A DNA stretch of 64,000 nt from Paraburkholderia fungorum (lineage in GTDB: Bacteria; Pseudomonadota; Gammaproteobacteria; Burkholderiales; Burkholderiaceae), in contig NZ_FNKP01000001.1 in NCBI RefSeq assembly GCF_900099835.1, positions 1,178,001 to 1,242,000 on the forward strand, given 5' to 3'. Of this stretch, positions 1 through 64,000 are shown piece after piece. Under the pieces are notes generated by a model, which was not told the origin of the DNA, did not search any database, and saw nothing but the letters and a program-made list of their open reading frames with translations. Position numbers and translations under genes: made by a program. The number at the start of each line of letters is the position of its first letter. Positions within the stretch are counted from its first letter, which is position 1.

Positions 1-626
1 CCCTTCAGCACCGGCTCCTTGCCGATCGACCCGAGGCCCTTGCCATGGATCACGCGCAAACAGCGCAAGCCGCGCTTCACCGATTCGCGGATAAATTCCG
101 CCAGCGCTTCACGCGCTTCGTCGCGCCGCATGCCGTGCAGATCGATTTGCGCCTGCACGATCCAGTCGCCGCGCCGCAGTTTCCGAACGACTTCCTGGCT
201 CACGCCGGGGCGGCAGTAGGACAAGGTTTCGTCGGTGTCGAGCAGGACTTCGGGATCGTATTCGTCCGAGATCGCTTCGTGCAGGACCGCTTCTTCGTCG
301 AGCCGCGTTTGCACGGGCAGCGGCGGCGGGGGATTGCGCGGCAGGCTCGCGCGCGGCGGGACGGCCAGCGGCGCGACGGAGCCGATTTCACGGCGAAACA
401 GGTCCGCATCCGCCGATGCCTCGCGCTGCGCCGCCACGGCTGCCGCGCGGTCGCGTTCGCGCCGTTGCGTGTCGACCTTCAACGCATCGCGCAACGCGCC
501 GAGGCCCGCGAGACCGGCCGCCGGTTCGATCTTCGGTTTGACGGCGGGAGTGGAGGCCTCGGGCGCGGGCCTGGCGACGGTGCGCGCGCGTTTCGGTTCG
601 CTGGGATGGGGTTGATTCTTCGGCAT
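1..626 (-). CDS. Smr-domain protein, 3' end beyond window
   Basis: The gene reads leftwards off the window edge; 208 codons are visible. It starts at an ATG (complement of 624-626). Residues 1-110 are Pro/Ala/Arg-rich and low in complexity, probably disordered. From about residue 160 there is an Smr domain: the IDLHGMRRDEA motif (161-171) followed by RVIHGKGLGSIGK (191-203), matching the two signature blocks of the family (LDLHG and HGKG). Smr domains are DNA/RNA-binding or nicking modules found alone or at the C-terminus of MutS2. This is the stand-alone type; its cellular role is not established. The 5' flank holds a 7-bp tandem repeat (751-840) that separates it from trxB, which is transcribed in the same direction and has its own terminator. 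Confidence 0.85.
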   Translation of the reverse strand, partial: MPKNQPHPSEPKRARTVARPAPEASTPAVKPKIEPAAGLAGLGALRDALKVDTQRRERDRAAAVAAQREASADADLFRREIGSVAPLAVPPRASLPRNPPPPLPVQTRLDEEAVLHEAISDEYDPEVLLDTDETLSYCRPGVSQEVVRKLRRGDWIVQAQIDLHGMRRDEAREALAEFIRESVKRGLRCLRVIHGKGLGSIGKEPVLK

Positions 627-750
627 ATCGGTAATACACGCAGAAAGGTAGATCGAACGCGGGGTGCTGGTGGAGGGCCGGGGCCTGGCGCGTCGTGTGG
701 TCGCTGCAGGAGACCGCGTCACACTGCGCCGCGCGAGCCAGGCTAGTTGT

Positions 751-840
751 AGACCGCAGACCGCAGACCGCAGACCGCAGACCGCAGACCGCAGACCGCA
801 GACCGCAGACCGCAGACCGCAGACCTCAGACCGCAGACCT
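751..840. repeat. Heptanucleotide tandem repeat (unit AGACCGC), about 13 copies
   Basis: Twelve to thirteen head-to-tail copies of AGACCGC run from 751 to 840, nearly perfect (a CCGC to CCTC change near the right end), then decay into looser CCGCAA-type sequence to about 885. The array lies between the trxB terminator and the start of the Smr gene, so it is in the Smr 5' region. A related array is at 29593-29661. Confidence 0.95.
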
Positions 841-904
841 CACCCGCAACCACAGGCCGCAATCACAAGCCGCAACCGTAGGCGACGACCCGCGACTACA
901 CACG

Positions 905-938
905 CAAAAAAGGCCGCAAGCTTTTCAGCCGCGGCCTT
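905..938 (-). terminator. Rho-independent terminator of trxB
   Basis: AAGGCCGC (910-917) pairs with GCGGCCTT (931-938). On the minus strand the hairpin is followed by a T run (complement of the A run at 905-910). It lies about 90 bases after the trxB stop. Confidence 0.8.
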
Positions 939-1027
939 CTGTCAAACCGGCGGCCGGGCTAAACCCAACCGCCATTTTACCGTCGCGCCTGCCGTTGCAG
1001 GCCGGGGCGCACCGTCAATCCCGCCGA

Positions 1028-2409
<1,382 letters not shown>

Positions 2410-4719
2410 ATGGCAAAAGCTCCCTATTCCGCGAGCGCGCAGGCGTTGCCGCACCGCATGTCGCGCCTTCTGACCGAAATCCGCTGGCTACTGCAGGTGG
2501 CGCTCGGCGTTTTCCTGCTGATGGCGCTCGTCAGTTACAGCCGCAACGACCCGAGCTGGACCAATTCCGCGCAGACCGACCATATCGCCAACTGGGCGGG
2601 CCGCTTCGGCGCGCGCACCTCGGACATCATGCTGCTGCTGTTCGGTCTGTCCACCTACTGGTGGGTCGTGCTGCTCGGCCGTCACATTTCCGCCAACTAC
2701 CGCCGCATCACCCGTCACGAAGACGGTGAGGACGACGCGCCGCGCGGTGTCGGCTGGCTCGCCGACGCATTCGCGTTCGCGCTCGTGCTGCTGTCGTGCA
2801 GCGGCATCGAGGCGCTGCGCATGTGGTCGCTGAAGGTGCAGTTGCCGGGCGTCAAGGGCGGCGTGGTCGGCGACGCGGTCGCGCGCGGGGTGTCGCATGC
2901 GCTGGGGTTCACGGGCGGCACGCTCGCACTGTTGATCGCGCTCGCCATCGGCCTGTCGCTGTATTTCCGTTTCTCGTGGCTGTCGGTGTCGGAGAAGGTC
3001 GGCGAGTCGATCATTTCCGCGGTGACGTTCGCCAAGCTGCGCCGTGAAGCCGGCCGCGACCGCAAGCTCGGCGAAGCGGCGGCGGTCAAGCGCGAAGGCA
3101 AGGTCGAGAAGGGCCGCGTGCGAATCGAAGAACACGAACCGGTCGTGATCGTTCCGCCGGTCGTCACGCCTGTCAAATCGGAGCGCGTCGAGAAAGAACG
3201 GCAGGTGCCGTTGTTCACCGATCTGCCGGGCGATTCCACGCTCCCGCCCATCTCGCTGCTCGACGCCGCGCCCGCCGCGCAGGAAACCATTTCCGCCGAC
3301 ACGCTGGAATTCACGTCGCGTCTGATCGAGAAAAAGCTCAAGGACTTCGGCGTCGACGTGAGCGTGGTCGCCGCGTATCCGGGGCCGGTCGTCACGCGTT
3401 ACGAAATCGAACCGGCTACCGGCGTGAAGGGCAGCCAGATTGTAGGTCTGGCGAAAGACCTCGCGCGCTCGCTGTCGCTGGTGTCGATCCGCGTGGTCGA
3501 GACCATTCCGGGCAAGAATTTCATGGCGCTGGAATTGCCCAATCAGCGTCGCCAGACGGTGAGCCTGTCGGAGATTCTCGGCTCGGCCGTGTACGCGGAT
3601 GCCGCGTCGCCGCTCACCATGGGGCTGGGCAAGGACATCGGCGGCAAACCGGTGTGCGCCGACCTCGCGAAAATGCCTCACCTGCTGGTGGCGGGCACGA
3701 CCGGTTCGGGCAAGTCGGTGGGTATCAACGCGATGATCCTGTCGCTGCTCTACAAGGCGAGCGCCGACCAGGTCCGCATGATCCTGATCGATCCGAAGAT
3801 GCTCGAAATGAGCGTCTATGAAGGCATTCCGCATCTGCTGTGTCCGGTGGTGACCGATATGCGCCAGGCCGGTCACGCGCTGAACTGGGCGGTCGCCGAA
3901 ATGGAGCGCCGCTACAAGCTGATGAGCAAGCTCGGCGTGCGTAACCTCGCCGGCTACAACAACAAGATCGACGAAGCGGCCAAGCGCGAAGAGAAGCTGC
4001 CGAATCCGTTCAGCCTCACGCCGGACGACCCGGAGCCGCTCGCGCGTCTGCCGAACATCGTGATCGTGATCGACGAACTGGCCGACCTGATGATGGTGGT
4101 CGGCAAGAAGGTCGAGGAACTGATCGCGCGTATCGCGCAGAAGGCCCGCGCGGCGGGGCTGCATCTGATTCTCGCCACGCAGCGTCCGTCGGTCGATGTG
4201 ATCACCGGGCTGATCAAGGCCAATGTGCCGACGCGAATGGCCTTCCAGGTGTCGTCGAAGATCGACTCGCGCACGATTCTCGACCAGCAGGGCGCGGAAT
4301 CGCTGCTGGGCATGGGCGACATGCTGTATCTGCCGCCGGGCAGCGGCATGCCGGTGCGGGTGCACGGCGCGTTCGTATCGGACGAGGAAGTGCACCGCGT
4401 CGTCGACAAACTGAAGGAACAGGGCGAGCCGAACTATATCGAGGGCATTCTCGAAGGCGGCGTGACGGGCGAGGGCGACGAAGGCGCGGCCGGGGGAACC
4501 GGAGGCGCCGACGCCGAGTCGGACCCGTTGTACGACCAGGCGGTCGACGTGGTGCTGAAGAACCGCCGCGCGTCGATCTCGCTGGTGCAGCGGCATTTGC
4601 GCATCGGCTATAACCGGGCCGCGCGTTTGCTCGAGCAGATGGAAAACTCGGGCGTGGTGTCGGCCATGTCGTCGAACGGGAATCGCGAGATTCTCGCGCC
4701 GGCACGGGAAGCGGAATAG
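2410..4719 (+). CDS. ftsK: DNA translocase FtsK
   Basis: Septum-located double-stranded DNA pump that clears and aligns chromosome termini during division and activates XerCD recombination. The 769-aa protein has four N-terminal membrane segments (about residues 24-44, 70-89, 112-132, 165-188), a short linker (about 200-290, far shorter than in E. coli), the RecA-like motor with Walker A GTTGSGKS (about 428-435) and Walker [11 protein letters not shown] (about 550-560), and the C-terminal winged-helix gamma domain (about 705-755, with [10 protein letters not shown] and [10 protein letters not shown]) that reads the polar KOPS sequences. The ATG at 2410 follows AGGA. It is the short, SpoIIIE-like form common in this family, and lolA follows after 320 bases. 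Confidence 0.97.
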
Positions 4720-5039
4720 GTCTTTGGCCTTCGTTTCGCTGCGAGGCTGGCGGCGCAGCGAAGCGGCGGGTGGCGGCTTTGCGTGTCTCGCCGTTGCGGG
4801 CACAGATCGCGCAGCGAGAGAGCACGGTAAAACCGCCTATAAGGCCCGCTTAAGGGCCGCCGCCTAAGCTGTCGAGCAAGGCCGGTGTCTGAGCCATCGG
4901 TCGCACAGGCTAGCCGCGAACCAGCCGCGGGCCAGGTCACGAGCCGCCAGACAGCCACTCGAGCGCAGCCTTAAGGCAGTCGCTCCTCTGAGCGTCCACC
5001 GCGACCGTTTAACGAATTCAATTCAAGGGAGAAAACTAC
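4720..5039. other. ftsK-lolA intergenic region
   Basis: 320 GC-rich bases with no convincing gene. Several short inverted GC-rich words are present but there is no hairpin followed by a T run, so I call no terminator. AAGGGAG at about 5026-5032 is the lolA ribosome binding site. Confidence 0.4.
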
Positions 5040-5774
5040 ATGCAGCTTTTCGCGCAGAAGCACGCTCGACCGCGTGTTCAATCCATCAGCCTTGGCCAGC
5101 TTCTTCGGACGCTGGTGCGCAGCGCCGGCAGCGTGGCGATCGGTGCGTCGGTGCTGTTCGCGTCGCAGGCATTCGCAAGCGGCACCGAACAGTTGAAGGC
5201 GTTCGTCGCGCAGGTCCATTCGGCGCGCGGCACCTTCGTGCAGCAGGAAGTCCGCGCGCCGAGCAAAGCGCAGGGCGCGAGCGGCGCGCTGTCCACGTCG
5301 GGTATCAACAAGACGGGCACGTCGAGCGGCACGTTCACGTTCGCGCGTCCCGGCAAGTTCATCTGGCAATACGAGAAGCCCTATGCGCAACTGTTGCAGG
5401 CGGACGGCGACAAGCTCTACGTGTACGACAAGGACCTGAATCAGGTGACGGTGCGCAGTCTTGGCGGCGCGCTCGGCGCGAGCCCGGCGGCGATCCTGTT
5501 CGGCAGCAACGACCTGGACAAGAACTTTACGCTGCGTGACGCGGGCGTGAAGGCCGGTATCGACTGGCTCGAATTGACGCCGAAAGCGAAGGACACGCAG
5601 TTCCAGACCGTCGGCATTGGCTTCAAGGACGGCAATCTCGAAGCAATGGAATTGCACGACGTGTTCGGCAATGTCACGTTGCTGACGTTCTCGAATATCC
5701 AGAAGAACCCGCCGCTGCCGGCCGATGCGTTCAAGTTCACGGTGCCGAAGGGCGCGGATGTGATCAACGGATAA
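5040..5774 (+). CDS. lolA: Outer-membrane lipoprotein carrier protein LolA
   Basis: Periplasmic chaperone that takes lipoproteins from the LolCDE transporter and hands them to LolB at the outer membrane. The 244-aa precursor has a long signal peptide with a basic N-region and a cleavable end near ASQAFA/S (about residues 41-47). The mature part shows LolA-family features: the RGTFVQQE block, [19 protein letters not shown], and [14 protein letters not shown]. The ATG at 5040 is the only in-frame start before the signal peptide and has a good ribosome binding site (AAGGGAG). It lies downstream of ftsK as in other Burkholderiales and ends in a strong terminator. Confidence 0.95.
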
Positions 5775-5801
5775 GCAGCGCGCTGCTTTTGTGTGACCGG
5801 G

Positions 5802-5830
5802 AAAACCGCGCTTTCAGGCGCGGTTTTTTT
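5802..5830 (+). terminator. Rho-independent terminator of lolA
   Basis: AACCGCGC and GCGCGGTT form the stem around a short loop; seven T follow. It lies about 30 bases after the lolA stop. Confidence 0.85.
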
Positions 5831-5925
5831 GCGCCTCTTATTGTTGACGGCGTACCCGGCGCGCTGTTCGTTCATGCTCGAAGACACCATGAAGTGCGCG
5901 CTTCAAGCGGCCGCGTCAAAATAAG

Positions 5926-5953
5926 AAAAGGCCTGCAAATGCAGGCCTTTTTC
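5926..5953 (-). terminator. Terminator of the NCS1 transporter gene, symmetrical
   Basis: AAAGGCCTGC (about 5927-5936) pairs with GCAGGCCTTT (5941-5950). A runs on one side and T runs on the other let it work in both directions. It lies just after the stop of the minus-strand transporter. Confidence 0.8.
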
Positions 5954-5986
5954 ACTCCAACGTCCGTCAGACTACAACGCCAAAAC

Positions 5987-7303
5987 TCACGCGTACGCCG
6001 CCTTGCGCGTCGACACGAACGCGAGATAACACAGCGCGCCGATCACGAGCGACGGCAGCGTCGCGCCGAGATTCGGCAGCCACTGGTTGATCACCTGGTA
6101 CGAGGCAATCCCGATCGCCCAAGCGATGAACGCGCTCAGGTGCCAGCCGCCCGAGAAGCCATAACGTCCGCGCACATCGGCGAGCGCCGCAGCTTCGATA
6201 CGGCGTTTGCGCACGATGAAGTGATCCATCAGCACCACGCCGAACAGCGGAGCGAACACCGAGCCGATCAGCAGCAAAAAGTTTTGATACTTCGCCATCG
6301 GGATCAACAGCGCGATCAGCGTGCACAGCGCGCCGAATGCCGCCGACAGCATCGGCACACTACCGCGCGTCCAGAACGTGCCGGTCGACACGGCAGCAGA
6401 GTGAATATCGGCGAACGCGTTGTCGATTTCGTCGATCAGGATCAGCAGCAGCGCAAGGCCGCCGCCCGCTTGCGCGAGCGCGCCGGTCAGCAGCGCGTCG
6501 CCGCCGCCTGCGGCGAGGCCGTAGATCGCGCCGAGCGCGTAGAACCAGATGTTCGCGATGCCATAGCCGAGCAGCGTGCCGCGGAAGGTTTCGCCGGGGC
6601 GTTTGCCGAAGCGCGTGTAATCGGCGATCAGCGGCAGCCACGACAGCGGCATGGCCACGACCAGATCGATTGCACCGCCGAACGACATGTCGCCCGTACC
6701 CGGACGGCGCATCAATTCAGCCAGATCGTGCTTCGCGAGCAGATTCCACGTGAGCCACGCGGCGCCCGCGAGCAGCAGCCAGATGCCCCACGTGCGCAGA
6801 AAACGCCGCACGAACGACAGCGGGCCGCTGATGGCGAGCAAGGTTGCGAGCAGACCGAAGACGACGGTCCAGATCAGCGGCATCGAGAGGCCGAACGACT
6901 GCTTGGCGAGTGCGTCGGCGGAATCGCGCATCACGATCACTTCGAACGAACCCCAGCCGACCAGTTGCACCGCGTTCAGCACGGACGGGATCGACGCGCC
7001 GCGCACGCCGAGCGTGGGACGCAGCGACGACATCGCCGCGAGCCCGGTGTCCGTGCCGATCACGCCGACCAGCGCCAGCAGCACGACGCCGATCACGCTG
7101 CCGATTACGATCGCCAGCAGCGCATGCGGCAACGACAGCCCCGGCACCAGCAGCGCGCCCGCCTGCGCGACCAGCAGGCCGATGCCGAGCGAAAACCAGA
7201 GCGCGAATGCGTCGCCGGTACGGAACGCGCGACGCGCGTCGGGCACCGGCGTGAGCGGCGCGTAGGTGGAACCGGCGTCGCCGGCGAGAGGATCTTGTGC
7301 CAT
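5987..7303 (-). CDS. cytX: NCS1-family transporter, CytX-like (pyrimidine/hydroxymethylpyrimidine)
   Basis: Inner-membrane permease of 438 aa with about twelve hydrophobic segments. The N-terminal FALWFSLGIGLLVAQAGALL, the WGSFEVIVMR block and PLSWLPLIADYTRFGKRP (about 235-250) fit the nucleobase:cation symporter-1 family, and the overall sequence resembles the CytX subgroup proposed to import the thiamine precursor hydroxymethylpyrimidine. That substrate comes from the subgroup, not from this locus: no thiamine gene and no TPP riboswitch is adjacent. It sits between lolA and rarA on the opposite strand, an insertion relative to the otherwise conserved order. The ATG start is supported by the first membrane segment at about residue 30. 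Confidence 0.8.
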   Translation of the reverse strand: MAQDPLAGDAGSTYAPLTPVPDARRAFRTGDAFALWFSLGIGLLVAQAGALLVPGLSLPHALLAIVIGSVIGVVLLALVGVIGTDTGLAAMSSLRPTLGVRGASIPSVLNAVQLVGWGSFEVIVMRDSADALAKQSFGLSMPLIWTVVFGLLATLLAISGPLSFVRRFLRTWGIWLLLAGAAWLTWNLLAKHDLAELMRRPGTGDMSFGGAIDLVVAMPLSWLPLIADYTRFGKRPGETFRGTLLGYGIANIWFYALGAIYGLAAGGGDALLTGALAQAGGGLALLLILIDEIDNAFADIHSAAVSTGTFWTRGSVPMLSAAFGALCTLIALLIPMAKYQNFLLLIGSVFAPLFGVVLMDHFIVRKRRIEAAALADVRGRYGFSGGWHLSAFIAWAIGIASYQVINQWLPNLGATLPSLVIGALCYLAFVSTRKAAYA

Positions 7304-7679
7304 CTGGTCTTGTCCCTGTTGCTGTTTGTGTTGCTGTTGCTTGCTAGGTTGAATGCTACGTGTTCTGTGTCTCGATACTGCCGGTCCCGGCGACCCGCGC
7401 CGATACCGCCGCGCGGCGTTGCAGCCGGGGCTGTTTGCCTTTCAACAGGCTTGTCCTGTCGTCGAAATCCGCGTGAAATTCCAACGGAATTTCGCCCGGA
7501 ATGGCTGATCAGAACCTTGCCGAATCGTCCGGCCGCGCCTTGCCGCCTTCGCCCGGCGGCCGTCGCTGTCATAATGCAGGACGTTGCCCGCGCCTCGTGG
7601 CGCCGCTTTGAGCTCATCCGGCAGCACGCCGCCATCGTACGGACCGCGTCCGGAAAGCCGAGATTATCCCCAAAACGTC
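7304..7679. other. Divergent cytX/rarA intergenic region with an 8-bp dyad
   Basis: 376 bases without a gene. The only structure I see is a perfect inverted repeat, GAAATTCC (7475-7482) and GGAATTTC (7486-7493), spaced by three bases: a possible operator for the transporter. I looked for the conserved TPP-riboswitch blocks on the minus strand and did not find them. Confidence 0.45.
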
Positions 7680-8993
7680 ATGTTTGAAGAAACCCGTGCC
7701 AATGTTCCGCTCGCCGAACGCCTGCGGCCCCGCAATATCGACGAAGTGATCGGCCAGAAGCATCTGCTCGGCCCGAACAAGCCGCTGCGGGTTGCGTTCG
7801 AATCCGGCGAAGCGCATTCGATGATCCTCTGGGGCCCGCCGGGCGTCGGCAAAACCACGCTCGCGCGGCTCATGGCCGACGCGTTTCACGCCGAGTTCAT
7901 CGCGTTGTCGGCGGTGCTGTCGGGCGTGAAGGATATCCGCGAAGCCGTCGAAACCGCGCAGATTCATCGCGCGAACGGGCACCAGACGCTGGTCTTCGTC
8001 GACGAAGTGCATCGTTTCAACAAGAGCCAGCAGGACGCGTTCTTGCCGCACGTCGAGTCGGGGCTGTTCGTGTTCGTCGGCGCGACGACTGAGAATCCGT
8101 CGTTCGAAGTGAACAGCGCGTTGCTGTCGCGAGCGGCCGTCTACGTGCTGAAAAGCCTGACCGACGACGAGCAGCGCGAATTGCTCGACCGTGCGCAGCA
8201 GGAACTCGGCGGCCTCACGTTCACCGACGAAGCGCGCGACGCGCTGATCGGCTCCGCCGACGGCGACGGCCGCAAGCTGCTGAACAACCTCGAAATCGTC
8301 GCGCGCGCGGCTGCGCAGCAGAAGACCACCGAGATCGACGGCCCATTACTCGGCAGTGCGCTCGCGGAAAACCTGCGCCGCTTCGACAAAGGCGGCGACG
8401 CATTTTACGATCAGATCAGCGCGCTGCATAAATCGGTCCGCGGCAGCAGCCCGGACGGCGCGCTGTACTGGTTCTGCCGGATGCTCGACGGCGGCGCGGA
8501 CCCGCGTTATCTCGCGCGCCGTATCGTGCGGATGGCGTGGGAAGACATCGGTCTCGCCGACCCGCGCGCCGCGCGCATCGCGCTCGACGCCGCCGAAACC
8601 TACGAGCGCCTCGGCACGCCGGAAGGCGAGCTGGCGCTGGCGCAGGCGATCATCTATCTGGCGGTCGCGCCGAAGTCGAACGCCGGTTACAACGCGTATA
8701 ACGAAGCGCGGCGTTTTGTCGGCAAGGATCAGTCGCGCGGCGTGCCGGTGCATCTGCGAAACGCGCCGACCAAGCTGATGAAGGAACTCGGCTACGGTCA
8801 CGAATACCGCTATGCGCACGACGAGCCCGATGCGTATGCCGCCGGTGAGACCTATCTGCCGGAGAACATGCGCGATCCGCACTGGTACGAGCCGACGCCG
8901 CGCGGGCTCGAAGGCAAGATCGGCGACAAGATGGCGCGTCTCGCCGAGCTGGACGCGCAATGGCGCAGCGCGAACAAGCCGAAAAAAGGCTGA
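7680..8993 (+). CDS. rarA: Replication-associated recombination protein RarA (AAA+ ATPase)
   Basis: AAA+ ATPase of the RarA/MgsA/WRNIP1 family, acting at stalled replication forks. I chose the ATG at 7680 (437 aa) over upstream in-frame starts because family members begin MFEE.. just before PLAERLRPR. Motifs: Walker A GPPGVGKT (52-59), Walker [10 protein letters not shown] (105-113), sensor-1 GATTENPSF and the arginine-finger SALLSR block, then the C-terminal tetramerisation region with AYNEARRFV. It precedes serS in the usual lolA-rarA-serS order. Confidence 0.96.
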
Positions 8994-9075
8994 GCCATTC
9001 GAGCGCGTCACGCGGCGCACCTTCGGGCAGCGCTGTGCATAACGTGTCGGCAATCCGCACACGTCCACGATCTAA

Positions 9076-10437
<1,362 letters not shown>

Positions 10438-10523
10438 TCGATGCAAGGGCCGCGACTTGCGTGAGCGTGGCGGTCCCGCCGTGACCCATTTCCAGGTTTC
10501 TTCAAAAATTTTCGACGAAGGGC

Positions 10524-10552
10524 TTGGAAAAGAGAAATGAGTGTTCTATAAT
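10524..10552 (+). promoter_or_regulatory. Sigma70-type promoter of tRNA-Ser
   Basis: TTGGAA (10524-10529), a 17-base spacer, then a perfect TATAAT (10547-10552). The predicted start near 10559 leaves a leader of about 60 bases before the tRNA. Confidence 0.75.
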
Positions 10553-10621
10553 CTTTCTCTCTCAAGCAACGACCCGCTTGAATCTGACGAAGTAGCTTAC
10601 CGGCTACGAGTTGGAAAAACC

Positions 10622-10712
10622 GGAAAGGTGGCAGAGTGGTCGAATGTACCTGACTCGAAATCAGGCGTACGGTTTTCCCGTACCGTGGGTTCGAATCCCA
10701 CCCTTTCCGCCA
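10622..10712 (+). tRNA. tRNA-Ser (anticodon CGA)
   Basis: Full class II tRNA of 91 bases with encoded CCA. The acceptor arm GGAAAGG (10622-10628) pairs with CCTTTCC (10702-10708), followed by discriminator G and CCA. The anticodon arm CCTGA-CTCGAAA-TCAGG carries CGA. The long variable arm (GTACGG..CCGTAC) is the serine identity element and the T arm contains GGTTCGAATCC. It reads UCG serine codons. Confidence 0.97.
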
Positions 10713-10718
10713 AATTAA

Positions 10719-10753
10719 AAAACCCCGCAGAGCGAAAGTTCTGCGGGGTTTTT
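10719..10753 (+). terminator. Terminator of tRNA-Ser
   Basis: AACCCCGCAGA (10721-10731) pairs perfectly with TCTGCGGGGTT (10740-10750), followed by T residues. Confidence 0.85.
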
Positions 10754-10923
10754 GCTTTGTGGTCCGGCTCTTTGGCGACTGTTTGTTGCCGCAGCTCGCT
10801 AGAGCTTTCCGTCACCGTCCTGCTGCATCCATTTTCGTCGCCGCTGCGTAATTCCCCTCAAGGACGCGCACGCCTCGCCAAACCCACAAACTAACCGCGC
10901 GACCCCAAACGGGAGACGCGCTC

Positions 10924-12228
10924 ATGCATCATCAATCCGTATCTCCGCCTCAACTTCCGCGCGGCTCGCGGGTCGCGGTCATCGGCGCGGGCATCTCGGG
11001 TTTGGCCAGCGCCTATCTGCTGGCCCGCGAGCATCAGGTCACGCTGTTCGAATCGGCGGATTACGCGGGCGGCCATACCAATACCGTCGACGTCACACTC
11101 GACGGTCACACGCATCCCGTCGACACCGGCTTCCTCGTCTTCAACGACCGCACCTATCCGAACCTGATCGCGCTGTTCGGCGAGCTCGGCGTGCAGTCGC
11201 ATCCGAGCGACATGACCTTCTCGGTCTCGCTCGACGAAGGCCGTCTCGAATGGGCCGGCACCAGTCTGAACACGGTTTTCGCGCAGCGAAGCAACCTGTT
11301 TTCGCCGACCTTCATCGGCATGTTGCGCGACATCATGCGTTTTAACGGCAGCGCCGAGCAGAACCTCGAACTGGCGACGCAATCGCGCGCGTCGATGGGC
11401 GAACTGCTGACGGCGGGCGGCTACGGCGGCGCGTTCCAGCGCCACTATCTGCTGCCGATGGCCGCCGCGATCTGGTCGAGCGCGACCGCCGACATCCTCG
11501 CGTTCCCGGCCACCACCTTCCTGCGCTTCTGCCTGAATCACGCGCTGTTGCAGGTGAACCGGCGGCCGCAATGGCGGACCGTGCTCGGCGGCGGACGTGA
11601 GTATGTGAAACGCATTGTCGGCACGCTCGACGATGTCCGGATCGGCACGCCGGTGCGTGGCGTGCGACGCGACGACGAGGGCGTCAGCGTCTATACCGAC
11701 GACGGCACCGAGCGCTTCGACGCGCTGGTGCTCGCCACGCACGCGCCGACCACGCTGCGTCTGCTGGAAGACGCCGGTGAGGATGAGCGCAGCGTGCTCG
11801 GCGCCGTGCGTTATCAGCCGAACGTTGCTGTGCTGCATACGGATACGTCGCTGCTGCCGCGTCGTCAGCGGGTGTGGTCGGCGTGGAATTACCTGGGGCG
11901 GCAGGGTGTCGACGGCACGCGGCCGGTGTGCGTCAGCTATCTGGTCAATCAGTTGCAGCCGTTGCCGTTCAGCACGCCGCTAGTCATCACGCTCAATCCG
12001 GTGACGCCGCCCGCGCCGGGCACCGAGTTGCGCCGCTTTCACTACGACCACCCGCTGTTCGATCTCGCCGCGATCGACGCGCAGCATCGTCTGCCGTCGC
12101 TGCAAGGCCAGCGGCGGACATGGTTCGCGGGCGCGTGGACGGGTTACGGTTTTCACGAGGACGGTCTGAAATCGGCGCTGCGCGTGGCCGCCGATTTCAA
12201 CGCGGCACCGACATGGGCGCAACTATGA
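10924..12228 (+). CDS. FAD-dependent amine-oxidase-like protein (COG2907 type)
   Basis: 434-aa predicted flavoprotein. The N-terminal Rossmann motif VAVIGAGISGLASAY (about 18-32) ends in a conserved acidic residue (LFES), followed by GGHTNTVDV and DTGFLVFNDRTYPNL, typical of the COG2907 group of amine-oxidase-like flavoproteins related to carotenoid and squalene oxidoreductases. The C-terminal FAGAWTGYGFHEDGLKSAL block closes the FAD site. It is first in an operon with DUF1365, a cyclopropane-fatty-acid synthase and a chalcone-isomerase-like protein. This combination recurs in proteobacteria and points to modification of membrane fatty acids, but the exact reaction of this gene is inferred from context only. 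Its stop overlaps the next start (ATGA at 12225). Confidence 0.85.
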   Translation: MHHQSVSPPQLPRGSRVAVIGAGISGLASAYLLAREHQVTLFESADYAGGHTNTVDVTLDGHTHPVDTGFLVFNDRTYPNLIALFGELGVQSHPSDMTFSVSLDEGRLEWAGTSLNTVFAQRSNLFSPTFIGMLRDIMRFNGSAEQNLELATQSRASMGELLTAGGYGGAFQRHYLLPMAAAIWSSATADILAFPATTFLRFCLNHALLQVNRRPQWRTVLGGGREYVKRIVGTLDDVRIGTPVRGVRRDDEGVSVYTDDGTERFDALVLATHAPTTLRLLEDAGEDERSVLGAVRYQPNVAVLHTDTSLLPRRQRVWSAWNYLGRQGVDGTRPVCVSYLVNQLQPLPFSTPLVITLNPVTPPAPGTELRRFHYDHPLFDLAAIDAQHRLPSLQGQRRTWFAGAWTGYGFHEDGLKSALRVAADFNAAPTWAQL

Positions 12229-13082
12229 CGCCGGCCGACGCTAACGCAGCCGTCAGCGCAACGCCCGACGCCTGGCTCCTGACCGGCCAGGTCATGCACG
12301 AACGCGTGCGCCCGGCGCATCACCGGTTCACGTACCCCGTGTTCTACGTGCGCTGCGACCTGGACCGTCTCGATTCGCTCGACAGCGGCTGGTTCGGTAT
12401 CGACCGCTGGCGTCCGTTGAGTCTGTATCGGCGCGATCACGGCCCACGCGACGGCAGCGAACTCGCTACGTGGATGCGCGAACAACTTTCCGCAGCAGGC
12501 ATCGGCGAAGCGGACGGCAAGATCTGGCTGCAGGCCTTCCCGCGCGTGTTCGGCTACGCGTTCAACCCGATCAGCTTCTGGTTTTGCCACGACCGCAACG
12601 GACAACTCCGCGCGCTGCTCGCCGAGGTGCGCAACACCTTCGGCGCGCGCCACAGCTATCTGCTCAGCGCAGAAAACAACGCGCCGATCACCGTCGACAC
12701 CCCGCTCGAATGCCGGAAAGTGCTGCACGTCTCGCCGTTTTGTCGCGTGGAAGGAAGCTATACGTTTCGCGTGAAGGAGGGGGCTGACCGCTCGTCCGTC
12801 GCGATCGATTACCACGACGCGGACGGTCTGCTGATCCGCACTGCGTTGTCCGGCCGCCTGACGCCGCTCACTCGCGCGAGCGCATTCGCCGCGCTGATCC
12901 GCCAGCCGCTGCTGAGTGTTGGCGTCGTCGTGAGAATTCATTGGCAGGCGGTGCGGCTTGCTCTCAAAAAAACACCGTTCTACGGCAAACATCCCGCGCC
13001 GGGCCGCAGCACCGACGCATCCACCGACCCCGTCGCAGCCGCCCGGACTTCCGCCGCTGCGCAGCCCGTTTCGTCCGATTGA
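12225..13082 (+). CDS. DUF1365 family protein
   Basis: 285 aa from the ATG at 12225, which overlaps the stop of the preceding gene by four bases, indicating translational coupling; an ATG at 12213 is an alternative. Recognisable DUF1365 features are the start of the domain (VMHERVRPAHHRFTYPVFY), FPRVFGYAFNPISFWFCHD (about 105-123), AEVRNTFGARHSYLL and KVLHVSPFC. The biochemical role is unknown. Its constant association with CFA synthase and the flavoprotein suggests a part in lipid modification. The last 35 residues are Ala/Thr/Pro-rich and probably disordered. Confidence 0.85.
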   Translation: MTPADANAAVSATPDAWLLTGQVMHERVRPAHHRFTYPVFYVRCDLDRLDSLDSGWFGIDRWRPLSLYRRDHGPRDGSELATWMREQLSAAGIGEADGKIWLQAFPRVFGYAFNPISFWFCHDRNGQLRALLAEVRNTFGARHSYLLSAENNAPITVDTPLECRKVLHVSPFCRVEGSYTFRVKEGADRSSVAIDYHDADGLLIRTALSGRLTPLTRASAFAALIRQPLLSVGVVVRIHWQAVRLALKKTPFYGKHPAPGRSTDASTDPVAAARTSAAAQPVSSD

Positions 13083-13094
13083 GGAGCTTCAGCC

Positions 13095-14306
13095 ATGGCG
13101 CTTTCAAGAACCCTTAGCGGCCTTCAGACCGTCCCCGCGTCAGGCCGCCTGTTTCTTTCGCTGCTCGAACGGATCAAGGTCGGGCACCTGGTGCTCGTCA
13201 CGCCGGACGGCCAGCCGCGCGTGTTCGGCGATCCGCACGCGGCGCCCGGCGCGCGTCTTGAACTGCGCGACTGGCGTGCGTGCGGTGCGATTCTGCGCAA
13301 GGGCGACATCGGTTTCGCCGATGCGTGGCGCTCGTTCTGGGTCGATACGCCCGACCTCGCCGCGTTGCTGCGCGTCGCGATCCGCAACGAGCGTGCGCTG
13401 CAACGTACCGTGTACGGCGGCTGGCTCGCGCAACTCTGGTACGGGCTGCGGCATCGGCTGAGGTCGAATACGCGCTCGGGCAGCCGGCGCAATATTCACG
13501 CGCATTACGATATCGGCAACGCGTTTTACGCCCAGTGGCTCGACCCGACGTTCACGTATTCGAGCGCGGTGTTCGACGGCAATTTTCATCAGTCGCTTGA
13601 GGATGCGCAGCACGCGAAATATCAACGCATCATCGATACGCTCGGTTTGCGCGCGGGCATGCAGGTGCTTGAAATCGGTTGCGGGTGGGGCGGTTTTGCG
13701 ATGCATGCGGCGCGCCAGGGCATCCATGTGCATGGCGTGACGATCTCGCCAGCGCAACTCGAATTCGCGCAGCGACGCGTGAACGAAGCGGGTCTGGCTG
13801 AGCGCGTGCAACTCGAATTGCGCGACTACCGGACCTTGACGGGGCAGTACGACGGCATCGTGTCGATCGAAATGTTCGAGGCGGTCGGCGAGAAATTCTG
13901 GCCGACGTACTTCGAAATCGTACGCGAACGTCTGCGGCCCGGTGCCCGCGCGCTGGTGCAAACCATCACGATCAACGACTCGCATTTCGCCGCCTATCGC
14001 GCGACGAGCGACTTTATCCGCGAGTTTATTTTTCCGGGCGGCATGCTGCCGAGCCCGCAACGTTTCGTCGATGCCGCGCGGCGCGGCAAGCTGGTCGCGT
14101 GTACTTCGCTGCAGTTCGGCCGCGACTACGCGGAGACGTTGCGCCGTTGGCGCAGCGCGTTCGAAACGCAACTCGACACGATCCGCACGCAAGGCTTCGA
14201 CGAAATTTTCGTGCGCACGTGGCGGCTTTATCTGGCCTACTGCGAAGCGGGTTTCGATGAAGGACGCACAGACGTGATGCAGTTTCTTCTCGCGAAGGCC
14301 GACTGA
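13095..14306 (+). CDS. cfa: Cyclopropane-fatty-acyl-phospholipid synthase family methyltransferase
   Basis: 403-aa S-adenosylmethionine-dependent enzyme that methylenates or methylates double bonds of phospholipid acyl chains at the membrane. Signatures are HYDIGNAFYAQWLDPTFTYS (about 136-155), the SAM motif LEIGCGWGGFA (about 192-202), GVTISPAQLEFAQ, SIEMFEAVGEKFW (about 257-269) and FIREFIFPGGMLPS. GAGG lies about ten bases before the ATG. It is third in the operon. In other bacteria enzymes of this cluster make cyclopropane, methyl-branched or furan-type fatty acids; which applies here cannot be told from sequence alone. Confidence 0.93.
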   Translation: MALSRTLSGLQTVPASGRLFLSLLERIKVGHLVLVTPDGQPRVFGDPHAAPGARLELRDWRACGAILRKGDIGFADAWRSFWVDTPDLAALLRVAIRNERALQRTVYGGWLAQLWYGLRHRLRSNTRSGSRRNIHAHYDIGNAFYAQWLDPTFTYSSAVFDGNFHQSLEDAQHAKYQRIIDTLGLRAGMQVLEIGCGWGGFAMHAARQGIHVHGVTISPAQLEFAQRRVNEAGLAERVQLELRDYRTLTGQYDGIVSIEMFEAVGEKFWPTYFEIVRERLRPGARALVQTITINDSHFAAYRATSDFIREFIFPGGMLPSPQRFVDAARRGKLVACTSLQFGRDYAETLRRWRSAFETQLDTIRTQGFDEIFVRTWRLYLAYCEAGFDEGRTDVMQFLLAKAD

Positions 14307-14307
14307 C

Positions 14308-14829
14308 ATGCGCGCGCTCGCGGCTCTCGCGCTGATGCTCGCGACGTTGTCGGCGAGCCCGGCGTGGGCGGATTGGCATGACGACGTGCAGTCCGCGAAA
14401 CTGGTCGGCGAAGGCGATTTCAGCGTGTTCGGTTTCAGGCTGTATCGCGCGCAGATGTGGAGCGAGCGCGTGCCGGTCGATTACGGCGAGCGCTTCGCGC
14501 TGCACATCGTCTACGTGAAAAGCATCCGGCGCGAGCGGCTGGCGGACACGGGCATCAACGAAATCAAACGGATCGCCGACGCGCCGATTCCCGCGCAAAC
14601 GTTGGAGCGCTGGCGCGCGAACATGCTTCAGGCGTTCGTCGATGTCGCGCCTGGCGATCAGCTCAGCGCGGTTTATCTGCCGGACAAAGGCGTGCGGTTT
14701 TACGCGGGCGAGCGCATGACAGGCGAGTTCGACGATCCCGCTTTCGCGCGGGCGTTCTTCGGTATCTGGCTCGATCCCGCGACGCGCGCGCCAGCCTTGC
14801 GCAAGCAATTGCTGGGGACGGTGCAGTGA
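14308..14829 (+). CDS. Chalcone-isomerase-like periplasmic protein
   Basis: 173 aa with a signal peptide ending near SPAWA/D (about residues 13-22). The mature part resembles bacterial chalcone-isomerase-like domains (FSVFGFRLYRAQMW, ALHIVYVKSIRRERLAD, NMLQAFVDVAPGDQL, VRFYAGERMTGEFDD). The bacterial versions are thought to bind fatty acids rather than chalcones. It starts two bases after the cfa stop, so it is the last gene of the lipid operon and probably handles the same lipid class outside the inner membrane. It converges on the esterase gene 20 bases downstream. Confidence 0.8.
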   Translation: MRALAALALMLATLSASPAWADWHDDVQSAKLVGEGDFSVFGFRLYRAQMWSERVPVDYGERFALHIVYVKSIRRERLADTGINEIKRIADAPIPAQTLERWRANMLQAFVDVAPGDQLSAVYLPDKGVRFYAGERMTGEFDDPAFARAFFGIWLDPATRAPALRKQLLGTVQ

Positions 14830-14848
14830 GGTTGCGGGCGCTTGCGGC

Positions 14849-15910
14849 TTATTCGTGACGGCCGGGCGCGCTTTGCCTCGGGCAATCCGCATCCTGCGTC
14901 GATGCCGAGGTTTGTGCGGTGTCTGCAGCGGCAGTAGCAGTAGCAGCTTTTGCGCGCCGCCGAATCTGATACACGTTGCTTGCCGTGCTTGCCGTGCCTG
15001 ATGAGGACGACGGAGGCATCTTCAGTTCAAGCGCATCCCGGCACACCGTCGCGTCGATAAACGCGCTGACGTCGTCGAGCACCGGCGCGAATCCGCGTAA
15101 CGGGCCCGCAATCGCTCCCACCAGCAGCGCATGCCCGACTCGCGGATAGTGCTTCACCTCCACGTCCCGATCTCCCGCTGCGTGCAGCCTGGCGGCGAGG
15201 CGGTCGGTGTTGCCTGGATCGACTGTGGTGTCGCGCTGACCCGCAGCGATGAAAACCGGCGGCTCGTCGCCTTCGACAAAATTGATCGGCTGACTCGCGG
15301 CGCGCAATGCGGGCGGGAAGATCTGTTCGAGCGTGGCGTCGTGCAGTGGCAGGAAGTCGTACGGACCGGCCAGCCCGATTACGCCGCTCAGGTCGCTTTT
15401 GCTCATCTGCTGCGCCGCGAGGTAGCGGCCGTCGGTGGCGAGCAGCATCGCGATGTGCGCGCCAGCGGAATGGCCCATCAGAAAGATTCGCGACGGATCG
15501 CCGCCGGTTTCGGCCGCGTGATCGCGCGCCCAGCGCACGGCGGCGGCCGCGTCATCGACGAAACCGGGGAACGCGGTATCAGGCCATGTCCGGTAGTCGG
15601 GCACCACGGCGACATATCCGCGCGACGCCAGCGCTGCGCCGACGAACAGGTAACTGCTGCGCGAGCCGTTTTGCCAGCTTCCGCCATAGAAGAACACGAC
15701 GATGGGACGTCCATGTGCCCCGGCCGGCGGCGCACCGGCTGCCGGGGTGTAGACGTCTAGTTGCTGGCGAGGGGCGGTGCCGTAGGGCAGGCCGCTTTCC
15801 ACGTGGAAACTCTTGTGCGACACGGCGGCATTGAGCACGCCCGCCGCGCTGCAACCGCCAAGCGCGGCGAGGGCGAGAGCGGCGGTCACGGTGAGCAGGC
15901 GTCGAGGCAT
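14849..15910 (-). CDS. Alpha/beta hydrolase lipoprotein (carboxylesterase-like)
   Basis: 353 aa from the ATG at 15910, which is followed at once by a lipoprotein signal (lipobox LGGC, Cys20). The fold shows VVFFYGGSWQNG (71-82), an oxyanion-hole motif in which the usual His of HGGGW is Tyr, the nucleophile elbow GHSAG (Ser148), the acid in AAGQRDTTVDPGN (Asp227 or Asp231) and the catalytic His in YPRVGHALLVG (His260). It is probably anchored in the outer or inner membrane and hydrolyses an ester of unknown identity. The C-terminal 60 residues are low in complexity. It is the last of three minus-strand genes after the ferritin-like gene and mntH. Confidence 0.85.
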   Translation of the reverse strand: MPRRLLTVTAALALAALGGCSAAGVLNAAVSHKSFHVESGLPYGTAPRQQLDVYTPAAGAPPAGAHGRPIVVFFYGGSWQNGSRSSYLFVGAALASRGYVAVVPDYRTWPDTAFPGFVDDAAAAVRWARDHAAETGGDPSRIFLMGHSAGAHIAMLLATDGRYLAAQQMSKSDLSGVIGLAGPYDFLPLHDATLEQIFPPALRAASQPINFVEGDEPPVFIAAGQRDTTVDPGNTDRLAARLHAAGDRDVEVKHYPRVGHALLVGAIAGPLRGFAPVLDDVSAFIDATVCRDALELKMPPSSSSGTASTASNVYQIRRRAKAATATAAADTAQTSASTQDADCPRQSAPGRHE

Positions 15911-15993
15911 GAGGGGCGATCGTCCGAAAAAGTTCGTTCGATCAATGTACGCGGTGGCTTGGGGAATGGATGCAGGGGCGGTTATCCGCCCAT

Positions 15994-17298
15994 TCATCCG
16001 CTGATGTTCATCACCTGCCAAAGCAGAACCCCGTTCAGGCCGACCACCACCAGCGCGCCGGTCGCGGCTGCAATGGTCGTCGAGCGCCGGTTCCGGTAAC
16101 GGCCCATCAGCTTCCCGCTCGATGTGAACCACACCAGCGCGATCATCGGCAACGGCAGCGCGATACTCAGCACGACCTGGCTCAGCACCAGCGCGCGCGT
16201 TGCATCGACACCGAGCGCGACCACGATAAACGCGGGCACCATCGTAACCAGCCGCCGCGCCCACACGGGCATATGAAAGCCGACGAAACCCTGCATGATC
16301 ATCTGCCCGGCCATCGTGCCCACCACCGAACTCGACACCCCCGACGCAATCAACGCCGCCAGAAAGAGGCCCGCCGCCGCGCCGCCGAGCAGCGGCGTGA
16401 GCGTACGCCACGCGGTTTCGATGCTCGCGATCTCCGCGTGTCCGGCGTGAAACGCGCCCGACGCCATGATCACCATCGCCATGTTGATGAGCCCGGCGAC
16501 CCCCAGCGCAACCACCACTTCGATATTCGAAAACCGCAGCAGCTTCGCGCATTCGCCGTCGTTGCGGGGTTTCACGCGATGCTGGGTCAGCCCCGAATGC
16601 AGGAACAGCACATGCGGCATCACGGTCGCGCCGATGATGCCGACGGAAATGGTCAGCGCGTTGCGATCGGGCATCGACGGCGTGAACGTGTGCTTCGCCA
16701 CGGCCGCCCAATGCACCGGCGCAATCAGCAATTCCGCGAGATACGACAGCCCGATTACGCCGACGAGCGCCGCAATCGCCAGTTCGAGCGGCCGGAAGCC
16801 GCGCTTCTCGAATTGCAGCAGCCCGTAGGTGACGGCGGCGGTGATCAGCATGCTCGGCATCATCGGCAAACGCGTGAGCAACGACACGCCGATCGCGCCG
16901 CCGACGAATTCGGCGAGATCGGTCGCCATCGCCGCGATTTCGCTGACGCCCCACATCGCGAACACGCAACGGCGCGGTAGCGACGCGCGGCATAGCTCGG
17001 CGAGATTGCGGCCGGTCACGAGCCCGAGTTTCGCGGACAACGACTGGAACAGCATCGCGACCACGTTCGCCACCGCGACCACCCACAGCAGCGAGTAGCC
17101 GTAGCTCGCGCCCGCCTGGATGTTGGTCGCGAAGTTGCCGGGGTCCATGTACGCGATCGACGCCACCACTGCGGGCCCCGCGAATGGCAGGATCGCCCGC
17201 AGGCCGCGCCGCCTTCCCGCCAGCGTCTCGCGGATATCGAAGCAGGTTTGCTCGCTGAGGGTCTGCGGCCCTACGGCCTGGCTGACTGCTTCGTTCAT
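15994..17298 (-). CDS. mntH: NRAMP-family Mn2+/Fe2+ transporter MntH
   Basis: Inner-membrane proton-coupled divalent-metal importer of 434 aa with eleven or so membrane segments. The family's two metal-site motifs are intact: DPGN in helix 1 (52-55) and MPH in helix 6 (227-229). GGAG lies nine bases before the ATG. It follows the ferritin-like gene by 126 bases on the same strand, so the two metal-linked genes may be co-transcribed. I saw no clear MntR or Fur box and no yybP-ykoY element in the gap. Confidence 0.94.
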   Translation of the reverse strand: MNEAVSQAVGPQTLSEQTCFDIRETLAGRRRGLRAILPFAGPAVVASIAYMDPGNFATNIQAGASYGYSLLWVVAVANVVAMLFQSLSAKLGLVTGRNLAELCRASLPRRCVFAMWGVSEIAAMATDLAEFVGGAIGVSLLTRLPMMPSMLITAAVTYGLLQFEKRGFRPLELAIAALVGVIGLSYLAELLIAPVHWAAVAKHTFTPSMPDRNALTISVGIIGATVMPHVLFLHSGLTQHRVKPRNDGECAKLLRFSNIEVVVALGVAGLINMAMVIMASGAFHAGHAEIASIETAWRTLTPLLGGAAAGLFLAALIASGVSSSVVGTMAGQMIMQGFVGFHMPVWARRLVTMVPAFIVVALGVDATRALVLSQVVLSIALPLPMIALVWFTSSGKLMGRYRNRRSTTIAAATGALVVVGLNGVLLWQVMNISG

Positions 17299-17424
17299 CG
17301 CGGCTCCTGTTCGTCGTCCGGCGTGCGGGGCAATAACGGTGAAGCCCGGCGAACGGGGACGCGCGATTGCGATAGCGGTCGCGGCGTCCCGTTGCCGGTG
17401 AGGCTGGTGCTCACAGCATGCGCG

Positions 17425-18402
17425 TCACGCGCTCATGTTGAGCGTCCCGTTCACGCCGTTCGGGAAGAAGCCGCCTTTGGTCGCGATCGAACTCGTCAGA
17501 TAGACGATGTTGAGCACGTTGCCGTAGCCACGGCTGAACGCGAGTCCGTTGCTGTCGAGCGGCACGATGTTCGACGTGCCGGCCGTGGCGCCGGTGATGC
17601 CCTGATCGTCGTGGCCGTTCTGATCGAGGCTGTTGCGCGCGGCCGAGATCGCATTGGCCGCCGTGACGAGACTCGTCATGTCGATCCCTTTCGAGTACAG
17701 CACGGTGCGTACCAGCCCCGCGTGATACGCCTCGGCCGCGAGAATGCCGGCCGCCGCTTCGAGAAACGTCTTGTTGGTGATGAGCGGCGAAGCGCCTTTG
17801 TAAGCGGTGACGCCGACGTCTTCGAAGATGAACGCGCCGAGCAGGAAGTTGTTGTCGCTCTCGTACGGATTGAACGCGACGCCTGCGCCGACGAGTCCCG
17901 CCGCGCGCGCGGCATTCGAGAACGCGCCGTTAGGATTGGTGCCGCCGATATCGATCGACGGCATCGCGACCGCTGCCGACCCGAGCGCGCTGCGCAGGAA
18001 TGCTACGTGCTCGCGTTCGTCGTTGGCGATCTCGTTGGCGTAGGCCTTGACCACTGCGTCCTGAAACGGAACCTGCTGGCCGGGAATCACCGTGCCCGCC
18101 GTGCCGACGCCCGCCGTCATGCTGGCGGCCAGTCCCGAGCCGGTCGTTGCGTACGTGTAGAACTGCGATTCGAGGTACTCCAGATTCAGCGCGAAGTTGA
18201 GAATTTCAGCGTCGGTCGGTGCGCTGGCCGCCGACACGCTCGAACCGGACCCGCCGCCGCACGCGCTGATCAACGTGCCGCCGACCAGACCCAGGCCCAG
18301 GCCGCCGGCGTTGCGGAAAAATTGCCGGCGCTGCAGGCGGCGCTCGACGCGACGATCGAATGCATCGATCAGGGATGCTGATTTATTGCTGGATTCCGAC
18401 AT
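17425..18402 (-). CDS. Ferritin-like domain protein with twin-arginine/lipoprotein-type signal
   Basis: 325 aa from the ATG at 18402, preferred because GGAGGAG lies just upstream. The N-terminus carries RRQFFR (25-30), a glycine-rich hydrophobic stretch and a lipobox-like ISAC (45-48), suggesting Tat export and perhaps lipid anchoring. The mature part is a Ferritin_2-type four-helix protein: NLEYLESQFY, EIANDEREHVAFL and AAEAYHAGLVR supply Glu and ExxH-type ligands for a di-metal site. Relatives are often called desiccation-related proteins; the function is not known. Its neighbour mntH suggests metal or oxidative-stress handling. Confidence 0.85.
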   Translation of the reverse strand: MSESSNKSASLIDAFDRRVERRLQRRQFFRNAGGLGLGLVGGTLISACGGGSGSSVSAASAPTDAEILNFALNLEYLESQFYTYATTGSGLAASMTAGVGTAGTVIPGQQVPFQDAVVKAYANEIANDEREHVAFLRSALGSAAVAMPSIDIGGTNPNGAFSNAARAAGLVGAGVAFNPYESDNNFLLGAFIFEDVGVTAYKGASPLITNKTFLEAAAGILAAEAYHAGLVRTVLYSKGIDMTSLVTAANAISAARNSLDQNGHDDQGITGATAGTSNIVPLDSNGLAFSRGYGNVLNIVYLTSSIATKGGFFPNGVNGTLNMSA

Positions 18403-18975
18403 GGTTCTGCTCCTCCGATGGTTCACTGCGGACGCTGCCCGCTCGCGTGCTCGAACGCAAAAACGCGGACGCAATGAGGCCCCGGTTCTTCTGAGAAGAA
18501 CTAAGTATTAGACGGAGAAGAAGAGAGTCCTCACCCGCCTTTACGGAGCGAATCTGCGACTAGATGCAAACCTCACAAAAGATTTCCTGGTGCATTCGCA
18601 ACATGTGCCGCTTGCGCTAATCCGGCGGGCAGAAACCTGACGTTCCGTTGAGAGTTTTTAAGATGCTGGATAGTGCCGCGTTAAAACGGCCGATCGCCCG
18701 TTCACGTCGCTCAGCCCGTTTTGCGGAGGATTCGCCGCGATCCTCTGTACAATTGCCCGATCGACCGCCCGCTGAAGTACGAAATTGCCGCATCACCCAG
18801 GCGACAAGTGCAAAGCGGGCGCTGCATGACAGGGCGCCCCCACCTACCTGTATGAGCTTGCGCTTATGACATGTATCAGGACCCGCATTTGCACCGGCGC
18901 TCGTCGCGCTCATCGCATCTGCCGTCCCGCGCCCTTTGAAACATCGAACCCATCCGACTTAAATCGACTGAATTC
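18403..18975. other. Intergenic region between the ferritin-like gene and map
   Basis: 573 bases holding the divergent promoters. A dyad GAGGAT (18726-18731) / ATCCTC (18740-18745) precedes a TACAAT hexamer (18748-18753) on the plus strand, a possible map promoter although the -35 is poor. A 98-codon minus-strand frame (18617-18913) has no ribosome binding site and no recognisable domain; I do not call it a gene. Confidence 0.4.
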
Positions 18976-19761
18976 ATGGCCATTACCTACAAGACTCCCG
19001 ACGACATCGCCAAACTGCGCATTTCGGGCCGCCTCGCGGCCGACGTGCTGGCAATGATTGGCGAGCACGTCAAGGCCGGTGTCTCCACCGACGAGCTCGA
19101 CGCGCTGTGCAACGACTACATCGTCAACACGCAAAAGTCGATTCCGGCCAATGTCGGTTATCTGGGCTTTCCGAAGACGGTTTGCACGTCGGTGAACTCG
19201 GTGGTGTGCCACGGCATTCCGAACCGCGCCGAGATCCTGAAAGACGGCGACATCGTCAATATCGACGTCGCGATCATCAAGGACGGCTATTTCGGCGACA
19301 CCAGCCGCATGTATTGCGTCGGTCAGCCGAGCACGGTGGCGCGTCAGCTGATCGACACGACCTACGAGGCGATGCTTGCCGGTATCCGCGAGGTGAAGCC
19401 GGGCGCGACGCTCGGCGATGTCGGCTATGCGATCCAGAAAGTGGCGCAGCGCGATGGCTTTTCGATCGTGCGCGATTATTGCGGGCACGGCATCGGCAAG
19501 GTCTATCACGAAGATCCGCAGGTGCTGCACTACGGCCAGCCGGGGCAAGGCGTGCGTCTGAAGCCGGGCATGGTCTTCACGATCGAGCCGATGGTCAACG
19601 CAGGCCGCGCCGGCACGTCGGTGCAACGCGATGGCTGGACGGTGGTGACCAAGGACCGCTCGCTGTCCGCGCAATGGGAGCACATGATCGCCGTCACCGA
19701 CGACGGTTATGAACTGCTGACGCCGTGGCCGGATGGCACCGGCAGCTACGAAGCACCTTGA
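18976..19761 (+). CDS. map: Methionine aminopeptidase, type I
   Basis: Cytoplasmic metalloprotease of 261 aa that removes the initiator methionine. The five metal ligands are visible in context: Asp in NIDVAIIKDGYFGDTSRMY (two), His in CGHGIGK, Glu in FTIEPMV and Glu in QWEHMIAVT. It lacks the zinc-finger N-terminal extension, as in bacterial type Ia enzymes. It is not next to rpsB, the usual site of the essential map gene, so it may be a second copy; the rest of the genome is not visible. Confidence 0.95.
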   Translation: MAITYKTPDDIAKLRISGRLAADVLAMIGEHVKAGVSTDELDALCNDYIVNTQKSIPANVGYLGFPKTVCTSVNSVVCHGIPNRAEILKDGDIVNIDVAIIKDGYFGDTSRMYCVGQPSTVARQLIDTTYEAMLAGIREVKPGATLGDVGYAIQKVAQRDGFSIVRDYCGHGIGKVYHEDPQVLHYGQPGQGVRLKPGMVFTIEPMVNAGRAGTSVQRDGWTVVTKDRSLSAQWEHMIAVTDDGYELLTPWPDGTGSYEAP

Positions 19762-20011
19762 GTAAAGATTGAGCACAGTGAGCGCGCCGCGCATCGGGTC
19801 GATGCGCAACGCGTTCACGCAGCAAGTCCAGCAGCATGGTCACGCGGCATTGCGCCGCCCGCGTCTGATGCCCGACGCGTGAAAAGTGCCCAGTTTTTGC
19901 GCGTTTCGTGCCGATACTTCGCGCGGCGGCTGAATCCAGTCAAGAATGAATTGACTCGCGCGCCGGTTCGGTTAAAGCTACGCCTTAGGGTTTCAAGGGG
20001 TTTTCGTCTGC

Positions 20012-20545
20012 ATGATTCCGTCATTGACCGTTCGCCGTATTGCCGCTGAACAGGGCACCGTTTTTCGCGAACTTCGCACCGCGTCGCTGAGGGAGGCACC
20101 CTACGCCTTCGGCGCGACGCTCGAAGACGCGTTGTCGGCGGAGGCCGCCAGTTTCGACGTGACCGCCGCCGAGCACGCGGTTTCGTTTTCCGTCAGCACT
20201 TTCATTCTTTACACCGAGGGTCATCCGGCCGGACTGATCGAAGCGCATTTCGACGACTCGGCAGCGCGCCGCGCGTTTGTCTGCGAGTTGTGGGTGGCGC
20301 CCGCGGTGCGTCATCTGCGGGGCGGCGAGTTGCTGGTCGATACCGCCGGCGCGTGGCTGGCAGGCGAAGGCGCGGACGAAATCTACGCGTGGGTCGCCGA
20401 CGCCAACCGTAACGCCATGCGCTTCTACGAGGCGCTCGGTTTCGGTCCGACCGGCGAGCACCGGCGCGTCGAGCGTGCGCCCGAGCAGGTCGAAAGCCTG
20501 CTCGTACGGCATGTGCCGGTTACGTCCCAGGTGCATCAGCAGTGA
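20012..20545 (+). CDS. GNAT-family N-acetyltransferase
   Basis: 177-aa cytoplasmic acyltransferase. The pattern CELWVAPAVRHLRGGELLVDTA (motif A; the acetyl-CoA loop is slightly non-standard, RHLRGG) and WVADANRNAMRFYEALGF (motif B) define the fold. AAGGGG precedes the ATG. The substrate is unknown and the neighbours (map, minC) give no hint, though map suggests protein N-termini as one unproven possibility. Confidence 0.85.
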   Translation: MIPSLTVRRIAAEQGTVFRELRTASLREAPYAFGATLEDALSAEAASFDVTAAEHAVSFSVSTFILYTEGHPAGLIEAHFDDSAARRAFVCELWVAPAVRHLRGGELLVDTAGAWLAGEGADEIYAWVADANRNAMRFYEALGFGPTGEHRRVERAPEQVESLLVRHVPVTSQVHQQ

Positions 20546-20813
20546 TCTCCGCGAGCGGCGCGTCAGTCTGCCGCTCGATTCCCTTCCATGTCTGCACAGC
20601 GTTCGTAGCCGGGCGCGTGGGTCGCTTGCCGGTCCACACATTCGCTCGATCGACGGCGCCTGGCCAGGCCTCGCGGTCAGGCTGTTGGCCGCTACGCGGC
20701 GCGAGCAGGCGGTGCGTGAGCACGCGGCCGTCGAGCGCATTTTTTCTCCCGGCAAAAAAGCTCGCTGTGCGCGTGGACGCCTGTAAAATACGCAAAATTT
20801 TTTGCCGAACGCT

Positions 20814-21665
20814 ATGTCGCCCAAGAAATCGCCCTTTTTCGAACTCCGCAGTGGCGCTGTCGATACGCTCCTGTTCGTGGTCAAGACAACCGACCTCGAT
20901 GCAATGCGTGCCGAGCTGACCCGGCGCTTCGAGGCGACCCCCGAATTCTTCGCTAACGACGTCGTCGCGATCGACGTGCGGCGCCTCGCCGTGAACGAAC
21001 GCGTGTCGCTCGCCGACATCGCGCAACTGCTGGACAGCGTGCGCATGCGGCCGGTCGGCGTGGTCGCGAACGCGCAGCAGGGATGGGCGGCCGAGTCGGC
21101 GCTACCGCTGCTCGAGGCGCGCGACCGTCGTGGCGCCAGCGGAAAATCCGCTGATGAAGAGGGCGCTGCGGCCAACGCGAGCGCCGCCGCCAGTGCCAGC
21201 GCGAGCGCTACGCCCGCTGCGGCCCAGGCAAGCTTGCTTCCGCCCGACATGCCCGCTTCTGCATCCGCGAGCGCTTCCGCCGCCGTCGAACCCACGCCTG
21301 CTGCCGAGCCCGTGCGGCTCGCCACGTCGTCGCAAACGATGGTGGTCGACAAGCCGCTGCGCTCCGGTCAGCGCATCTACGCGAAGGGCGACCTGGTCGT
21401 GCTCGGTCTTGTGAGCTACGGCGCGGAAGTGATCGCCGAGGGCAACATCCATATTTATGCGCCGCTGCGCGGCCGGGCATTGGCCGGCGTGCAGGGCAAT
21501 CACGACGCGCGCATTTTCTGCACGTGTCTCGAGCCGGAACTCATTTCGATTGCGGGCATCTATCGAACGACGGAGAACCCGCTGCCGTCCGACGTGCTCG
21601 GCAAGCCTGTGCAGATCTGGCTCGAAGAAGAAAAGCTGATGATCGAACCGCTGCGGCTCACGTAA
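20814..21665 (+). CDS. minC: Septum-site determining protein MinC
   Basis: Inhibitor of FtsZ polymerisation that, with MinD, blocks division at the poles. It is 283 aa from the ATG at 20814. The N-terminal domain (about 1-105, [18 protein letters not shown]) is followed by a long Ala/Ser-rich linker (about 108-175, many SASA/AAAS repeats), much longer than in E. coli, and the C-terminal beta-helix domain ([32 protein letters not shown]) that binds MinD. No Shine-Dalgarno sequence is visible: the upstream bases are T-rich and form a small palindrome (GCAAAATTTTTTGC, 20792-20805). A TTG at 20802 is a less likely start. Confidence 0.95.
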
Positions 21666-21769
21666 CGCCTGCGAAGTGCGCGCGGCGCTGAATGAATCCG
21701 GCGCGCGGCGTTTCACGGCAAATATGGCCGCACATAATTGACGATATTGACGAACACAAGGTAAGGGTA

Positions 21770-22585
21770 ATGGCAAAAATCATTGTGGTGACTTCGGGCA
21801 AGGGTGGCGTGGGCAAGACGACCACGAGCGCGAGTTTTGCATCAGCCCTCGCATTGCGGGGCAGCAAAACCGCCGTGATCGACTTCGACGTCGGCCTGCG
21901 CAATCTCGACCTCATCATGGGCTGCGAGCGCCGTGTGGTGTACGACCTGATCAACGTGATCCAGGGCGAAGCCAATCTGAATCAGGCGCTGATCAAGGAC
22001 AAGAAGTGCGAGAACCTGTTCATCCTGCCGGCCTCGCAGACGCGCGATAAAGACGCGCTCACGATGGAAGGCGTCGAGAAGGTCATCAACGACCTGATCG
22101 CGATGGACTTCGAATACATCGTTTGCGATTCGCCAGCAGGTATCGAATCGGGCGCATTGCTCGCGATGCATTTCGCCGACGAAGCGCTGATCGTGACCAA
22201 TCCGGAAGTGTCGTCGGTGCGCGACTCGGATCGCATCCTGGGCATTCTGTCGTCGAAGACCAAGCGCGCGATCGAAGGCAAGGAGCCGATCAAGGAGCAT
22301 CTGCTGATCACCCGCTACAACCCGAAGCGTGTGAGCGAAGGCGAAATGCTGTCGCTCACCGACATCCAGGAAATTTTGCGCATCGATCTGATCGGCGTGA
22401 TTCCTGAGTCGGAAGCGGTGCTGCATGCGTCGAACCAGGGCCTGCCGGCCGTGCACCTCGACGGCACCGATGTGGCCGAAGCCTATAAGGACGTCGTGTC
22501 GCGTTTCCTCGGCGAGCAGAAGTCGCTTCGCTTTACCGATTACCAGAAGCCCGGGCTGCTGCAGCGCCTCTTCGGCACCAAGTAA
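21770..22585 (+). CDS. minD: Septum-site determining ATPase MinD
   Basis: Membrane-associated P-loop ATPase of 271 aa that oscillates with MinE and recruits MinC. The start is the ATG at 21770 after AGGTAAGGG. The deviant Walker A KGGVGKTT (11-18) follows IIVVTSG, the switch regions [10 protein letters not shown] and CDSPAGIE are intact, and the C-terminus ends in a short amphipathic membrane-targeting helix ([11 protein letters not shown]). It lies 104 bases after minC and 14 before minE. Confidence 0.97.
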
Positions 22586-22599
22586 GGAGAGCGCACGTC

Positions 22600-22854
22600 A
22601 TGTCGATTCTTTCGTTTTTGCTGGGCGAGAAAAAGAAGTCCGCGTCGATAGCGAAGGAACGCCTGCAGTTGATCATTGCGCATGAGCGCGCCGGCGGTCA
22701 TCCGCCAGCCGATTATCTGCCTGCGTTGCAACGCGAACTGGTAGCCGTGATTTCCAAGTACGTGAAGATTTCCGATGACGATATTCGGGTGAGTCTCGAA
22801 CGTCAGGACGATCTGGAAGTGCTCGAGGTCAAGATCGAGATACCTCAGGCTTGA
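22600..22854 (+). CDS. minE: Cell-division topological specificity factor MinE
   Basis: 84-aa protein that stimulates MinD ATPase activity and confines the MinCD inhibitor to the poles. The N-terminal SILSFLLG is the membrane-targeting segment, [15 protein letters not shown] (about 19-33) is the anti-MinCD helix, and the rest is the dimerisation domain. AAGGAGAG gives a strong ribosome binding site, and the short gap to minD indicates one operon. Confidence 0.97.
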
Positions 22855-23233
22855 GTGATCGAGCCGGCTGGGTTGTTGCAGCCGGTTTGTCTGATGGACC
22901 GCGCCGCGCGGTGTTGCGTTGGAATGACGTGATGCTGCGCGGCGTGTGAGTTTTTGGGGTTGGGTTTTTGCGTGCGAGCATGCACGCAGCTCCGGTTGCT
23001 TTTGCTTTCGCCGTTGAACGGCCTGTTTCGCCTCAGTTATTTCCCGCAGTTCATTTCCCTCGTTGCCCCTTTCTTCGTGGTGTTTCCACGATGCATCCGT
23101 CTGCGCTCTCCACGCGTCGAAATAATCCGTTGCACTTGCGCATGGGCGGTTACACGGCCAAGGTCAGCCAGTTCGTCACCTCGCGCATTAAACGGATAAC
23201 GCCGCTTATGGTGTTCATCCAAAGAGGGAAACC
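22855..23233. other. minE downstream region
   Basis: 379 bases. CCGGCTG (22864-22870) and CAGCCGG (22879-22885) followed by TTTGT form a weak possible minCDE terminator. A second hairpin, TGCGTGC..GCACGCA, lies at about 22969-22988. AGAGGGAAA just before 23234 is the ribosome binding site of the next gene. No gene is supported here. Confidence 0.4.
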
Positions 23234-23545
23234 ATGAACAAGACCTTTCGCTTGCTGCTTGCCAATACCGTTCTGATTGCTGCCGGCGTCGCTGCCGTTG
23301 CGTCCGCGTCGGCTGAAGAAGTGGTGGTGATCGCGCCGTCGGCCCCGCCGCCCGTACGTTACGAAGCCGTGCCCGCAGCGCGTGTGGGCTACGTCTGGGA
23401 TCACGGTCATTGGCGTTGGGATCACGGCCGCTATGTGTGGGCTGCGGGACACTGGCAGGCCGAGCGCGTCGGTTATCACTGGGTGCCGGGGCATTGGGTC
23501 TCGCATGGCCCGAACTATCACTGGGTCCAGGGCCACTGGGCGTAA
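23234..23545 (+). CDS. YXWGXW-repeat secreted protein
   Basis: 103-aa exported protein. A signal peptide ends near SASAEE (about residue 28). The mature part is built of repeated aromatic/glycine units of the form H-W-x-W-D-H-G-x-Y-x-W-x-x-G-H-W (four GHW units between about residues 55 and 102), matching the YXWGXW repeat family of unknown function common in Burkholderia and relatives. It is probably a small periplasmic or cell-surface protein. The next small lipoprotein gene follows by 126 bases on the same strand. Confidence 0.85.
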   Translation: MNKTFRLLLANTVLIAAGVAAVASASAEEVVVIAPSAPPPVRYEAVPAARVGYVWDHGHWRWDHGRYVWAAGHWQAERVGYHWVPGHWVSHGPNYHWVQGHWA

Positions 23546-23671
23546 CGCGTTCAGGACGGTAGCGCGCAGGGTGGGCGGCATCGCTTGATGCGTTCACCCT
23601 GCGCTTCGATGTGGATGGTTGACGACACCGGCGCGGTGCAGCGTGCGCCAGCGTCTTCGGGGAAATAAGTG

Positions 23672-23782
23672 ATGAAAAAGAATCTGCTTCTAATCGCCGT
23701 GCTGGCTGTCATGCTGGCCGGCTGCGTTGTGTACCCGGCGCGGCCTTTGTATGTGCATGTGCCGAGGGTCGTCGTTTATTGA
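23672..23782 (+). CDS. Very small lipoprotein (36 aa)
   Basis: Begins MKKNLLLIAVLAVMLAGC, a complete lipoprotein signal with lipobox LAGC (15-18), leaving a mature peptide of about 19 residues rich in Val, Pro and Tyr. The signal and the AAATAAGTG leader make a real gene likely despite its size. It overlaps the 3' end of the convergent clcA gene by seven bases. Function unknown. Confidence 0.65.
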   Translation: MKKNLLLIAVLAVMLAGCVVYPARPLYVHVPRVVVY

Positions 23783-25296
23783 CGCGGGGCGTCGGGATCT
23801 TTCGAAGTAGATGGCTCGCCGTCGACATGGTCCGGTGCCTGTTCGAGAGCCTCCGTATCGACGTCACGGGTGGACGCTTCGACTTCGGTCGCGACAACAT
23901 CGTGCGGTTGATTCTCCGCCGCGTCAGCCTCTGATTTCTCCGCCGCAGGAACCTCGACCTCCGGCACTTCCGGCACCGGTGCAGGCGCGGGTTGCGGCAA
24001 CGGCGCCATATACCGCTCGGCCAGCGACTCATACAACGGCGGCGAAAAAAAGCGCGACACCCGGCTCGCGATCAACGCCGTGGCCATCAGCGAAATCACT
24101 AGCGCGTGACCGTCGATCATCTCCATCACGATCACGAACGACGTAATCGGCGACTGCGTGACGGCGGCCAGATAGCCGACCATCGCAAGCGCGATCAGCA
24201 TCGGCAGTTGCATCGAGCCGAACACCATGTGCAGCAGATTGCCGAAGCCCGCACCGATCGCCAGCGACGGCGCGAAAATCCCGCCGGGAATGCCGGGCAG
24301 GTACGAGCCGATCATCGAGATCATCTTCAGGAACGGGTAGAACAGCGACAACTGTTCGTGTCCGTCGAGCAGGCCGCGCGCTTCCGCGTAACCGCTGCCG
24401 AACGTCGTGCCGCCCGAAATGAGCCCGACCAGAGCAATCGTGAAGCCGCACAGCGCGGCGAATGCGACCGGCCGCTTGCCGTGCAACTGACGCAGCGGCG
24501 CGGGAATCCAGCGTGCGGTATTGAGCAGCAGCCAGCCGAACACGCCGCCCGCGATACCGGTGACGATGGCCGTGAGAAGCACCGCGACCGCCAGCAGATC
24601 CGGGAAATGCACGCCGATCTGGATCGTGCCGAAATACGTGTAGTTGCCGTTCAGCCCGAGCGCAATCACGCCCGCGATGATGATCGCCGTAATCAGCACG
24701 CCGCTTGCGCGCGCTTCGAAGCTGCGCGTCAATTCCTCGATGGCGAACACGATCCCGGCAAGCGGCGTGTTGAACGCGGCGGACAAACCCGCAGCCGCGC
24801 CGGCCAGCACCAGTTGCCGTTCGATCAGCGCGTTCGAACGCGGGTACAGCCGCCGCAGATTGAACATCAGCGCCGCGCCTACCTGCACGGTCGGACCCTC
24901 GCGACCAATCGTGAAGCCGCCCAGAATCGCCAGGAACGACACGGCGATCTTGCCGAACAGAATCCTGAACGACAGCAGCCGCGAGCCGTATTCGCCCGTT
25001 TTCGAATGGAGAGTCGCGATGACCTGTGGAATGCCGCTGCCCTCCGCGCCGCGAAAGAAGGTTCGCGTCAGCCAGACGGCGAGCGCGGCGACCGCGGGCG
25101 TGATGATCAACGGAGCCCAGACGTGGCGTTGCTGCACCATGCGGAACTCGCCGTAGCCCCAATCGATCAGCCGGGCATACAGCACGGCCACCAGACCCAC
25201 CGCGATCGCGCCGAGCCAGAAGATGCCGTACTGCCGCCAGAGTCGCTTCGCGCGGCGTAAAAGAACAGAAGGGCGTAGGGAGAACGGACTGGACAT
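23776..25296 (-). CDS. clcA: ClC-family chloride channel/transporter
   Basis: Inner-membrane anion channel or Cl-/H+ antiporter of 506 aa. The ion-pathway signatures are present: GSGIP (86-90), GREGP (131-135) with the gating glutamate, and GGIFAPSLAIGAG. About ten hydrophobic helices span residues 20-430. The C-terminal 75 residues are acidic and Pro/Glu/Ala-rich with no CBS domains, an unusual low-complexity tail. The gene is divergent from waaC. It could also be annotated as a voltage-gated channel-like exchanger; sequence does not separate the two. Confidence 0.92.
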   Translation of the reverse strand: MSSPFSLRPSVLLRRAKRLWRQYGIFWLGAIAVGLVAVLYARLIDWGYGEFRMVQQRHVWAPLIITPAVAALAVWLTRTFFRGAEGSGIPQVIATLHSKTGEYGSRLLSFRILFGKIAVSFLAILGGFTIGREGPTVQVGAALMFNLRRLYPRSNALIERQLVLAGAAAGLSAAFNTPLAGIVFAIEELTRSFEARASGVLITAIIIAGVIALGLNGNYTYFGTIQIGVHFPDLLAVAVLLTAIVTGIAGGVFGWLLLNTARWIPAPLRQLHGKRPVAFAALCGFTIALVGLISGGTTFGSGYAEARGLLDGHEQLSLFYPFLKMISMIGSYLPGIPGGIFAPSLAIGAGFGNLLHMVFGSMQLPMLIALAMVGYLAAVTQSPITSFVIVMEMIDGHALVISLMATALIASRVSRFFSPPLYESLAERYMAPLPQPAPAPVPEVPEVEVPAAEKSEADAAENQPHDVVATEVEASTRDVDTEALEQAPDHVDGEPSTSKDPDAPRQ

Positions 25297-25554
25297 GACG
25301 AGGAGTCTGGCGGCAAAGGGCCAGTATAAGTCGACCGGCGTCGCTCAAAGGCCACTTAAGCCGAATGAAAATGGTTGTTATAAATATGAAAGAAAAGTGA
25401 ATTGAGATGAGGATGAAAAACCGATTCAGGCTATTCGTGCCGGGCCTGTAACGTCCCGTTATTAAACATGGCGTGGGCCGCCTTGGCATCCGAAGGGCCG
25501 AAATTCAAACGTCAGCTAAAATAGTTCGATGTTCGAATAACCAACAGGTCCTCA
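25297..25554. promoter_or_regulatory. Divergent clcA/waaC promoter region
   Basis: 258 bases, locally A/T-rich around 25360-25425. A TAAAAT hexamer at about 25516-25521 is a possible -10 for waaC. No confident -35 or operator was found. Confidence 0.35.
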
Positions 25555-26559
25555 ATGAAGCGAGTCCTTATCGTCAAGGTCACTTCGCTCGGCGATATCG
25601 TGCAGGCGTTACCCGTCGTTGCCGATATCAAGCGCGCTCACCCCGGCGTGCAGGTGGACTGGGCCGCTGACGAAGCGTTCGCCGAAATGGTGCATTGGTG
25701 CGAGAGCGTCGACCGCGTGCTGTGCGCGCCGTTGCGGCGCTTCAAGAAGGCGCGTCGCTGGAGTGATTTCAAGGCGATTGCGGCGTCTATTGCCGAATTG
25801 CGCGCGTATCGCTACGACTACATCGTCGACATTCACGGTGTGTACAAGAGCGCGATCATCGCGTTTCTGGCGCGCTCGTCACGGCGCATCGGGTATCAGT
25901 CGCAGGATCTCGGTGAGCGCGGCGCCGCGTTCGCGTACACGGGGCGGTTCGGCCCACGTCCCAAATGCGATGCATGGCATGGCATGCGTATCAGCACCGG
26001 CGAAGCGTTGGGGTACGAAGTCGAAGGCCCGCCTGTCTACAATCTGCGCTTGCCCGACGCCACCACTCAACCATTCAGGTTCGGAAGCGAACCGGTCGCG
26101 GCGTTTTTTCATGCGACGTCGAAAGACGACAAAAAGTGGCCGCTGGAGCGTTGGATCGACATCGGCCTCGAACTCGGCCGGCGCGGCTTCAAGGTCGTGT
26201 TGCCGTGGGGTTCGGATGGCGAGCGCGCAGCAGCCGAACAGATCGCGGCCAAAGTGCCGGGTTCGACCGTTCTGCCGAAGATGAGCGTGACCGAAATCGC
26301 GCAGATGATCGACGCGTGCTCGTTGGTGGTCGGCACCGACACCGGTTTCGTTCACCTAGCCCATGCGCTGCAAAAGCGCACGGTGATGATCTTCGTGGCG
26401 ACTTCGCCGGATCATTGCGGGATCGAGTCCCCGTACCGCTCCATTTCGATCGGCGACGGTCGTTCGGTGCCCACGGTCAGTGCGGCCATCGACGCGATCA
26501 ACCACGTTTTCACCGAACCGCATGCGCTCGTGGAGTCGCACGGCGGCGCCGCCGCCTGA
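25555..26559 (+). CDS. waaC: Lipopolysaccharide heptosyltransferase I
   Basis: GT9-family enzyme of 334 aa that adds the first heptose to Kdo of the lipid A inner core, at the cytoplasmic face of the inner membrane. N-terminal VLIVKVTSLGDIVQALPV (4-21) is the acceptor-side signature, and DDKKWPLERWIDIGLEL plus VVGTDTGFVHLAHAL (about 259-273) form the ADP-heptose binding site. The ATG at 25555 has no perfect ribosome binding site (GGTCCTC precedes it). The gene appears to be monocistronic. Confidence 0.92.
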   Translation: MKRVLIVKVTSLGDIVQALPVVADIKRAHPGVQVDWAADEAFAEMVHWCESVDRVLCAPLRRFKKARRWSDFKAIAASIAELRAYRYDYIVDIHGVYKSAIIAFLARSSRRIGYQSQDLGERGAAFAYTGRFGPRPKCDAWHGMRISTGEALGYEVEGPPVYNLRLPDATTQPFRFGSEPVAAFFHATSKDDKKWPLERWIDIGLELGRRGFKVVLPWGSDGERAAAEQIAAKVPGSTVLPKMSVTEIAQMIDACSLVVGTDTGFVHLAHALQKRTVMIFVATSPDHCGIESPYRSISIGDGRSVPTVSAAIDAINHVFTEPHALVESHGGAAA

Positions 26560-27189
26560 CGCGAACGGCGTGGGCGGCCACCATCGTTTGAGCAAAAGAA
26601 AAGAGGCGTGACGCGCAGGCTGCCCAATGCTCCGGGCTCTGCTCGTAACGCCTCCGAAAAACGCCCGCGTCGGGGAACAGCGGGCGGAGAGGAAATCGTG
26701 GTCAGCAAAGCGTAATGCCTGCGCAAGGGGCTGCGAGATCCTGCCCGTTGTGCCGGGCGCGCATTCCGCAGTTGGTTTGCGCGGTCGCGGCGATGTGTCT
26801 GGTCAAAGCGCCGCGCATTACACGCCTGTTAAATCTGTCGCTTTTCGTTGAGTCTCTGCTTCACGAAGCCGCGCCGCCATCGTCGGGCCGACCAAACCGT
26901 TGAAGCCTGCGTAGGCCCGAATCCGGCGACTGCCGTCATCATCCCGATACGCGCACGTGCTGCCAGCAGGCTGTTTGCCCGAAAGACACGCTCAAGCCAG
27001 TATAGGCGGCGTTTTTCGCGGATGTTAGTTCGTCGTTTGCGTAGCCGGGATGCGCAACTTTTTCGCGCGGGTCCTGTAACACCCCGGTGATCTTCCCTTA
27101 CAAATAGCAACGTTCGCAGCGGGCGATGTCGTGTTCAATCGGGTCATTCGGGGTTTGGCTCGAATGAATCTGACTCGATGGAGAACAAC
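26560..27189. other. Gene-poor stretch after waaC
   Basis: 630 bases with no frame that I can support; the short frames lack ribosome binding sites and domains. No hairpin with a T run was found directly after waaC. GGAGAACAAC at the right end is the ribosome binding site of the next gene. Confidence 0.4.
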
Positions 27190-27324
27190 ATGAAACGCTT
27201 GATCCTGACTCTCGCAGCAGGCACGCTCCTCGCAACCGCGCTCGGCGGCTGCATCGTCGCCCCGGCGCCCGGTTACTACGGCGGTGGCGGCTACTACCAC
27301 CACGGCGGCTATTACTATCGATAA
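27190..27324 (+). CDS. Small Gly/Tyr-rich lipoprotein (44 aa)
   Basis: Starts MKRLILTLAAGTLLATALGGC: signal peptide with lipobox LGGC (18-21). The mature 24 residues are Gly, Tyr and His-rich (GGGGYYHHGGYYY). GGAGA lies before the ATG. Such tiny lipoproteins are frequent in Burkholderia; the function is unknown. Confidence 0.7.
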   Translation: MKRLILTLAAGTLLATALGGCIVAPAPGYYGGGGYYHHGGYYYR

Positions 27325-27351
27325 GCTTTCCGCCTGATCGTTAATCGCCCG

Positions 27352-27531
27352 TCAGGCCAGCAGCATTTCGAACGCGACTACCGCAGCAATGGCAGCCGCG
27401 TTCGCAGCCAACGCCTCAACGACGATTCCCTTCCACGTCGCCGGACGAAAGCGCAACGCCAGCAGTAGCGAGCAGAGTAACGCCAGCGCAATGATCATCA
27501 CGACGTCTGCGTTGTTGAGATGGATGTTCAT
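27352..27531 (-). CDS. Small two-helix membrane protein (59 aa)
   Basis: Start chosen at the ATG ending at 27531, which has GGGAGG just upstream; an in-frame start at 27579 would add 16 residues without a ribosome binding site. Two hydrophobic segments (about residues 10-27 and 38-57) are separated by the basic RFRPATWKG loop. No family recognised. Confidence 0.6.
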   Translation of the reverse strand: MNIHLNNADVVMIIALALLCSLLLALRFRPATWKGIVVEALAANAAAIAAVVAFEMLLA

Positions 27532-27767
27532 TCGAGCCTCCCTGCTTGCCTTAGGGTTATTAAAGTCGAGTATAGGCAAGTCAAAAAGACGCGCAAGTCC
27601 AGGGGATTTACTCAGAAAGGCGAGGGGTCACGCGGGGGATCCAGACGGGTGCCGGGGGCTTAAAGCCGCCGGCCCGACACCGCCGCAGCGTAAAACCTTC
27701 GCGCCGGGCAGTGTCGAAATACAGACAATCTCATGCTGCTATCAGCGCACTTATGCGGTGCGCATGA

Positions 27768-29075
27768 TCACATCAACCGTGCGTTGCGGGTTTCGCGCAT
27801 GCAGAGTACGCCGATCAGGCTGACGGCGGCAGCCACCGACACATACGCGCCCACCCACGGCAGCCCGCCATGCGCGGCCAGCACCTGCGCGATGTACGGC
27901 GCGACCGATGCACCCAGAATCCCGCCGAGGTTGTACGACACGCCCGCGCCGGTGTAGCGCACGTTGGTCGGGAACAGTTCGGGCAGCAGCGCGCCCATCG
28001 GCGCGAAGGTCACGCCCATCAGGAACAGCTGGATCACGAGGAACAGCAGCACGGCGGGCGTTTCGCCGCTGCCGAGCAACGGCGCCATAGTGAAGCCCGA
28101 CAAAATCGCCGCGATGATGCCGACGATCAGCACCGGCTTGCGCCCAAAGCGATCGCTGGCCCAGGCCGACATCGGCGTGGCGAGCGCCATGAACACCACG
28201 GCGATACACAGCAGGCCGAGGAACGTCGGCCGCGGAATATGCAGGACGGACACGCCGTACGACAGCGAGAACGTGGTCGCGTTATAGAACAGCGTGTAGC
28301 AGACCACCATGGCGAGCGCGCCGAGGATGGTCGGCAGCCAGTGTTGCGACAGCAGCGTCGCGATCGGCACCTTGACGCGTTCCTTGCGCTCGATCGCGGC
28401 CTGGAATGCCGGCGTTTCGGCGATTTTCAGGCGCACGTACAGGCCCAGCGCGACCAGCACCGAGCTGACGAGGAACGGCACGCGCCATCCCCAGGTGCGG
28501 AATTGCTCGTCGGAGAGCGACAGGGCGAGTGCGAAGAACAGTCCGTTCGATGCCAGAAAGCCAATCGATGGCCCAAGTTGCGGGAACATGCCGAACCAGC
28601 CGCGCTTGCCGGCCGGCGCGTTTTCGGTGGCGAGCAGCGCCGCGCCGCCCCATTCGCCGCCGAGGCCGATCCCCTGGCCGAAGCGCAGCACGCACAGCAG
28701 GATCGGCGCGAGGCTGCCGATCGAGTCGTAGCCCGGCACGAAGCCGATCAGCGTGGTGGAGACGCCCATTACCAGCAGCGACGCCACCAGCGTCGACTTG
28801 CGGCCAATCCGGTCGCCGAAGTGACCGAACAGGAACGAGCCGATCGGACGCGCGACGAACGCGATGCCGAACGTGACGAACGCCGACAGCGCTTGTGCCG
28901 TCGCCGAGCCGTGCGGGAAAAACACCGGTCCGATCACGAGCGCGGCGGCGGTCGCGTAGACGTAGAAATCGTAGAACTCGATCGCGGTGCCGATAAAGCT
29001 CGCGAAGATGATCCGCGCGCTACTGTTCTGCCCGCTCGAATTGGGCTGAGCCGCGGAAATCGGCGAAGTGGACAT
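27768..29075 (-). CDS. MFS transporter, metabolite:H+ symporter type
   Basis: 435 aa from the ATG at 29075 (GGAGAC upstream); longer in-frame starts read into the repeat region. Twelve hydrophobic helices. The block ASFIGTAIEFYDFYVYATAA at the N-terminus and GHFGDRIGRKSTLV between helices 2 and 3 are hallmarks of the metabolite:H+ symporter branch (ShiA/KgtP/ProP relatives), followed by RFGQGIGLGGEWGGA. The likely substrate is a carboxylate or a zwitterionic compound; it cannot be named. No catabolic gene is adjacent. Confidence 0.88.
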   Translation of the reverse strand: MSTSPISAAQPNSSGQNSSARIIFASFIGTAIEFYDFYVYATAAALVIGPVFFPHGSATAQALSAFVTFGIAFVARPIGSFLFGHFGDRIGRKSTLVASLLVMGVSTTLIGFVPGYDSIGSLAPILLCVLRFGQGIGLGGEWGGAALLATENAPAGKRGWFGMFPQLGPSIGFLASNGLFFALALSLSDEQFRTWGWRVPFLVSSVLVALGLYVRLKIAETPAFQAAIERKERVKVPIATLLSQHWLPTILGALAMVVCYTLFYNATTFSLSYGVSVLHIPRPTFLGLLCIAVVFMALATPMSAWASDRFGRKPVLIVGIIAAILSGFTMAPLLGSGETPAVLLFLVIQLFLMGVTFAPMGALLPELFPTNVRYTGAGVSYNLGGILGASVAPYIAQVLAAHGGLPWVGAYVSVAAAVSLIGVLCMRETRNARLM

Positions 29076-29100
29076 GCAAGGTCTCCATCTATCGTGATGC

Positions 29101-29128
29101 CGCCGTGCGCCGTGCGCCGTGCGCCATG
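29101..29128. repeat. Heptanucleotide repeat CGCCGTG, four copies
   Basis: Three perfect CGCCGTG units and one CGCCATG stand 25-50 bases upstream of the MFS start codon, inside its leader or promoter. Confidence 0.85.
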
Positions 29129-29592
29129 CGTCGAAACGGACGGCGCGGCAGGGCGGCATCTTTGTTTAAATTCGTGCGTCCGGCGGCGCTTGCGGGCTTG
29201 CTGTGAAGCCCTGCGAGGCGTCGGTGACGGCGCAATGGTGCAATAGCTTACAACGGCCGGCGTCGTCGTTCGCGCGCGAAACGGTCATGCCAGGGGAATA
29301 ACCAGGTGGTTTGCGTCCCGCGGGCGGGCAACGACGGTGTCGGCGCGGCGCGATATACGAGGCATGGGCTGTATCGGCCCTGGTATGCATCGCGAATAGG
29401 CAGACGACGCTCGCGGATGACGAGGCGGCGCTGCAAATCGGCTGCGCACCGCGCCAGCGGGTGTGCGGGCGGCGCGAGCCAGGCCGGATGACTCCGGCGC
29501 GGGGAATCGGAAAATTATAGCGAGCGCGGACGGCGCGCAGCAATGGCGGCGTAAGGTTGGTCGAGAGCGGGTGTCATCAGTGGCATGCTGCG

Positions 29593-29661
29593 CGCAGATC
29601 GCAGATCGCAGACCGCCGACCGCCGACCGCCGACCGCAGACCGCCGACCGCCGACCGCCGT
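29593..29661. repeat. Heptanucleotide tandem repeat (CGCAGAT/CGCAGAC/CGCCGAC), about ten copies
   Basis: About ten units of seven bases, in an order mixing CGCAGAY and CGCCGAC. It ends nine bases before the stop of the minus-strand TonB-C-like gene. CGCAGAC is the same word that builds the 751-840 array, in a different register. Confidence 0.92.
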
Positions 29662-29669
29662 CATCAACC

Positions 29670-30203
29670 TCAGTTGAAGTTCTGCGCCTGCGGCGAAGCC
29701 AACTCGCGCAACTGGAATTTGCCGTCGTCGTTGAACAGCCAGTCTTCGAAGAGTTCGAGCTGACCGCGTCCGTTGAGCAGCTTGCCGGGCGGCTGCGGCA
29801 GCGGCGACGCGCGGCGCAGCGTGGCGAGCGCGGTGCTTTCGGCTTCGTCGTCGCCATTCGTGCGATAGACCGACGAGGTCACCACATGCCCATTCCGATC
29901 GACGACGAACGACACCACCACCAGCGAGCGCAGCATCGCCTGCGGGGTGCCGTGCAACACATAAGACGGATTGCGCTCGACGATGCGCCGTGCGACCGCA
30001 TCACGATATTGATCGAGCGTCGCGCTGTTGACGGCGGCCACCGGCGTGTTCACGGTCTCGTGTTGCGGCAGCGTGACGGTGCAGCCCGCAATCATGGTTG
30101 CTGTGGCCGCCGTCAGCACCGCGAACATCGTCCCGCGTGTCAGTGATAACGGCACGCGGAAGCAACTGGAAAGGCGGCGAAGGTGACGCGTGCGGATAGG
30201 CAT
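29670..30203 (-). CDS. TonB C-terminal-like lipoprotein
   Basis: 177 aa from the ATG at 30203; an internal ATG at 30128 would give a cleaner signal peptide (MFAVLTAATATMIAGC, lipobox IAGC), and neither start has a strong ribosome binding site. The C-terminal part (LRSLVVVSFVVDRNGHVVTSS.. then TALATLRRASPLPQPPGKLL) has the beta-hairpin and the 'A..ALRRA.PLP.PP' pattern of the TonB C-terminal domain, but there is no Pro-rich spacer and no N-terminal TonB anchor. It is probably a periplasmic or outer-membrane lipoprotein with a TonB-like fold; the role is unknown. Confidence 0.7.
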   Translation of the reverse strand: MPIRTRHLRRLSSCFRVPLSLTRGTMFAVLTAATATMIAGCTVTLPQHETVNTPVAAVNSATLDQYRDAVARRIVERNPSYVLHGTPQAMLRSLVVVSFVVDRNGHVVTSSVYRTNGDDEAESTALATLRRASPLPQPPGKLLNGRGQLELFEDWLFNDDGKFQLRELASPQAQNFN

Positions 30204-30327
30204 CGTCGACGAGAAAACCCGGTGAGTGACTGATTCGATGGTAGTCAAAATCCGCCTGGATGCAATTAGCGTTCGCCCGCTTTTTGCTCCGCTCGCCGTG
30301 TTGTAATGCCTTGAAATATGAGCACAA

Positions 30328-30356
30328 TTGGTCTGCGGCGAAAACAGGCCTACACT
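30328..30356 (+). promoter_or_regulatory. Sigma70-type promoter for a candidate sRNA
   Basis: TTGGTC (30328-30333), a 17-base spacer, and TACACT (30351-30356). No plus-strand open reading frame of note follows; a hairpin and a terminator do. Confidence 0.5.
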
Positions 30357-30361
30357 CGGAT

Positions 30362-30425
30362 GGCCTCTTTCGGGAGGCATCGGTGGAAGTCCTATTTGGC
30401 CCGCTTCGTGCGGGCTTTCTTTTTT
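30362..30425 (+). ncRNA. Candidate small RNA of about 64 nt
   Basis: Begins about six bases after the -10 above. The first hairpin GCCTC-TTTCGG-GAGGC (30363-30378) has a UUCG-type loop, followed by a single-stranded stretch, and then the terminator hairpin GCCCGC-TTCGT-GCGGGC (30399-30415) with TTTCTTTTTT. It lies between the TonB-C-like gene and argH, both of which are on the other strand, so neither gene needs this plus-strand terminator. Promoter, short body and terminator together are the pattern of an independent sRNA. It is not similar to an sRNA family I can name. Confidence 0.45.
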
Positions 30426-30462
30426 GCGCGACGCGTTGCGCGTGCCGCTCCGGCTGCGCAAT

Positions 30463-30495
30463 AAAAAAGGCGAACTCGAAAATGAGTTCGCCTTT
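30463..30495 (-). terminator. Terminator of argH
   Basis: AAAGGCGAACTC (30466-30477) pairs with GAGTTCGCCTTT (30484-30495). The minus strand continues with a T run. It lies about 65 bases after the argH stop. Confidence 0.8.
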
Positions 30496-30560
30496 CACCT
30501 GCCTTTAACCGGCAACGAGCGAGCCGTTAGAGGCAAGCCCGCCGCAAGATAAAGCGTGCG

Positions 30561-31967
30561 TTATTTCAACGCCGCGCGCGCAGCGTTCACTGCTGCCAGC
30601 ACCTGCTCCGGCGCCGTACCGCCCGGATGATTGCGGCTTGCCACCGAACCTTCCAGCGTCAGATACGAGAACACGTCGTCGCCGATCAGATGCGCGACGT
30701 TCGGCAGTTCCGAGCGCATTTCTTCGAGCGTCAGATCTGCCAGATCGCAGCCGCGATCCGCGCAGACGCGCACGGCGAGCGCCACCGCTTCGTGTGCATC
30801 GCGGAACGGCAAGCCGCGCTTGACCAGGTAGTCAGCGAGGTCGGTTGCGGTCGAGAAACCCTGCAACGCAGCGTCGCGCATCGCTTGCGGCTTCACCGAG
30901 ATACCGGCGACCATTTCAGCGAAGATGCGCAACGTGTCGGCGACCGTATCGACGGTATCGAACAGCGGTTCCTTGTCTTCCTGATTGTCCTTGTTGTACG
31001 CGAGCGGCTGGCCTTTCATCAGCGTGAGCAGCGCAATCAGATGGCCGTTCACGCGACCGGTCTTGCCGCGCGCGAGTTCGGGCACGTCCGGGTTCTTCTT
31101 CTGCGGCATGATCGACGAGCCGGTGCAGAAGCGGTCAGCCAGATCGATGAAGCCGACGCGCGGGCTCATCCACAGCACGAGTTCTTCGGAGAAGCGCGAC
31201 ACGTGCGTCATGACGAGCGCCGACGCCGCCGTGAATTCGATCGCGAAGTCGCGATCGGAGACAGCATCCAGCGAGTTCGCGCAGATACCGTCGAAACCGA
31301 GCGTCTTCGCCACGGCGTGACGATCGATCGGATAGCTGGTGCCCGCGAGTGCAGCCGCGCCCAGCGGCAGACGATTCACGCGCTTGCGGCAGTCGATCAT
31401 GCGCTCGGCGTCGCGCGAGAACATTTCGACGTAGGCCATCAGGTGATGACCGAACGTGACCGGCTGCGCGACCTGCAAGTGCGTGAAGCCCGGCATGATG
31501 GTCGATGCGTTCTTTTCCGCCATGTCGAGCAGCGCGGTGCGCAACTCGGTCAGCAGGCCGCCGATCCGGTCGATCTCGCCGCGCAGCCACAGGCGGATGT
31601 CGGTGGCGACCTGGTCGTTACGCGAGCGGCCCGTGTGCAGACGCTTGCCCGCGTCGCCGATCAGCGCGGTCAGACGCGCTTCGATGTTCAGGTGGACGTC
31701 TTCCAGATCGAGTTGCCACTCGAACTCGCCTCGCTCAATCTCGCCCTTGATCTGCGCCATGCCGCGCTGGATGGCGGCGAGGTCGTCGGCGGCGATGATC
31801 TTCTGCGCGGCCAGCATCGAGGCGTGCGCGAGCGACCCTTCGATATCGACGAGCGCCAGACGCTTGTCGAAGAAAACCGACGACGTGTAGCGTTTGACGA
31901 GCTCCGACATCGGCTCCGAGAAGCGAGCCGACCAGGCTTCGCCTTTTTTGTGCAGTTGGGACGTCAT
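30561..31967 (-). CDS. argH: Argininosuccinate lyase
   Basis: Last enzyme of arginine synthesis, cleaving argininosuccinate to arginine and fumarate in the cytoplasm. It is 468 aa from the ATG at 31967, the usual length. The superfamily signature [15 protein letters not shown] (about 282-296, with the catalytic serine in the flexible loop), [12 protein letters not shown] (about 112-123) and [14 protein letters not shown] (His as general acid) are intact. It is transcribed alone and followed by a terminator. Confidence 0.98.
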
Positions 31968-32116
31968 GGTGTTGGGCAGTTGAGCAGTGAGGAGGCTGGC
32001 GGCGCGAATGCACGTCATATGCCGTGCAAGGATGCCGCCGAAGCGAGGAAAGACAGGGATTTTAACACTGGCCGGAGGGCTTAAAGCCGCCGCCGGCCAC
32101 GTGGCCGCCTGCGTTG

Positions 32117-32941
32117 TTATTCGCGCACCAGCACCACCAGCTTCAGGTCTTCGCGATGCGCGGGCTTGAACGTGATCTGATCGTAGACAAGGCGGCCATC
32201 GCGCGGATGGTTGAACTCGCGCCGTCCGCCTTCGCGGCCGCCGACATCCTGCGACGCCCAGAAGCGCGTGAACGCGTCGCTGGCGGCGGTCAGCGAGTCG
32301 ATCAGCGCGCGCGTGGGCGCGTCGGTCAGATGACGGATCGAATCGGCGCGGAATTCGGCGGCGAGCCGCCGCGCGCGGATTTCCCAGTCGACGATCAACT
32401 CGCGCGCGGCCGGTTCGGTGAACGTGTAGCGCAGCAGGTTGCGGTCGTGCGTGCCGTCGAGCCAGCCGACGAACAGGTCGGCCGCGCGCTCGTTCCACGC
32501 CAGCGCATTCCACTGCCGATCGAGCACGTAGGCAGGCGCGTTCACCAGTTGCACGGTTTCGAGCAGCGTGGCGGGGGCGTCGGCGGCGGTCGGGTCCGGC
32601 TCGGCGGGGTCGCGCTGGGCGGCCAGTTCGAACAGATAGGCTCGCTCGGCGCGCGACAGTTGCAGCGCGACGGCAATTCTTGCGAGCGCGTCGGCGGATG
32701 CGGAGACCGGGCGGCCTTGCTCGATCCACGTGTACCAGGTCGGGCTCACGCCGCAAAGCTGCGCGACTTCCTCGCGCCGCAAGCCCGGCGTGCGGCGGCG
32801 CGGACCGGGCGGCAGGCCGACCGCTTGCGGCGACAGCCGTTCGCGATGCGCGCGGATAAAGTCGCCGAGCGCGCGGGCGGGCGTGGCATCGAGCGGCGGT
32901 GGATGGTCGCTGGAAGAATCGGCGGGAGACTGCGTGGTCAT
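32117..32941 (-). CDS. XRE-type regulator with MmyB-like ligand-binding domain
   Basis: 274-aa transcription factor. A helix-turn-helix (about 36-90) with [20 protein letters not shown] and YTWIEQGRP is followed by the MmyB-like domain ([30 protein letters not shown]), which in relatives binds a fatty-acid-like or other hydrophobic ligand. It is divergent from a SAM methyltransferase gene. The two promoters lie back to back with dyad sequences, so self-regulation and control of the methyltransferase are likely. Confidence 0.88.
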
Positions 32942-32969
32942 GCTGTTTTAGTGGTGGCGCACTTAGGGG

Positions 32970-32998
32970 GTAATAGAGATACCAGAATAATTGCTTAA
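32970..32998 (-). promoter_or_regulatory. Promoter of the MmyB-type regulator
   Basis: Read on the minus strand: TTAAGC (32993-32998), 17 bases, TATTAC (32970-32975). Its -35 lies immediately next to the -35 of the opposite promoter. Confidence 0.5.
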
Positions 32999-32999
32999 C

Positions 33000-33028
33000 T
33001 TGTACTGGTACCCGGCGACCTCTATTGT
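33000..33028 (+). promoter_or_regulatory. Promoter of the methyltransferase gene
   Basis: TTGTAC (33000-33005), 17 bases, TATTGT (33023-33028). AATAGAG (about 32973-32979) and CTCTATT (33020-33026) are inverted copies that sit at the two -10 regions, and ACCAG / CTGGT form a second, inner inverted pair. This is a plausible binding pattern for the divergent regulator. Confidence 0.5.
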
Positions 33029-33113
33029 AGCGGCTGGAACGGCAAAAAAGCCTTCCAGCGTGACTTGCGCAGCTAACTGCGCCCAAAATCGCCCATCTAA
33101 CCGGAGCCTCCCC

Positions 33114-33866
33114 ATGAAGCATCACGATCAGGTTGCCGACGCCTTCGGCTCGACCGCCGCTGCCTATTTGACGAGTCAGACCCACGCCACCGGCGCCGAT
33201 CTGCGGACGCTGGCCGAATCGATCGCCGCGACGCCGGGGGCGACGGTGCTCGACATGGGTTGCGGCGCGGGGCACGCGAGTTTCGCGGTTGCGCCGCACG
33301 CCAAAGAGGTCGTCGCGTACGACATCGCGCCGCAAATGCTGGCGACCGTCGAAGGCGCGGCGAAGGATCGCGGCCTTGCCAATATCCGCACGCAGCAGGG
33401 CGCGGCCGAAACGCTGCCGTTCGACGATGATTCGTTCGACTGGGTCATCAGCCGGATGAGCGCGCATCACTGGCACGACGTGCCGCTCGCGCTCGCCGAA
33501 GTGCGGCGGGTGCTGAAGCCGGGCGGCAAGGTGCTGTTCGTCGATATCGCGGGCATCGACCATCCTTTGCTCGACACGCATATCCAGGCGATCGAAGTGT
33601 TGCGCGACGGCTCGCATATCCGCGATTACCGCGCCGACGAATGGGTCGCCTTGTTCGAAGCGGCGGGATTCAACGCGTCGATCCGCGAGCGCTGGCGGAT
33701 CGACATCGAGTTCAGTTCATGGGTCGCGCGGATGCGCACGCCGGAGCCGCGCGTGGTGGCGATCCGCTCGCTGTGGAGCAGCGCGCCGGACGAAGTGCGC
33801 GAGTATTTCGACGTGCAGGAAGACGGCTCGTTCAAGCTCGACGCGTTGATGGTCGAAGCGCATTGA
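33114..33866 (+). CDS. Class I SAM-dependent methyltransferase (UbiE/Methyltransf_11 type)
   Basis: 250 aa from the ATG at 33114, which follows CCGGAGCC. The SAM site is [17 protein letters not shown] (motif I, about 42-58), with the acidic residue of motif II in VVAYDIAP and motif [17 protein letters not shown], then [11 protein letters not shown]. It groups by eye with small-molecule methyltransferases; the substrate is unknown. It is paired with the divergent MmyB-like regulator, a common arrangement in which the regulator responds to the compound that the enzyme handles (inference). Confidence 0.88.
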
Positions 33867-33894
33867 GCGCGTTGCGCGAAAGCGCGGCGGCATG

Positions 33895-33934
33895 AAAAAA
33901 CGGCGGGGTACCGAATCCGGTAGCCCGCCGTTTT
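33895..33934. terminator. Bidirectional terminator between methyltransferase and ppc
   Basis: ACGGCGGG-GTACCG and CGGTA-GCCCGCCGT form a long stem with AATC in the loop, bounded by an A run on the left and TTTT on the right. It serves the two convergent genes. Confidence 0.8.
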
Positions 33935-34004
33935 AGCGTCGAACGCGTGGACTTCATTCAGCCCGCGCGAAACAAGGCGCGCTGATTGAAGCCACCAACA
34001 AAGC

Positions 34005-37000
34005 TCAACCCGTATTGCGCAACCCCGCCGCAATCCCGTTGATGCTCAGATGAATCCCGCGTCGCACGCGCACATTGTCATCACCTGCGCGGTGACGCTT
34101 GAGCAATTCCACCTGCAGGTGATTCAGCGGATCGAGATATGGGAAGCGATTCTTGATCGACCGCGCGAGCAGCGGGTTCTCCGCAAGTCGTTCAGCCTTG
34201 CCGGTGATCTCCGACAACACCTTCGACGTGCGCTCCCATTCCGCGACGATCCGCTCAAACACGTGCTTGCGCAGCTTCTTGTCCGACACCAGCGCCGCGT
34301 AACGCGAAGCGACGGCCAGGTCGGTTTTGGCGAGCACCATGTCCATGTTCGACAGCAGGTTCGAGAAGAACGGCCACGACTTGTGCATCTTCTTTAGCAG
34401 CGTGAGACGGCGCGCGCGTTCGGCGTCGCTCGGCGCGCTATCGAGATGCGCGGCCACCGCGCTGCCGAAACCGTACCAGCCGGTCAGCAGCAGACGGCAT
34501 TGCCCCCACGAGAAACCCCACGGAATCGCGCGCAGATCTTCGATCTTGCGTTGCTTCGGGTCCTGCAGTTTGCGCGAAGCGGGCCGGCTGCCGATGTTGA
34601 GTTCGGCGATTTCCGCGATCGGCGTCGACTCGAAGAAGTACTCCTTGAAGCCCGGCGTTTCGTACACCAGCGCGCGGTAGGAGGCCATCGCCGCGTCGGA
34701 CAGCTGCTGCATCGTTTCTTCGAACGCGGGCAGGTCGGACGGCGCGTTGCCGTGCGGCAGCAGCGACGCTTCGAGCGTGGCGGCCACGACCGTTTCCAGA
34801 TTGCGCCGGCCGATGTCCGGGTTGCCGAACTTGCTCGCGATCACTTCGCCTTGCTCGGTCAAGCGGATCTGACCGTCGACGGTGCCCGGCGGCTGCGACA
34901 GGATCGCCTGATACGTCGGACCACCGCCACGGCCGACGGTGCCTCCGCGTCCATGGAACAGTCGCAGCGTTACGCCGCGTTCGTTGAACAGCGAGACCAG
35001 CGCGAGTTCGGCACGATACAGCTCCCAGTTCGACGTAAGGAAGCCGCCGTCCTTGTTGCTGTCCGAATAGCCGAGCATGACTTCCTGCTCGTTGCCCTGA
35101 TGTTCGATCAATGCATCGACACCCGGCAGCGCGATCAGGTCGCGCATGATGTGCGGCGCGTTGCGCAAATCGGGGATCGTCTCGAACAGCGGAATCACCA
35201 TCAGGCCCGCACGCGCCGGGTCGTTCGCATCGCCCAGACGGCCGTGCAGCAGACCGGTTTCCTTTTGCAGCAACATCACTTCGACCAGATCGCTGACCGT
35301 TTCCGTGTGCGAAATGATGTAGTTGCGCACCGCGCGCGCACCGAACTTCTCGCGCGTGACACGCGCTTCTTCGAGCACGCCGAGTTCGCTCTTCACGAGA
35401 TCGGAATACTCCGCGTACGGCAGACGCAACGAGCGCGGCTGCGCCAGTTCCGCGAGCAGCACGTTGAGCTTGTCCTGTTCGGAAAGCGCCGCGTAGTTTT
35501 CTTCCACGCCCGCGCGCTTGAGCAGCTCCGCAATCACCGCCTCGTGGATATCCGAGCTTTGGCGCAAGTCGATGCTCGCCAGATGGAAGCCGAACACTTC
35601 GGCGGCACGCGCGAGCGGCGACAGACGCGGCGCCGCGAGCGGCGCGCCGTGATGTTCGGCAAGCGAATCGATCAGCACGTGCAGATCGCGGACGAATTCC
35701 GCCGAGTCGTCATACGGCTTGGCGCGCACCGGCGCAGCGCCGCGACCGGCGCTGCGTACCGGCACGCTGCCTTCGCCCAGACGCACGCGCGCGCTTGCCG
35801 CGAGCCGCGTGTACATGCCGATCAGCGCGCGTCGATACGGCTCGTCCGTGCGATGCGGCGACTGGTCGGGGGAGATGTCAGCGAGTTCTTTCAGCGCGTC
35901 GCTCGCGCCCGCCAGCAGGTTCGACACGGACAACTCCGCGCCGAGCTTGTGCACCTGCTCCATGTAGTGCTCGAAAATCACCGCGGCCTGGCGGGTGATC
36001 GCGTTCTCCAGCGTTTCGGCGGTGACGTTCGGATTGCCGTCGCGGTCGCCGCCAATCCAGCTACCCATCTGGAAGAACGGCGGAAGACGCGCGTCGATGC
36101 CGTGCTCCTTCAGCGCTTCTTCGATATCGGCGTACAGCGCGGGAATTTCTTCGAGGAAGGTCGCGCGGTAGTACGACAGCGCGTTCTCGATCTCATCGGC
36201 GACCGACAGACGCGAATCGCGCAGCATGCGGGTCTGCCACAGCGACGTGACGCGTGCGCGCAGCATCGCTTCGTTGTGCGCGCGTTCGCGTTCGGTCAAC
36301 TGCTGGTCACGCTCGGCGAGCAGACGCGCGACGTCGTGCTCCGCGTCGAGAATGCTTTTGCGCTGCACTTCGGTCGGGTGCGCGGTGAGCACCGGCACGA
36401 TCAGCGCGTCGTTGAAGAACTGCTGCAACACGGGCGTGGCCGCCGCGTTCGCTTCGACGAGCCGTTCGAGCGCATGGGCGATCGTGCCCGGTTGCGAGGT
36501 CGAACCGGCCAGCGCATGAATCCGGTGACGGCGATTGCGGTGACGGTCTTCAGCAATATTCGCCAGATGCGAGAAGTAGCTGAACGCGCGCACCACGCTG
36601 ACCGTTTGCTCGGGGCTCAGCGAGCGCAGCTTCTTGTCGAGCGTCTGCGCGGCGGCGTTGTCGTCTTCACGACGGAAGCGCACGGCGGTTTGACGAATCG
36701 TTTCGACGACGTCGAACACCTCGTCGCCTTCCTGTTCGCGCAGCACGTCGCCGAGCAGGCGTCCCAGATAGCGGATGTCCTGGAACAGCGGGTGATCCTT
36801 GTCCTCGCGCGTGCGGCCATTGCCCTTCGGCGCGGCGGCGGACAAAGGCGCGGCGCTTTCCGTCGACACGGCCTGCAGCTTCGGCGCTTTCGCGGCCTTG
36901 GGCGCGGCAGCGGCGTTCGCGACGGCTTGGGTCTTCGTCGATGCGTCGGCTTTAGCCGGTTTCTGTGCTTTCACAGCCTTCTCGGCTTGCGAGGCTTTCA

Positions 37001-37250
37001 CCGCCTTCACCGCTTTAGCGGGTTTGACGGCTTTGGCAGGCTTGGTCGTCCTGACCGGCGTGGAGGTTTTCGCGGCCTTGGGCGCTTTCGCAGCCTGGGC
37101 ATTTTTACCCGTCCGTTTGACGGGTGTCGAAGCGACGTCGGCCGCCTGGGCAGCGGCGGAAGCGGAGGGCGCTGCGGCGGCGTCGGCCGCGCGAGCGTTG
37201 GGCGATGCAGTGTTGCGGCGGGCAGGGCGCGCCGATCCGGAAGACGTCAC
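34005..37250 (-). CDS. ppc: Phosphoenolpyruvate carboxylase with long basic N-terminal tail
   Basis: Cytoplasmic enzyme making oxaloacetate from PEP and bicarbonate to refill the TCA cycle. The predicted 1081 aa start at a GTG (complement of 37248-37250) with GAGGAAA upstream. The enzyme proper begins near residue 151 ([16 protein letters not shown]); [13 protein letters not shown] (catalytic His, about 289), [11 protein letters not shown] and [18 protein letters not shown] (about 763-780) are intact and it ends in RNTG. Residues 1-150 are Ala/Lys/Pro/Thr-rich with repeated KAxK, PKAAK and PAKAVK units, resembling a histone H1 tail and not found in E. coli Ppc. No better start exists between the tail and the domain. 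It is divergent from hemC. Confidence 0.95.
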
Positions 37251-37702
37251 GATGGGTTTCCTCGGGGAAGCCAGGGTCTGTTAAGTGATGAACTGCTACT
37301 GCGGAACTGCACTATGAACTGCAATAGGGACTACACCAGGAACAGCATGACGCGGAAGGTGACGATGGCGTGAAGCCGGAGAGGGGTTGTCGTGCCTGCA
37401 TGCAGCGCGTGCACACAGGGCGGGACGTCAAGCAGGACCAAACCGCGTGACCTGCTGCACATGCTCGCGTGCGGCGCTTTGCGTATTCACGCAACGCGCG
37501 CCGCATTGCATCATCCCGCCTGCTGGAGCCCGGTGCGCGAACGACCGTGCGTGAACAGACCGGGATGGGGCACGCGCATGCTGCGCGAGGCCCGTCTCCT
37601 CCATCGATACCGCGCCGGCACGGCGCTCCGCTGTGTCTTCGGACACAAGAGCGCGTGCTAACATTGATTGTTATTACATCCCGTCATTCGATCAGCAAGC
37701 TA
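37251..37702. other. Divergent ppc/hemC intergenic region
   Basis: 452 bases with no supported gene. A small TGTC-TTCG-GACA hairpin lies at about 37635-37646 and TAACAT at 37659-37664 may be the hemC -10. I see no clear operator. Confidence 0.4.
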
Positions 37703-38689
37703 ATGAACACCGAGACGTTTTCTACGCCACCCCACACGCTTGTGATTGCGTCGCGAGAGAGCCGCCTGGCCATGTGGCAAGCGGAGCATGTGCGATGTGC
37801 GCTGCACAAATTATATCCATCTTGTGACGTAAAAATCCTCGGAATGACGACACGCGGCGATCAAATTCTCGATCGCACGTTGTCGAAGGTCGGCGGCAAG
37901 GGCCTGTTCGTCAAGGAACTGGAAGCCGCACTGGCCGATGGCCGCGCCGATCTCGCCGTCCATTCGCTGAAAGATGTGCCGATGGAACTGCCGCCCGGCT
38001 TCGCGTTGTCCACCATCATGGAGCGCGAAGACCCGCGCGACGCATTCGTCTCCAATGAGTACGACTCGCTGGCCGCGTTGCCGGAAGGCGCCGTGGTCGG
38101 CACGTCGAGCCTGCGCCGTGAAGCGATGCTGCGCATGCGTTATCCGCACCTCGAAGTGAAGCCGTTGCGCGGCAATCTGGATACGCGTCTGTCGAAACTC
38201 GATCGCGGTGATTACGCGGCGATCATTCTGGCGGCGGCTGGTTTGAAGCGTCTCGGTCTGGGCGAGCGCATCCGCGCGTTGATCGATCCCGAAGACAGCT
38301 TGCCCGCTGCCGGTCAGGGCGCGCTCGGCATCGAGATTCGCGCCGATCGCGCGGACCTTGCCGCATGGCTCGCGCCGTTGCATCACGAACACACGGCGGC
38401 TGCGGTCGAAGCGGAGCGGATGGTGTCGCGCTCGCTCGGCGGCAGTTGCGAAGTGCCGCTCGCCGCGTACGCGAGTTGGCATGACGGCGCGCTGCATCTG
38501 CGTGGCATCGTTGCGACGACCGATGGTCAACGCGTGTTGAGCGCGCAGGCATCGGCGCCTGCACCGACCGTCGAACGTGCGCTCGCGCTCGGCAAGGAAG
38601 TGGCGGACGCGCTCGAACAGCAAGGCGCGATGGACATCGTCCGCGCACTCAGTACTGCCAGCGGTCCCGCTGCGGCGTCCGGCGAGTGA
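37703..38689 (+). CDS. hemC: Porphobilinogen deaminase (hydroxymethylbilane synthase)
   Basis: Polymerises four porphobilinogens to hydroxymethylbilane. 328 aa from the ATG at 37703; upstream in-frame codons belong to a non-coding region. The start of the fold ([18 protein letters not shown]), the substrate loop [30 protein letters not shown], and the cofactor cysteine in [12 protein letters not shown] (about Cys249), to which the dipyrromethane is attached, are all present. The stop overlaps the hemD start (TGATG), so hemC-hemDX-hemY form a translationally coupled operon. Confidence 0.97.
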
Positions 38690-40746
38690 TGGCGGCCAAT
38701 CCTCCAGGCAACACCGCATCCTCCGCGAGCCGCGCGGCGTTCACGGTCGTGATTACGCGACCGGCCGGTCAGTCGAGCGAACTGATCCGGCAACTGAACG
38801 CGGCCGGCGTTGCCACGCTCGACTTCCCGCTGATCGACATCGCACCCGTCGCCGACGACGCGCCATTGCGCGCCGCGCTCGCCTCGCTCGAACGCTATGC
38901 GCTGGTCGTGTTCGTCTCGCCGAATGCCGTCGATCAGGCGTTTGCCCGCAGCAACGAAATCTGGCCGCACGCGCTGCCGATCGGCGTAGTCGGTCCGGGC
39001 AGCGTGCAGGCGCTCGCGCGTCATGGCGTGGCCGCGCCCGCGCATCAGATCATCAGCCCGGCTTCCGGTTCAGAAGACGAATCGGCGAGCTTCGACTCCG
39101 AAGGCCTGTTCGCGGCCATCGACGCGTCGCTCGGCGCGGCGAGTCTCGAAGGCAAGCGCGTGCTGATCGTGCGCGGCGACGGCGGCCGCGAATGGCTCGC
39201 TGACCGTCTGCGCGAAGCGGGCGCGGAAGTCGAAGCCGTCGCGGCTTACCGGCGCCTCGTGCCGGAACCGTCGATCGGCGGCTGGGCGCGCGTCCACGAA
39301 TTGCTGGCCGGCGCGCCGCACGCGTGGCTGCTGACCAGTTCCGAAGGCGTGCGCAATCTGCACGAACTCGCGCAAGACCATCTCACCGCCGACGAAATCG
39401 TCCAGTTGAAGCACGCGCCGCTGGTTGCGCCGCATCCGCGAATCGCACAGACCGCGCGGGCATTGGGTTTTGATAGGATGACGGTGTCCGGCGCAGGCGA
39501 CGAGCGCATTGCCCGCGCACTGCTTGCCGCTGTTCCGCCTGCTGCTGATCCATCCGTTGCTCCGCCCGTCATTCAACCGGTATCGTCCGACCCGGCTCAT
39601 TCACCGGCTTATTCACCGGCTCATTCACGCATGACTGAAACGAACGCATCCACGAACGCTTCACCCCAGCCGGCCGCAACCACTCCGTTGCCGCCGAATC
39701 AACCCTTCACTCCCTACGAAGCGCAAACGCGCCGCAGCGCGAGCGGACCGCTGCTGTGGGCTGTCGTCGTGATCCTCGCTTGCGCGGCGGGCGGCGGCGG
39801 GTTCGTGCTGAACCGCAAGCTCGAACGTGCCGAGCAGCAACTCGCGCTACGCCAGCAAGCCAACGACACGCAAACCAACGAACTGCGCATCAAGACCGAT
39901 CAGGCGCTGGCCACCGTGCATCAATCGGATTCGCAGGTCGCGCAACTCGAAGGCAAGCTCGCCGATGCGCAGACCGCGCAGCAGGCGCTGCAACAGCAAT
40001 ACGCCGATCTCGCACGTAATCGCGACGACTGGACGCTCGCCGAAGTCGGGCAGATGTTGTCCGCTGCGAGCCAGCAGTTGCAACTCACCGGCAACACGCA
40101 ACTCGCGCTGTTCGCGCTGCAAAGCGCGGACACGCGTCTCGCCGCGTCGGACAGCCCGCAGGCGGTTGCGGTGCGCAAGGCGATCGCGCAGGACATCGAC
40201 AAGCTGAAGGCTGCGCCGTCCACCGATCTCACCGGTATGGCGATCAAGCTCGACAATGCGATTGCGCAGGTCGACAGCTTGCCGCTGTCGGGCGAAGCGC
40301 AGATCGCGCATGCGACGCCGCACGCGGCGACGTGGGCCGATACCGCGAAGGTGGCGGCCGCCACCGGCAAGCCGCGCTGGGAAGTGTGGTGGCATGAAGT
40401 GACGTCGGGCATCGGCGAGCAGATCACGAGCCTCGTGCAAGTGCGCCGCATCGATAACGCCGACGCGATGCTGGTCACGCCCGATCAGGGCTATTTCCTG
40501 CGCGAGAATCTGAAGCTGCGTCTGCTGTCGGCGCGTCTGGCGCTGCTGTCGCGCAACCAGGACACGCTGAAGTCCGACCTGCAGAGCGCGCAGAACTCGT
40601 TGACCCGCTACTTCGACAACTCGTCGGCGCAAACCAAGACTGTGCTCGATCTGGTCAAGCAGGTGGATGCCGGTTCGGCTGCGGTCCAGTTGCCCGATCT
40701 GAGCACGAGTTTGCAGGCGGTCAGTCAATACCGGAGCCGAGGTTAA
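38689..40746 (+). CDS. hemDX: Uroporphyrinogen-III synthase fused to HemX-like membrane protein
   Basis: 685 aa from the ATG at 38689 (a GTG at 38686 is possible). Residues about 15-285 are HemD, which closes and inverts ring D of hydroxymethylbilane (VVITRPAGQSSELIRQL, FVSPNAVDQAF, RGDGGREWLADRLREAGAEV, LTSSEGVRNL). A Pro/Ser/Ala-rich linker contains a short repeat (PAHSPAYSPAHS). Then one membrane helix (about 351-373), a coiled coil (about 375-440) and the HemX domain (WWHEVTSGIGEQITSLVQVRR, LRLLSARLALLSRNQ) follow. HemX was once called a uroporphyrinogen methyltransferase, but it lacks that catalytic fold and is more likely a scaffold. An internal ATG after the repeat (about 39631) could start a separate HemX. 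Confidence 0.92.
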   Translation: MAANPPGNTASSASRAAFTVVITRPAGQSSELIRQLNAAGVATLDFPLIDIAPVADDAPLRAALASLERYALVVFVSPNAVDQAFARSNEIWPHALPIGVVGPGSVQALARHGVAAPAHQIISPASGSEDESASFDSEGLFAAIDASLGAASLEGKRVLIVRGDGGREWLADRLREAGAEVEAVAAYRRLVPEPSIGGWARVHELLAGAPHAWLLTSSEGVRNLHELAQDHLTADEIVQLKHAPLVAPHPRIAQTARALGFDRMTVSGAGDERIARALLAAVPPAADPSVAPPVIQPVSSDPAHSPAYSPAHSRMTETNASTNASPQPAATTPLPPNQPFTPYEAQTRRSASGPLLWAVVVILACAAGGGGFVLNRKLERAEQQLALRQQANDTQTNELRIKTDQALATVHQSDSQVAQLEGKLADAQTAQQALQQQYADLARNRDDWTLAEVGQMLSAASQQLQLTGNTQLALFALQSADTRLAASDSPQAVAVRKAIAQDIDKLKAAPSTDLTGMAIKLDNAIAQVDSLPLSGEAQIAHATPHAATWADTAKVAAATGKPRWEVWWHEVTSGIGEQITSLVQVRRIDNADAMLVTPDQGYFLRENLKLRLLSARLALLSRNQDTLKSDLQSAQNSLTRYFDNSSAQTKTVLDLVKQVDAGSAAVQLPDLSTSLQAVSQYRSRG

Positions 40747-40748
40747 TC

Positions 40749-41939
40749 ATGGCGATCCGGGGACTCTTATGGCTGGCGTTGCTGTTCGCGATTGCCGTCG
40801 CGCTGGCGGTGGTCGGACGCTTCGACACGGGGCAGGTGCTGCTGATCTATCCGCCGTACCGCGTCGACATTTCGTTGAATCTGTTCGTGGTCGGGCTGGT
40901 GGTGCTGTTCATCCTGCTGTATGCGCTGTTGCGCATCGTCCGCAATATCTGGCGCATGCCGCAGCGCGTGGCCGCTTACCGTGCGCGCTCGCGGGTCGCC
41001 AAGGCGCACGCGGCGCTGCGTGATGCGATCGGCAATCTGTACGCGGGGCGTTTTTCGCGCGCTGAAAAAGCCGCGAAAGATGCGCTCGCGAATGGCGACA
41101 ACAACGGTGCAGCCGGTTTGATCGCGGCGACGGCCGCGCATCGTATGCATGAATATGCGCGGCGTGATGAGTGGCTGTCGCAGATCAATGAAGCCGACTG
41201 GCAGGATGCGCGTCTGATGGCCACCGCCGACATGCGCGCCGATGGCCGCGACGCGGACGGCGCACTGATTGCGCTGACCGAAATGCAATCGCAGGGCTCG
41301 CGGCGCATTCACGCGCAGCAGATCATGTTGCGCGCGCAGCAGCAATTGAAGAACTGGGGCGAAGTGCTCAAGCTCGTCAAGACGCTGGAAAAGCGCGAGG
41401 CGATTCATCCGGCGGTGGCGGTGCGGTTGCGTCAACTGGCGGCGGAAAATCTGCTGCGTGACCGTCGACATAATGCGGATGCGCTGCTGGAATTGTGGAA
41501 CTCGCTGTCGGCGACCGAGCGTCATTCGCCGCGTCTGGCCGATCTCGCTGCGGAATTGCTGGTGGCGCTGAATCGACCGCAGGAAGCGCGCAAGATTGTC
41601 GAGGAAGCGCTGGCGCAGAACTGGGACGCGCGCCTGTTGCGCCGTTATCCGGATACGACTGGCGGTGATGCGTTGCCGCTGATTCAGAAGGCCGAAGGTT
41701 GGCAGAAGGATCGTCCGGAAGATGCTGATTTGCTGTTTGCGTTGGGGCGGTTGTGTCTGCATCAGCAGTTGTGGGGCAAGGCGCAATCGTTCCTTGAGCG
41801 CGCGCTGAAGCTGGCGGATAACGAGACGCTGAAGATTCGCTCGCATCGTGCGTTGGCCCGGTTGCATGAGCAGCTTGGGGATAGCGATAAGGCTAGCCAG
41901 CATTATCGTGAGAGTGCGTTGGCGATGAATGTGGTTTGA
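40749..41939 (+). CDS. hemY: Heme biosynthesis-associated TPR protein HemY
   Basis: 396-aa inner-membrane protein. Two N-terminal membrane helices (about 5-22 and 40-62) carry the HemY_N region, with RMPQRVAAYRARSRV just after, followed by TPR-like helical repeats in the cytoplasm or periplasm (e.g. LFALGRLCLHQQLWGKAQSFLERAL). It is linked to the last steps of heme synthesis by genetics and by position; no enzymatic activity is known for this type, which is unrelated to the protoporphyrinogen oxidase also called HemY. It starts two bases after the hemDX stop. Confidence 0.93.
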   Translation: MAIRGLLWLALLFAIAVALAVVGRFDTGQVLLIYPPYRVDISLNLFVVGLVVLFILLYALLRIVRNIWRMPQRVAAYRARSRVAKAHAALRDAIGNLYAGRFSRAEKAAKDALANGDNNGAAGLIAATAAHRMHEYARRDEWLSQINEADWQDARLMATADMRADGRDADGALIALTEMQSQGSRRIHAQQIMLRAQQQLKNWGEVLKLVKTLEKREAIHPAVAVRLRQLAAENLLRDRRHNADALLELWNSLSATERHSPRLADLAAELLVALNRPQEARKIVEEALAQNWDARLLRRYPDTTGGDALPLIQKAEGWQKDRPEDADLLFALGRLCLHQQLWGKAQSFLERALKLADNETLKIRSHRALARLHEQLGDSDKASQHYRESALAMNVV

Positions 41940-42011
41940 GTTTTCAGGTTTTGAGGTTGGCGAATTGCGAGTTGATTTGCTGATTCTTTGATTCGTTATT
42001 CAGTTGATGGG

Positions 42012-42044
42012 ATGGCCGCAGCGGGTGCTGCGGCCATTTTTTTT
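42012..42044 (+). terminator. Terminator of the hemC-hemDX-hemY operon
   Basis: ATGGCCGCAGC (42012-42022) pairs perfectly with GCTGCGGCCAT (42027-42037), and a run of eight T follows. Confidence 0.9.
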
Positions 42045-42128
42045 GTGCATTTGGTTTTGCGGTTATTGGCTTTTCGTTTGCTTGCTGTTTGCTGTTTGCT
42101 GCTTGTTCTGTCGCGCTTGATGGATCGC

Positions 42129-42593
42129 TTAGTGCTGCGCGGTGGACGGTTGTTGCACGGGCGAGGAGGGCAGCTTGATCGCGCGTTTCGCGGACGGCTT
42201 TTTGTTGAGCGAAGCGTTCGTGTCTTCGATGGACGCTTTGGCAATCTTCGATGCGTCGGCCAGCAAGTTTGTCGCTTGATGCGCCGTGAGACGGCTGCGC
42301 GGGACGCCCTTCGCGTCGAGCGCAATCACCTGGAACAACTCGCGCTCGCATTCGAGATCCCGCTGATACTGTTCGGCCGTGTCCACCAGTAATTCGAGCA
42401 AGGTCTGACGACGTTTTCTTTCGTCGTGTGTGAACGCAGGATTTCTAACTATCGATGACGCAAGTGTGATCAACGTGTCCAGTTGACTCAACTGCCGGTC
42501 GCATAAATCGAATGCGGACAGGGCGAGTTTCTCGTATTGGATGGCGTCGACTGGCGGGCGTGAAGCGGGTTGATTCTTGACGGACCTGGACAT
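42129..42593 (-). CDS. Hypothetical helical protein behind a C4-like RNA leader
   Basis: 154 aa from the ATG ending at 42593 (AGGGAGA about eleven bases upstream). Predicted mostly helical, with the hydrophobic LALSAFDLCDRQLSQLDTLI stretch (about 21-40) and a Lys/Ser/Pro-rich C-terminus. I do not recognise a named domain. The pattern of amphipathic helices recalls the small DUF3077/DUF6124 proteins of Pseudomonas, which in my memory also follow C4-type antisense RNAs, but the similarity is only structural by eye. Its 250-base leader is highly structured (next entries). Confidence 0.7.
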   Translation of the reverse strand: MSRSVKNQPASRPPVDAIQYEKLALSAFDLCDRQLSQLDTLITLASSIVRNPAFTHDERKRRQTLLELLVDTAEQYQRDLECERELFQVIALDAKGVPRSRLTAHQATNLLADASKIAKASIEDTNASLNKKPSAKRAIKLPSSPVQQPSTAQH

Positions 42594-42618
42594 GGTGCGA
42601 TCTCCCTGTTGCTTCGAT

Positions 42619-42843
42619 GGGGAGCCCGGACACTGGCCTTGCTTTTGTGGGAAGAAGGGGTGAGCGGGCACGAAGTAGGGTTAGCAGACCGGCGTTCCAA
42701 CATCCCGGCGAGCCTTGCGGCTCCCCCACCAAGGCCCGCCCATTGAAATATAGACGTGCAGAGGTAGACGCACGACCTGCCTGGGCAGGTGTGCGGTTGG
42801 AACGTCAGGCTGCTAAACCTGGTCGCTGGGTGTTTCCCGACGA
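42619..42843 (-). ncRNA. C4-like antisense RNA / structured leader
   Basis: Minus-strand leader of the 42129-42593 gene. In transcript order (falling coordinates): one arm of a long imperfect inverted repeat (42819-42796), the hairpin ACCTGCC-tg-GGCAGGT (42790-42775), a hairpin GAGCC-GCAA-GGCTC (42723-42710) that carries GGGGGAGCC on its 5' side, then the second arm (42701-42679), nearly complementary to the first over about 23 bases. Near the gene, GGCTCCCC (42626-42619) is exactly complementary to GGGGAGCC of the middle hairpin (42726-42719). Two separated complementary segments feeding onto a downstream gene is the architecture of phage P1 C4 antisense RNA. A perfect TATAAT (42856-42851) precedes it. 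Confidence 0.55.
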
Positions 42844-42850
42844 CTTGGTA

Positions 42851-42856
42851 ATTATA
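42851..42856 (-). promoter_or_regulatory. -10 element of the C4-like transcript
   Basis: Perfect TATAAT on the minus strand. The -35 region is weak (TTTAAG-like at about 15 bases). The predicted start is near 42844. Confidence 0.5.
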
Positions 42857-43244
42857 AGGGAATGGATCTGTCTTAAATTTAGTCGAGGGCGCTAAATGTT
42901 GGGATTGGCCGATTGGATGAGGGGGAATGGGGCGGCGAGGGAGATTGGTCGGGGCGTTGCCTATCTCTTCCGCAATTTCGCAGATGGCTTAATGCCTTTT
43001 GTGACTCGGGGCAATCCATCCGTATCGACTTGTTTAGTGCTAGGGATCGGCCAACACGGAGGACCGACGTCGACCCGTTGCGGCCGTCCGGGTTTTTTGA
43101 GCAACGTCTGCTCTGCAGCGGAAGCGGTCGTCAGCTAGTTGTGATGACAGGGCGCGCGCACGCATAGCATGATCCGTTGACGGCGCCCTCTGGCCGACTG
43201 TCCCCATATTCTGCGACAATCGGTCCATCAATGGAGGGTTTCAA
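42857..43244. other. Left part of the accessory region, no gene supported
   Basis: About 390 bases. Short plus-strand frames (to 43138 and 43167) have no ribosome binding site or recognised domain. GGAGGG at about 43233-43238 belongs to the next gene. Confidence 0.35.
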
Positions 43245-43964
43245 GTGGCAGACAAACATCCGTACATGTCGGGCTCCGGTGGGGTCACCCAGCTTACGAC
43301 CCAACTGCGACGTAGCTTTCCCGCAGTCGTTACGGCCGACACACTGAAGAAGTTGGGAATCGCGCCTAACAACGAAACGTACGTCCTGAACATCCTCAAG
43401 TTCATCGGCGTGCTCGATGCAGAGAATAAGAAGACGGCAGCAGCGACGCCCATCTTCAACCAGCACAACGACAGCGACTTCCAGGAGCAGTTCTCCAGGC
43501 TGGTGGGACAGGCATACCACGAGTTGTTCGACCTGCATGGTCCTGATGCCTGGGGGTTGCCGATCGACAAGCTCATCGCGTTCTTCCGAAATCACGACGG
43601 GACGAGTGACATCGTCGGAAAGAGGCAAGCATCCACGTTCCAAGCTTTGGCGCGCATCTCCGGCAGGGCCGTGGATGAGTCGGAGCCAGCCAAATCATCG
43701 GGTTCCGGAGCCGCGAAAGTTGTAAAGAAGGTGGCTCCTGCGAAGAAGGCCACCACTTTCACTGAGAAGACCGCAGCGCCGCCACCTGCACCGGCTGGTG
43801 CCCACTCGTCGGCCTCCGCTCCAGCACTGAACGGCGGTGCCTTCAACAACGCTAACGTAGGGCTCACGGTGCGCATAGAGATCAATTTGCCACCTGGCGG
43901 AGATCAGGACACGTACGACGCTATCTTCAAGAGCATTCGCGCAAACCTGCTGAACGGGCAATGA
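43245..43964 (+). CDS. DUF5343-type protein
   Basis: 239 aa from a GTG at 43245, supported by GGAGGG seven bases upstream. The N-terminal 150 residues (YMSGSGGVTQLTTQLRRSFP, then VVTADTLKKLGIAPNNETYV, LNILKFIGVLD) match my recollection of DUF5343, a predicted winged-helix-like domain of unknown function. A Lys/Ala/Pro-rich linker (about 152-185) leads to a short C-terminal beta-alpha element (VGLTVRIEINLPPGGDQDTY) that could bind a partner. The stop overlaps the next start (ATGA), so the two proteins are probably made together and may interact. Confidence 0.75.
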   Translation: MADKHPYMSGSGGVTQLTTQLRRSFPAVVTADTLKKLGIAPNNETYVLNILKFIGVLDAENKKTAAATPIFNQHNDSDFQEQFSRLVGQAYHELFDLHGPDAWGLPIDKLIAFFRNHDGTSDIVGKRQASTFQALARISGRAVDESEPAKSSGSGAAKVVKKVAPAKKATTFTEKTAAPPPAPAGAHSSASAPALNGGAFNNANVGLTVRIEINLPPGGDQDTYDAIFKSIRANLLNGQ

Positions 43965-44455
43965 CAACGGCATTTGAGATATTCGAGCAAATCGTTCGGC
44001 GCACCAAAGCGCCAGCGATCACTGCACCCACAGACGCGACCGAGCAACCCATGAGCCCGCTTCATCCTTTCGAACTGCGCAACGTCCATCCGGGCATGCC
44101 AGCGAAGGTTCGGAAGCTGTTCGATGATGGGCATGGCGCCGAGGCGACTTTCCATGCCTTTAAGTTCGTCGAGAAAGTTGTTCAGAAGCACAGCGGCTCC
44201 CGGGAGATCGGGCGCAAGCTAATGATGAACGTGTTCGGCAAAGCGACCCCTATGATCAAACTCAATGGGCTTGCCAACCCGAGCGAAGAGGACGAGCAAG
44301 AGGGCTATCAATTCATGTTCGCAGGTTCCGTTGCAGCGATCAGGAACCCAGGCGGACATGAGATCACCCTGAGCGACGATCCAGATGTCTGCTTAGACCA
44401 TCTGGCTTTTGCTTCATTGTTGCTCCGGAGACTTGAACGAGCGGGGTACAAATGA
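43961..44455 (+). CDS. TIGR02391/Ymh-type protein, probable HEPN RNase
   Basis: 164 aa, coupled to the DUF5343 gene by a four-base overlap. HPFELRNVHPGMPAKVRKLFDDGH starts the domain in two blocks (HPFELRNVHPGMP, KVRKLFDDGHGAEATFHAFK), with GRKLMMNVFG and the C-terminal AAIRNPGGHE (about 133-142). The last block is R-x4-H, the catalytic signature of HEPN RNases, and the Ymh/TIGR02391 family was placed in the HEPN superfamily on that basis. HEPN proteins are frequent toxins and phage-defence effectors that cut RNA. With its partner this is a candidate two-gene defence or toxin-antitoxin cassette. Activity is inferred. Confidence 0.75.
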   Translation: MTTAFEIFEQIVRRTKAPAITAPTDATEQPMSPLHPFELRNVHPGMPAKVRKLFDDGHGAEATFHAFKFVEKVVQKHSGSREIGRKLMMNVFGKATPMIKLNGLANPSEEDEQEGYQFMFAGSVAAIRNPGGHEITLSDDPDVCLDHLAFASLLLRRLERAGYK

Positions 44456-44737
44456 GCGTAGGCAATGGACGCCGTGTTGATCCTGTCATGGCTCGTTGCG
44501 AACTTCCTCGCATGAAGACGCGAGACGAAGGATGTGGGTCTTCTCCTATTTCCGGAGCGATCGTTTTAAGCCGCTGCGCCGATCAAGGGCAAACAGCCTA
44601 TAGCGGATACTCGGATTTTATTTTCCAATGAGGGTGCTTATCGAAACCGAGCGTTTGAAGGCGGTAGGTGAGTCGCGGTTTTAAACACGAACCGAGAGCC
44701 CAGCGGCAAATCACCGAAGGGCCGACGATGCAACTTT
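44456..44737. other. Spacer after the HEPN gene
   Basis: About 280 bases with no supported gene or terminator hairpin. Confidence 0.3.
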
Positions 44738-45466
44738 ACTTGTTAGCCATCCTCCCTGACACACTAACCGCAAGCAACCCCCCAAGCACCATAAACGCAG
44801 CCAACGTAAACATCCCCGAATCATTAGCCTATGTAGCTTGCTTAAGCCACCCCACCGCATAAGGACTCAAAAACCCCGCCAGATTGCCAATCGAATTAAT
44901 CATCGCAATCCCAGCCGCCGCGCCTGTCCCTGCCAGAATCGCCGTCGGCAGATTCCAGAACAGCGGCAGGGTAGTCAGAATGCCCATCGTCGCAAGCGTC
45001 AGCGAGGCCATCGCCAGCACGGTGTTATGCGCCCACACGACCGACAGCACCAACCCCACCGCCCCAGCAAACGCAGGCAAAGCAATATGCCAGCGCCGCT
45101 CGCACCGCCGATCCGCACTACGCGCCACCAGCACCATCGCGACAACCGCCGCCGCAAACGGAATCGCGGACAACAGTCCGATCATGAACGCATCGGTCAC
45201 ACCCGTCGCCTTGATGATCGTCGGCAGCCAGAAAGCTCATGCCATACAAACCCATCACGAACGAAAAGTACGTGAGACTAAACATAAGCACCCGCCCATT
45301 CGTGAGCACCTGACGAACCGGCATGTCATGCGTGGTCGATTCCTCTGCCGACACATGACGCTCGAGCATTTTCTGCTGTTCCTTCGTTAGCCACTTCGCG
45401 TTCGCGATTCGGTCATCGAGCATCGCAAACACCAGCACGCCGACGATGATCGACGGAATACCTTCG
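44738..45466 (-). pseudogene. C-terminal fragment of an MFS transporter gene
   Basis: Aligns base by base, at roughly 90% identity by eye, with the 3' 730 bases of the intact MFS gene at 51498-52817 (residues about 196-439). The fragment has an extra A in the stretch corresponding to AGCCAGAAGCTCACGCC (at about 45233), which breaks the frame, further changes near the 3' end that introduce a stop, and no 5' half: homology stops abruptly after GGAATACCTTCG at 45466. It cannot encode a transporter. The divergence shows that it is an old or separately acquired copy, not a fresh duplication. Confidence 0.88.
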
Positions 45467-45649
45467 TCAGTCTCCGCAGCGGGTATTGCTTGGCCTGCTA
45501 TTGCCGTTTCGTTGCTTGCAAATTCTATGTATCTATCGATCTTACGTGCCTGAAGTCAACACGGTGTTTAGGAGTTATCCGATAGGTAAAGCAGGAATGT
45601 ACCCAATAGGATGCTTGAAAAACATTCAAGTAGAAAAATTGGGATAGCT

Positions 45650-48022
45650 ATGAAAAGAAATAAAAATTTCAAAGTAGCAATAAGCCTCGCAACACAACTG
45701 CAGGCCGCATCCGTGCTTTTCACGATTGCGTTAGGAGCAAGTGCAGATACAACTTGCTTCCCACTTTACGCAAAGTCTGGCGCCACACCGGGTACGCCGA
45801 GTTGCAAGCTCACCGTTGCCAGTAATACGCCAGTTGGGTTAGGCAACTATAACTGCATCGATGACCTTGCGTTGATAGATCAATGGTGCAACACCCCTCC
45901 AACACCAATTGACGAATCTACGCCCGATGACTCCTGTCCGGTGGCGGATCCAGTGCTGCCAGCCAAAGGAGTTGTCGCGCTTTCCGAAGTCGATTTCCAA
46001 AGTGGCGGCGCATCACCCATCGTGTTCTCGCGAGTCTATCTTTCGCAGCCCTACGACAAGAATCAGACGCTGATGGGGAGCAACTGGGTTAGCAACTGGC
46101 AACGACGGATTGATCTGACTGGCGCCAATGCGAGTGTGCCGCATATCGTCGCCTATCGAGGATTCTGGCAACCTGTGACCTTCAAGTTGAGCGGGGGAGC
46201 GTGGGTTGTACCAGGAAATCCCGGTCTCACTCTCACGAAATCCGACGACGGATTCTATTACTTGAAAGACGAGCAACGTGGTACGACAGAGGGTTACTCG
46301 GACACCACGGGCATGTTCTATACCGAGACAACACGCACGGGCGAGCTTCGCGAGGCTTATTACGATGGACCGCGGTTATCGGAGATTGTCCAGCGACCGG
46401 TCGATAGCGCAACAAGCACAGCACAAAACAGATTGGTGCTCAGTTTCGCCTACGACACGAGTGGCCACATCATTGCTGTAGTGCCTCCTAGCGGGAACGC
46501 GGTACATTATTCGTACGATGCGAAAGGGAATCTTGCTTCGGTTACTCCACCCTACGGGACGCTCCGTCAATATTTCTATGAAGACGTGCGTTTTTCTAAT
46601 GCACTGACAGGCGTAACGGACGAATCCGGTTCTCGAATTGCAACGTGGAATTACGATGCCAGCGGTCGCGTAGCCTCGGTCACGCATCCGGATACCACTC
46701 GCAATGCTTCGCTGAGCTATGGTTCTGGCACGACAACAGTGACAGACCTGTCTGGTACCAGTACGTATAGCTTCAGTACTTCAGATACGTTGCGCCCGAT
46801 TTCGATTACCACGCCTGGCGGTGCCGTATCGCGCGCGTGGGATACAGCGGGCAATCTGAAGCAGCGAACGACGCCTGACGGCAACACGCAGTACACATGG
46901 GACAGCGCTAACCGGCCAATCAAGGCATTTGCTACGGTCGCTGGGGTGAAAACCGTCACGACAATCGAATATTCTGATGGCAGTTCCCTGCGCCCTCATT
47001 TGGTCGCTACGCCAGGCAAAGTACGCGCGTTCGTCTATGACTCAAACGGTAACGTCACGGGTTATGCAGAGCGACAAACAACTGACCTGACAGGCGAACA
47101 GGGGATGCAGGCGATCGCGACGGGCAGCCAGTTGGTCGTTGGCGCACGCTACGACGGTGCAAACCGCCTTTTGTCGGCTACGGTAACCCAGGACGGCAAG
47201 ACAGTAGAAGACTGGACCTACACGTACGACGCAAGGGGCAACATTGCATTAACCCGGGATGCCGTGTCGGGTTGGCAGATGAAAACGGTGGACCGCAGCA
47301 ACGAAGATCGCGCGAAAACTATCGCGAGTAGTAGTGGTCAGGCAGACATTACTTACGATCCCCGCGGTCGCGTAACGAGTTTTACCTATGATGAACCGGC
47401 CGGCATTATTAATGGCGGTCTAGCTCGCAAGTTGCAGGTGGATTACGAATATGGTCCGGACGGCGGGGTGTCAACACGCACTGGGAAGGTGTCAACGAAC
47501 GGAGGATGGTGGCAAACGATTAGCGATGCCGAATTAGACGCATGGCTCACTAACTGGGAATTGGGTAATGATCCCGTTTCGCCGCAGGCTAACCTCACAG
47601 GAGTCCGATCAAGCGCTGATGCCTATGTTCCAAGCCTCTGCGTTGAGTGCTATATGGCGTGGAAAGCTAACTTGACGGGCAAACTTTATAGTGGGGAGTT
47701 AACCGAGGTGCTTCCGCAGTGGGGCGAGAAAACGGAACTGATGCTGAGCGATCAGTCGCAGGTGCCATATCCGACTCTTATGCCAGATGTGGCCGCTTCC
47801 GCAAAGCGGTCAATGCTTTACAGTTCGCTCTTCCAGGGAGGAAGCACAGCGGGCGGGATGGTAAAGTGCAGCGGTCGAGAATCTCACGAATCACGATGTT
47901 TTGACCAATACGAGACGGATCTGGATTTTTGTAGACTGGTGGCTAAACCTAGAGGCGATCGAAACTACGCGCTGTGTAAAGCCAATGCTTTTGACAGATA
48001 TCAACAATGCAGGGGATATTAA
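45650..48022 (+). CDS. Sec-exported YD-repeat (RHS-like) protein with Cys-rich C-terminus
   Basis: 790 aa from the ATG at 45650 (GGGAT upstream); an in-frame ATG at 45611 would hide the signal peptide. A signal peptide ends near GASAD (about 34), followed by a Cys-containing segment, a DUF6531-like start (VDFQSGGASPIVFSRVYLSQ, about 95-115) and at least eight YD repeats (e.g. YDAKGNLASVTPP, YDASGRVASVTHPD, YTYDARGNIALTRD). The hyper-conserved RHS core end (PxxxxGLxxxxYN type) is missing; from about residue 615 the sequence is unique and ends in a small domain with CxxxYExDxxFC and CKANAFDRYQQC. This may be a toxin tip. The next gene overlaps the stop and is a likely immunity gene. Codon use is more A/T-rich than the flanks. 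Confidence 0.82.
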   Translation: MKRNKNFKVAISLATQLQAASVLFTIALGASADTTCFPLYAKSGATPGTPSCKLTVASNTPVGLGNYNCIDDLALIDQWCNTPPTPIDESTPDDSCPVADPVLPAKGVVALSEVDFQSGGASPIVFSRVYLSQPYDKNQTLMGSNWVSNWQRRIDLTGANASVPHIVAYRGFWQPVTFKLSGGAWVVPGNPGLTLTKSDDGFYYLKDEQRGTTEGYSDTTGMFYTETTRTGELREAYYDGPRLSEIVQRPVDSATSTAQNRLVLSFAYDTSGHIIAVVPPSGNAVHYSYDAKGNLASVTPPYGTLRQYFYEDVRFSNALTGVTDESGSRIATWNYDASGRVASVTHPDTTRNASLSYGSGTTTVTDLSGTSTYSFSTSDTLRPISITTPGGAVSRAWDTAGNLKQRTTPDGNTQYTWDSANRPIKAFATVAGVKTVTTIEYSDGSSLRPHLVATPGKVRAFVYDSNGNVTGYAERQTTDLTGEQGMQAIATGSQLVVGARYDGANRLLSATVTQDGKTVEDWTYTYDARGNIALTRDAVSGWQMKTVDRSNEDRAKTIASSSGQADITYDPRGRVTSFTYDEPAGIINGGLARKLQVDYEYGPDGGVSTRTGKVSTNGGWWQTISDAELDAWLTNWELGNDPVSPQANLTGVRSSADAYVPSLCVECYMAWKANLTGKLYSGELTEVLPQWGEKTELMLSDQSQVPYPTLMPDVAASAKRSMLYSSLFQGGSTAGGMVKCSGRESHESRCFDQYETDLDFCRLVAKPRGDRNYALCKANAFDRYQQCRGY

Positions 48023-48297
48023 TGGTTAATCACCCGCCCTATACAGTGGTTCTAACGTACGCTGACGAGCCCCATCAGTTGACGATTCAAGCGGTCGATT
48101 CGGCTTTGATAGCTCCGCTCGTCTCGGGGAAAATGGCAGTGCCGTTTTTTCTCGATGAAGAAGAATTTGGCTTCGATGACGAATTGGCTCGGCAGCTAGG
48201 CGTTGCAATGCTTAATCTGATTGCGGCAGGCCGACCCGAAGTCCAAAAGCATCTGAAGCTGACGCAGCATCCAATCGAGAGGCCGTCGAAAGAGTGA
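48022..48297 (+). CDS. Small acidic protein, probable immunity partner of the YD-repeat protein
   Basis: 91 aa from the ATG at 48022, which overlaps the upstream stop (TAATG) and has AGGGG about five bases before it; an ATG at 48007 is also in frame. The protein is acidic in the middle (FLDEEEFGFDDE) and has no signal peptide or membrane segment, so it is cytoplasmic. Position directly behind a YD-repeat polymorphic-toxin candidate, tight coupling and acidity all fit an immunity protein. No family was recognised. Confidence 0.65.
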   Translation: MVNHPPYTVVLTYADEPHQLTIQAVDSALIAPLVSGKMAVPFFLDEEEFGFDDELARQLGVAMLNLIAAGRPEVQKHLKLTQHPIERPSKE

Positions 48298-48363
48298 TTG
48301 GCCGTTGGTCGCGCTCGCCGGAAGGAACTCGGTGAGCGCGACGGTATAGCTGGATGTTTGCAG

Positions 48364-48591
48364 TTACGACGAACGTGTCAGGATGTACGCTAAAAAGCTC
48401 GCAACAAGTACGACTCCAGCACAATAGAAGATTGGCTTGTTGCGAAGAAAATCCAGACTGGAACGAGGCTGCCTGTTCTGGCCATCAAGGTCCCAATAGT
48501 CGATTCCTGGATCGCCCGTGATGTTAATCACAATCAAAATCGCAGACCCGATAAACAGCACAGCGACAATTATTAGCAAAGGGGTCGACAT
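48364..48591 (-). CDS. Small two-helix membrane protein, probable immunity of the PAAR cassette
   Basis: 75 aa with two membrane segments (about 3-24 and 54-71) separated by a polar loop (GDPGIDYWDLDGQNRQPRSS). It starts 13 bases after the stop of the glycine-zipper protein, so it is the third gene of the PAAR operon. Small multi-helix membrane proteins are the usual immunity type against pore-forming effectors, which supports that role by analogy. No family recognised. Confidence 0.65.
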   Translation of the reverse strand: MSTPLLIIVAVLFIGSAILIVINITGDPGIDYWDLDGQNRQPRSSLDFLRNKPIFYCAGVVLVASFLAYILTRSS

Positions 48592-48604
48592 TCAGTGCGC
48601 TCAG

Positions 48605-49396
48605 CTAGTTTCTGATCCAATCAATAAAAACGGGAATTTCTTCCTGGTAGGCATCGTTGACGCTTTCGCCAACCATACCACCGATGTTGCTTCCGATGAG
48701 CACTACAGCCGCAGCGCAGATCGGCTCCGCAGGACCGCAAACAAACGACGCGGCCAAACTGGCAACCGTCCCCCCAATCATCCCGCCTGCAATGATGCTT
48801 CCTTGACGAGCTGCTTCGCGCACGCGGTCCTTTGCACCGACTATCTCGCCTGTTGCAAGAATTGCCGTGAATAGAATGGCTACCCTTGCCTGAACCTGCA
48901 ACTTGCGAACTTTCGCAGTGACTTCAGTATTTCCACCGCCGGCCTTCGATAACGTCGTGTAATAGACCGCCGCTCGCTGTTCATCCGTCAACTGACTGAA
49001 GTTTTTACCGTAAAGCGACTGCGCGTATTTATCGAGGTAGTAGTCGAACCCTCGCGACTTGAGCTTTATCACCTCAGCCTTTGCGACGCCTACAGCGGAC
49101 GTATACTTTCGGTACTCAACGAAGAGTTTGTCGCGCAGTTGGCTGCAATACTCCGCACCTTCCTTGACAGTCATGTGGCCACTTTCAACTTCTTGTCGGA
49201 CCTGGTTCGAAATCGCACGGATGTGTCGAGTGTATTGTTGACGCACGCTATTGTCGCTGATGGCATTGGCAGCAAAGGTCGTTGCGATCGCTTCGTAGTC
49301 CGATATCGCGGCGTCAAGGATAGCGCTTGTAAGATCGTGCGTTTTATTCGTCTCAAACGAGCCGTTCGCAACGTTTTGATTATTCTCTTTGTCCAC
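48605..49396 (-). CDS. Putative membrane-active T6SS effector (glycine-zipper C-terminus)
   Basis: 263 aa from a GTG (complement of 49394-49396), seven bases after the PAAR stop; the ribosome binding site is weak, so it may depend on coupling. Residues 1-165 are soluble, helical and rich in charged residues. The C-terminal 90 residues hold VAILFTAILATGEIVGA (about 172-188) and a long Gly/Ala/Ser zipper (SIIAGGMIGGTVASLAAS, then AAVVLIGSNIGGMVGES), a pattern seen in pore-forming toxins and membrane-inserting T6SS effectors such as Tse4. It has no signal peptide. The PAAR gene before it and the two-helix gene after it support the effector role. The activity itself is inferred. Confidence 0.6.
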   Translation of the reverse strand: MDKENNQNVANGSFETNKTHDLTSAILDAAISDYEAIATTFAANAISDNSVRQQYTRHIRAISNQVRQEVESGHMTVKEGAEYCSQLRDKLFVEYRKYTSAVGVAKAEVIKLKSRGFDYYLDKYAQSLYGKNFSQLTDEQRAAVYYTTLSKAGGGNTEVTAKVRKLQVQARVAILFTAILATGEIVGAKDRVREAARQGSIIAGGMIGGTVASLAASFVCGPAEPICAAAVVLIGSNIGGMVGESVNDAYQEEIPVFIDWIRN

Positions 49397-49402
49397 GGTG
49401 AG

Positions 49403-49975
49403 TTATCCAAGAATTGCGGCTAGCAATTTTTCTGTCACGGCGGACCCGCCGTTGCTATCGTTTTCTAACAGTACGTCGAGTGTTTTGCAGGCTGAGGCGT
49501 TAGGTCGATGGAAAACGATGCGATTCTGGGAATCCACGACGCCCTTTGCGACAGAACCATCCGAGAATTGCGCCCTGCATTTCAGACCTTCACAGCTACC
49601 GCGATCTTTGAGCTCGAAGCGGACCCAGTGTTCGCTTCCATGTCCGCTATCGATAGGCGTTGCAGATGCAGGAACCGCCCCACCGTTCGACTCAAAGCCC
49701 ATGTGCATCGCGCTTTGCCCTGCCACCATGATTGGCAGCGGATAGCATTTGCACACGCACAGGTCGTCCTCGAGTGCGAGCTGTTTGCCCATCACCTCAC
49801 CTGGCCAACGCTGCCCCTTCGCGGCGATTTTTCCAGTGCTCTTGCACGCAGGGCAACTCACGGCTGCACCGACAAAGGATACTTGTTTCCCATCCTGCAA
49901 AATCTGCGGTATGCCTTCGACAATAGTCCCGCCGACCGATGATTTATCGCCGATTCTAAGATAGTGACGGTTCAT
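49403..49975 (-). CDS. PAAR-domain protein
   Basis: 190 aa. The N-terminal 95 residues are a PAAR tip module: RIGDKSSVGGTIVEGIPQIL, then GAAVSCPACKSTGKIAAKGQ and LALEDDLCVCKCYPLP, with the paired cysteines common in this subtype. PAAR proteins cap the VgrG spike of the type VI secretion system and carry effectors into target cells. The C-terminal 90 residues contain a second, uncharacterised part (SEHWVRFELKDRGSCEGLKC) that may be the adapter to the effector. It is first in a three-gene minus-strand operon; no other T6SS gene is in the window, so it would use a machine encoded elsewhere. Confidence 0.85.
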   Translation of the reverse strand: MNRHYLRIGDKSSVGGTIVEGIPQILQDGKQVSFVGAAVSCPACKSTGKIAAKGQRWPGEVMGKQLALEDDLCVCKCYPLPIMVAGQSAMHMGFESNGGAVPASATPIDSGHGSEHWVRFELKDRGSCEGLKCRAQFSDGSVAKGVVDSQNRIVFHRPNASACKTLDVLLENDSNGGSAVTEKLLAAILG

Positions 49976-50512
49976 GGTTCGAAATATCTTATTAAAACGG
50001 AATCAATACCACCGTTGGAACCCATAGGCAATGAAACGCTCTATTTCGCGTGGAGAATATGCGAACTGGTTATTGATATCAGGCGCTTGCGTTTGAACAA
50101 ATCGAAAAGATGTGGCGAGCCGATCACTTTGGACGCGGTTTTTAGAATGGCAGCCGTTGACGAGATGGTATGCGCGCCGTCGGCCAAGACGAAGTAGGCC
50201 GATTCGACCGACTGTTGACGACTAACGCGCCGTTCAAACGTGATGCTGTAATTGAGAGCGGAAGTTCTTTACGGCCGAATCTTCTTTGATGCGTTTTGGC
50301 TCAGTTCGACAGTGGTCATTCGAAAAACGAATTTGCGAGCAACAATGGACGCGGTAAGCTAGAAGACGCGCGAGACAGAGTTTCACTTAAGCTAAGAAGC
50401 TTTACGTCAAAAGGATAATTGTCTTCGATCCTGCTCGCAGTTGGGTGGAATGGATTCCTGACGAATTACGATCAATCGAGAGCTTTTTTGTGTAATAAGG
50501 AGATTTTAATTT
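49976..50512. other. A/T-richer spacer between the PAAR operon and the integrase-like stub
   Basis: 537 bases. It contains the PAAR promoter (minus) and the promoter of the next gene (plus), neither confidently placed. A 77-codon plus-strand frame (49964-50197) overlaps the PAAR start and shows no domain; I do not call it. AAGGAG at 50498-50503 precedes the next gene. Confidence 0.35.
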
Positions 50513-50899
50513 ATGGCGGAGCGAAAACGCGGAACGTCTATCTATTCCGACGCGGACATTTACAAATGGTTGGCCGATCAGAAAGAGTCTGTCCGCCTTC
50601 TCGACAAGTTTGGTCTTGAGTTTGAGCGGCGAGTTCTGACGGATGGGCGAACAACTGCGCGGATGTCTATTTCTTACGTCTCTCCGCACACAGAGGGGAA
50701 ATGGCTTGGGAAGGAGCGGCGCTATAGCTGTGGGACGTTTCCGACTGATTCGATCGAAGGTGCGCATCTCCAGATTGGAAAGATGGACGCGCTACTAGCG
50801 GAGGGCATCGATCCGAATGATGAACGGGATGGCGGCCGTCCCAGAGTGGGCGACGGAATGGGCCCAGAGGGGAAGAGGGGCGGAGGCTCTGGCGAGTGA
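50513..50899 (+). CDS. Truncated protein resembling the N-terminal arm domain of a tyrosine integrase
   Basis: 128 aa with a strong AAGGAG. The middle part (FERRVLTDGRTTARMSISYV.. KERRYSCGTFPTDSIEGAHL.. MDALLAEGIDPNDER) follows the layout of the arm-type DNA-binding domain of phage-like integrases: 'R..psG...W.....y', 'lG.yp..sl..A', 'r..la.GiDP..er'. After GIDPNDER the sequence is a Gly/Arg-rich, non-conserved tail and the catalytic domain is missing. So it is a stub of an integrase gene or a small arm-only protein. It is the only trace of mobilisation machinery in this region. Confidence 0.55.
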   Translation: MAERKRGTSIYSDADIYKWLADQKESVRLLDKFGLEFERRVLTDGRTTARMSISYVSPHTEGKWLGKERRYSCGTFPTDSIEGAHLQIGKMDALLAEGIDPNDERDGGRPRVGDGMGPEGKRGGGSGE

Positions 50900-51140
50900 T
50901 AACGTCTGGGGCGTATGACCTCTCGCTGTTGTGTAGCCGTTACGGGAATGTCTAAAAGCCGCATCCTAAGAAGGTCATGTCACGGCCGACTGCTGCCTCA
51001 TGCCTTTGACGGGAATAGGTCGGCATTCGTTAAAGTCAATGTCGCAACAAGTGGTCGTTCTTTCGGCACACCAATGGAGAACTTCGGCAGAAGATTACCG
51101 CCGCTGCCCGCGACTCAACCCTCTCTTCTGTGTCTACCAT

Positions 51141-51380
51141 TCAACTTTCTCTCGGTTTTTCGCCGCTTGCATAGCCGACATATCCGCCCAAAATTGAGGC
51201 AACTACTGTCAATGCAAACCAAGCAATGAAGAATGTGTTTTCTGCCGTACGGGAAGCATCGAACAGGCTCCCTTCTCCATGCAAAACGAAAATACCGAAC
51301 AGATACAGGCCAACCCACGCAAAGGCGGTAGTCAAGACTGCTCCTACGGCGATACCTACGACGATTTTTACCAGTTTCAT
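51141..51380 (-). CDS. Small two-helix membrane protein (79 aa)
   Basis: Two hydrophobic segments (about 5-33 and 48-72, the second ending in GGYVGYASG) and a short polar C-terminus. No clear ribosome binding site is visible before the ATG, so the start or even the gene is uncertain. No family recognised; it lies between the integrase-like stub and the MFS gene. Confidence 0.5.
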   Translation of the reverse strand: MKLVKIVVGIAVGAVLTTAFAWVGLYLFGIFVLHGEGSLFDASRTAENTFFIAWFALTVVASILGGYVGYASGEKPRES

Positions 51381-51497
51381 TTCAAGCGAAAGAGAGGAAT
51401 CGTTTTTTGATCTTCGGAAATCTAATTTGCGAATTGAACTCGCATCAACGCAGAGCCTCTTCGGGGAAGTACTCGCGGAGCGCGTGCGTTAGCCCCC

Positions 51498-52817
51498 TCA
51501 CTTATTAACCATCCGCGCCGGCACGCTAACCGCAAGCAACCCCCCAAGCACCATAAACCCCGCCAACATAAACATCCCCGAATCATTAGCAGCAGTAGCC
51601 TGCTTCAACCACCCCACCAGATAAGGACTCAAAAACCCCGCCAGATTCCCAATCGAATTAATCATCGCAATCCCAGCCGCCGCGCCCGTCCCCGCCAGAA
51701 TCGCCGTCGGCAGACTCCAGAACAGCGGCAGGGTAGTCAGAATCCCCATCGTCGCGAGCGTGAGAGAGGCCATCGCCAGCACGGTGTTATGCGCCCAGAC
51801 AACCGACAACACCAATCCCAAGGCACCAAAAAAAGCCGGCAAAGCAATATGCCAGCGCCGCTCGCGCCGACGATCCGCACTCCGCGCCACCAGCACCATC
51901 GCCACAACCGCCGCCGCAAACGGAATCGCCGACAACAGCCCAATCATGAACGCATCGGTCACGCCCGTCGCCTTGATAATCGTCGGCAGCCAGAAGCTCA
52001 CGCCATACAAACCCATCACGAACGAAAAGTACGTGAGACTGAACATCAGCACACGCCCATTCGTGAGCACCTGCCGAACCGGCATGTCATGCTTGGCCGA
52101 TTCCTCCGCCGCGACATGACGCTCGAGCATCTGCTGCTCTTCGCGGGTGAGCCACTTCGCGTTCGCAATCCGGTCATCGAGCATCGCAAACACCAGCACG
52201 CCGACGATGATCGACGGAATGCCTTCGAGCAGAAACAGCCACTGCCAGCCATGCCATCCGTTCAGCCCGTTAAAGCTCTTGAGGATATAACCGGACACCG
52301 GTCCGCCGATCACCCCCGATAACGCAATCGCCGTCATGAACCAGGTGGTCATGCGCCCGCGCCGGTGTGACGGGTACCAGTAGGTGAGGTACAGGATGAT
52401 GCCGGGGAAGAAGCCCGCTTCGGCGAGACCGAGCAGGAAGCGCATCACGTAGAACATGGTCGGCGTGGTGACGAACATGGTCAGCATCGAGATGAGGCCC
52501 CACGACACCATGATCCGCGCGATCCACACGCGTGCGCCGACCTTATGCAGAATCACGTTGCTCGGAATTTCGAAGATGAAATAGCCGACGAAGAAAATGC
52601 CCGCGCCAAAGCCGTAGACCGCGTCGCTCAGACCCAGGTCGCTGGTCATCTGCAGCTTCGCGAACCCGACGTTCACGCGATCCAGATACGCGACGATGTA
52701 GCAGAGCATCAGCAACGGCGCGAGCCGCCACGTGACCTTGCGATAGGTCGCCTCTTCGAAAGAAGAAGAGGGCGCGCCCGCCTCGGGACGGTGCAGCGGA
52801 TTGGCAGGACTAGCCAT
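51498..52817 (-). CDS. MFS transporter, anion:cation symporter type
   Basis: 439 aa, twelve membrane helices. Features of the ACS branch (relatives of phthalate, tartrate, glucarate and hydroxyphenylacetate permeases): LLMLCYIVAYLDRVNVGFAK in helix 1, the loop VGARVWIARIMVSWG, RFLLGLAEAGFFPGIILYLT and YPSHRRGRMTTWF. The substrate is probably an organic anion and cannot be named. GGAGACACC precedes the ATG. The 3' half exists a second time as a pseudogene at 44738-45466 and 65 bases of the upstream region exist a second time at 54447-54511. Confidence 0.9.
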   Translation of the reverse strand: MASPANPLHRPEAGAPSSSFEEATYRKVTWRLAPLLMLCYIVAYLDRVNVGFAKLQMTSDLGLSDAVYGFGAGIFFVGYFIFEIPSNVILHKVGARVWIARIMVSWGLISMLTMFVTTPTMFYVMRFLLGLAEAGFFPGIILYLTYWYPSHRRGRMTTWFMTAIALSGVIGGPVSGYILKSFNGLNGWHGWQWLFLLEGIPSIIVGVLVFAMLDDRIANAKWLTREEQQMLERHVAAEESAKHDMPVRQVLTNGRVLMFSLTYFSFVMGLYGVSFWLPTIIKATGVTDAFMIGLLSAIPFAAAVVAMVLVARSADRRRERRWHIALPAFFGALGLVLSVVWAHNTVLAMASLTLATMGILTTLPLFWSLPTAILAGTGAAAGIAMINSIGNLAGFLSPYLVGWLKQATAANDSGMFMLAGFMVLGGLLAVSVPARMVNK

Positions 52818-52850
52818 GGTGTCTCCTCATGCAGGATGAGTGATTTTTAT

Positions 52851-52915
52851 GGAATGGACCGACCGCAGTCGATCGATTCTAGCCGCGCTGGGTGATTTGG
52901 ATCACGAATCGAGAG
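52851..52915. repeat. Upstream region of the MFS gene, copy A of a diverged duplication
   Basis: Shares about three quarters of its bases with 54447-54511 in the same orientation, including GCAGTCGATC and an exact 15-base block TTTGGATCACGAATC (52896-52910). It lies 34-98 bases before the MFS start codon, where promoter or operator elements would be expected. Confidence 0.7.
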
Positions 52916-53180
52916 TGGGGGAAAACACTGAGGTAGACGAGCGCGGCGCAAAGGGGAACTCGCTCGGGATTCTGTGTGGATGGATAGGAAGCGGTGGGTT
53001 TCGTCGTTAGCCGGTGCGGGTCCGGTACTTCTCGCCTATCCGATAGGCAGAAAAGATGCCGCTCGCTGCTCGGCAGCCCGGCCCCCGACTTGTGGCGACT
53101 AGAAGGTCGATCGTCGGAGCAACGTCCAACGACCGAAAGTAGAGTGCATGTGCGCGAGCGGGCGATCCATGCGTCGCCTG
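52916..53180. other. Spacer between the MFS gene and the lipoprotein gene
   Basis: About 265 bases without a supported gene. A short palindrome CCTAT-CCG-ATAGG lies at 53035-53047. No T-run terminator was found after the lipoprotein gene, which reads into this spacer from the right. Confidence 0.3.
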
Positions 53181-53906
53181 TCAATGCGCCTGGGTCGCTC
53201 CCGGTTGCGCCGCGGTCGCCTGATGAGCCATTTGCGGCAGGTCCAGCGACGACGCGCCAAACTCGCTGACACACGACTCGGCATAGCTGCTCAACTTCGC
53301 CTTTGTCCATGCGGCGCCGTTGCCAGTGAGCGTGTCGTAGTCGGGCATATCCGGCGAATAATCCGGCACCTGCTTGCACAGCCCTTCCGCGAGCACAGTT
53401 TTGGTATGCGCGTCGATGAGGCGGATCCTGGCCGCGTAGATCAGCCGATAGGTACCCCAGTGGTCGGGGAAGTAGGCGTATGCCCAGTTGACCGTGTGGC
53501 TATCCATGATCAGGTCGCTGTCGGGATACTGCGCGACGATGGCGTCGATCGCATCCGTCGTGAGCGGTTTGACGTCGCTGGTCGCCTTGACTACGACCGC
53601 GTATTTCGTCGCCATCTCTTGTGCGAGGCCATTGCCGATTGCGACTGCCGGGTCGGCGATCTGGTTGCCGTGAATGAAACTGCGGCCTTCACTGATCATG
53701 AGACCCGCGCCGATTAGGCCCAACGCGGCCTTGCCCGGCGTCATCGCGGTGAAGCCGGGGCTTTCGTAGGCATCGACGACGACCGTCTTGCCGTGCAGTG
53801 CCGCCGCGCTGTCCTGCGAAATGCTTTTTGGCTGCACTGAAACGCAGCCAGTCAATGCGGCTAAAGCGGAAATGGAAACCATACAAGCTGCGAAGCGCCC
53901 TTTCAT
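53181..53906 (-). CDS. Hypothetical lipoprotein (241 aa)
   Basis: Start at the ATG ending at 53906, with AAGGAAA upstream; longer frames are not supported. A lipoprotein signal peptide ends in LTGC (about 14-17). The mature part is a soluble alpha/beta protein (KTVVVDAYESPGFTAMTPGK, YPDSDLIMDSHTVNWAYAYF, TYRLIYAARIRLIDAHTKTV) with YD/WAY/Y blocks and a late Cys pair. Similar lipoproteins with a conserved RLIDA..T.. segment occur in Burkholderia, but I cannot assign a function. Confidence 0.75.
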   Translation of the reverse strand: MKGRFAACMVSISALAALTGCVSVQPKSISQDSAAALHGKTVVVDAYESPGFTAMTPGKAALGLIGAGLMISEGRSFIHGNQIADPAVAIGNGLAQEMATKYAVVVKATSDVKPLTTDAIDAIVAQYPDSDLIMDSHTVNWAYAYFPDHWGTYRLIYAARIRLIDAHTKTVLAEGLCKQVPDYSPDMPDYDTLTGNGAAWTKAKLSSYAESCVSEFGASSLDLPQMAHQATAAQPGATQAH

Positions 53907-54582
53907 CGAGTTTTCCTTGTTGTCAGTGTGTTGTTGTCCCCAGCGCGGGCATGGTCGAGTTAAGCACCACGCTCGATAAGTCGAACCTTCATACCGATAG
54001 TGATTACGGCATGCCATCGCTAGTCTTGAGAAATAAGCGGAATGCATTGCGATGAGAGTCGAGTAAATACAAGCGTCCGCACCAGAGAATTCAGCGCGTC
54101 CGTGTCGTCCAGCATTCCAGCAGCGGACTCAACGATCAGCAGAAAAAAACGGCGGCGAGATGCAAATCGTTGCGACGAATGGAAGCGACACCTCACGCTT
54201 TATGCCATTCCGATACGAAGCTTCCCAGGCAGAGTTAAGCGGGGATCCGGCAAAACGGGTTGGCGACTGGATGGGGATGTATAGATTTATGTTCTTCGGC
54301 TCAGATGTGTTCGGGGTGAAAATAGGCGATTGCCTTAAGGACTTGGCAGTTGGCTGACGTGCCCGTTGTTCTGGACGAATAAGGTCGCTTGATTGGCCCG
54401 ATCGCTCTAGCGCGGCGCATTCCTATTGCTCGTGGCGCTCGGCCCAGGAATGGGCCGACTGCAGTCGATCCATTCAAGCTACGTTGACTGGTTTGGATCA
54501 CGAATCAACAGCGAAAAAAACGACCGAAAAAAAGCAAGGGCGGCACAAAACATCACCACCCTCACACGACCTCTGTAGAGCG
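53907..54582. other. Right edge of the accessory region
   Basis: 676 bases. It contains copy B of the MFS upstream region (54447-54511). A 65-codon plus-strand frame (54160-54357) has no ribosome binding site or known domain. Otherwise nothing is supported. Confidence 0.35.
54447..54511. repeat. Copy B of the MFS upstream region
   Basis: Same orientation as copy A (52851-52915), with the exact block TTTGGATCACGAATC at 54492-54506. No MFS start codon or coding sequence follows, so it is a remnant. It lies just beyond the 3' end of the SDR gene. Confidence 0.7.
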
Positions 54583-55341
54583 CTAAACGCACCGCCCCCC
54601 ATCCACTTCAAGACACACACCCGTAATAAACTCCGCCTCATCCGAAGCCAGATAAAGCGCCGCATTCGCAATATCCTGCGGCGTCGAAAATCTTCCGAGC
54701 GGAATCCCCGCCAGAAACTTTTGACGATTCTGCGGCGTGTCTTCAACGCCCATGAATTCGGATAACAGCGCGGTTTCACCAATCACCGGATTCACGCAGT
54801 TCACGCGAATGCGGTCCGGCCCAAGTTCTACAGCAAGCGACTTGCTCGCGATAATCACCGCGCCCTTGCTGCCGTTGTACCAGACGAGCCCCGGCCTCGG
54901 CCGCACGCCCGCCGTCGACGCAATATTGATGAAGCTGCCGCCGCCTTGCTGGCGGAAATACGGCACGAACTCCTGCACGCTCCAGTAAATGCTTTTGACG
55001 TTCACCGCATACACGCGGTCGAACTCGGCTTCGCTCACTTCGAGTACCGGCTTGTTGCGATGCGTGGTCCCCGCATTGTTGACGACGATCTGCACGCTGC
55101 CGAAGTCGTCGAGCGCGGCCTCGCGCAGCGTGCGCCAGTCCGCCTGCTGCGCGACGTTGCCCGCCACCGCAATCGCCTTGCCGCCAGCCAGCGCAATCTC
55201 GCTCGCCACGCGCTCGGCGGCCGCGCCGTTCAGATCGTTGACCACGACGTTCGCCCCCTCGCGCGCATAGGTCTTCGCGATGCCTTCACCGAAACCCGAG
55301 CCGCCACCCGTGACGATGGCCGTTTTACCTGTCAACCGCAT
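54583..55341 (-). CDS. Short-chain dehydrogenase/reductase
   Basis: 252-aa NAD(P)-dependent oxidoreductase of the classical SDR type. Cofactor motif TGGGSGFGEGIA (11-22), NNAGTT, the active-site Ser in NIASTAGV and YNGSKGA with the catalytic Tyr/Lys (about Tyr155, Lys159), and the C-terminal ITGVCLEVDGGRC are intact. GGAGAC precedes the ATG. It follows the aldehyde dehydrogenase by 66 bases on the same strand. A dehydrogenase pair plus an organic-anion permease suggests a small catabolic operon for an alcohol/aldehyde-type compound (inference); an ancestral MFS gene was probably third (see the upstream-region remnant). Confidence 0.9.
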   Translation of the reverse strand: MRLTGKTAIVTGGGSGFGEGIAKTYAREGANVVVNDLNGAAAERVASEIALAGGKAIAVAGNVAQQADWRTLREAALDDFGSVQIVVNNAGTTHRNKPVLEVSEAEFDRVYAVNVKSIYWSVQEFVPYFRQQGGGSFINIASTAGVRPRPGLVWYNGSKGAVIIASKSLAVELGPDRIRVNCVNPVIGETALLSEFMGVEDTPQNRQKFLAGIPLGRFSTPQDIANAALYLASDEAEFITGVCLEVDGGRCV

Positions 55342-55407
55342 GATGTCTCCGTTGTTTGTTGTGGATGGTGCTGCGTTGCTTCACGTTACGTCGAACCGCG
55401 CGCGCGT

Positions 55408-56847
55408 TTAGCCGTGCCGGATCGCGATAGTCTTCAACACGGTGAATCCGTACAGCGCTTCAAAGCCTTTCTCACGCCCATGGCCCGAATGCTTGACGCC
55501 GCCGAACGGCAATTCGACGCCGCCGCCCGCGCCATAGTTGTTGATGAACACCTGCCCCGAGCGCAAGCGCCGCGCGAGCCGCATTTGCCGCGCACCGTCG
55601 CGCGTCCAGATGCCGGCGACCAGGCCGTACTGCGTGCCGTTGGCTAACGCGAGCGCTTCGTCTTCGTCGCGGAAGGACATCGCGGCGAGCACCGGGCCGA
55701 ACACTTCGTCGCGTGCGAGACGGTGGCTCGCAGGCACGTCGCGCAATAACGTGGGCGCTTGATAGAAACCGCTTTCCGGCGCGTCGGCAATCACTTCGCC
55801 GTGAGCCGCCATGGCGATGCCGTCGTGCTGCGCGTCGGACAGAAAATCCCACACGCGTTGTTGTTGCTTGGCGTTGATCAACGGCCCGCAGTCGAGATCG
55901 GCTTTCGATGGGCCCACACGCAACGCATGAAACGCGTTGCCCAGGCGGTCGAGCAGCGGTTCGTAAATGGCCTGGTCGATCAGCACGCGACTGCCCGCCG
56001 AACAGGTCTGCCCGGCGTTCTGCACGATGGCCGAGATCAGCACGGGCAGGGCGGCGTCGAGATCGGCGTCGGCGAAGACGATTTGCGGGGATTTACCGCC
56101 CAGTTCGAGCGTGACCGGCACATGGTTCTCGGCGGCCATTTGCGTGACGAGCTTGCCGGTTTCTGGCGATCCTGTGAAGGAAATGTGGTCGATGCCGGGA
56201 TGCTTCGCGAGCGCCGCGCCCGCTTCATGTCCGTAGCCGGTGACGATGTTCAGCGCGCCCGCAGGCAAGCCTGCTTCGGCGGCCAGTTCGGCGACGCGCA
56301 ACACGGACAGGCACGCATCCTCTGCCGGTTTGACGACGCACGCATTGCCGGTGGCAAGCGCCGCGCCGACGCTGCGGCCGAAAATCTGCATCGGATAATT
56401 CCACGGCACGATATGGCCGGTCACACCGTGTGGCTCGCGGATGGTCAGCACCGTATAGCCGGTCTGGTAGGGCAGCGTTTCGCCGTGCAACTTGTCGGCG
56501 GCACCTGCATAGAACTCGAAATAGCGGACGAGGGCGGCGGCGTCGGCGCGTGCCTGCTTGAGCGGTTTGCCGGTGTCGCGTGCTTCGAGTTGGGCCAGTT
56601 CTTCCTGGCGGGCGGCGACCAGCATCGAGAGCCGGTAGAGGATCCGCCCGCGTTCGGCGGCGCTCGCCGCGCCCCACGGACCTTCGAACGCGCGGCGCGC
56701 GACGTGGACCGCGGTGTCGATATCGGCGGCGGTGCCGCGTGCGAGTTGCGCGAAGACCTGTCCGTCGGACGGATCGAGCACGCCGATCGTCTCGCCGCCC
56801 GAGGCGGCACACCACTCGCCGCCGATGAAGTGTCGTGCTTCTTCCAT
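55408..56847 (-). CDS. NAD(P)-dependent aldehyde dehydrogenase
   Basis: 479 aa, full length for the family. Oxidises an aldehyde to the acid. VPWNYPMQIF (Asn of the oxyanion site), the cofactor loop FTGSPETGKLV, the general base Glu in VTLELGGKSP (about 250-259), the nucleophile in NAGQTCSAGSR (about Cys287), and EVFGPVLA are all present. AAGGAGCAAGC gives a strong ribosome binding site. It is the first gene of the ALDH-SDR pair. The substrate cannot be deduced; betaine-aldehyde-like and gamma-aminobutyraldehyde-like enzymes are the nearest by eye. Confidence 0.92.
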   Translation of the reverse strand: MEEARHFIGGEWCAASGGETIGVLDPSDGQVFAQLARGTAADIDTAVHVARRAFEGPWGAASAAERGRILYRLSMLVAARQEELAQLEARDTGKPLKQARADAAALVRYFEFYAGAADKLHGETLPYQTGYTVLTIREPHGVTGHIVPWNYPMQIFGRSVGAALATGNACVVKPAEDACLSVLRVAELAAEAGLPAGALNIVTGYGHEAGAALAKHPGIDHISFTGSPETGKLVTQMAAENHVPVTLELGGKSPQIVFADADLDAALPVLISAIVQNAGQTCSAGSRVLIDQAIYEPLLDRLGNAFHALRVGPSKADLDCGPLINAKQQQRVWDFLSDAQHDGIAMAAHGEVIADAPESGFYQAPTLLRDVPASHRLARDEVFGPVLAAMSFRDEDEALALANGTQYGLVAGIWTRDGARQMRLARRLRSGQVFINNYGAGGGVELPFGGVKHSGHGREKGFEALYGFTVLKTIAIRHG

Positions 56848-57147
56848 GCTTGCTCCTTGAGTGTTGCGGGTAGCGCGCAGCGGGGTTCAGCCGCGCGATG
56901 TTCACAAACCAGAGGCACAATCGAGAAAAGCCGTGCAAAAAAGCTGTCGGAAACGCTTAATGATTATCGGCCGATCCCGCGACGGATGCCATCGGCCGAT
57001 TGGCTATAATGGCGTGTTCCGCAATGTCCGGCCGCCACGCTGCTGTTCGCCGCAACATCGAGTCTGGGCCCCGCCCGCTTCAGGTTTGCCCGAACGCACG
57101 CGCAGCAAGCCGTGTTCCGATTTTCATCTTCTGATCAGAGAGCGCTC
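56848..57147. promoter_or_regulatory. Divergent ALDH/ppa intergenic region
   Basis: 300 bases. CGGCCGATCCCGCGACGG.. and TCGGCCGATTGGC contain the repeated word CGGCCGAT (about 56968-56975 and 56992-57000), and GGCTATAATGG supplies a TATAAT (57004-57009) as probable ppa -10. No dyad of clear regulator type. Confidence 0.45.
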
Positions 57148-57675
57148 ATGAGCTTCAATAACGTACCCGCAGGCAAAGACCTTCCGCAAGATTTCAACGT
57201 CATCATCGAAATCCCGGCGCAAAGCGATCCGGTCAAGTACGAAGCTGACAAGGAAACGGGCCTGCTTCATGTCGACCGTTTCATCGGCACCGGCATGCGC
57301 TATCCGGCGAACTACGGTTACATTCCGCAAACGCTGTCGGGCGACGGCGACCCGGTCGACGTGCTGGTGCTCACGCCGTTCCCGCTGCTGGCAGGCTCGG
57401 TGGTTCGCGCACGCGCGCTCGGCATGCTGCAAATGACCGACGAATCGGGCGTGGACGCGAAGCTCGTCGCCGTGGCGCACGACAAGGTCTGCCCGATGAC
57501 CGCCGACCTCAAGTCGATCGACGACGTCCCGGCGTACCTGAAAGACCAGATCAAGCACTTCTTCGAGCAATACAAGGCGCTGGAGAAGGGCAAGTGGGTG
57601 AAGGTCGAAGGCTGGGCAGGCATCGAAGCCGCGCACAAGGAAATCACCGAAGGCGTCGCGAACTTCAAGAAGTAA
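57148..57675 (+). CDS. ppa: Inorganic pyrophosphatase
   Basis: Cytoplasmic family I pyrophosphatase of 175 aa that hydrolyses PPi and pulls biosynthetic reactions forward. Start at the ATG at 57148. [20 protein letters not shown] in the N-terminal half, the signature [11 protein letters not shown] with the metal-binding aspartates (about 66-76), and [19 protein letters not shown] are conserved. It is monocistronic with its own terminator. Confidence 0.97.
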
Positions 57676-57721
57676 GCACGCGTGAGGTTGGCCGAATGGC
57701 CGACTAGCAAAGCGATCTAAA

Positions 57722-57757
57722 AAGCCGCACGATTCCGCAACGGACGTGCGGTTTTTT
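57722..57757 (+). terminator. Terminator of ppa
   Basis: CCGCACG (about 57725-57731) pairs with CGTGCGG (57745-57751), with an inner TCCGCAACGGA hairpin, and TTTTTT follows. Confidence 0.8.
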
Positions 57758-58006
57758 CATGGCGTTTTCAACGTGCTCATCTAACCTCGTTCGTGTCCAA
57801 AGCAGGCTGCCGGCATGAGGAGTGCGCGTGCATAGACGCCATGCATAAAGAAGATGAACCGAAGGCATTTTTATATTTAGGGGTTAACCCTTAATATATG
57901 CCGCACAGCCATGCGGAGTCGTGCGCGGCTGATCAAAACATAGCAACAACGCCAAACGCAGCGCCCATGCAGCGCGCGATACGGCTATCAGGAGAACACT
58001 GTCCGG
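57758..58006. other. ppa-FUSC intergenic region
   Basis: About 250 bases, with an A/T-rich stretch near 57860-57900 (TTTTTATATTTAGGGG, TTAATATATG) that may hold the FUSC promoter. AGGAGA at 57990-57995 is the ribosome binding site. Confidence 0.35.
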
Positions 58007-60100
58007 ATGATGAACCGAAAGCTTCACCCGTCGTCGCCACGCTGGTCGAACCGGCTGTACAGGATTGCGACGACGATCTATCGCAAGCGTCCGGTATGGA
58101 TGGTGTCGTTCTCCGCGAGCGAGGCGAGTCTGTCTGAAGGGCTGAGAGCCGCGTGTGCGTCGACGGCCATGCTCGCGGTGGGCAATGTGCTGCACGATCC
58201 GATCTTCGCGTGGGCCGCGATCGGCGCGTTCTGGACCTGTCTCGCCGATGCCGCCGGTTCCAACCGGGCCCGTTTCGCGTCGATGATGGGCTTTGCGCTG
58301 CTGTCTACGTTGTGCGGCGGCATCACCTCTTTTGCGTCGGGCTCGAGCGCTGTATTCGCGGCACTGGCGGTGCTCGCGTTCACGACACTCGGCGCATTCG
58401 GCCGCATCTGGGGTGCAGCCACCTCGCAGGTGACGATCCTCGCGGCGACCGCCTGCGTGGTCATGGTCGACCGGCCGATGCACAGCGTTCGCGCGGGCCT
58501 CGCGTTTCTCGGCGTGTATCTGGTCGGCTGCCTGTTTGCGATCGCGCTGAGCCTGACCGTGTGGCGCATTCATCCGTTCGGCGCGAGCCGGTCGTCGTTG
58601 CGCACGGTGTATCTGCGGCTCGCCGACATTGCACTCGACAGCGCGCGTCTGCTCGAACAACGCGCTATTCCACGCGATTGGGCCACCCACGCCGCCAAGT
58701 TCCGCGCCGATGCCCGTGCTGCATTGGAGCGGTCGCGCAAGTTACTGGCAAACGTGCCTCCATCGAGAACAGGCAGTCGCGAAACCTACGACACCTTGCT
58801 CGGTCTTCTCACCGACAGCGAAGCGCTGTTCGCGTATCTGATCGCCGTCTCGGGCGCATGCGAACGCGCTCCCGCCGACGCATGGCGCGCGAAACGCGCA
58901 GCCCGATTGCTGGGCGCGATTGGCGAGGTGCTGCGCGGTATCGGCGCGGCGGCGGGTGAAGGCCGCTTCGAGCGTCTAGCCGATTTCCAGCGACGTCTGC
59001 GCCGACTCGCGCAACGGCTCGAAAACGCGTTGATGGAACCGGTAAAGCTGAAGTCCGACTTCGAACTGGTCGACTTCGCGCCCGCTTACGAGCAGCCTGC
59101 GAAGTGGACGGAGAGCGCCGCCCGCCTGATGACGTGGATCGTCTCCACGCTCAAGGCCAATCAGTCGTGGCAATCCGTCGGCTTGCGCCATGCGGCGCGC
59201 GTCGGCGTGACGACCACCACCGGCTTTCTCGTGATCCGCGCGCTGGGGTTGCCGTTCGGCTACTGGGCGACCATGGCGACGCTGCTGATCCTGCAGCCGT
59301 CGATTGCGGCGACCTGGCCGCGCAGTATCGAGCGCGCGGCGGGCAGTATTGTCGGCGGTGTGCTGGCGGCGGCAATCGGTTACGCGATTCATTCGCCGCT
59401 CGGCATTTCGCTCGCCGTCTTCCCGCTGGTGATGGCGACGATGGCGCTGCGTCCCGTCAGCTACAGCCTGTTCGTGCTGTTTCTCACGCCGACCTTCGTG
59501 CTGGTCGCCGACTTCGCGACGCCAGGCGCGAGCGAATTCTCGTTTGCAATCACGCGGCTCGGCAATAACGTGCTCGGCTGCGTGCTCGCTTTGCTGGCCA
59601 CGTTCTACCTTTGGCCGACGCGCGAGAAAGTCGACTACCGCGCGTATCTGGGCAAAGCGGTACGCGCGAATCTCGCGTATCTGCGGGCTGCGCTGGAGTC
59701 GCCGCGCCGCAGTGAGAAGGAGATGGAGCAGTTGCGTCGCGCGGCGGGTCTTGCCAGCAACAACGCGGAAGAAGTCATCGGACGGATTCGTTTGGAGAAG
59801 CTCGAAGATTCGATGGTCGATACGGTGACGCTGACGGTGTTGAGCCTGTCGCGCCGGATGGCGGGGACGGCCACGCAATTGCGTCTGACTACGACGCGGC
59901 GCGAGCGTCACGATGAACTGATGGCATGGGTCGCGGCAATGAGTGCCGATATCGACGCCGCGTTGAACCGTACGCTAAAACCGGTCCGGCACGAGCTTCC
60001 GGCACGTGAGAATCTGACGTCGCTCGAAGCGGATGCAGTGGGCGAAATGGCGCGGATGCACCGCTTGCTTACCGAGCGGATGCGTGAGGCGAGGGGGTAA
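58007..60100 (+). CDS. FUSC-family inner-membrane protein (aromatic-acid exporter-like)
   Basis: 697 aa (starts at ATG 58007 or 58010). Two hydrophobic blocks of five to six helices (about residues 48-190 and 395-530) are separated by a long soluble alpha-helical region and followed by another cytoplasmic helical domain. This doubled arrangement, with FGYWATMATLLILQPS and RAAGSIVGGVLAAAIG, is the FUSC family (relatives YccS, AaeB, and fusaric-acid resistance pumps). It is probably an efflux permease for aromatic acids or related toxicants. No membrane-fusion or outer-membrane partner gene adjoins it, so it may function alone like YccS. Confidence 0.85.
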   Translation: MMNRKLHPSSPRWSNRLYRIATTIYRKRPVWMVSFSASEASLSEGLRAACASTAMLAVGNVLHDPIFAWAAIGAFWTCLADAAGSNRARFASMMGFALLSTLCGGITSFASGSSAVFAALAVLAFTTLGAFGRIWGAATSQVTILAATACVVMVDRPMHSVRAGLAFLGVYLVGCLFAIALSLTVWRIHPFGASRSSLRTVYLRLADIALDSARLLEQRAIPRDWATHAAKFRADARAALERSRKLLANVPPSRTGSRETYDTLLGLLTDSEALFAYLIAVSGACERAPADAWRAKRAARLLGAIGEVLRGIGAAAGEGRFERLADFQRRLRRLAQRLENALMEPVKLKSDFELVDFAPAYEQPAKWTESAARLMTWIVSTLKANQSWQSVGLRHAARVGVTTTTGFLVIRALGLPFGYWATMATLLILQPSIAATWPRSIERAAGSIVGGVLAAAIGYAIHSPLGISLAVFPLVMATMALRPVSYSLFVLFLTPTFVLVADFATPGASEFSFAITRLGNNVLGCVLALLATFYLWPTREKVDYRAYLGKAVRANLAYLRAALESPRRSEKEMEQLRRAAGLASNNAEEVIGRIRLEKLEDSMVDTVTLTVLSLSRRMAGTATQLRLTTTRRERHDELMAWVAAMSADIDAALNRTLKPVRHELPARENLTSLEADAVGEMARMHRLLTERMREARG

Positions 60101-60132
60101 GGTTGAGCGGCGGCAGGGGTGTTGCCGCAGCG

Positions 60133-60588
60133 TCATGATGCGCGGGGGCGCTTCCGCGGTTTTTCAGTTGCCGGTGCTTCAACACACTCCCTGTGCTTTG
60201 ACTCGCTTCCGCGTTTTGATGGGCGCGGGTGCTTGACAAGCGCTGTCGCTTCGAGCGGCGCCAATGCATCAACAGGCTCTGCCGCTTCGTCAACCTCCGC
60301 GACTTCAACAACCTCAGGCGCAGGCAACACCGACTCCAACGTCCTCAACCCCGCCGCCAGTGCGCGCTTATCGACCGCCGTCAGCCGCTTCACCCAATAC
60401 TCCGCGGTCGACGCCTTCGACCGGTCCGCGAGTTCAAACGACGCCAGCACCCGCACCGGCTTGCGCGAGCGCGTATAACGCGCGCCTTCGCCGCTCGCGT
60501 GTTTATCGAAACGCGCCTGCACGTCGGTGGCGATGCCCGTATAGATGCTGCCGTCCGAGCATTCGAGCAGATAAAGAAACCACGCCAT
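60133..60588 (-). CDS. GIY-YIG nuclease-domain protein with low-complexity tail
   Basis: 151 aa. Residues 1-83 are a GIY-YIG module of the UPF0213 (YhbQ) type: FLYLLECSDGSIYTGIATD (4-22; the YIG is YTG), ARFDKHASGEGARYTRSRKP, and RSKASTAEYWVKRLT (Glu metal ligand). The rest (about 88-151) is Glu/Val/Pro then Lys/Arg-rich without a fold, longer than usual for the family. It starts nine bases after the preceding minus-strand gene ends, so the two form an operon. Its role in DNA processing is not defined. Confidence 0.88.
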   Translation of the reverse strand: MAWFLYLLECSDGSIYTGIATDVQARFDKHASGEGARYTRSRKPVRVLASFELADRSKASTAEYWVKRLTAVDKRALAAGLRTLESVLPAPEVVEVAEVDEAAEPVDALAPLEATALVKHPRPSKRGSESKHRECVEAPATEKPRKRPRAS

Positions 60589-60597
60589 AAATGCGCT

Positions 60598-61824
60598 TCA
60601 GCCTTTGAACGGATTGTGTTCGCGCAGCTCGTCCACGTACGCGTGGATGCTGTTCTTTTCGTTATCGAGGAAGTGGCCCACCGCATCGGCGAAAGCGGGA
60701 TGCGCGAGCCAATGCGCGGAACGCGTCACCGTGGGCAGGAAACCTCGCGCCATCTTGTGCTCGCCTTGAGCGCCGCCTTCGAACACCCCAAGCTTTTCCT
60801 CGATGCAGAATTCGAGCGGCTGATAGTAAGCCGTTTCGAAGTGCAGACACGGTACATGTTCCAGCGCGCCCCAGTAACGGCCATACAACGTGCCGCCGTT
60901 TTTCCCATCGCGCTGATACACCACGAGCGAACTCGCAATCGGCTTGCCCTCGTATTCCGCGATCACGAGCAACAGGTTTTCCGGCATCGACGCACCGATC
61001 ATCCGGAAGAAGTCGAGGTTCAGATACGGACTCGAAAAGTGCTCGCGATAAGTCTGCCGATAACACTTGCTGAAGAAGCGCCAGTCCGCGTCCTGAATAT
61101 CTTCGCCGCGAATCCGGCGCATCGTCACGCCCGCTTCCTGCACCTTGCGACGCTCCGCGCGAATGTTCTTGCGCTTCTTCTGTTCGAGCGTCGAGAGGAA
61201 ATCGTCGAAGTTGCGATAGCCGTCGTTGAGCCAGTGAAACTGCACGCCTTCACGCTGCATCATGCCGAGACCGGTCAGCGCGTTCGCTTCGGTCTCAGTC
61301 GGAAACAGCACATGCAGCGACGACACGTCGGCCTGTTCGGCAAACGCCATCAGCGTGGCCGCGAGATGGCGCAATGCATGCGTATCCGCGGACAGTAACC
61401 GGTTGCCTTGCACCGGCGTGAACGGCACTGCGCACAGCAGCTTCGGGTAGTAGGGCAGACCGTTGCGTTTATATGCATCGGCCCAGGCCCAATCGAACAC
61501 ATACTCCCCATACGAGTGCCCCTTCAGATACACGGGCGCGGCCGCTACGAGCTTGTCCGTGCGCGGATCGGTGAGCGTGACGAATTGCGGCGCCCAGCCG
61601 GTATCGGCGACCGCGCATCGGGTCGCGTGCAGCGCGCTCAGGAACTCGTGCCGCAAAAACGGCGTGGGTTGCGACTGTTGCGCGAGGAGGGCGTTCCATT
61701 CGGCGGCGTCCACCTCGGAGGGCGACGCGAGAATGCCCGTGCGATAATCAAAGCGTTCCTGGTTCAATCTGTGTGACTGTTCCGAATGAGCGACGCGGTG
61801 CGTTTCAGGCCTTTCAGGGGCCAT
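60598..61824 (-). CDS. GNAT-fold acyltransferase, COG3146 (FemAB-like) type
   Basis: 408 aa from the ATG at 61824. The features of the COG3146/DUF482 group are EWNALLAQQSQPTPFLRHEF, VAAAPVYLKGHSYGEYVFDW, EQKKRKNIRAERRKV, and ASSLVVYQRDGKNGGTLYGR, then HFETAYYQPLEFCIEEKL and FEGGAQGEHKMARGFLP. Such proteins have a tandem GNAT fold like FemAB enzymes that use aminoacyl-tRNA; the substrate is unknown. It heads a two-gene operon with the GIY-YIG gene and is divergent from nadE. Confidence 0.85.
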   Translation of the reverse strand: MAPERPETHRVAHSEQSHRLNQERFDYRTGILASPSEVDAAEWNALLAQQSQPTPFLRHEFLSALHATRCAVADTGWAPQFVTLTDPRTDKLVAAAPVYLKGHSYGEYVFDWAWADAYKRNGLPYYPKLLCAVPFTPVQGNRLLSADTHALRHLAATLMAFAEQADVSSLHVLFPTETEANALTGLGMMQREGVQFHWLNDGYRNFDDFLSTLEQKKRKNIRAERRKVQEAGVTMRRIRGEDIQDADWRFFSKCYRQTYREHFSSPYLNLDFFRMIGASMPENLLLVIAEYEGKPIASSLVVYQRDGKNGGTLYGRYWGALEHVPCLHFETAYYQPLEFCIEEKLGVFEGGAQGEHKMARGFLPTVTRSAHWLAHPAFADAVGHFLDNEKNSIHAYVDELREHNPFKG

Positions 61825-61921
61825 CAAATGCTGCGTCGTTTGTTTATCCGATTTGTCCGTTCCTTCGAACTAACCAGCTGCGGTACTCGCAAGCCTGTGT
61901 CGCTTGCCCGTCGATCCTGCC

Positions 61922-63610
61922 ATGAAGACCCGAATCGCTCTTGCTCAAATCAATGTCACCGTCGGCGATTTCGCCGGCAATGTCGCGAAGATTGTCGCTG
62001 CCGCGCGCTTAGCGCACAACGATGGTGCGAAGCTGCTAGTTGCACCTGAACTCGCGCTGTCCGGCTATCCGCCCGAAGATCTGCTGCTGCGCCCCGCGTT
62101 CTACACCGCGAGCGCCGCCGCGTTGGCCGACCTCGCCGTGCAACTCAAACCGTTCACCGGCTTGCATGTGATCGTCGGCCATCCGCTCAGAGACGTAGCG
62201 CACGGCCATGGTAATGCAAACGCGCCGATCGAGCGCGGCGTGCCGCCGGTCGACACGTTCAATGCGGCGTCGCTGATCGTCGACGGGGAAGTGAAGGGCA
62301 CCTATCGTAAGCAGGATTTGCCGAATACCGAAGTGTTCGACGAGAAGCGCTATTTCGCGTCCGACCCGCAGCCGTTCGTGTTCGAACTCGACGGCGTGAA
62401 GTACGGCGTGGTGATCTGCGAAGATGCGTGGCATGCATCGGCCGCGCAAATGGCAAAGGCGGCCGGCGCGCAAGTCGTGCTGATTCCAAACGGCTCGCCT
62501 TATCACCTGAACAAGGAAGCGGTGCGCTTCGACATTCTGCGCGCGCGGATTCGCGAGACCGGCCTGCCGATGGTCTATGTGAACATGGTCGGCGCGCAGG
62601 ACGAATTGGTGTTCGACGGCGGTTCGTTCGTGCTCGACGCACAAGGCGAGCTGGTCGCGAAGATGGCGCAGTTCGAAGAAGCGACCGCGATTGTCGAATT
62701 CGACAACGGCACACCGCTGCGTGCGGGAATCGCGCCGGAGCAGTCGCTCGAAGCGCAGGTGTACGCCGCGCTCGTGATGGGCGTGCGCGACTACATCAAC
62801 AAGAACGGTTTTCCGGGTGCGTTGATCGGCCTGTCGGGCGGCGTGGATTCTGCGCTCGTGCTCGCGGTCGCGTGCGACGCGCTCGGCGCGGATCGCGTGC
62901 GGGCGGTGATGATGCCGTCGCGCTATACCGCCGACATCTCGACCACCGACGCCGCCGAGATGGCTCGCCGCGTCGGCGTGCGCTACGACGAAATCGCGAT
63001 TGCGCCGATGTTCGACGCGTTCCGTGGCTCGCTCGCCGAAGAGTTCGCTGGCCGTGCCGAAGACGCTACCGAAGAGAACATCCAGGCCCGCATCCGCGGC
63101 ACGTTGCTGATGGCGCTGTCGAACAAATTCGGTTCGATCGTTCTGACCACCGGCAACAAGAGCGAGATGGCAGTCGGCTATTGCACGCTTTACGGCGACA
63201 TGGCGGGCGGCTTCGCGGTGATCAAGGACATCGCGAAGACACTGGTCTACAAGCTGTGCCATTACCGCAATCAGGCCACCACGTTCAGCAAGCAGGACGT
63301 GATCCCCGAGCGGATTCTGACGCGCGCTCCGTCGGCGGAGTTGCGTGAGAACCAGACCGATCAGGACAGCTTGCCCGAATACGACGTGCTCGACGCGATC
63401 ATGCGCATGTACATGGAAGAAGATCGCTCGCTCGCGGAAATCATCGCGGCGGGCTATGCGGTCGACGACGTGAAGCGTGTCACGCGGCTCATCAAGATCA
63501 ACGAATACAAGCGTCGTCAGGCGCCTATCGGCATTCGCGTCACGCATCGCGCGTTCGGACGCGACTGGCGTTATCCGATTACTTCGCGCTATACCGAACC
63601 GGTTGAATGA
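61922..63610 (+). CDS. nadE: Glutamine-dependent NAD+ synthetase
   Basis: Two-domain enzyme of 562 aa that makes NAD+ from deamido-NAD+, ATP and glutamine. Start at the ATG at 61922 (MKTRIALAQINVTVGDF). The N-terminal nitrilase-type glutaminase carries Glu (PELALSGYPPEDLL), Lys and nucleophilic Cys (VVICEDAW, about Cys165). The C-terminal synthetase has the PP-loop SGGVDSAL (about 306-313) and TTGNKSEMAVGYCTLYGD. The length fits the short two-domain bacterial type. The adjacent PII gene links NAD synthesis and nitrogen state by position; this nadE-glnB order is seen in other Burkholderiales (from memory). Confidence 0.96.
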   Translation: MKTRIALAQINVTVGDFAGNVAKIVAAARLAHNDGAKLLVAPELALSGYPPEDLLLRPAFYTASAAALADLAVQLKPFTGLHVIVGHPLRDVAHGHGNANAPIERGVPPVDTFNAASLIVDGEVKGTYRKQDLPNTEVFDEKRYFASDPQPFVFELDGVKYGVVICEDAWHASAAQMAKAAGAQVVLIPNGSPYHLNKEAVRFDILRARIRETGLPMVYVNMVGAQDELVFDGGSFVLDAQGELVAKMAQFEEATAIVEFDNGTPLRAGIAPEQSLEAQVYAALVMGVRDYINKNGFPGALIGLSGGVDSALVLAVACDALGADRVRAVMMPSRYTADISTTDAAEMARRVGVRYDEIAIAPMFDAFRGSLAEEFAGRAEDATEENIQARIRGTLLMALSNKFGSIVLTTGNKSEMAVGYCTLYGDMAGGFAVIKDIAKTLVYKLCHYRNQATTFSKQDVIPERILTRAPSAELRENQTDQDSLPEYDVLDAIMRMYMEEDRSLAEIIAAGYAVDDVKRVTRLIKINEYKRRQAPIGIRVTHRAFGRDWRYPITSRYTEPVE

Positions 63611-63666
63611 GCGTCGGCATTACGCGTACCGCGCGTGAAGCCAAACTCGAAGCAAACCCGAACCAC

Positions 63667-63695
63667 GCGCCGGATTGCCGCAATGTATCCGGCGC
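63667..63695. promoter_or_regulatory. Perfect 9-bp dyad upstream of glnB
   Basis: GCGCCGGAT (63667-63675) and ATCCGGCGC (63687-63695) are perfect inverted copies around an 11-base loop. They end five bases before a TAGAAT hexamer (63700-63705). No T run follows, so it is either an unusual nadE terminator or an operator for the PII gene. Confidence 0.5.
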
Positions 63696-63702
63696 GGCGT
63701 AG

Positions 63703-64000
<298 letters not shown>

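Follow-up and report, generated by a model that had tools for sequence, protein, structure and literature searches.

Leader and gene family

The window, that is, the whole stretch of 64,000 nucleotides of Paraburkholderia fungorum DNA analysed here, carries on its minus strand a gene for a 154-aa protein, preceded by a structured leader. This leader extends between TATAAT at 42856-42851(-) and the ATG at 42593-42591, positions which had been noted in a sequence-only reading of the window and which were confirmed by sequence. Its parts, together with the gene, are as follows:

42851..42856, minus strand: -10 promoter element TATAAT, exact in 65 of 72 aligned leaders
42822..42844, minus strand: 5' hairpin of the a1/b1 (seqA/isrK-like) element, 93.5% of cells paired
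42806..42821, minus strand: target hairpin, whose loop UUAGCAG (42816-42810) is predicted to pair with the C4 junction CUGCUAA (42687-42681)
42796..42804, minus strand: target segment CGUUCCAAC, predicted to pair with the C4 hairpin loop GUUGGAACG (42701-42693)
42769..42795, minus strand: strong hairpin in the position of a phage-type terminator, without U-run; 95.2% of cells paired, with covariation
42755..42774, minus strand: weak terminator-like alternative hairpin, followed by UCUAUAUUU (terminator scan match)
42656..42747, minus strand: C4 antisense RNA (Rfam RF01695, 60.6 bits, cut-off 45)
42602..42607, minus strand: Shine-Dalgarno AGGGAG, from the sequence and conserved in the leader alignment
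42129..42593, minus strand: 154-aa protein, predicted helical hairpin, with 472 homologs

A consensus promoter scan, which requires a -35 element as well, does not list the TATAAT at 42851-42856. The local hairpins described earlier are present, three of them in the 5' part (42844-42822, 42821-42806 and 42795-42769), with covariation, and further ones inside the C4. In the alignment of 72 leaders the 5' hairpins are supported separately, with 95.3% of cells paired overall and double changes in 14 of 24 pairs (7 of 8 in the hairpin 42822-42844). The leader as a whole (42848-42591) is predicted to fold via a long inverted repeat at -111.9 kcal/mol (z = -4.28).

The 154-aa protein is present in one copy in its own genome, and among the 120 matches listed of its 472 homologs those that name an organism are Paraburkholderia or Burkholderia records. 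It matched no family in Pfam, NCBIfam or PADLOC, and in PHROGs found weak matches only (E 0.14 and 0.17); its structural model has a mean pLDDT of 68.8. The dN/dS of the gene family lies between 0.14 and 0.30 over 13 comparisons, which indicates that the protein is under purifying selection. In a family-wide sample the protein occurs in 7 of 200 genomes, all belonging to the genus of the window (one of 25 genera), and no homolog was found in IMG/VR viral contigs, 50,697 phage records and 72,556 plasmid records. Species genomes were also scanned, which yielded 131 relatives; the best 80 of these entered the comparison of loci, together with flanks of up to 4 kb on both sides. A C4 lies at the leader of the gene in 74 of these 80 homologous loci as well as in the window, as judged by a C4 model built from 42 sequences, which match by construction; the six loci without a match include one at a contig edge (L093). 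In one of the 74 (L037), a decaying unit, some 75 inserted bases split the C4, and the start codon reads CTG instead of ATG.

The neighbours of the gene in the window are, as we read their open reading frames, heme genes, with ORF 40749-41939 taken to be hemY. The same heme genes adjoin the gene in 12 of the 80 loci, and any other neighbour family is shared by five loci at most. Given this neighbourhood, and as no homolog turned up in the phage, viral and plasmid collections, the gene is not a phage antirepressor operon. One copy in P. metrosideri (L034) is homologous to the window up to 41804, inside the 3' end of ORF 40749-41939, as if duplicated from the hemY-adjacent locus. Elsewhere around the leader the window contains a divergent pair of genes on the plus strand (43245-43964 and 43961-44455; DUF5343 and Hypoth_Ymh), which matches the candidate defence models PDC-M34A and PD-Lambda-3_B of PADLOC, and, at 44829-45438 (-), pieces in different frames that we take for an MFS-type transporter, probably a pseudogene, adjoined by a YD-repeat ORF (45611-48022).

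C4 RNA and its upstream target

The C4 identity proposed for the leader is borne out by the Rfam C4 model, which matches 42747-42656(-) well above its cut-off; in a Rfam scan of the whole window the sole other match is one tRNA. On the upstream part two related models remain below threshold: at 42857-42802 c4-a1b1 scores 21.8 bits against a cut-off of 46.7, and at 42844-42770 isrK scores 21.5 bits against one of 50. A search of the own genome with isrK (RF01394) gave 0 matches, the controls of that search being silent too. A second C4 of the same genome (45.5 bits) lies on another contig (C3; locus L002, 1501-1592, minus strand); it has, by eye, a matching upstream element of its own and no match to the profile of the gene family after it, and looks like an orphan C4. 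An ORF further on from it is presumably PAAR-like.

Within the 72 aligned leaders the C4 fold has 97.0% of its cells paired and double changes in 11 of 27 pairs. None of these falls in the nearly invariant outer stem, where the GG on the 5' side is kept across leaders; they are located in the inner stem and in the hairpins P2 and P3, a sign that the C4 fold is maintained in its own right as well.

The imperfect inverted repeat reported between 42819-42796 and 42701-42679 is real: the best antiparallel match of 24 nt has 20 matching positions, a value reached in 0 of 300 dinucleotide shuffles. By its sequence, this long inverted repeat is the putative a1/b1 target pairing with the C4 loops. Compensatory change, for which a comparison of homologous leaders had been suggested, was found in that 12 of the 15 long-range a1/b1:C4 pairs change on both sides. 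These pairs have 95.6% of cells paired in the 72-leader alignment, double-sided changes span 273 cells, and sliding the partner by 1-3 columns reduces pairing to 24-46%. In 0 of 500 shuffles was the observed covariation reached on four of five measures, while the fifth, further pair types, was not above the shuffles (24 vs 27.6); these shuffle controls ignore the relatedness of the leaders. The 29 distinct loop 8-mers in the 72 leaders, a count that depends on the alignment, imply many independent changes. Of the two parts of the target, the UUAGCAG:CUGCUAA pairing has 97.6% of cells paired and double changes in 5 of 7 long-range pairs, and the CGUUCCAAC:GUUGGAACG pairing shows double changes in 7 of 8 tested pairs, with 0 of 5000 in the cognate energy test.

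Nine of 81 leaders had been left out of the alignment: L037 (interrupted C4), L086 (a1 part absent), L083 and L093 (contig edge), and L048, L096, L101, L109 and L110, which have no C4. For the energy permutation test 71 of the 81 leaders could be parsed; among these, cognate pairing of C4 with the upstream element amounts to -27.9 kcal/mol vs -19.9 for non-cognate combinations (0 of 5000 permutations). For C4 membership and the predicted a1/b1 pairing the support is thus close to the best that a comparison of sequences can give.

Codes of paralogous copies

In several genomes the gene family is present in many copies, with 6-11 matches per genome (some of them fragments) in 13 of 15 genomes that were chosen for many C4 matches. 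The specificity of the pairing was analysed in 13 genomes, likewise chosen for many C4 matches, with 5-9 usable copies each; 98 rows entered this analysis, of which 89 were fetched and 87 used, and 81 of the latter could be parsed for code counts. In 85 of the 87 copies the C4 pairs best with its cognate leader (within-genome permutation 0 of 5000); for 17 of the 87, a competitor in the same genome comes within 3 kcal/mol. The 81 parsed copies hold 53 distinct codes. Having an own code per paralogous unit suggests that each C4 mainly recognises its own leader.

Divergence of the codes is seen even between leaders that are otherwise almost the same. Among 25 pairs of leaders at least 95% identical outside the codes, code identity is below 0.6 in 7 and at least 0.95 in 16, the extreme example having an identity of 0.98 outside the code and 0.40 inside; among pairs 90-95% identical outside the codes, the identity of the b-code is below 0.6 in 91 of 157. 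The orthologous site beside the heme genes likewise carries 6 distinct codes in 11 genomes. Judged by their sequences, then, the codes diverge within genomes. An avoidance of equal codes within a genome was not significant (735 of 10000). Among individual copies, L098 has non-matching upstream and C4 code halves, and L174 and L187 show weak cognate pairing between the two; these three are possibly recombinants or decaying copies.

Ribosome site, termination and mode of action

As textbook switches of phage immunity, C4 and CI RNAs have a target at the ribosome site. Such a target had been suspected here in an exact 8-base complement between GGGGAGCC (42726-42719) and GGCTCCCC (42626-42619). 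The complement exists, but it lies at chance level, as dinucleotide shuffling of the downstream part yields an exact match of at least 8 bases in 298 of 2000 cases, and it is not conserved, as GGCTCCCC is carried by 2 of 72 homologous leaders; GGGGAGCC, moreover, belongs to the P2 stem of the C4 and not to a specificity loop. With the energy method, the upstream target of the window is equalled in 0 of 1000 shuffles and the downstream one in 121 of 1000, the corresponding values for the positive controls being 2 and 10 for P1 and 3 and 0 for P4. Across the family, cognate pairing with the downstream part or ribosome-binding site was found neither among 71 leaders (-16.9 vs -16.8 kcal/mol; 1793 of 5000 permutations) nor within genomes (4568 of 5000, with over-long segments).

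As a contrast set, 30 C4 loci were taken from the best matches in 144 genomes of the genus; four of them have the family gene and the remaining 26 are of phage or satellite type. Among these 26, pairing proves cognate on the upstream as well as on the downstream side (0 of 5000 for either), and 23 of them (all but L015, L016 and L024) have, at the Shine-Dalgarno or next to it, a stretch of 8-10 exactly complementary bases. Their b' loops contain CCT, TCC or CTT, i.e. anti-Shine-Dalgarno motifs, in 26 of 26 cases vs 7 of 72 in the family, and CCT alone in 17 of 26 vs 0 of 72. Several of these loci have replication-type genes after the C4; among 10 proteins scanned, one each from 10 loci, three match DUF3987 and two PriCT_2. 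In another genus of the same taxonomic family (g24) there are up to 20 C4 matches per genome (e.g. G206, G240), and the two g24 loci that were inspected by eye, L206 and L212, resemble the phage-type loci in having a complement of the loop at the Shine-Dalgarno.

As far as sequence tells, the family therefore lacks a target of the kind seen at the ribosome site of P1, of P4 and of the 26 phage/satellite-type loci. The earlier claim that a chromosomal gene is under C4-type control holds for the chromosomal location and the C4 leader, and is not supported as regards P1-type control through a second complement near the start codon. That the C4 should repress translation near the ribosome-binding site via GGGGAGCC:GGCTCCCC, in the classical mode of P1, has in its favour that the exact complement exists and that ribosome-site targets occur by sequence in P1, P4 and the local phage-type loci; it is nonetheless highly improbable, given a complement at chance level, a family devoid of cognate downstream pairing and loops that mostly lack anti-Shine-Dalgarno motifs. 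With the ribosome-site target absent, the C4 most likely acts on the 5' leader and not on the Shine-Dalgarno.

We consider it probable, though by no means certain, that a C4/CI-type RNA derived from the transcript of the target gene pairs with a1/b1 of the same leader and lowers its expression. The C4 would be excised, presumably by RNase P, from the transcript of the controlled gene; its two specificity loops would pair with a1/b1, the seqA-like element at the 5' end of the leader it came from, and expression would be lowered via the nascent or full-length 5' leader instead of by covering the Shine-Dalgarno. The C4 loops could bind a1/b1 either in trans or within the same molecule. P4 CI/seqA being the nearest precedent found for action on an upstream target, repression through the 5' leader is favoured, and repression rather than activation is the most likely outcome; both the regulatory output and the function of the protein are what we infer here. 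The step affected could be premature transcription termination or decay of the leader, a proposal that we hold tentatively, at slightly less than even chances. Termination, as a step, is without a clear terminator, since the U-run is missing and the alternative hairpin lacks real covariation: a run of at least five T before the C4 is found in 0 of 72 family leaders vs 23 of 26 phage-type loci (the compared regions differ slightly), and the hairpin 42755-42774, which overlaps the 3' arm of the hairpin 42769-42795, has 95.3% of cells paired with almost no covariation. Terminator-like scan matches in the window number 3, vs 2.7 in shuffles.

The main rival is a cis-acting bistable leader, akin to structures A and B of IsrK, that would need no free antisense RNA. 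Here the a1/b1:C4 helix would open the outer stem of the C4, whose 3' arm GCCCG would then pair with CGGGC upstream of the Shine-Dalgarno. The minimum free energy and centroid folds contain the long-range helix, so that the sequence data do not call for a free C4, and over 72 leaders the predicted probability of this helix correlates with that of the C4 outer stem at -0.91 and with the pairing of the 3' arm downstream at 0.86. GCCCG:CGGGC is nearly invariant in 34 aligned leaders but shows no compensatory change, and predicted accessibility of the Shine-Dalgarno does not follow the helix (correlation 0.04); with 0.46 in the full leader vs 0.47 in the RNA cut at the C4, no direct read-out is visible. 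A related switch has been shown for IsrK (PMC4825925). The C4 fold, however, including P2 and P3, is kept with covariation of its own, and a cis switch alone does not explain different codes on near-identical copies, so that we regard it as rather unlikely. Action mainly in trans on other RNAs, such as prophage leaders or chromosomal messages, with a1/b1 only titrating the C4, appears more doubtful still. Some cross pairs between family and phage-type elements are energetically fair (the best at -29.5 and -34.8 kcal/mol) and the same genome contains the second, orphan C4, but searching the own genome for the target code turned up 5 matches, two of which are the leader and, on the opposite strand, the C4 stretch, the remaining three being widely spaced; a reversed control pattern gave 7, and family loops are mostly devoid of the anti-Shine-Dalgarno motifs of phage-type targets.

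Among known systems, the C4 of P1/P7 is a free RNA of about 77 nt after RNase P processing. It resembles the present one in covariance model (RF01695) and fold, in its place in the leader of the controlled gene, and in its two specificity segments and upstream a1/b1 target; the family differs in having no a2/b2 ribosome-site target and in that its controlled gene belongs to a chromosomal single-gene family and is not icd/ant. P4 CI matches the Rfam C4 model at 74.9 bits and uses an upstream target, and P4 seqA matches isrK at 60.8 bits and c4-a1b1 at 44.1 bits, the latter below cut-off; an upstream seqA-type target of the antisense RNA appears, at the level of sequence, also here, whereas the cognate ribosome-site target and the U-run after seqA that P4 possesses are both lacking in the family. 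The isrK (RF01394)/orf45/anrP system of Gifsy-1 shares the order of 5' element, complementary C4-like part and gene as well as alternative folds; unlike it, the family has no intrinsic terminator after the 5' element and no orf45-anrP, and the isrK model is subthreshold here.

The role of C4 in P1/P7 has been reviewed (PMC12197685), P4 CI RNA is reported to control early termination by binding seqA (PMC10111431), C4 RNAs have been listed in Proteobacteria and phages by Weinberg et al. 2010 (PMC2864571), and chromids of Mycetohabitans carry C4 RNAs (PMC12696581). Acinetobacter baumannii has 21 C4-like sRNAs with variable loops, no targets being identified in the parts consulted (PMC5320573). 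These Group 1 sRNAs resemble the family in their many chromosomal copies per genome and variable specificity loops; the family C4s, unlike them as far as described there, have a covarying target in their own leader and precede one protein family. In the listed titles and abstract openings of mostly open-access literature, which for one query were those of 12 out of 2,053 papers, nothing was found on C4 RNAs without a ribosome-site target, nor on a C4 before a Paraburkholderia gene family, this family having no name to search by.

With an own code per unit and no phage-type ribosome-site target, the system resembles a phage immunity RNA that has been rewired to serve bacterial genes. As a speculative extension, which we consider rather unlikely, the genus-wide single-gene units may have made of such an RNA a set of mutually private codes for self-recognition. 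The two code halves, separated by about 100 nt, would then change in concert and at a higher rate than other parts of the leader, and each copy would control only itself, like incompatibility groups or phage heteroimmunity. The icd product of P1 is growth-inhibitory and under C4 control in the phage. The kil product of P4, likewise growth-inhibitory, is under CI RNA; kil is mentioned in PMC10111431. If the 154-aa protein were growth-inhibitory in the same way, the units would be C4-based modules resembling toxin-antitoxin systems. A phage-type C4 persists, then, on bacterial chromosomes before one conserved gene family and without a ribosome-site target. The leaders constitute a natural library of matching antisense and target codes, which would allow a direct test of upstream (seqA/a1b1) binding on its own and bears on the evolution of orthogonal antisense codes and the domestication of phage immunity RNAs.
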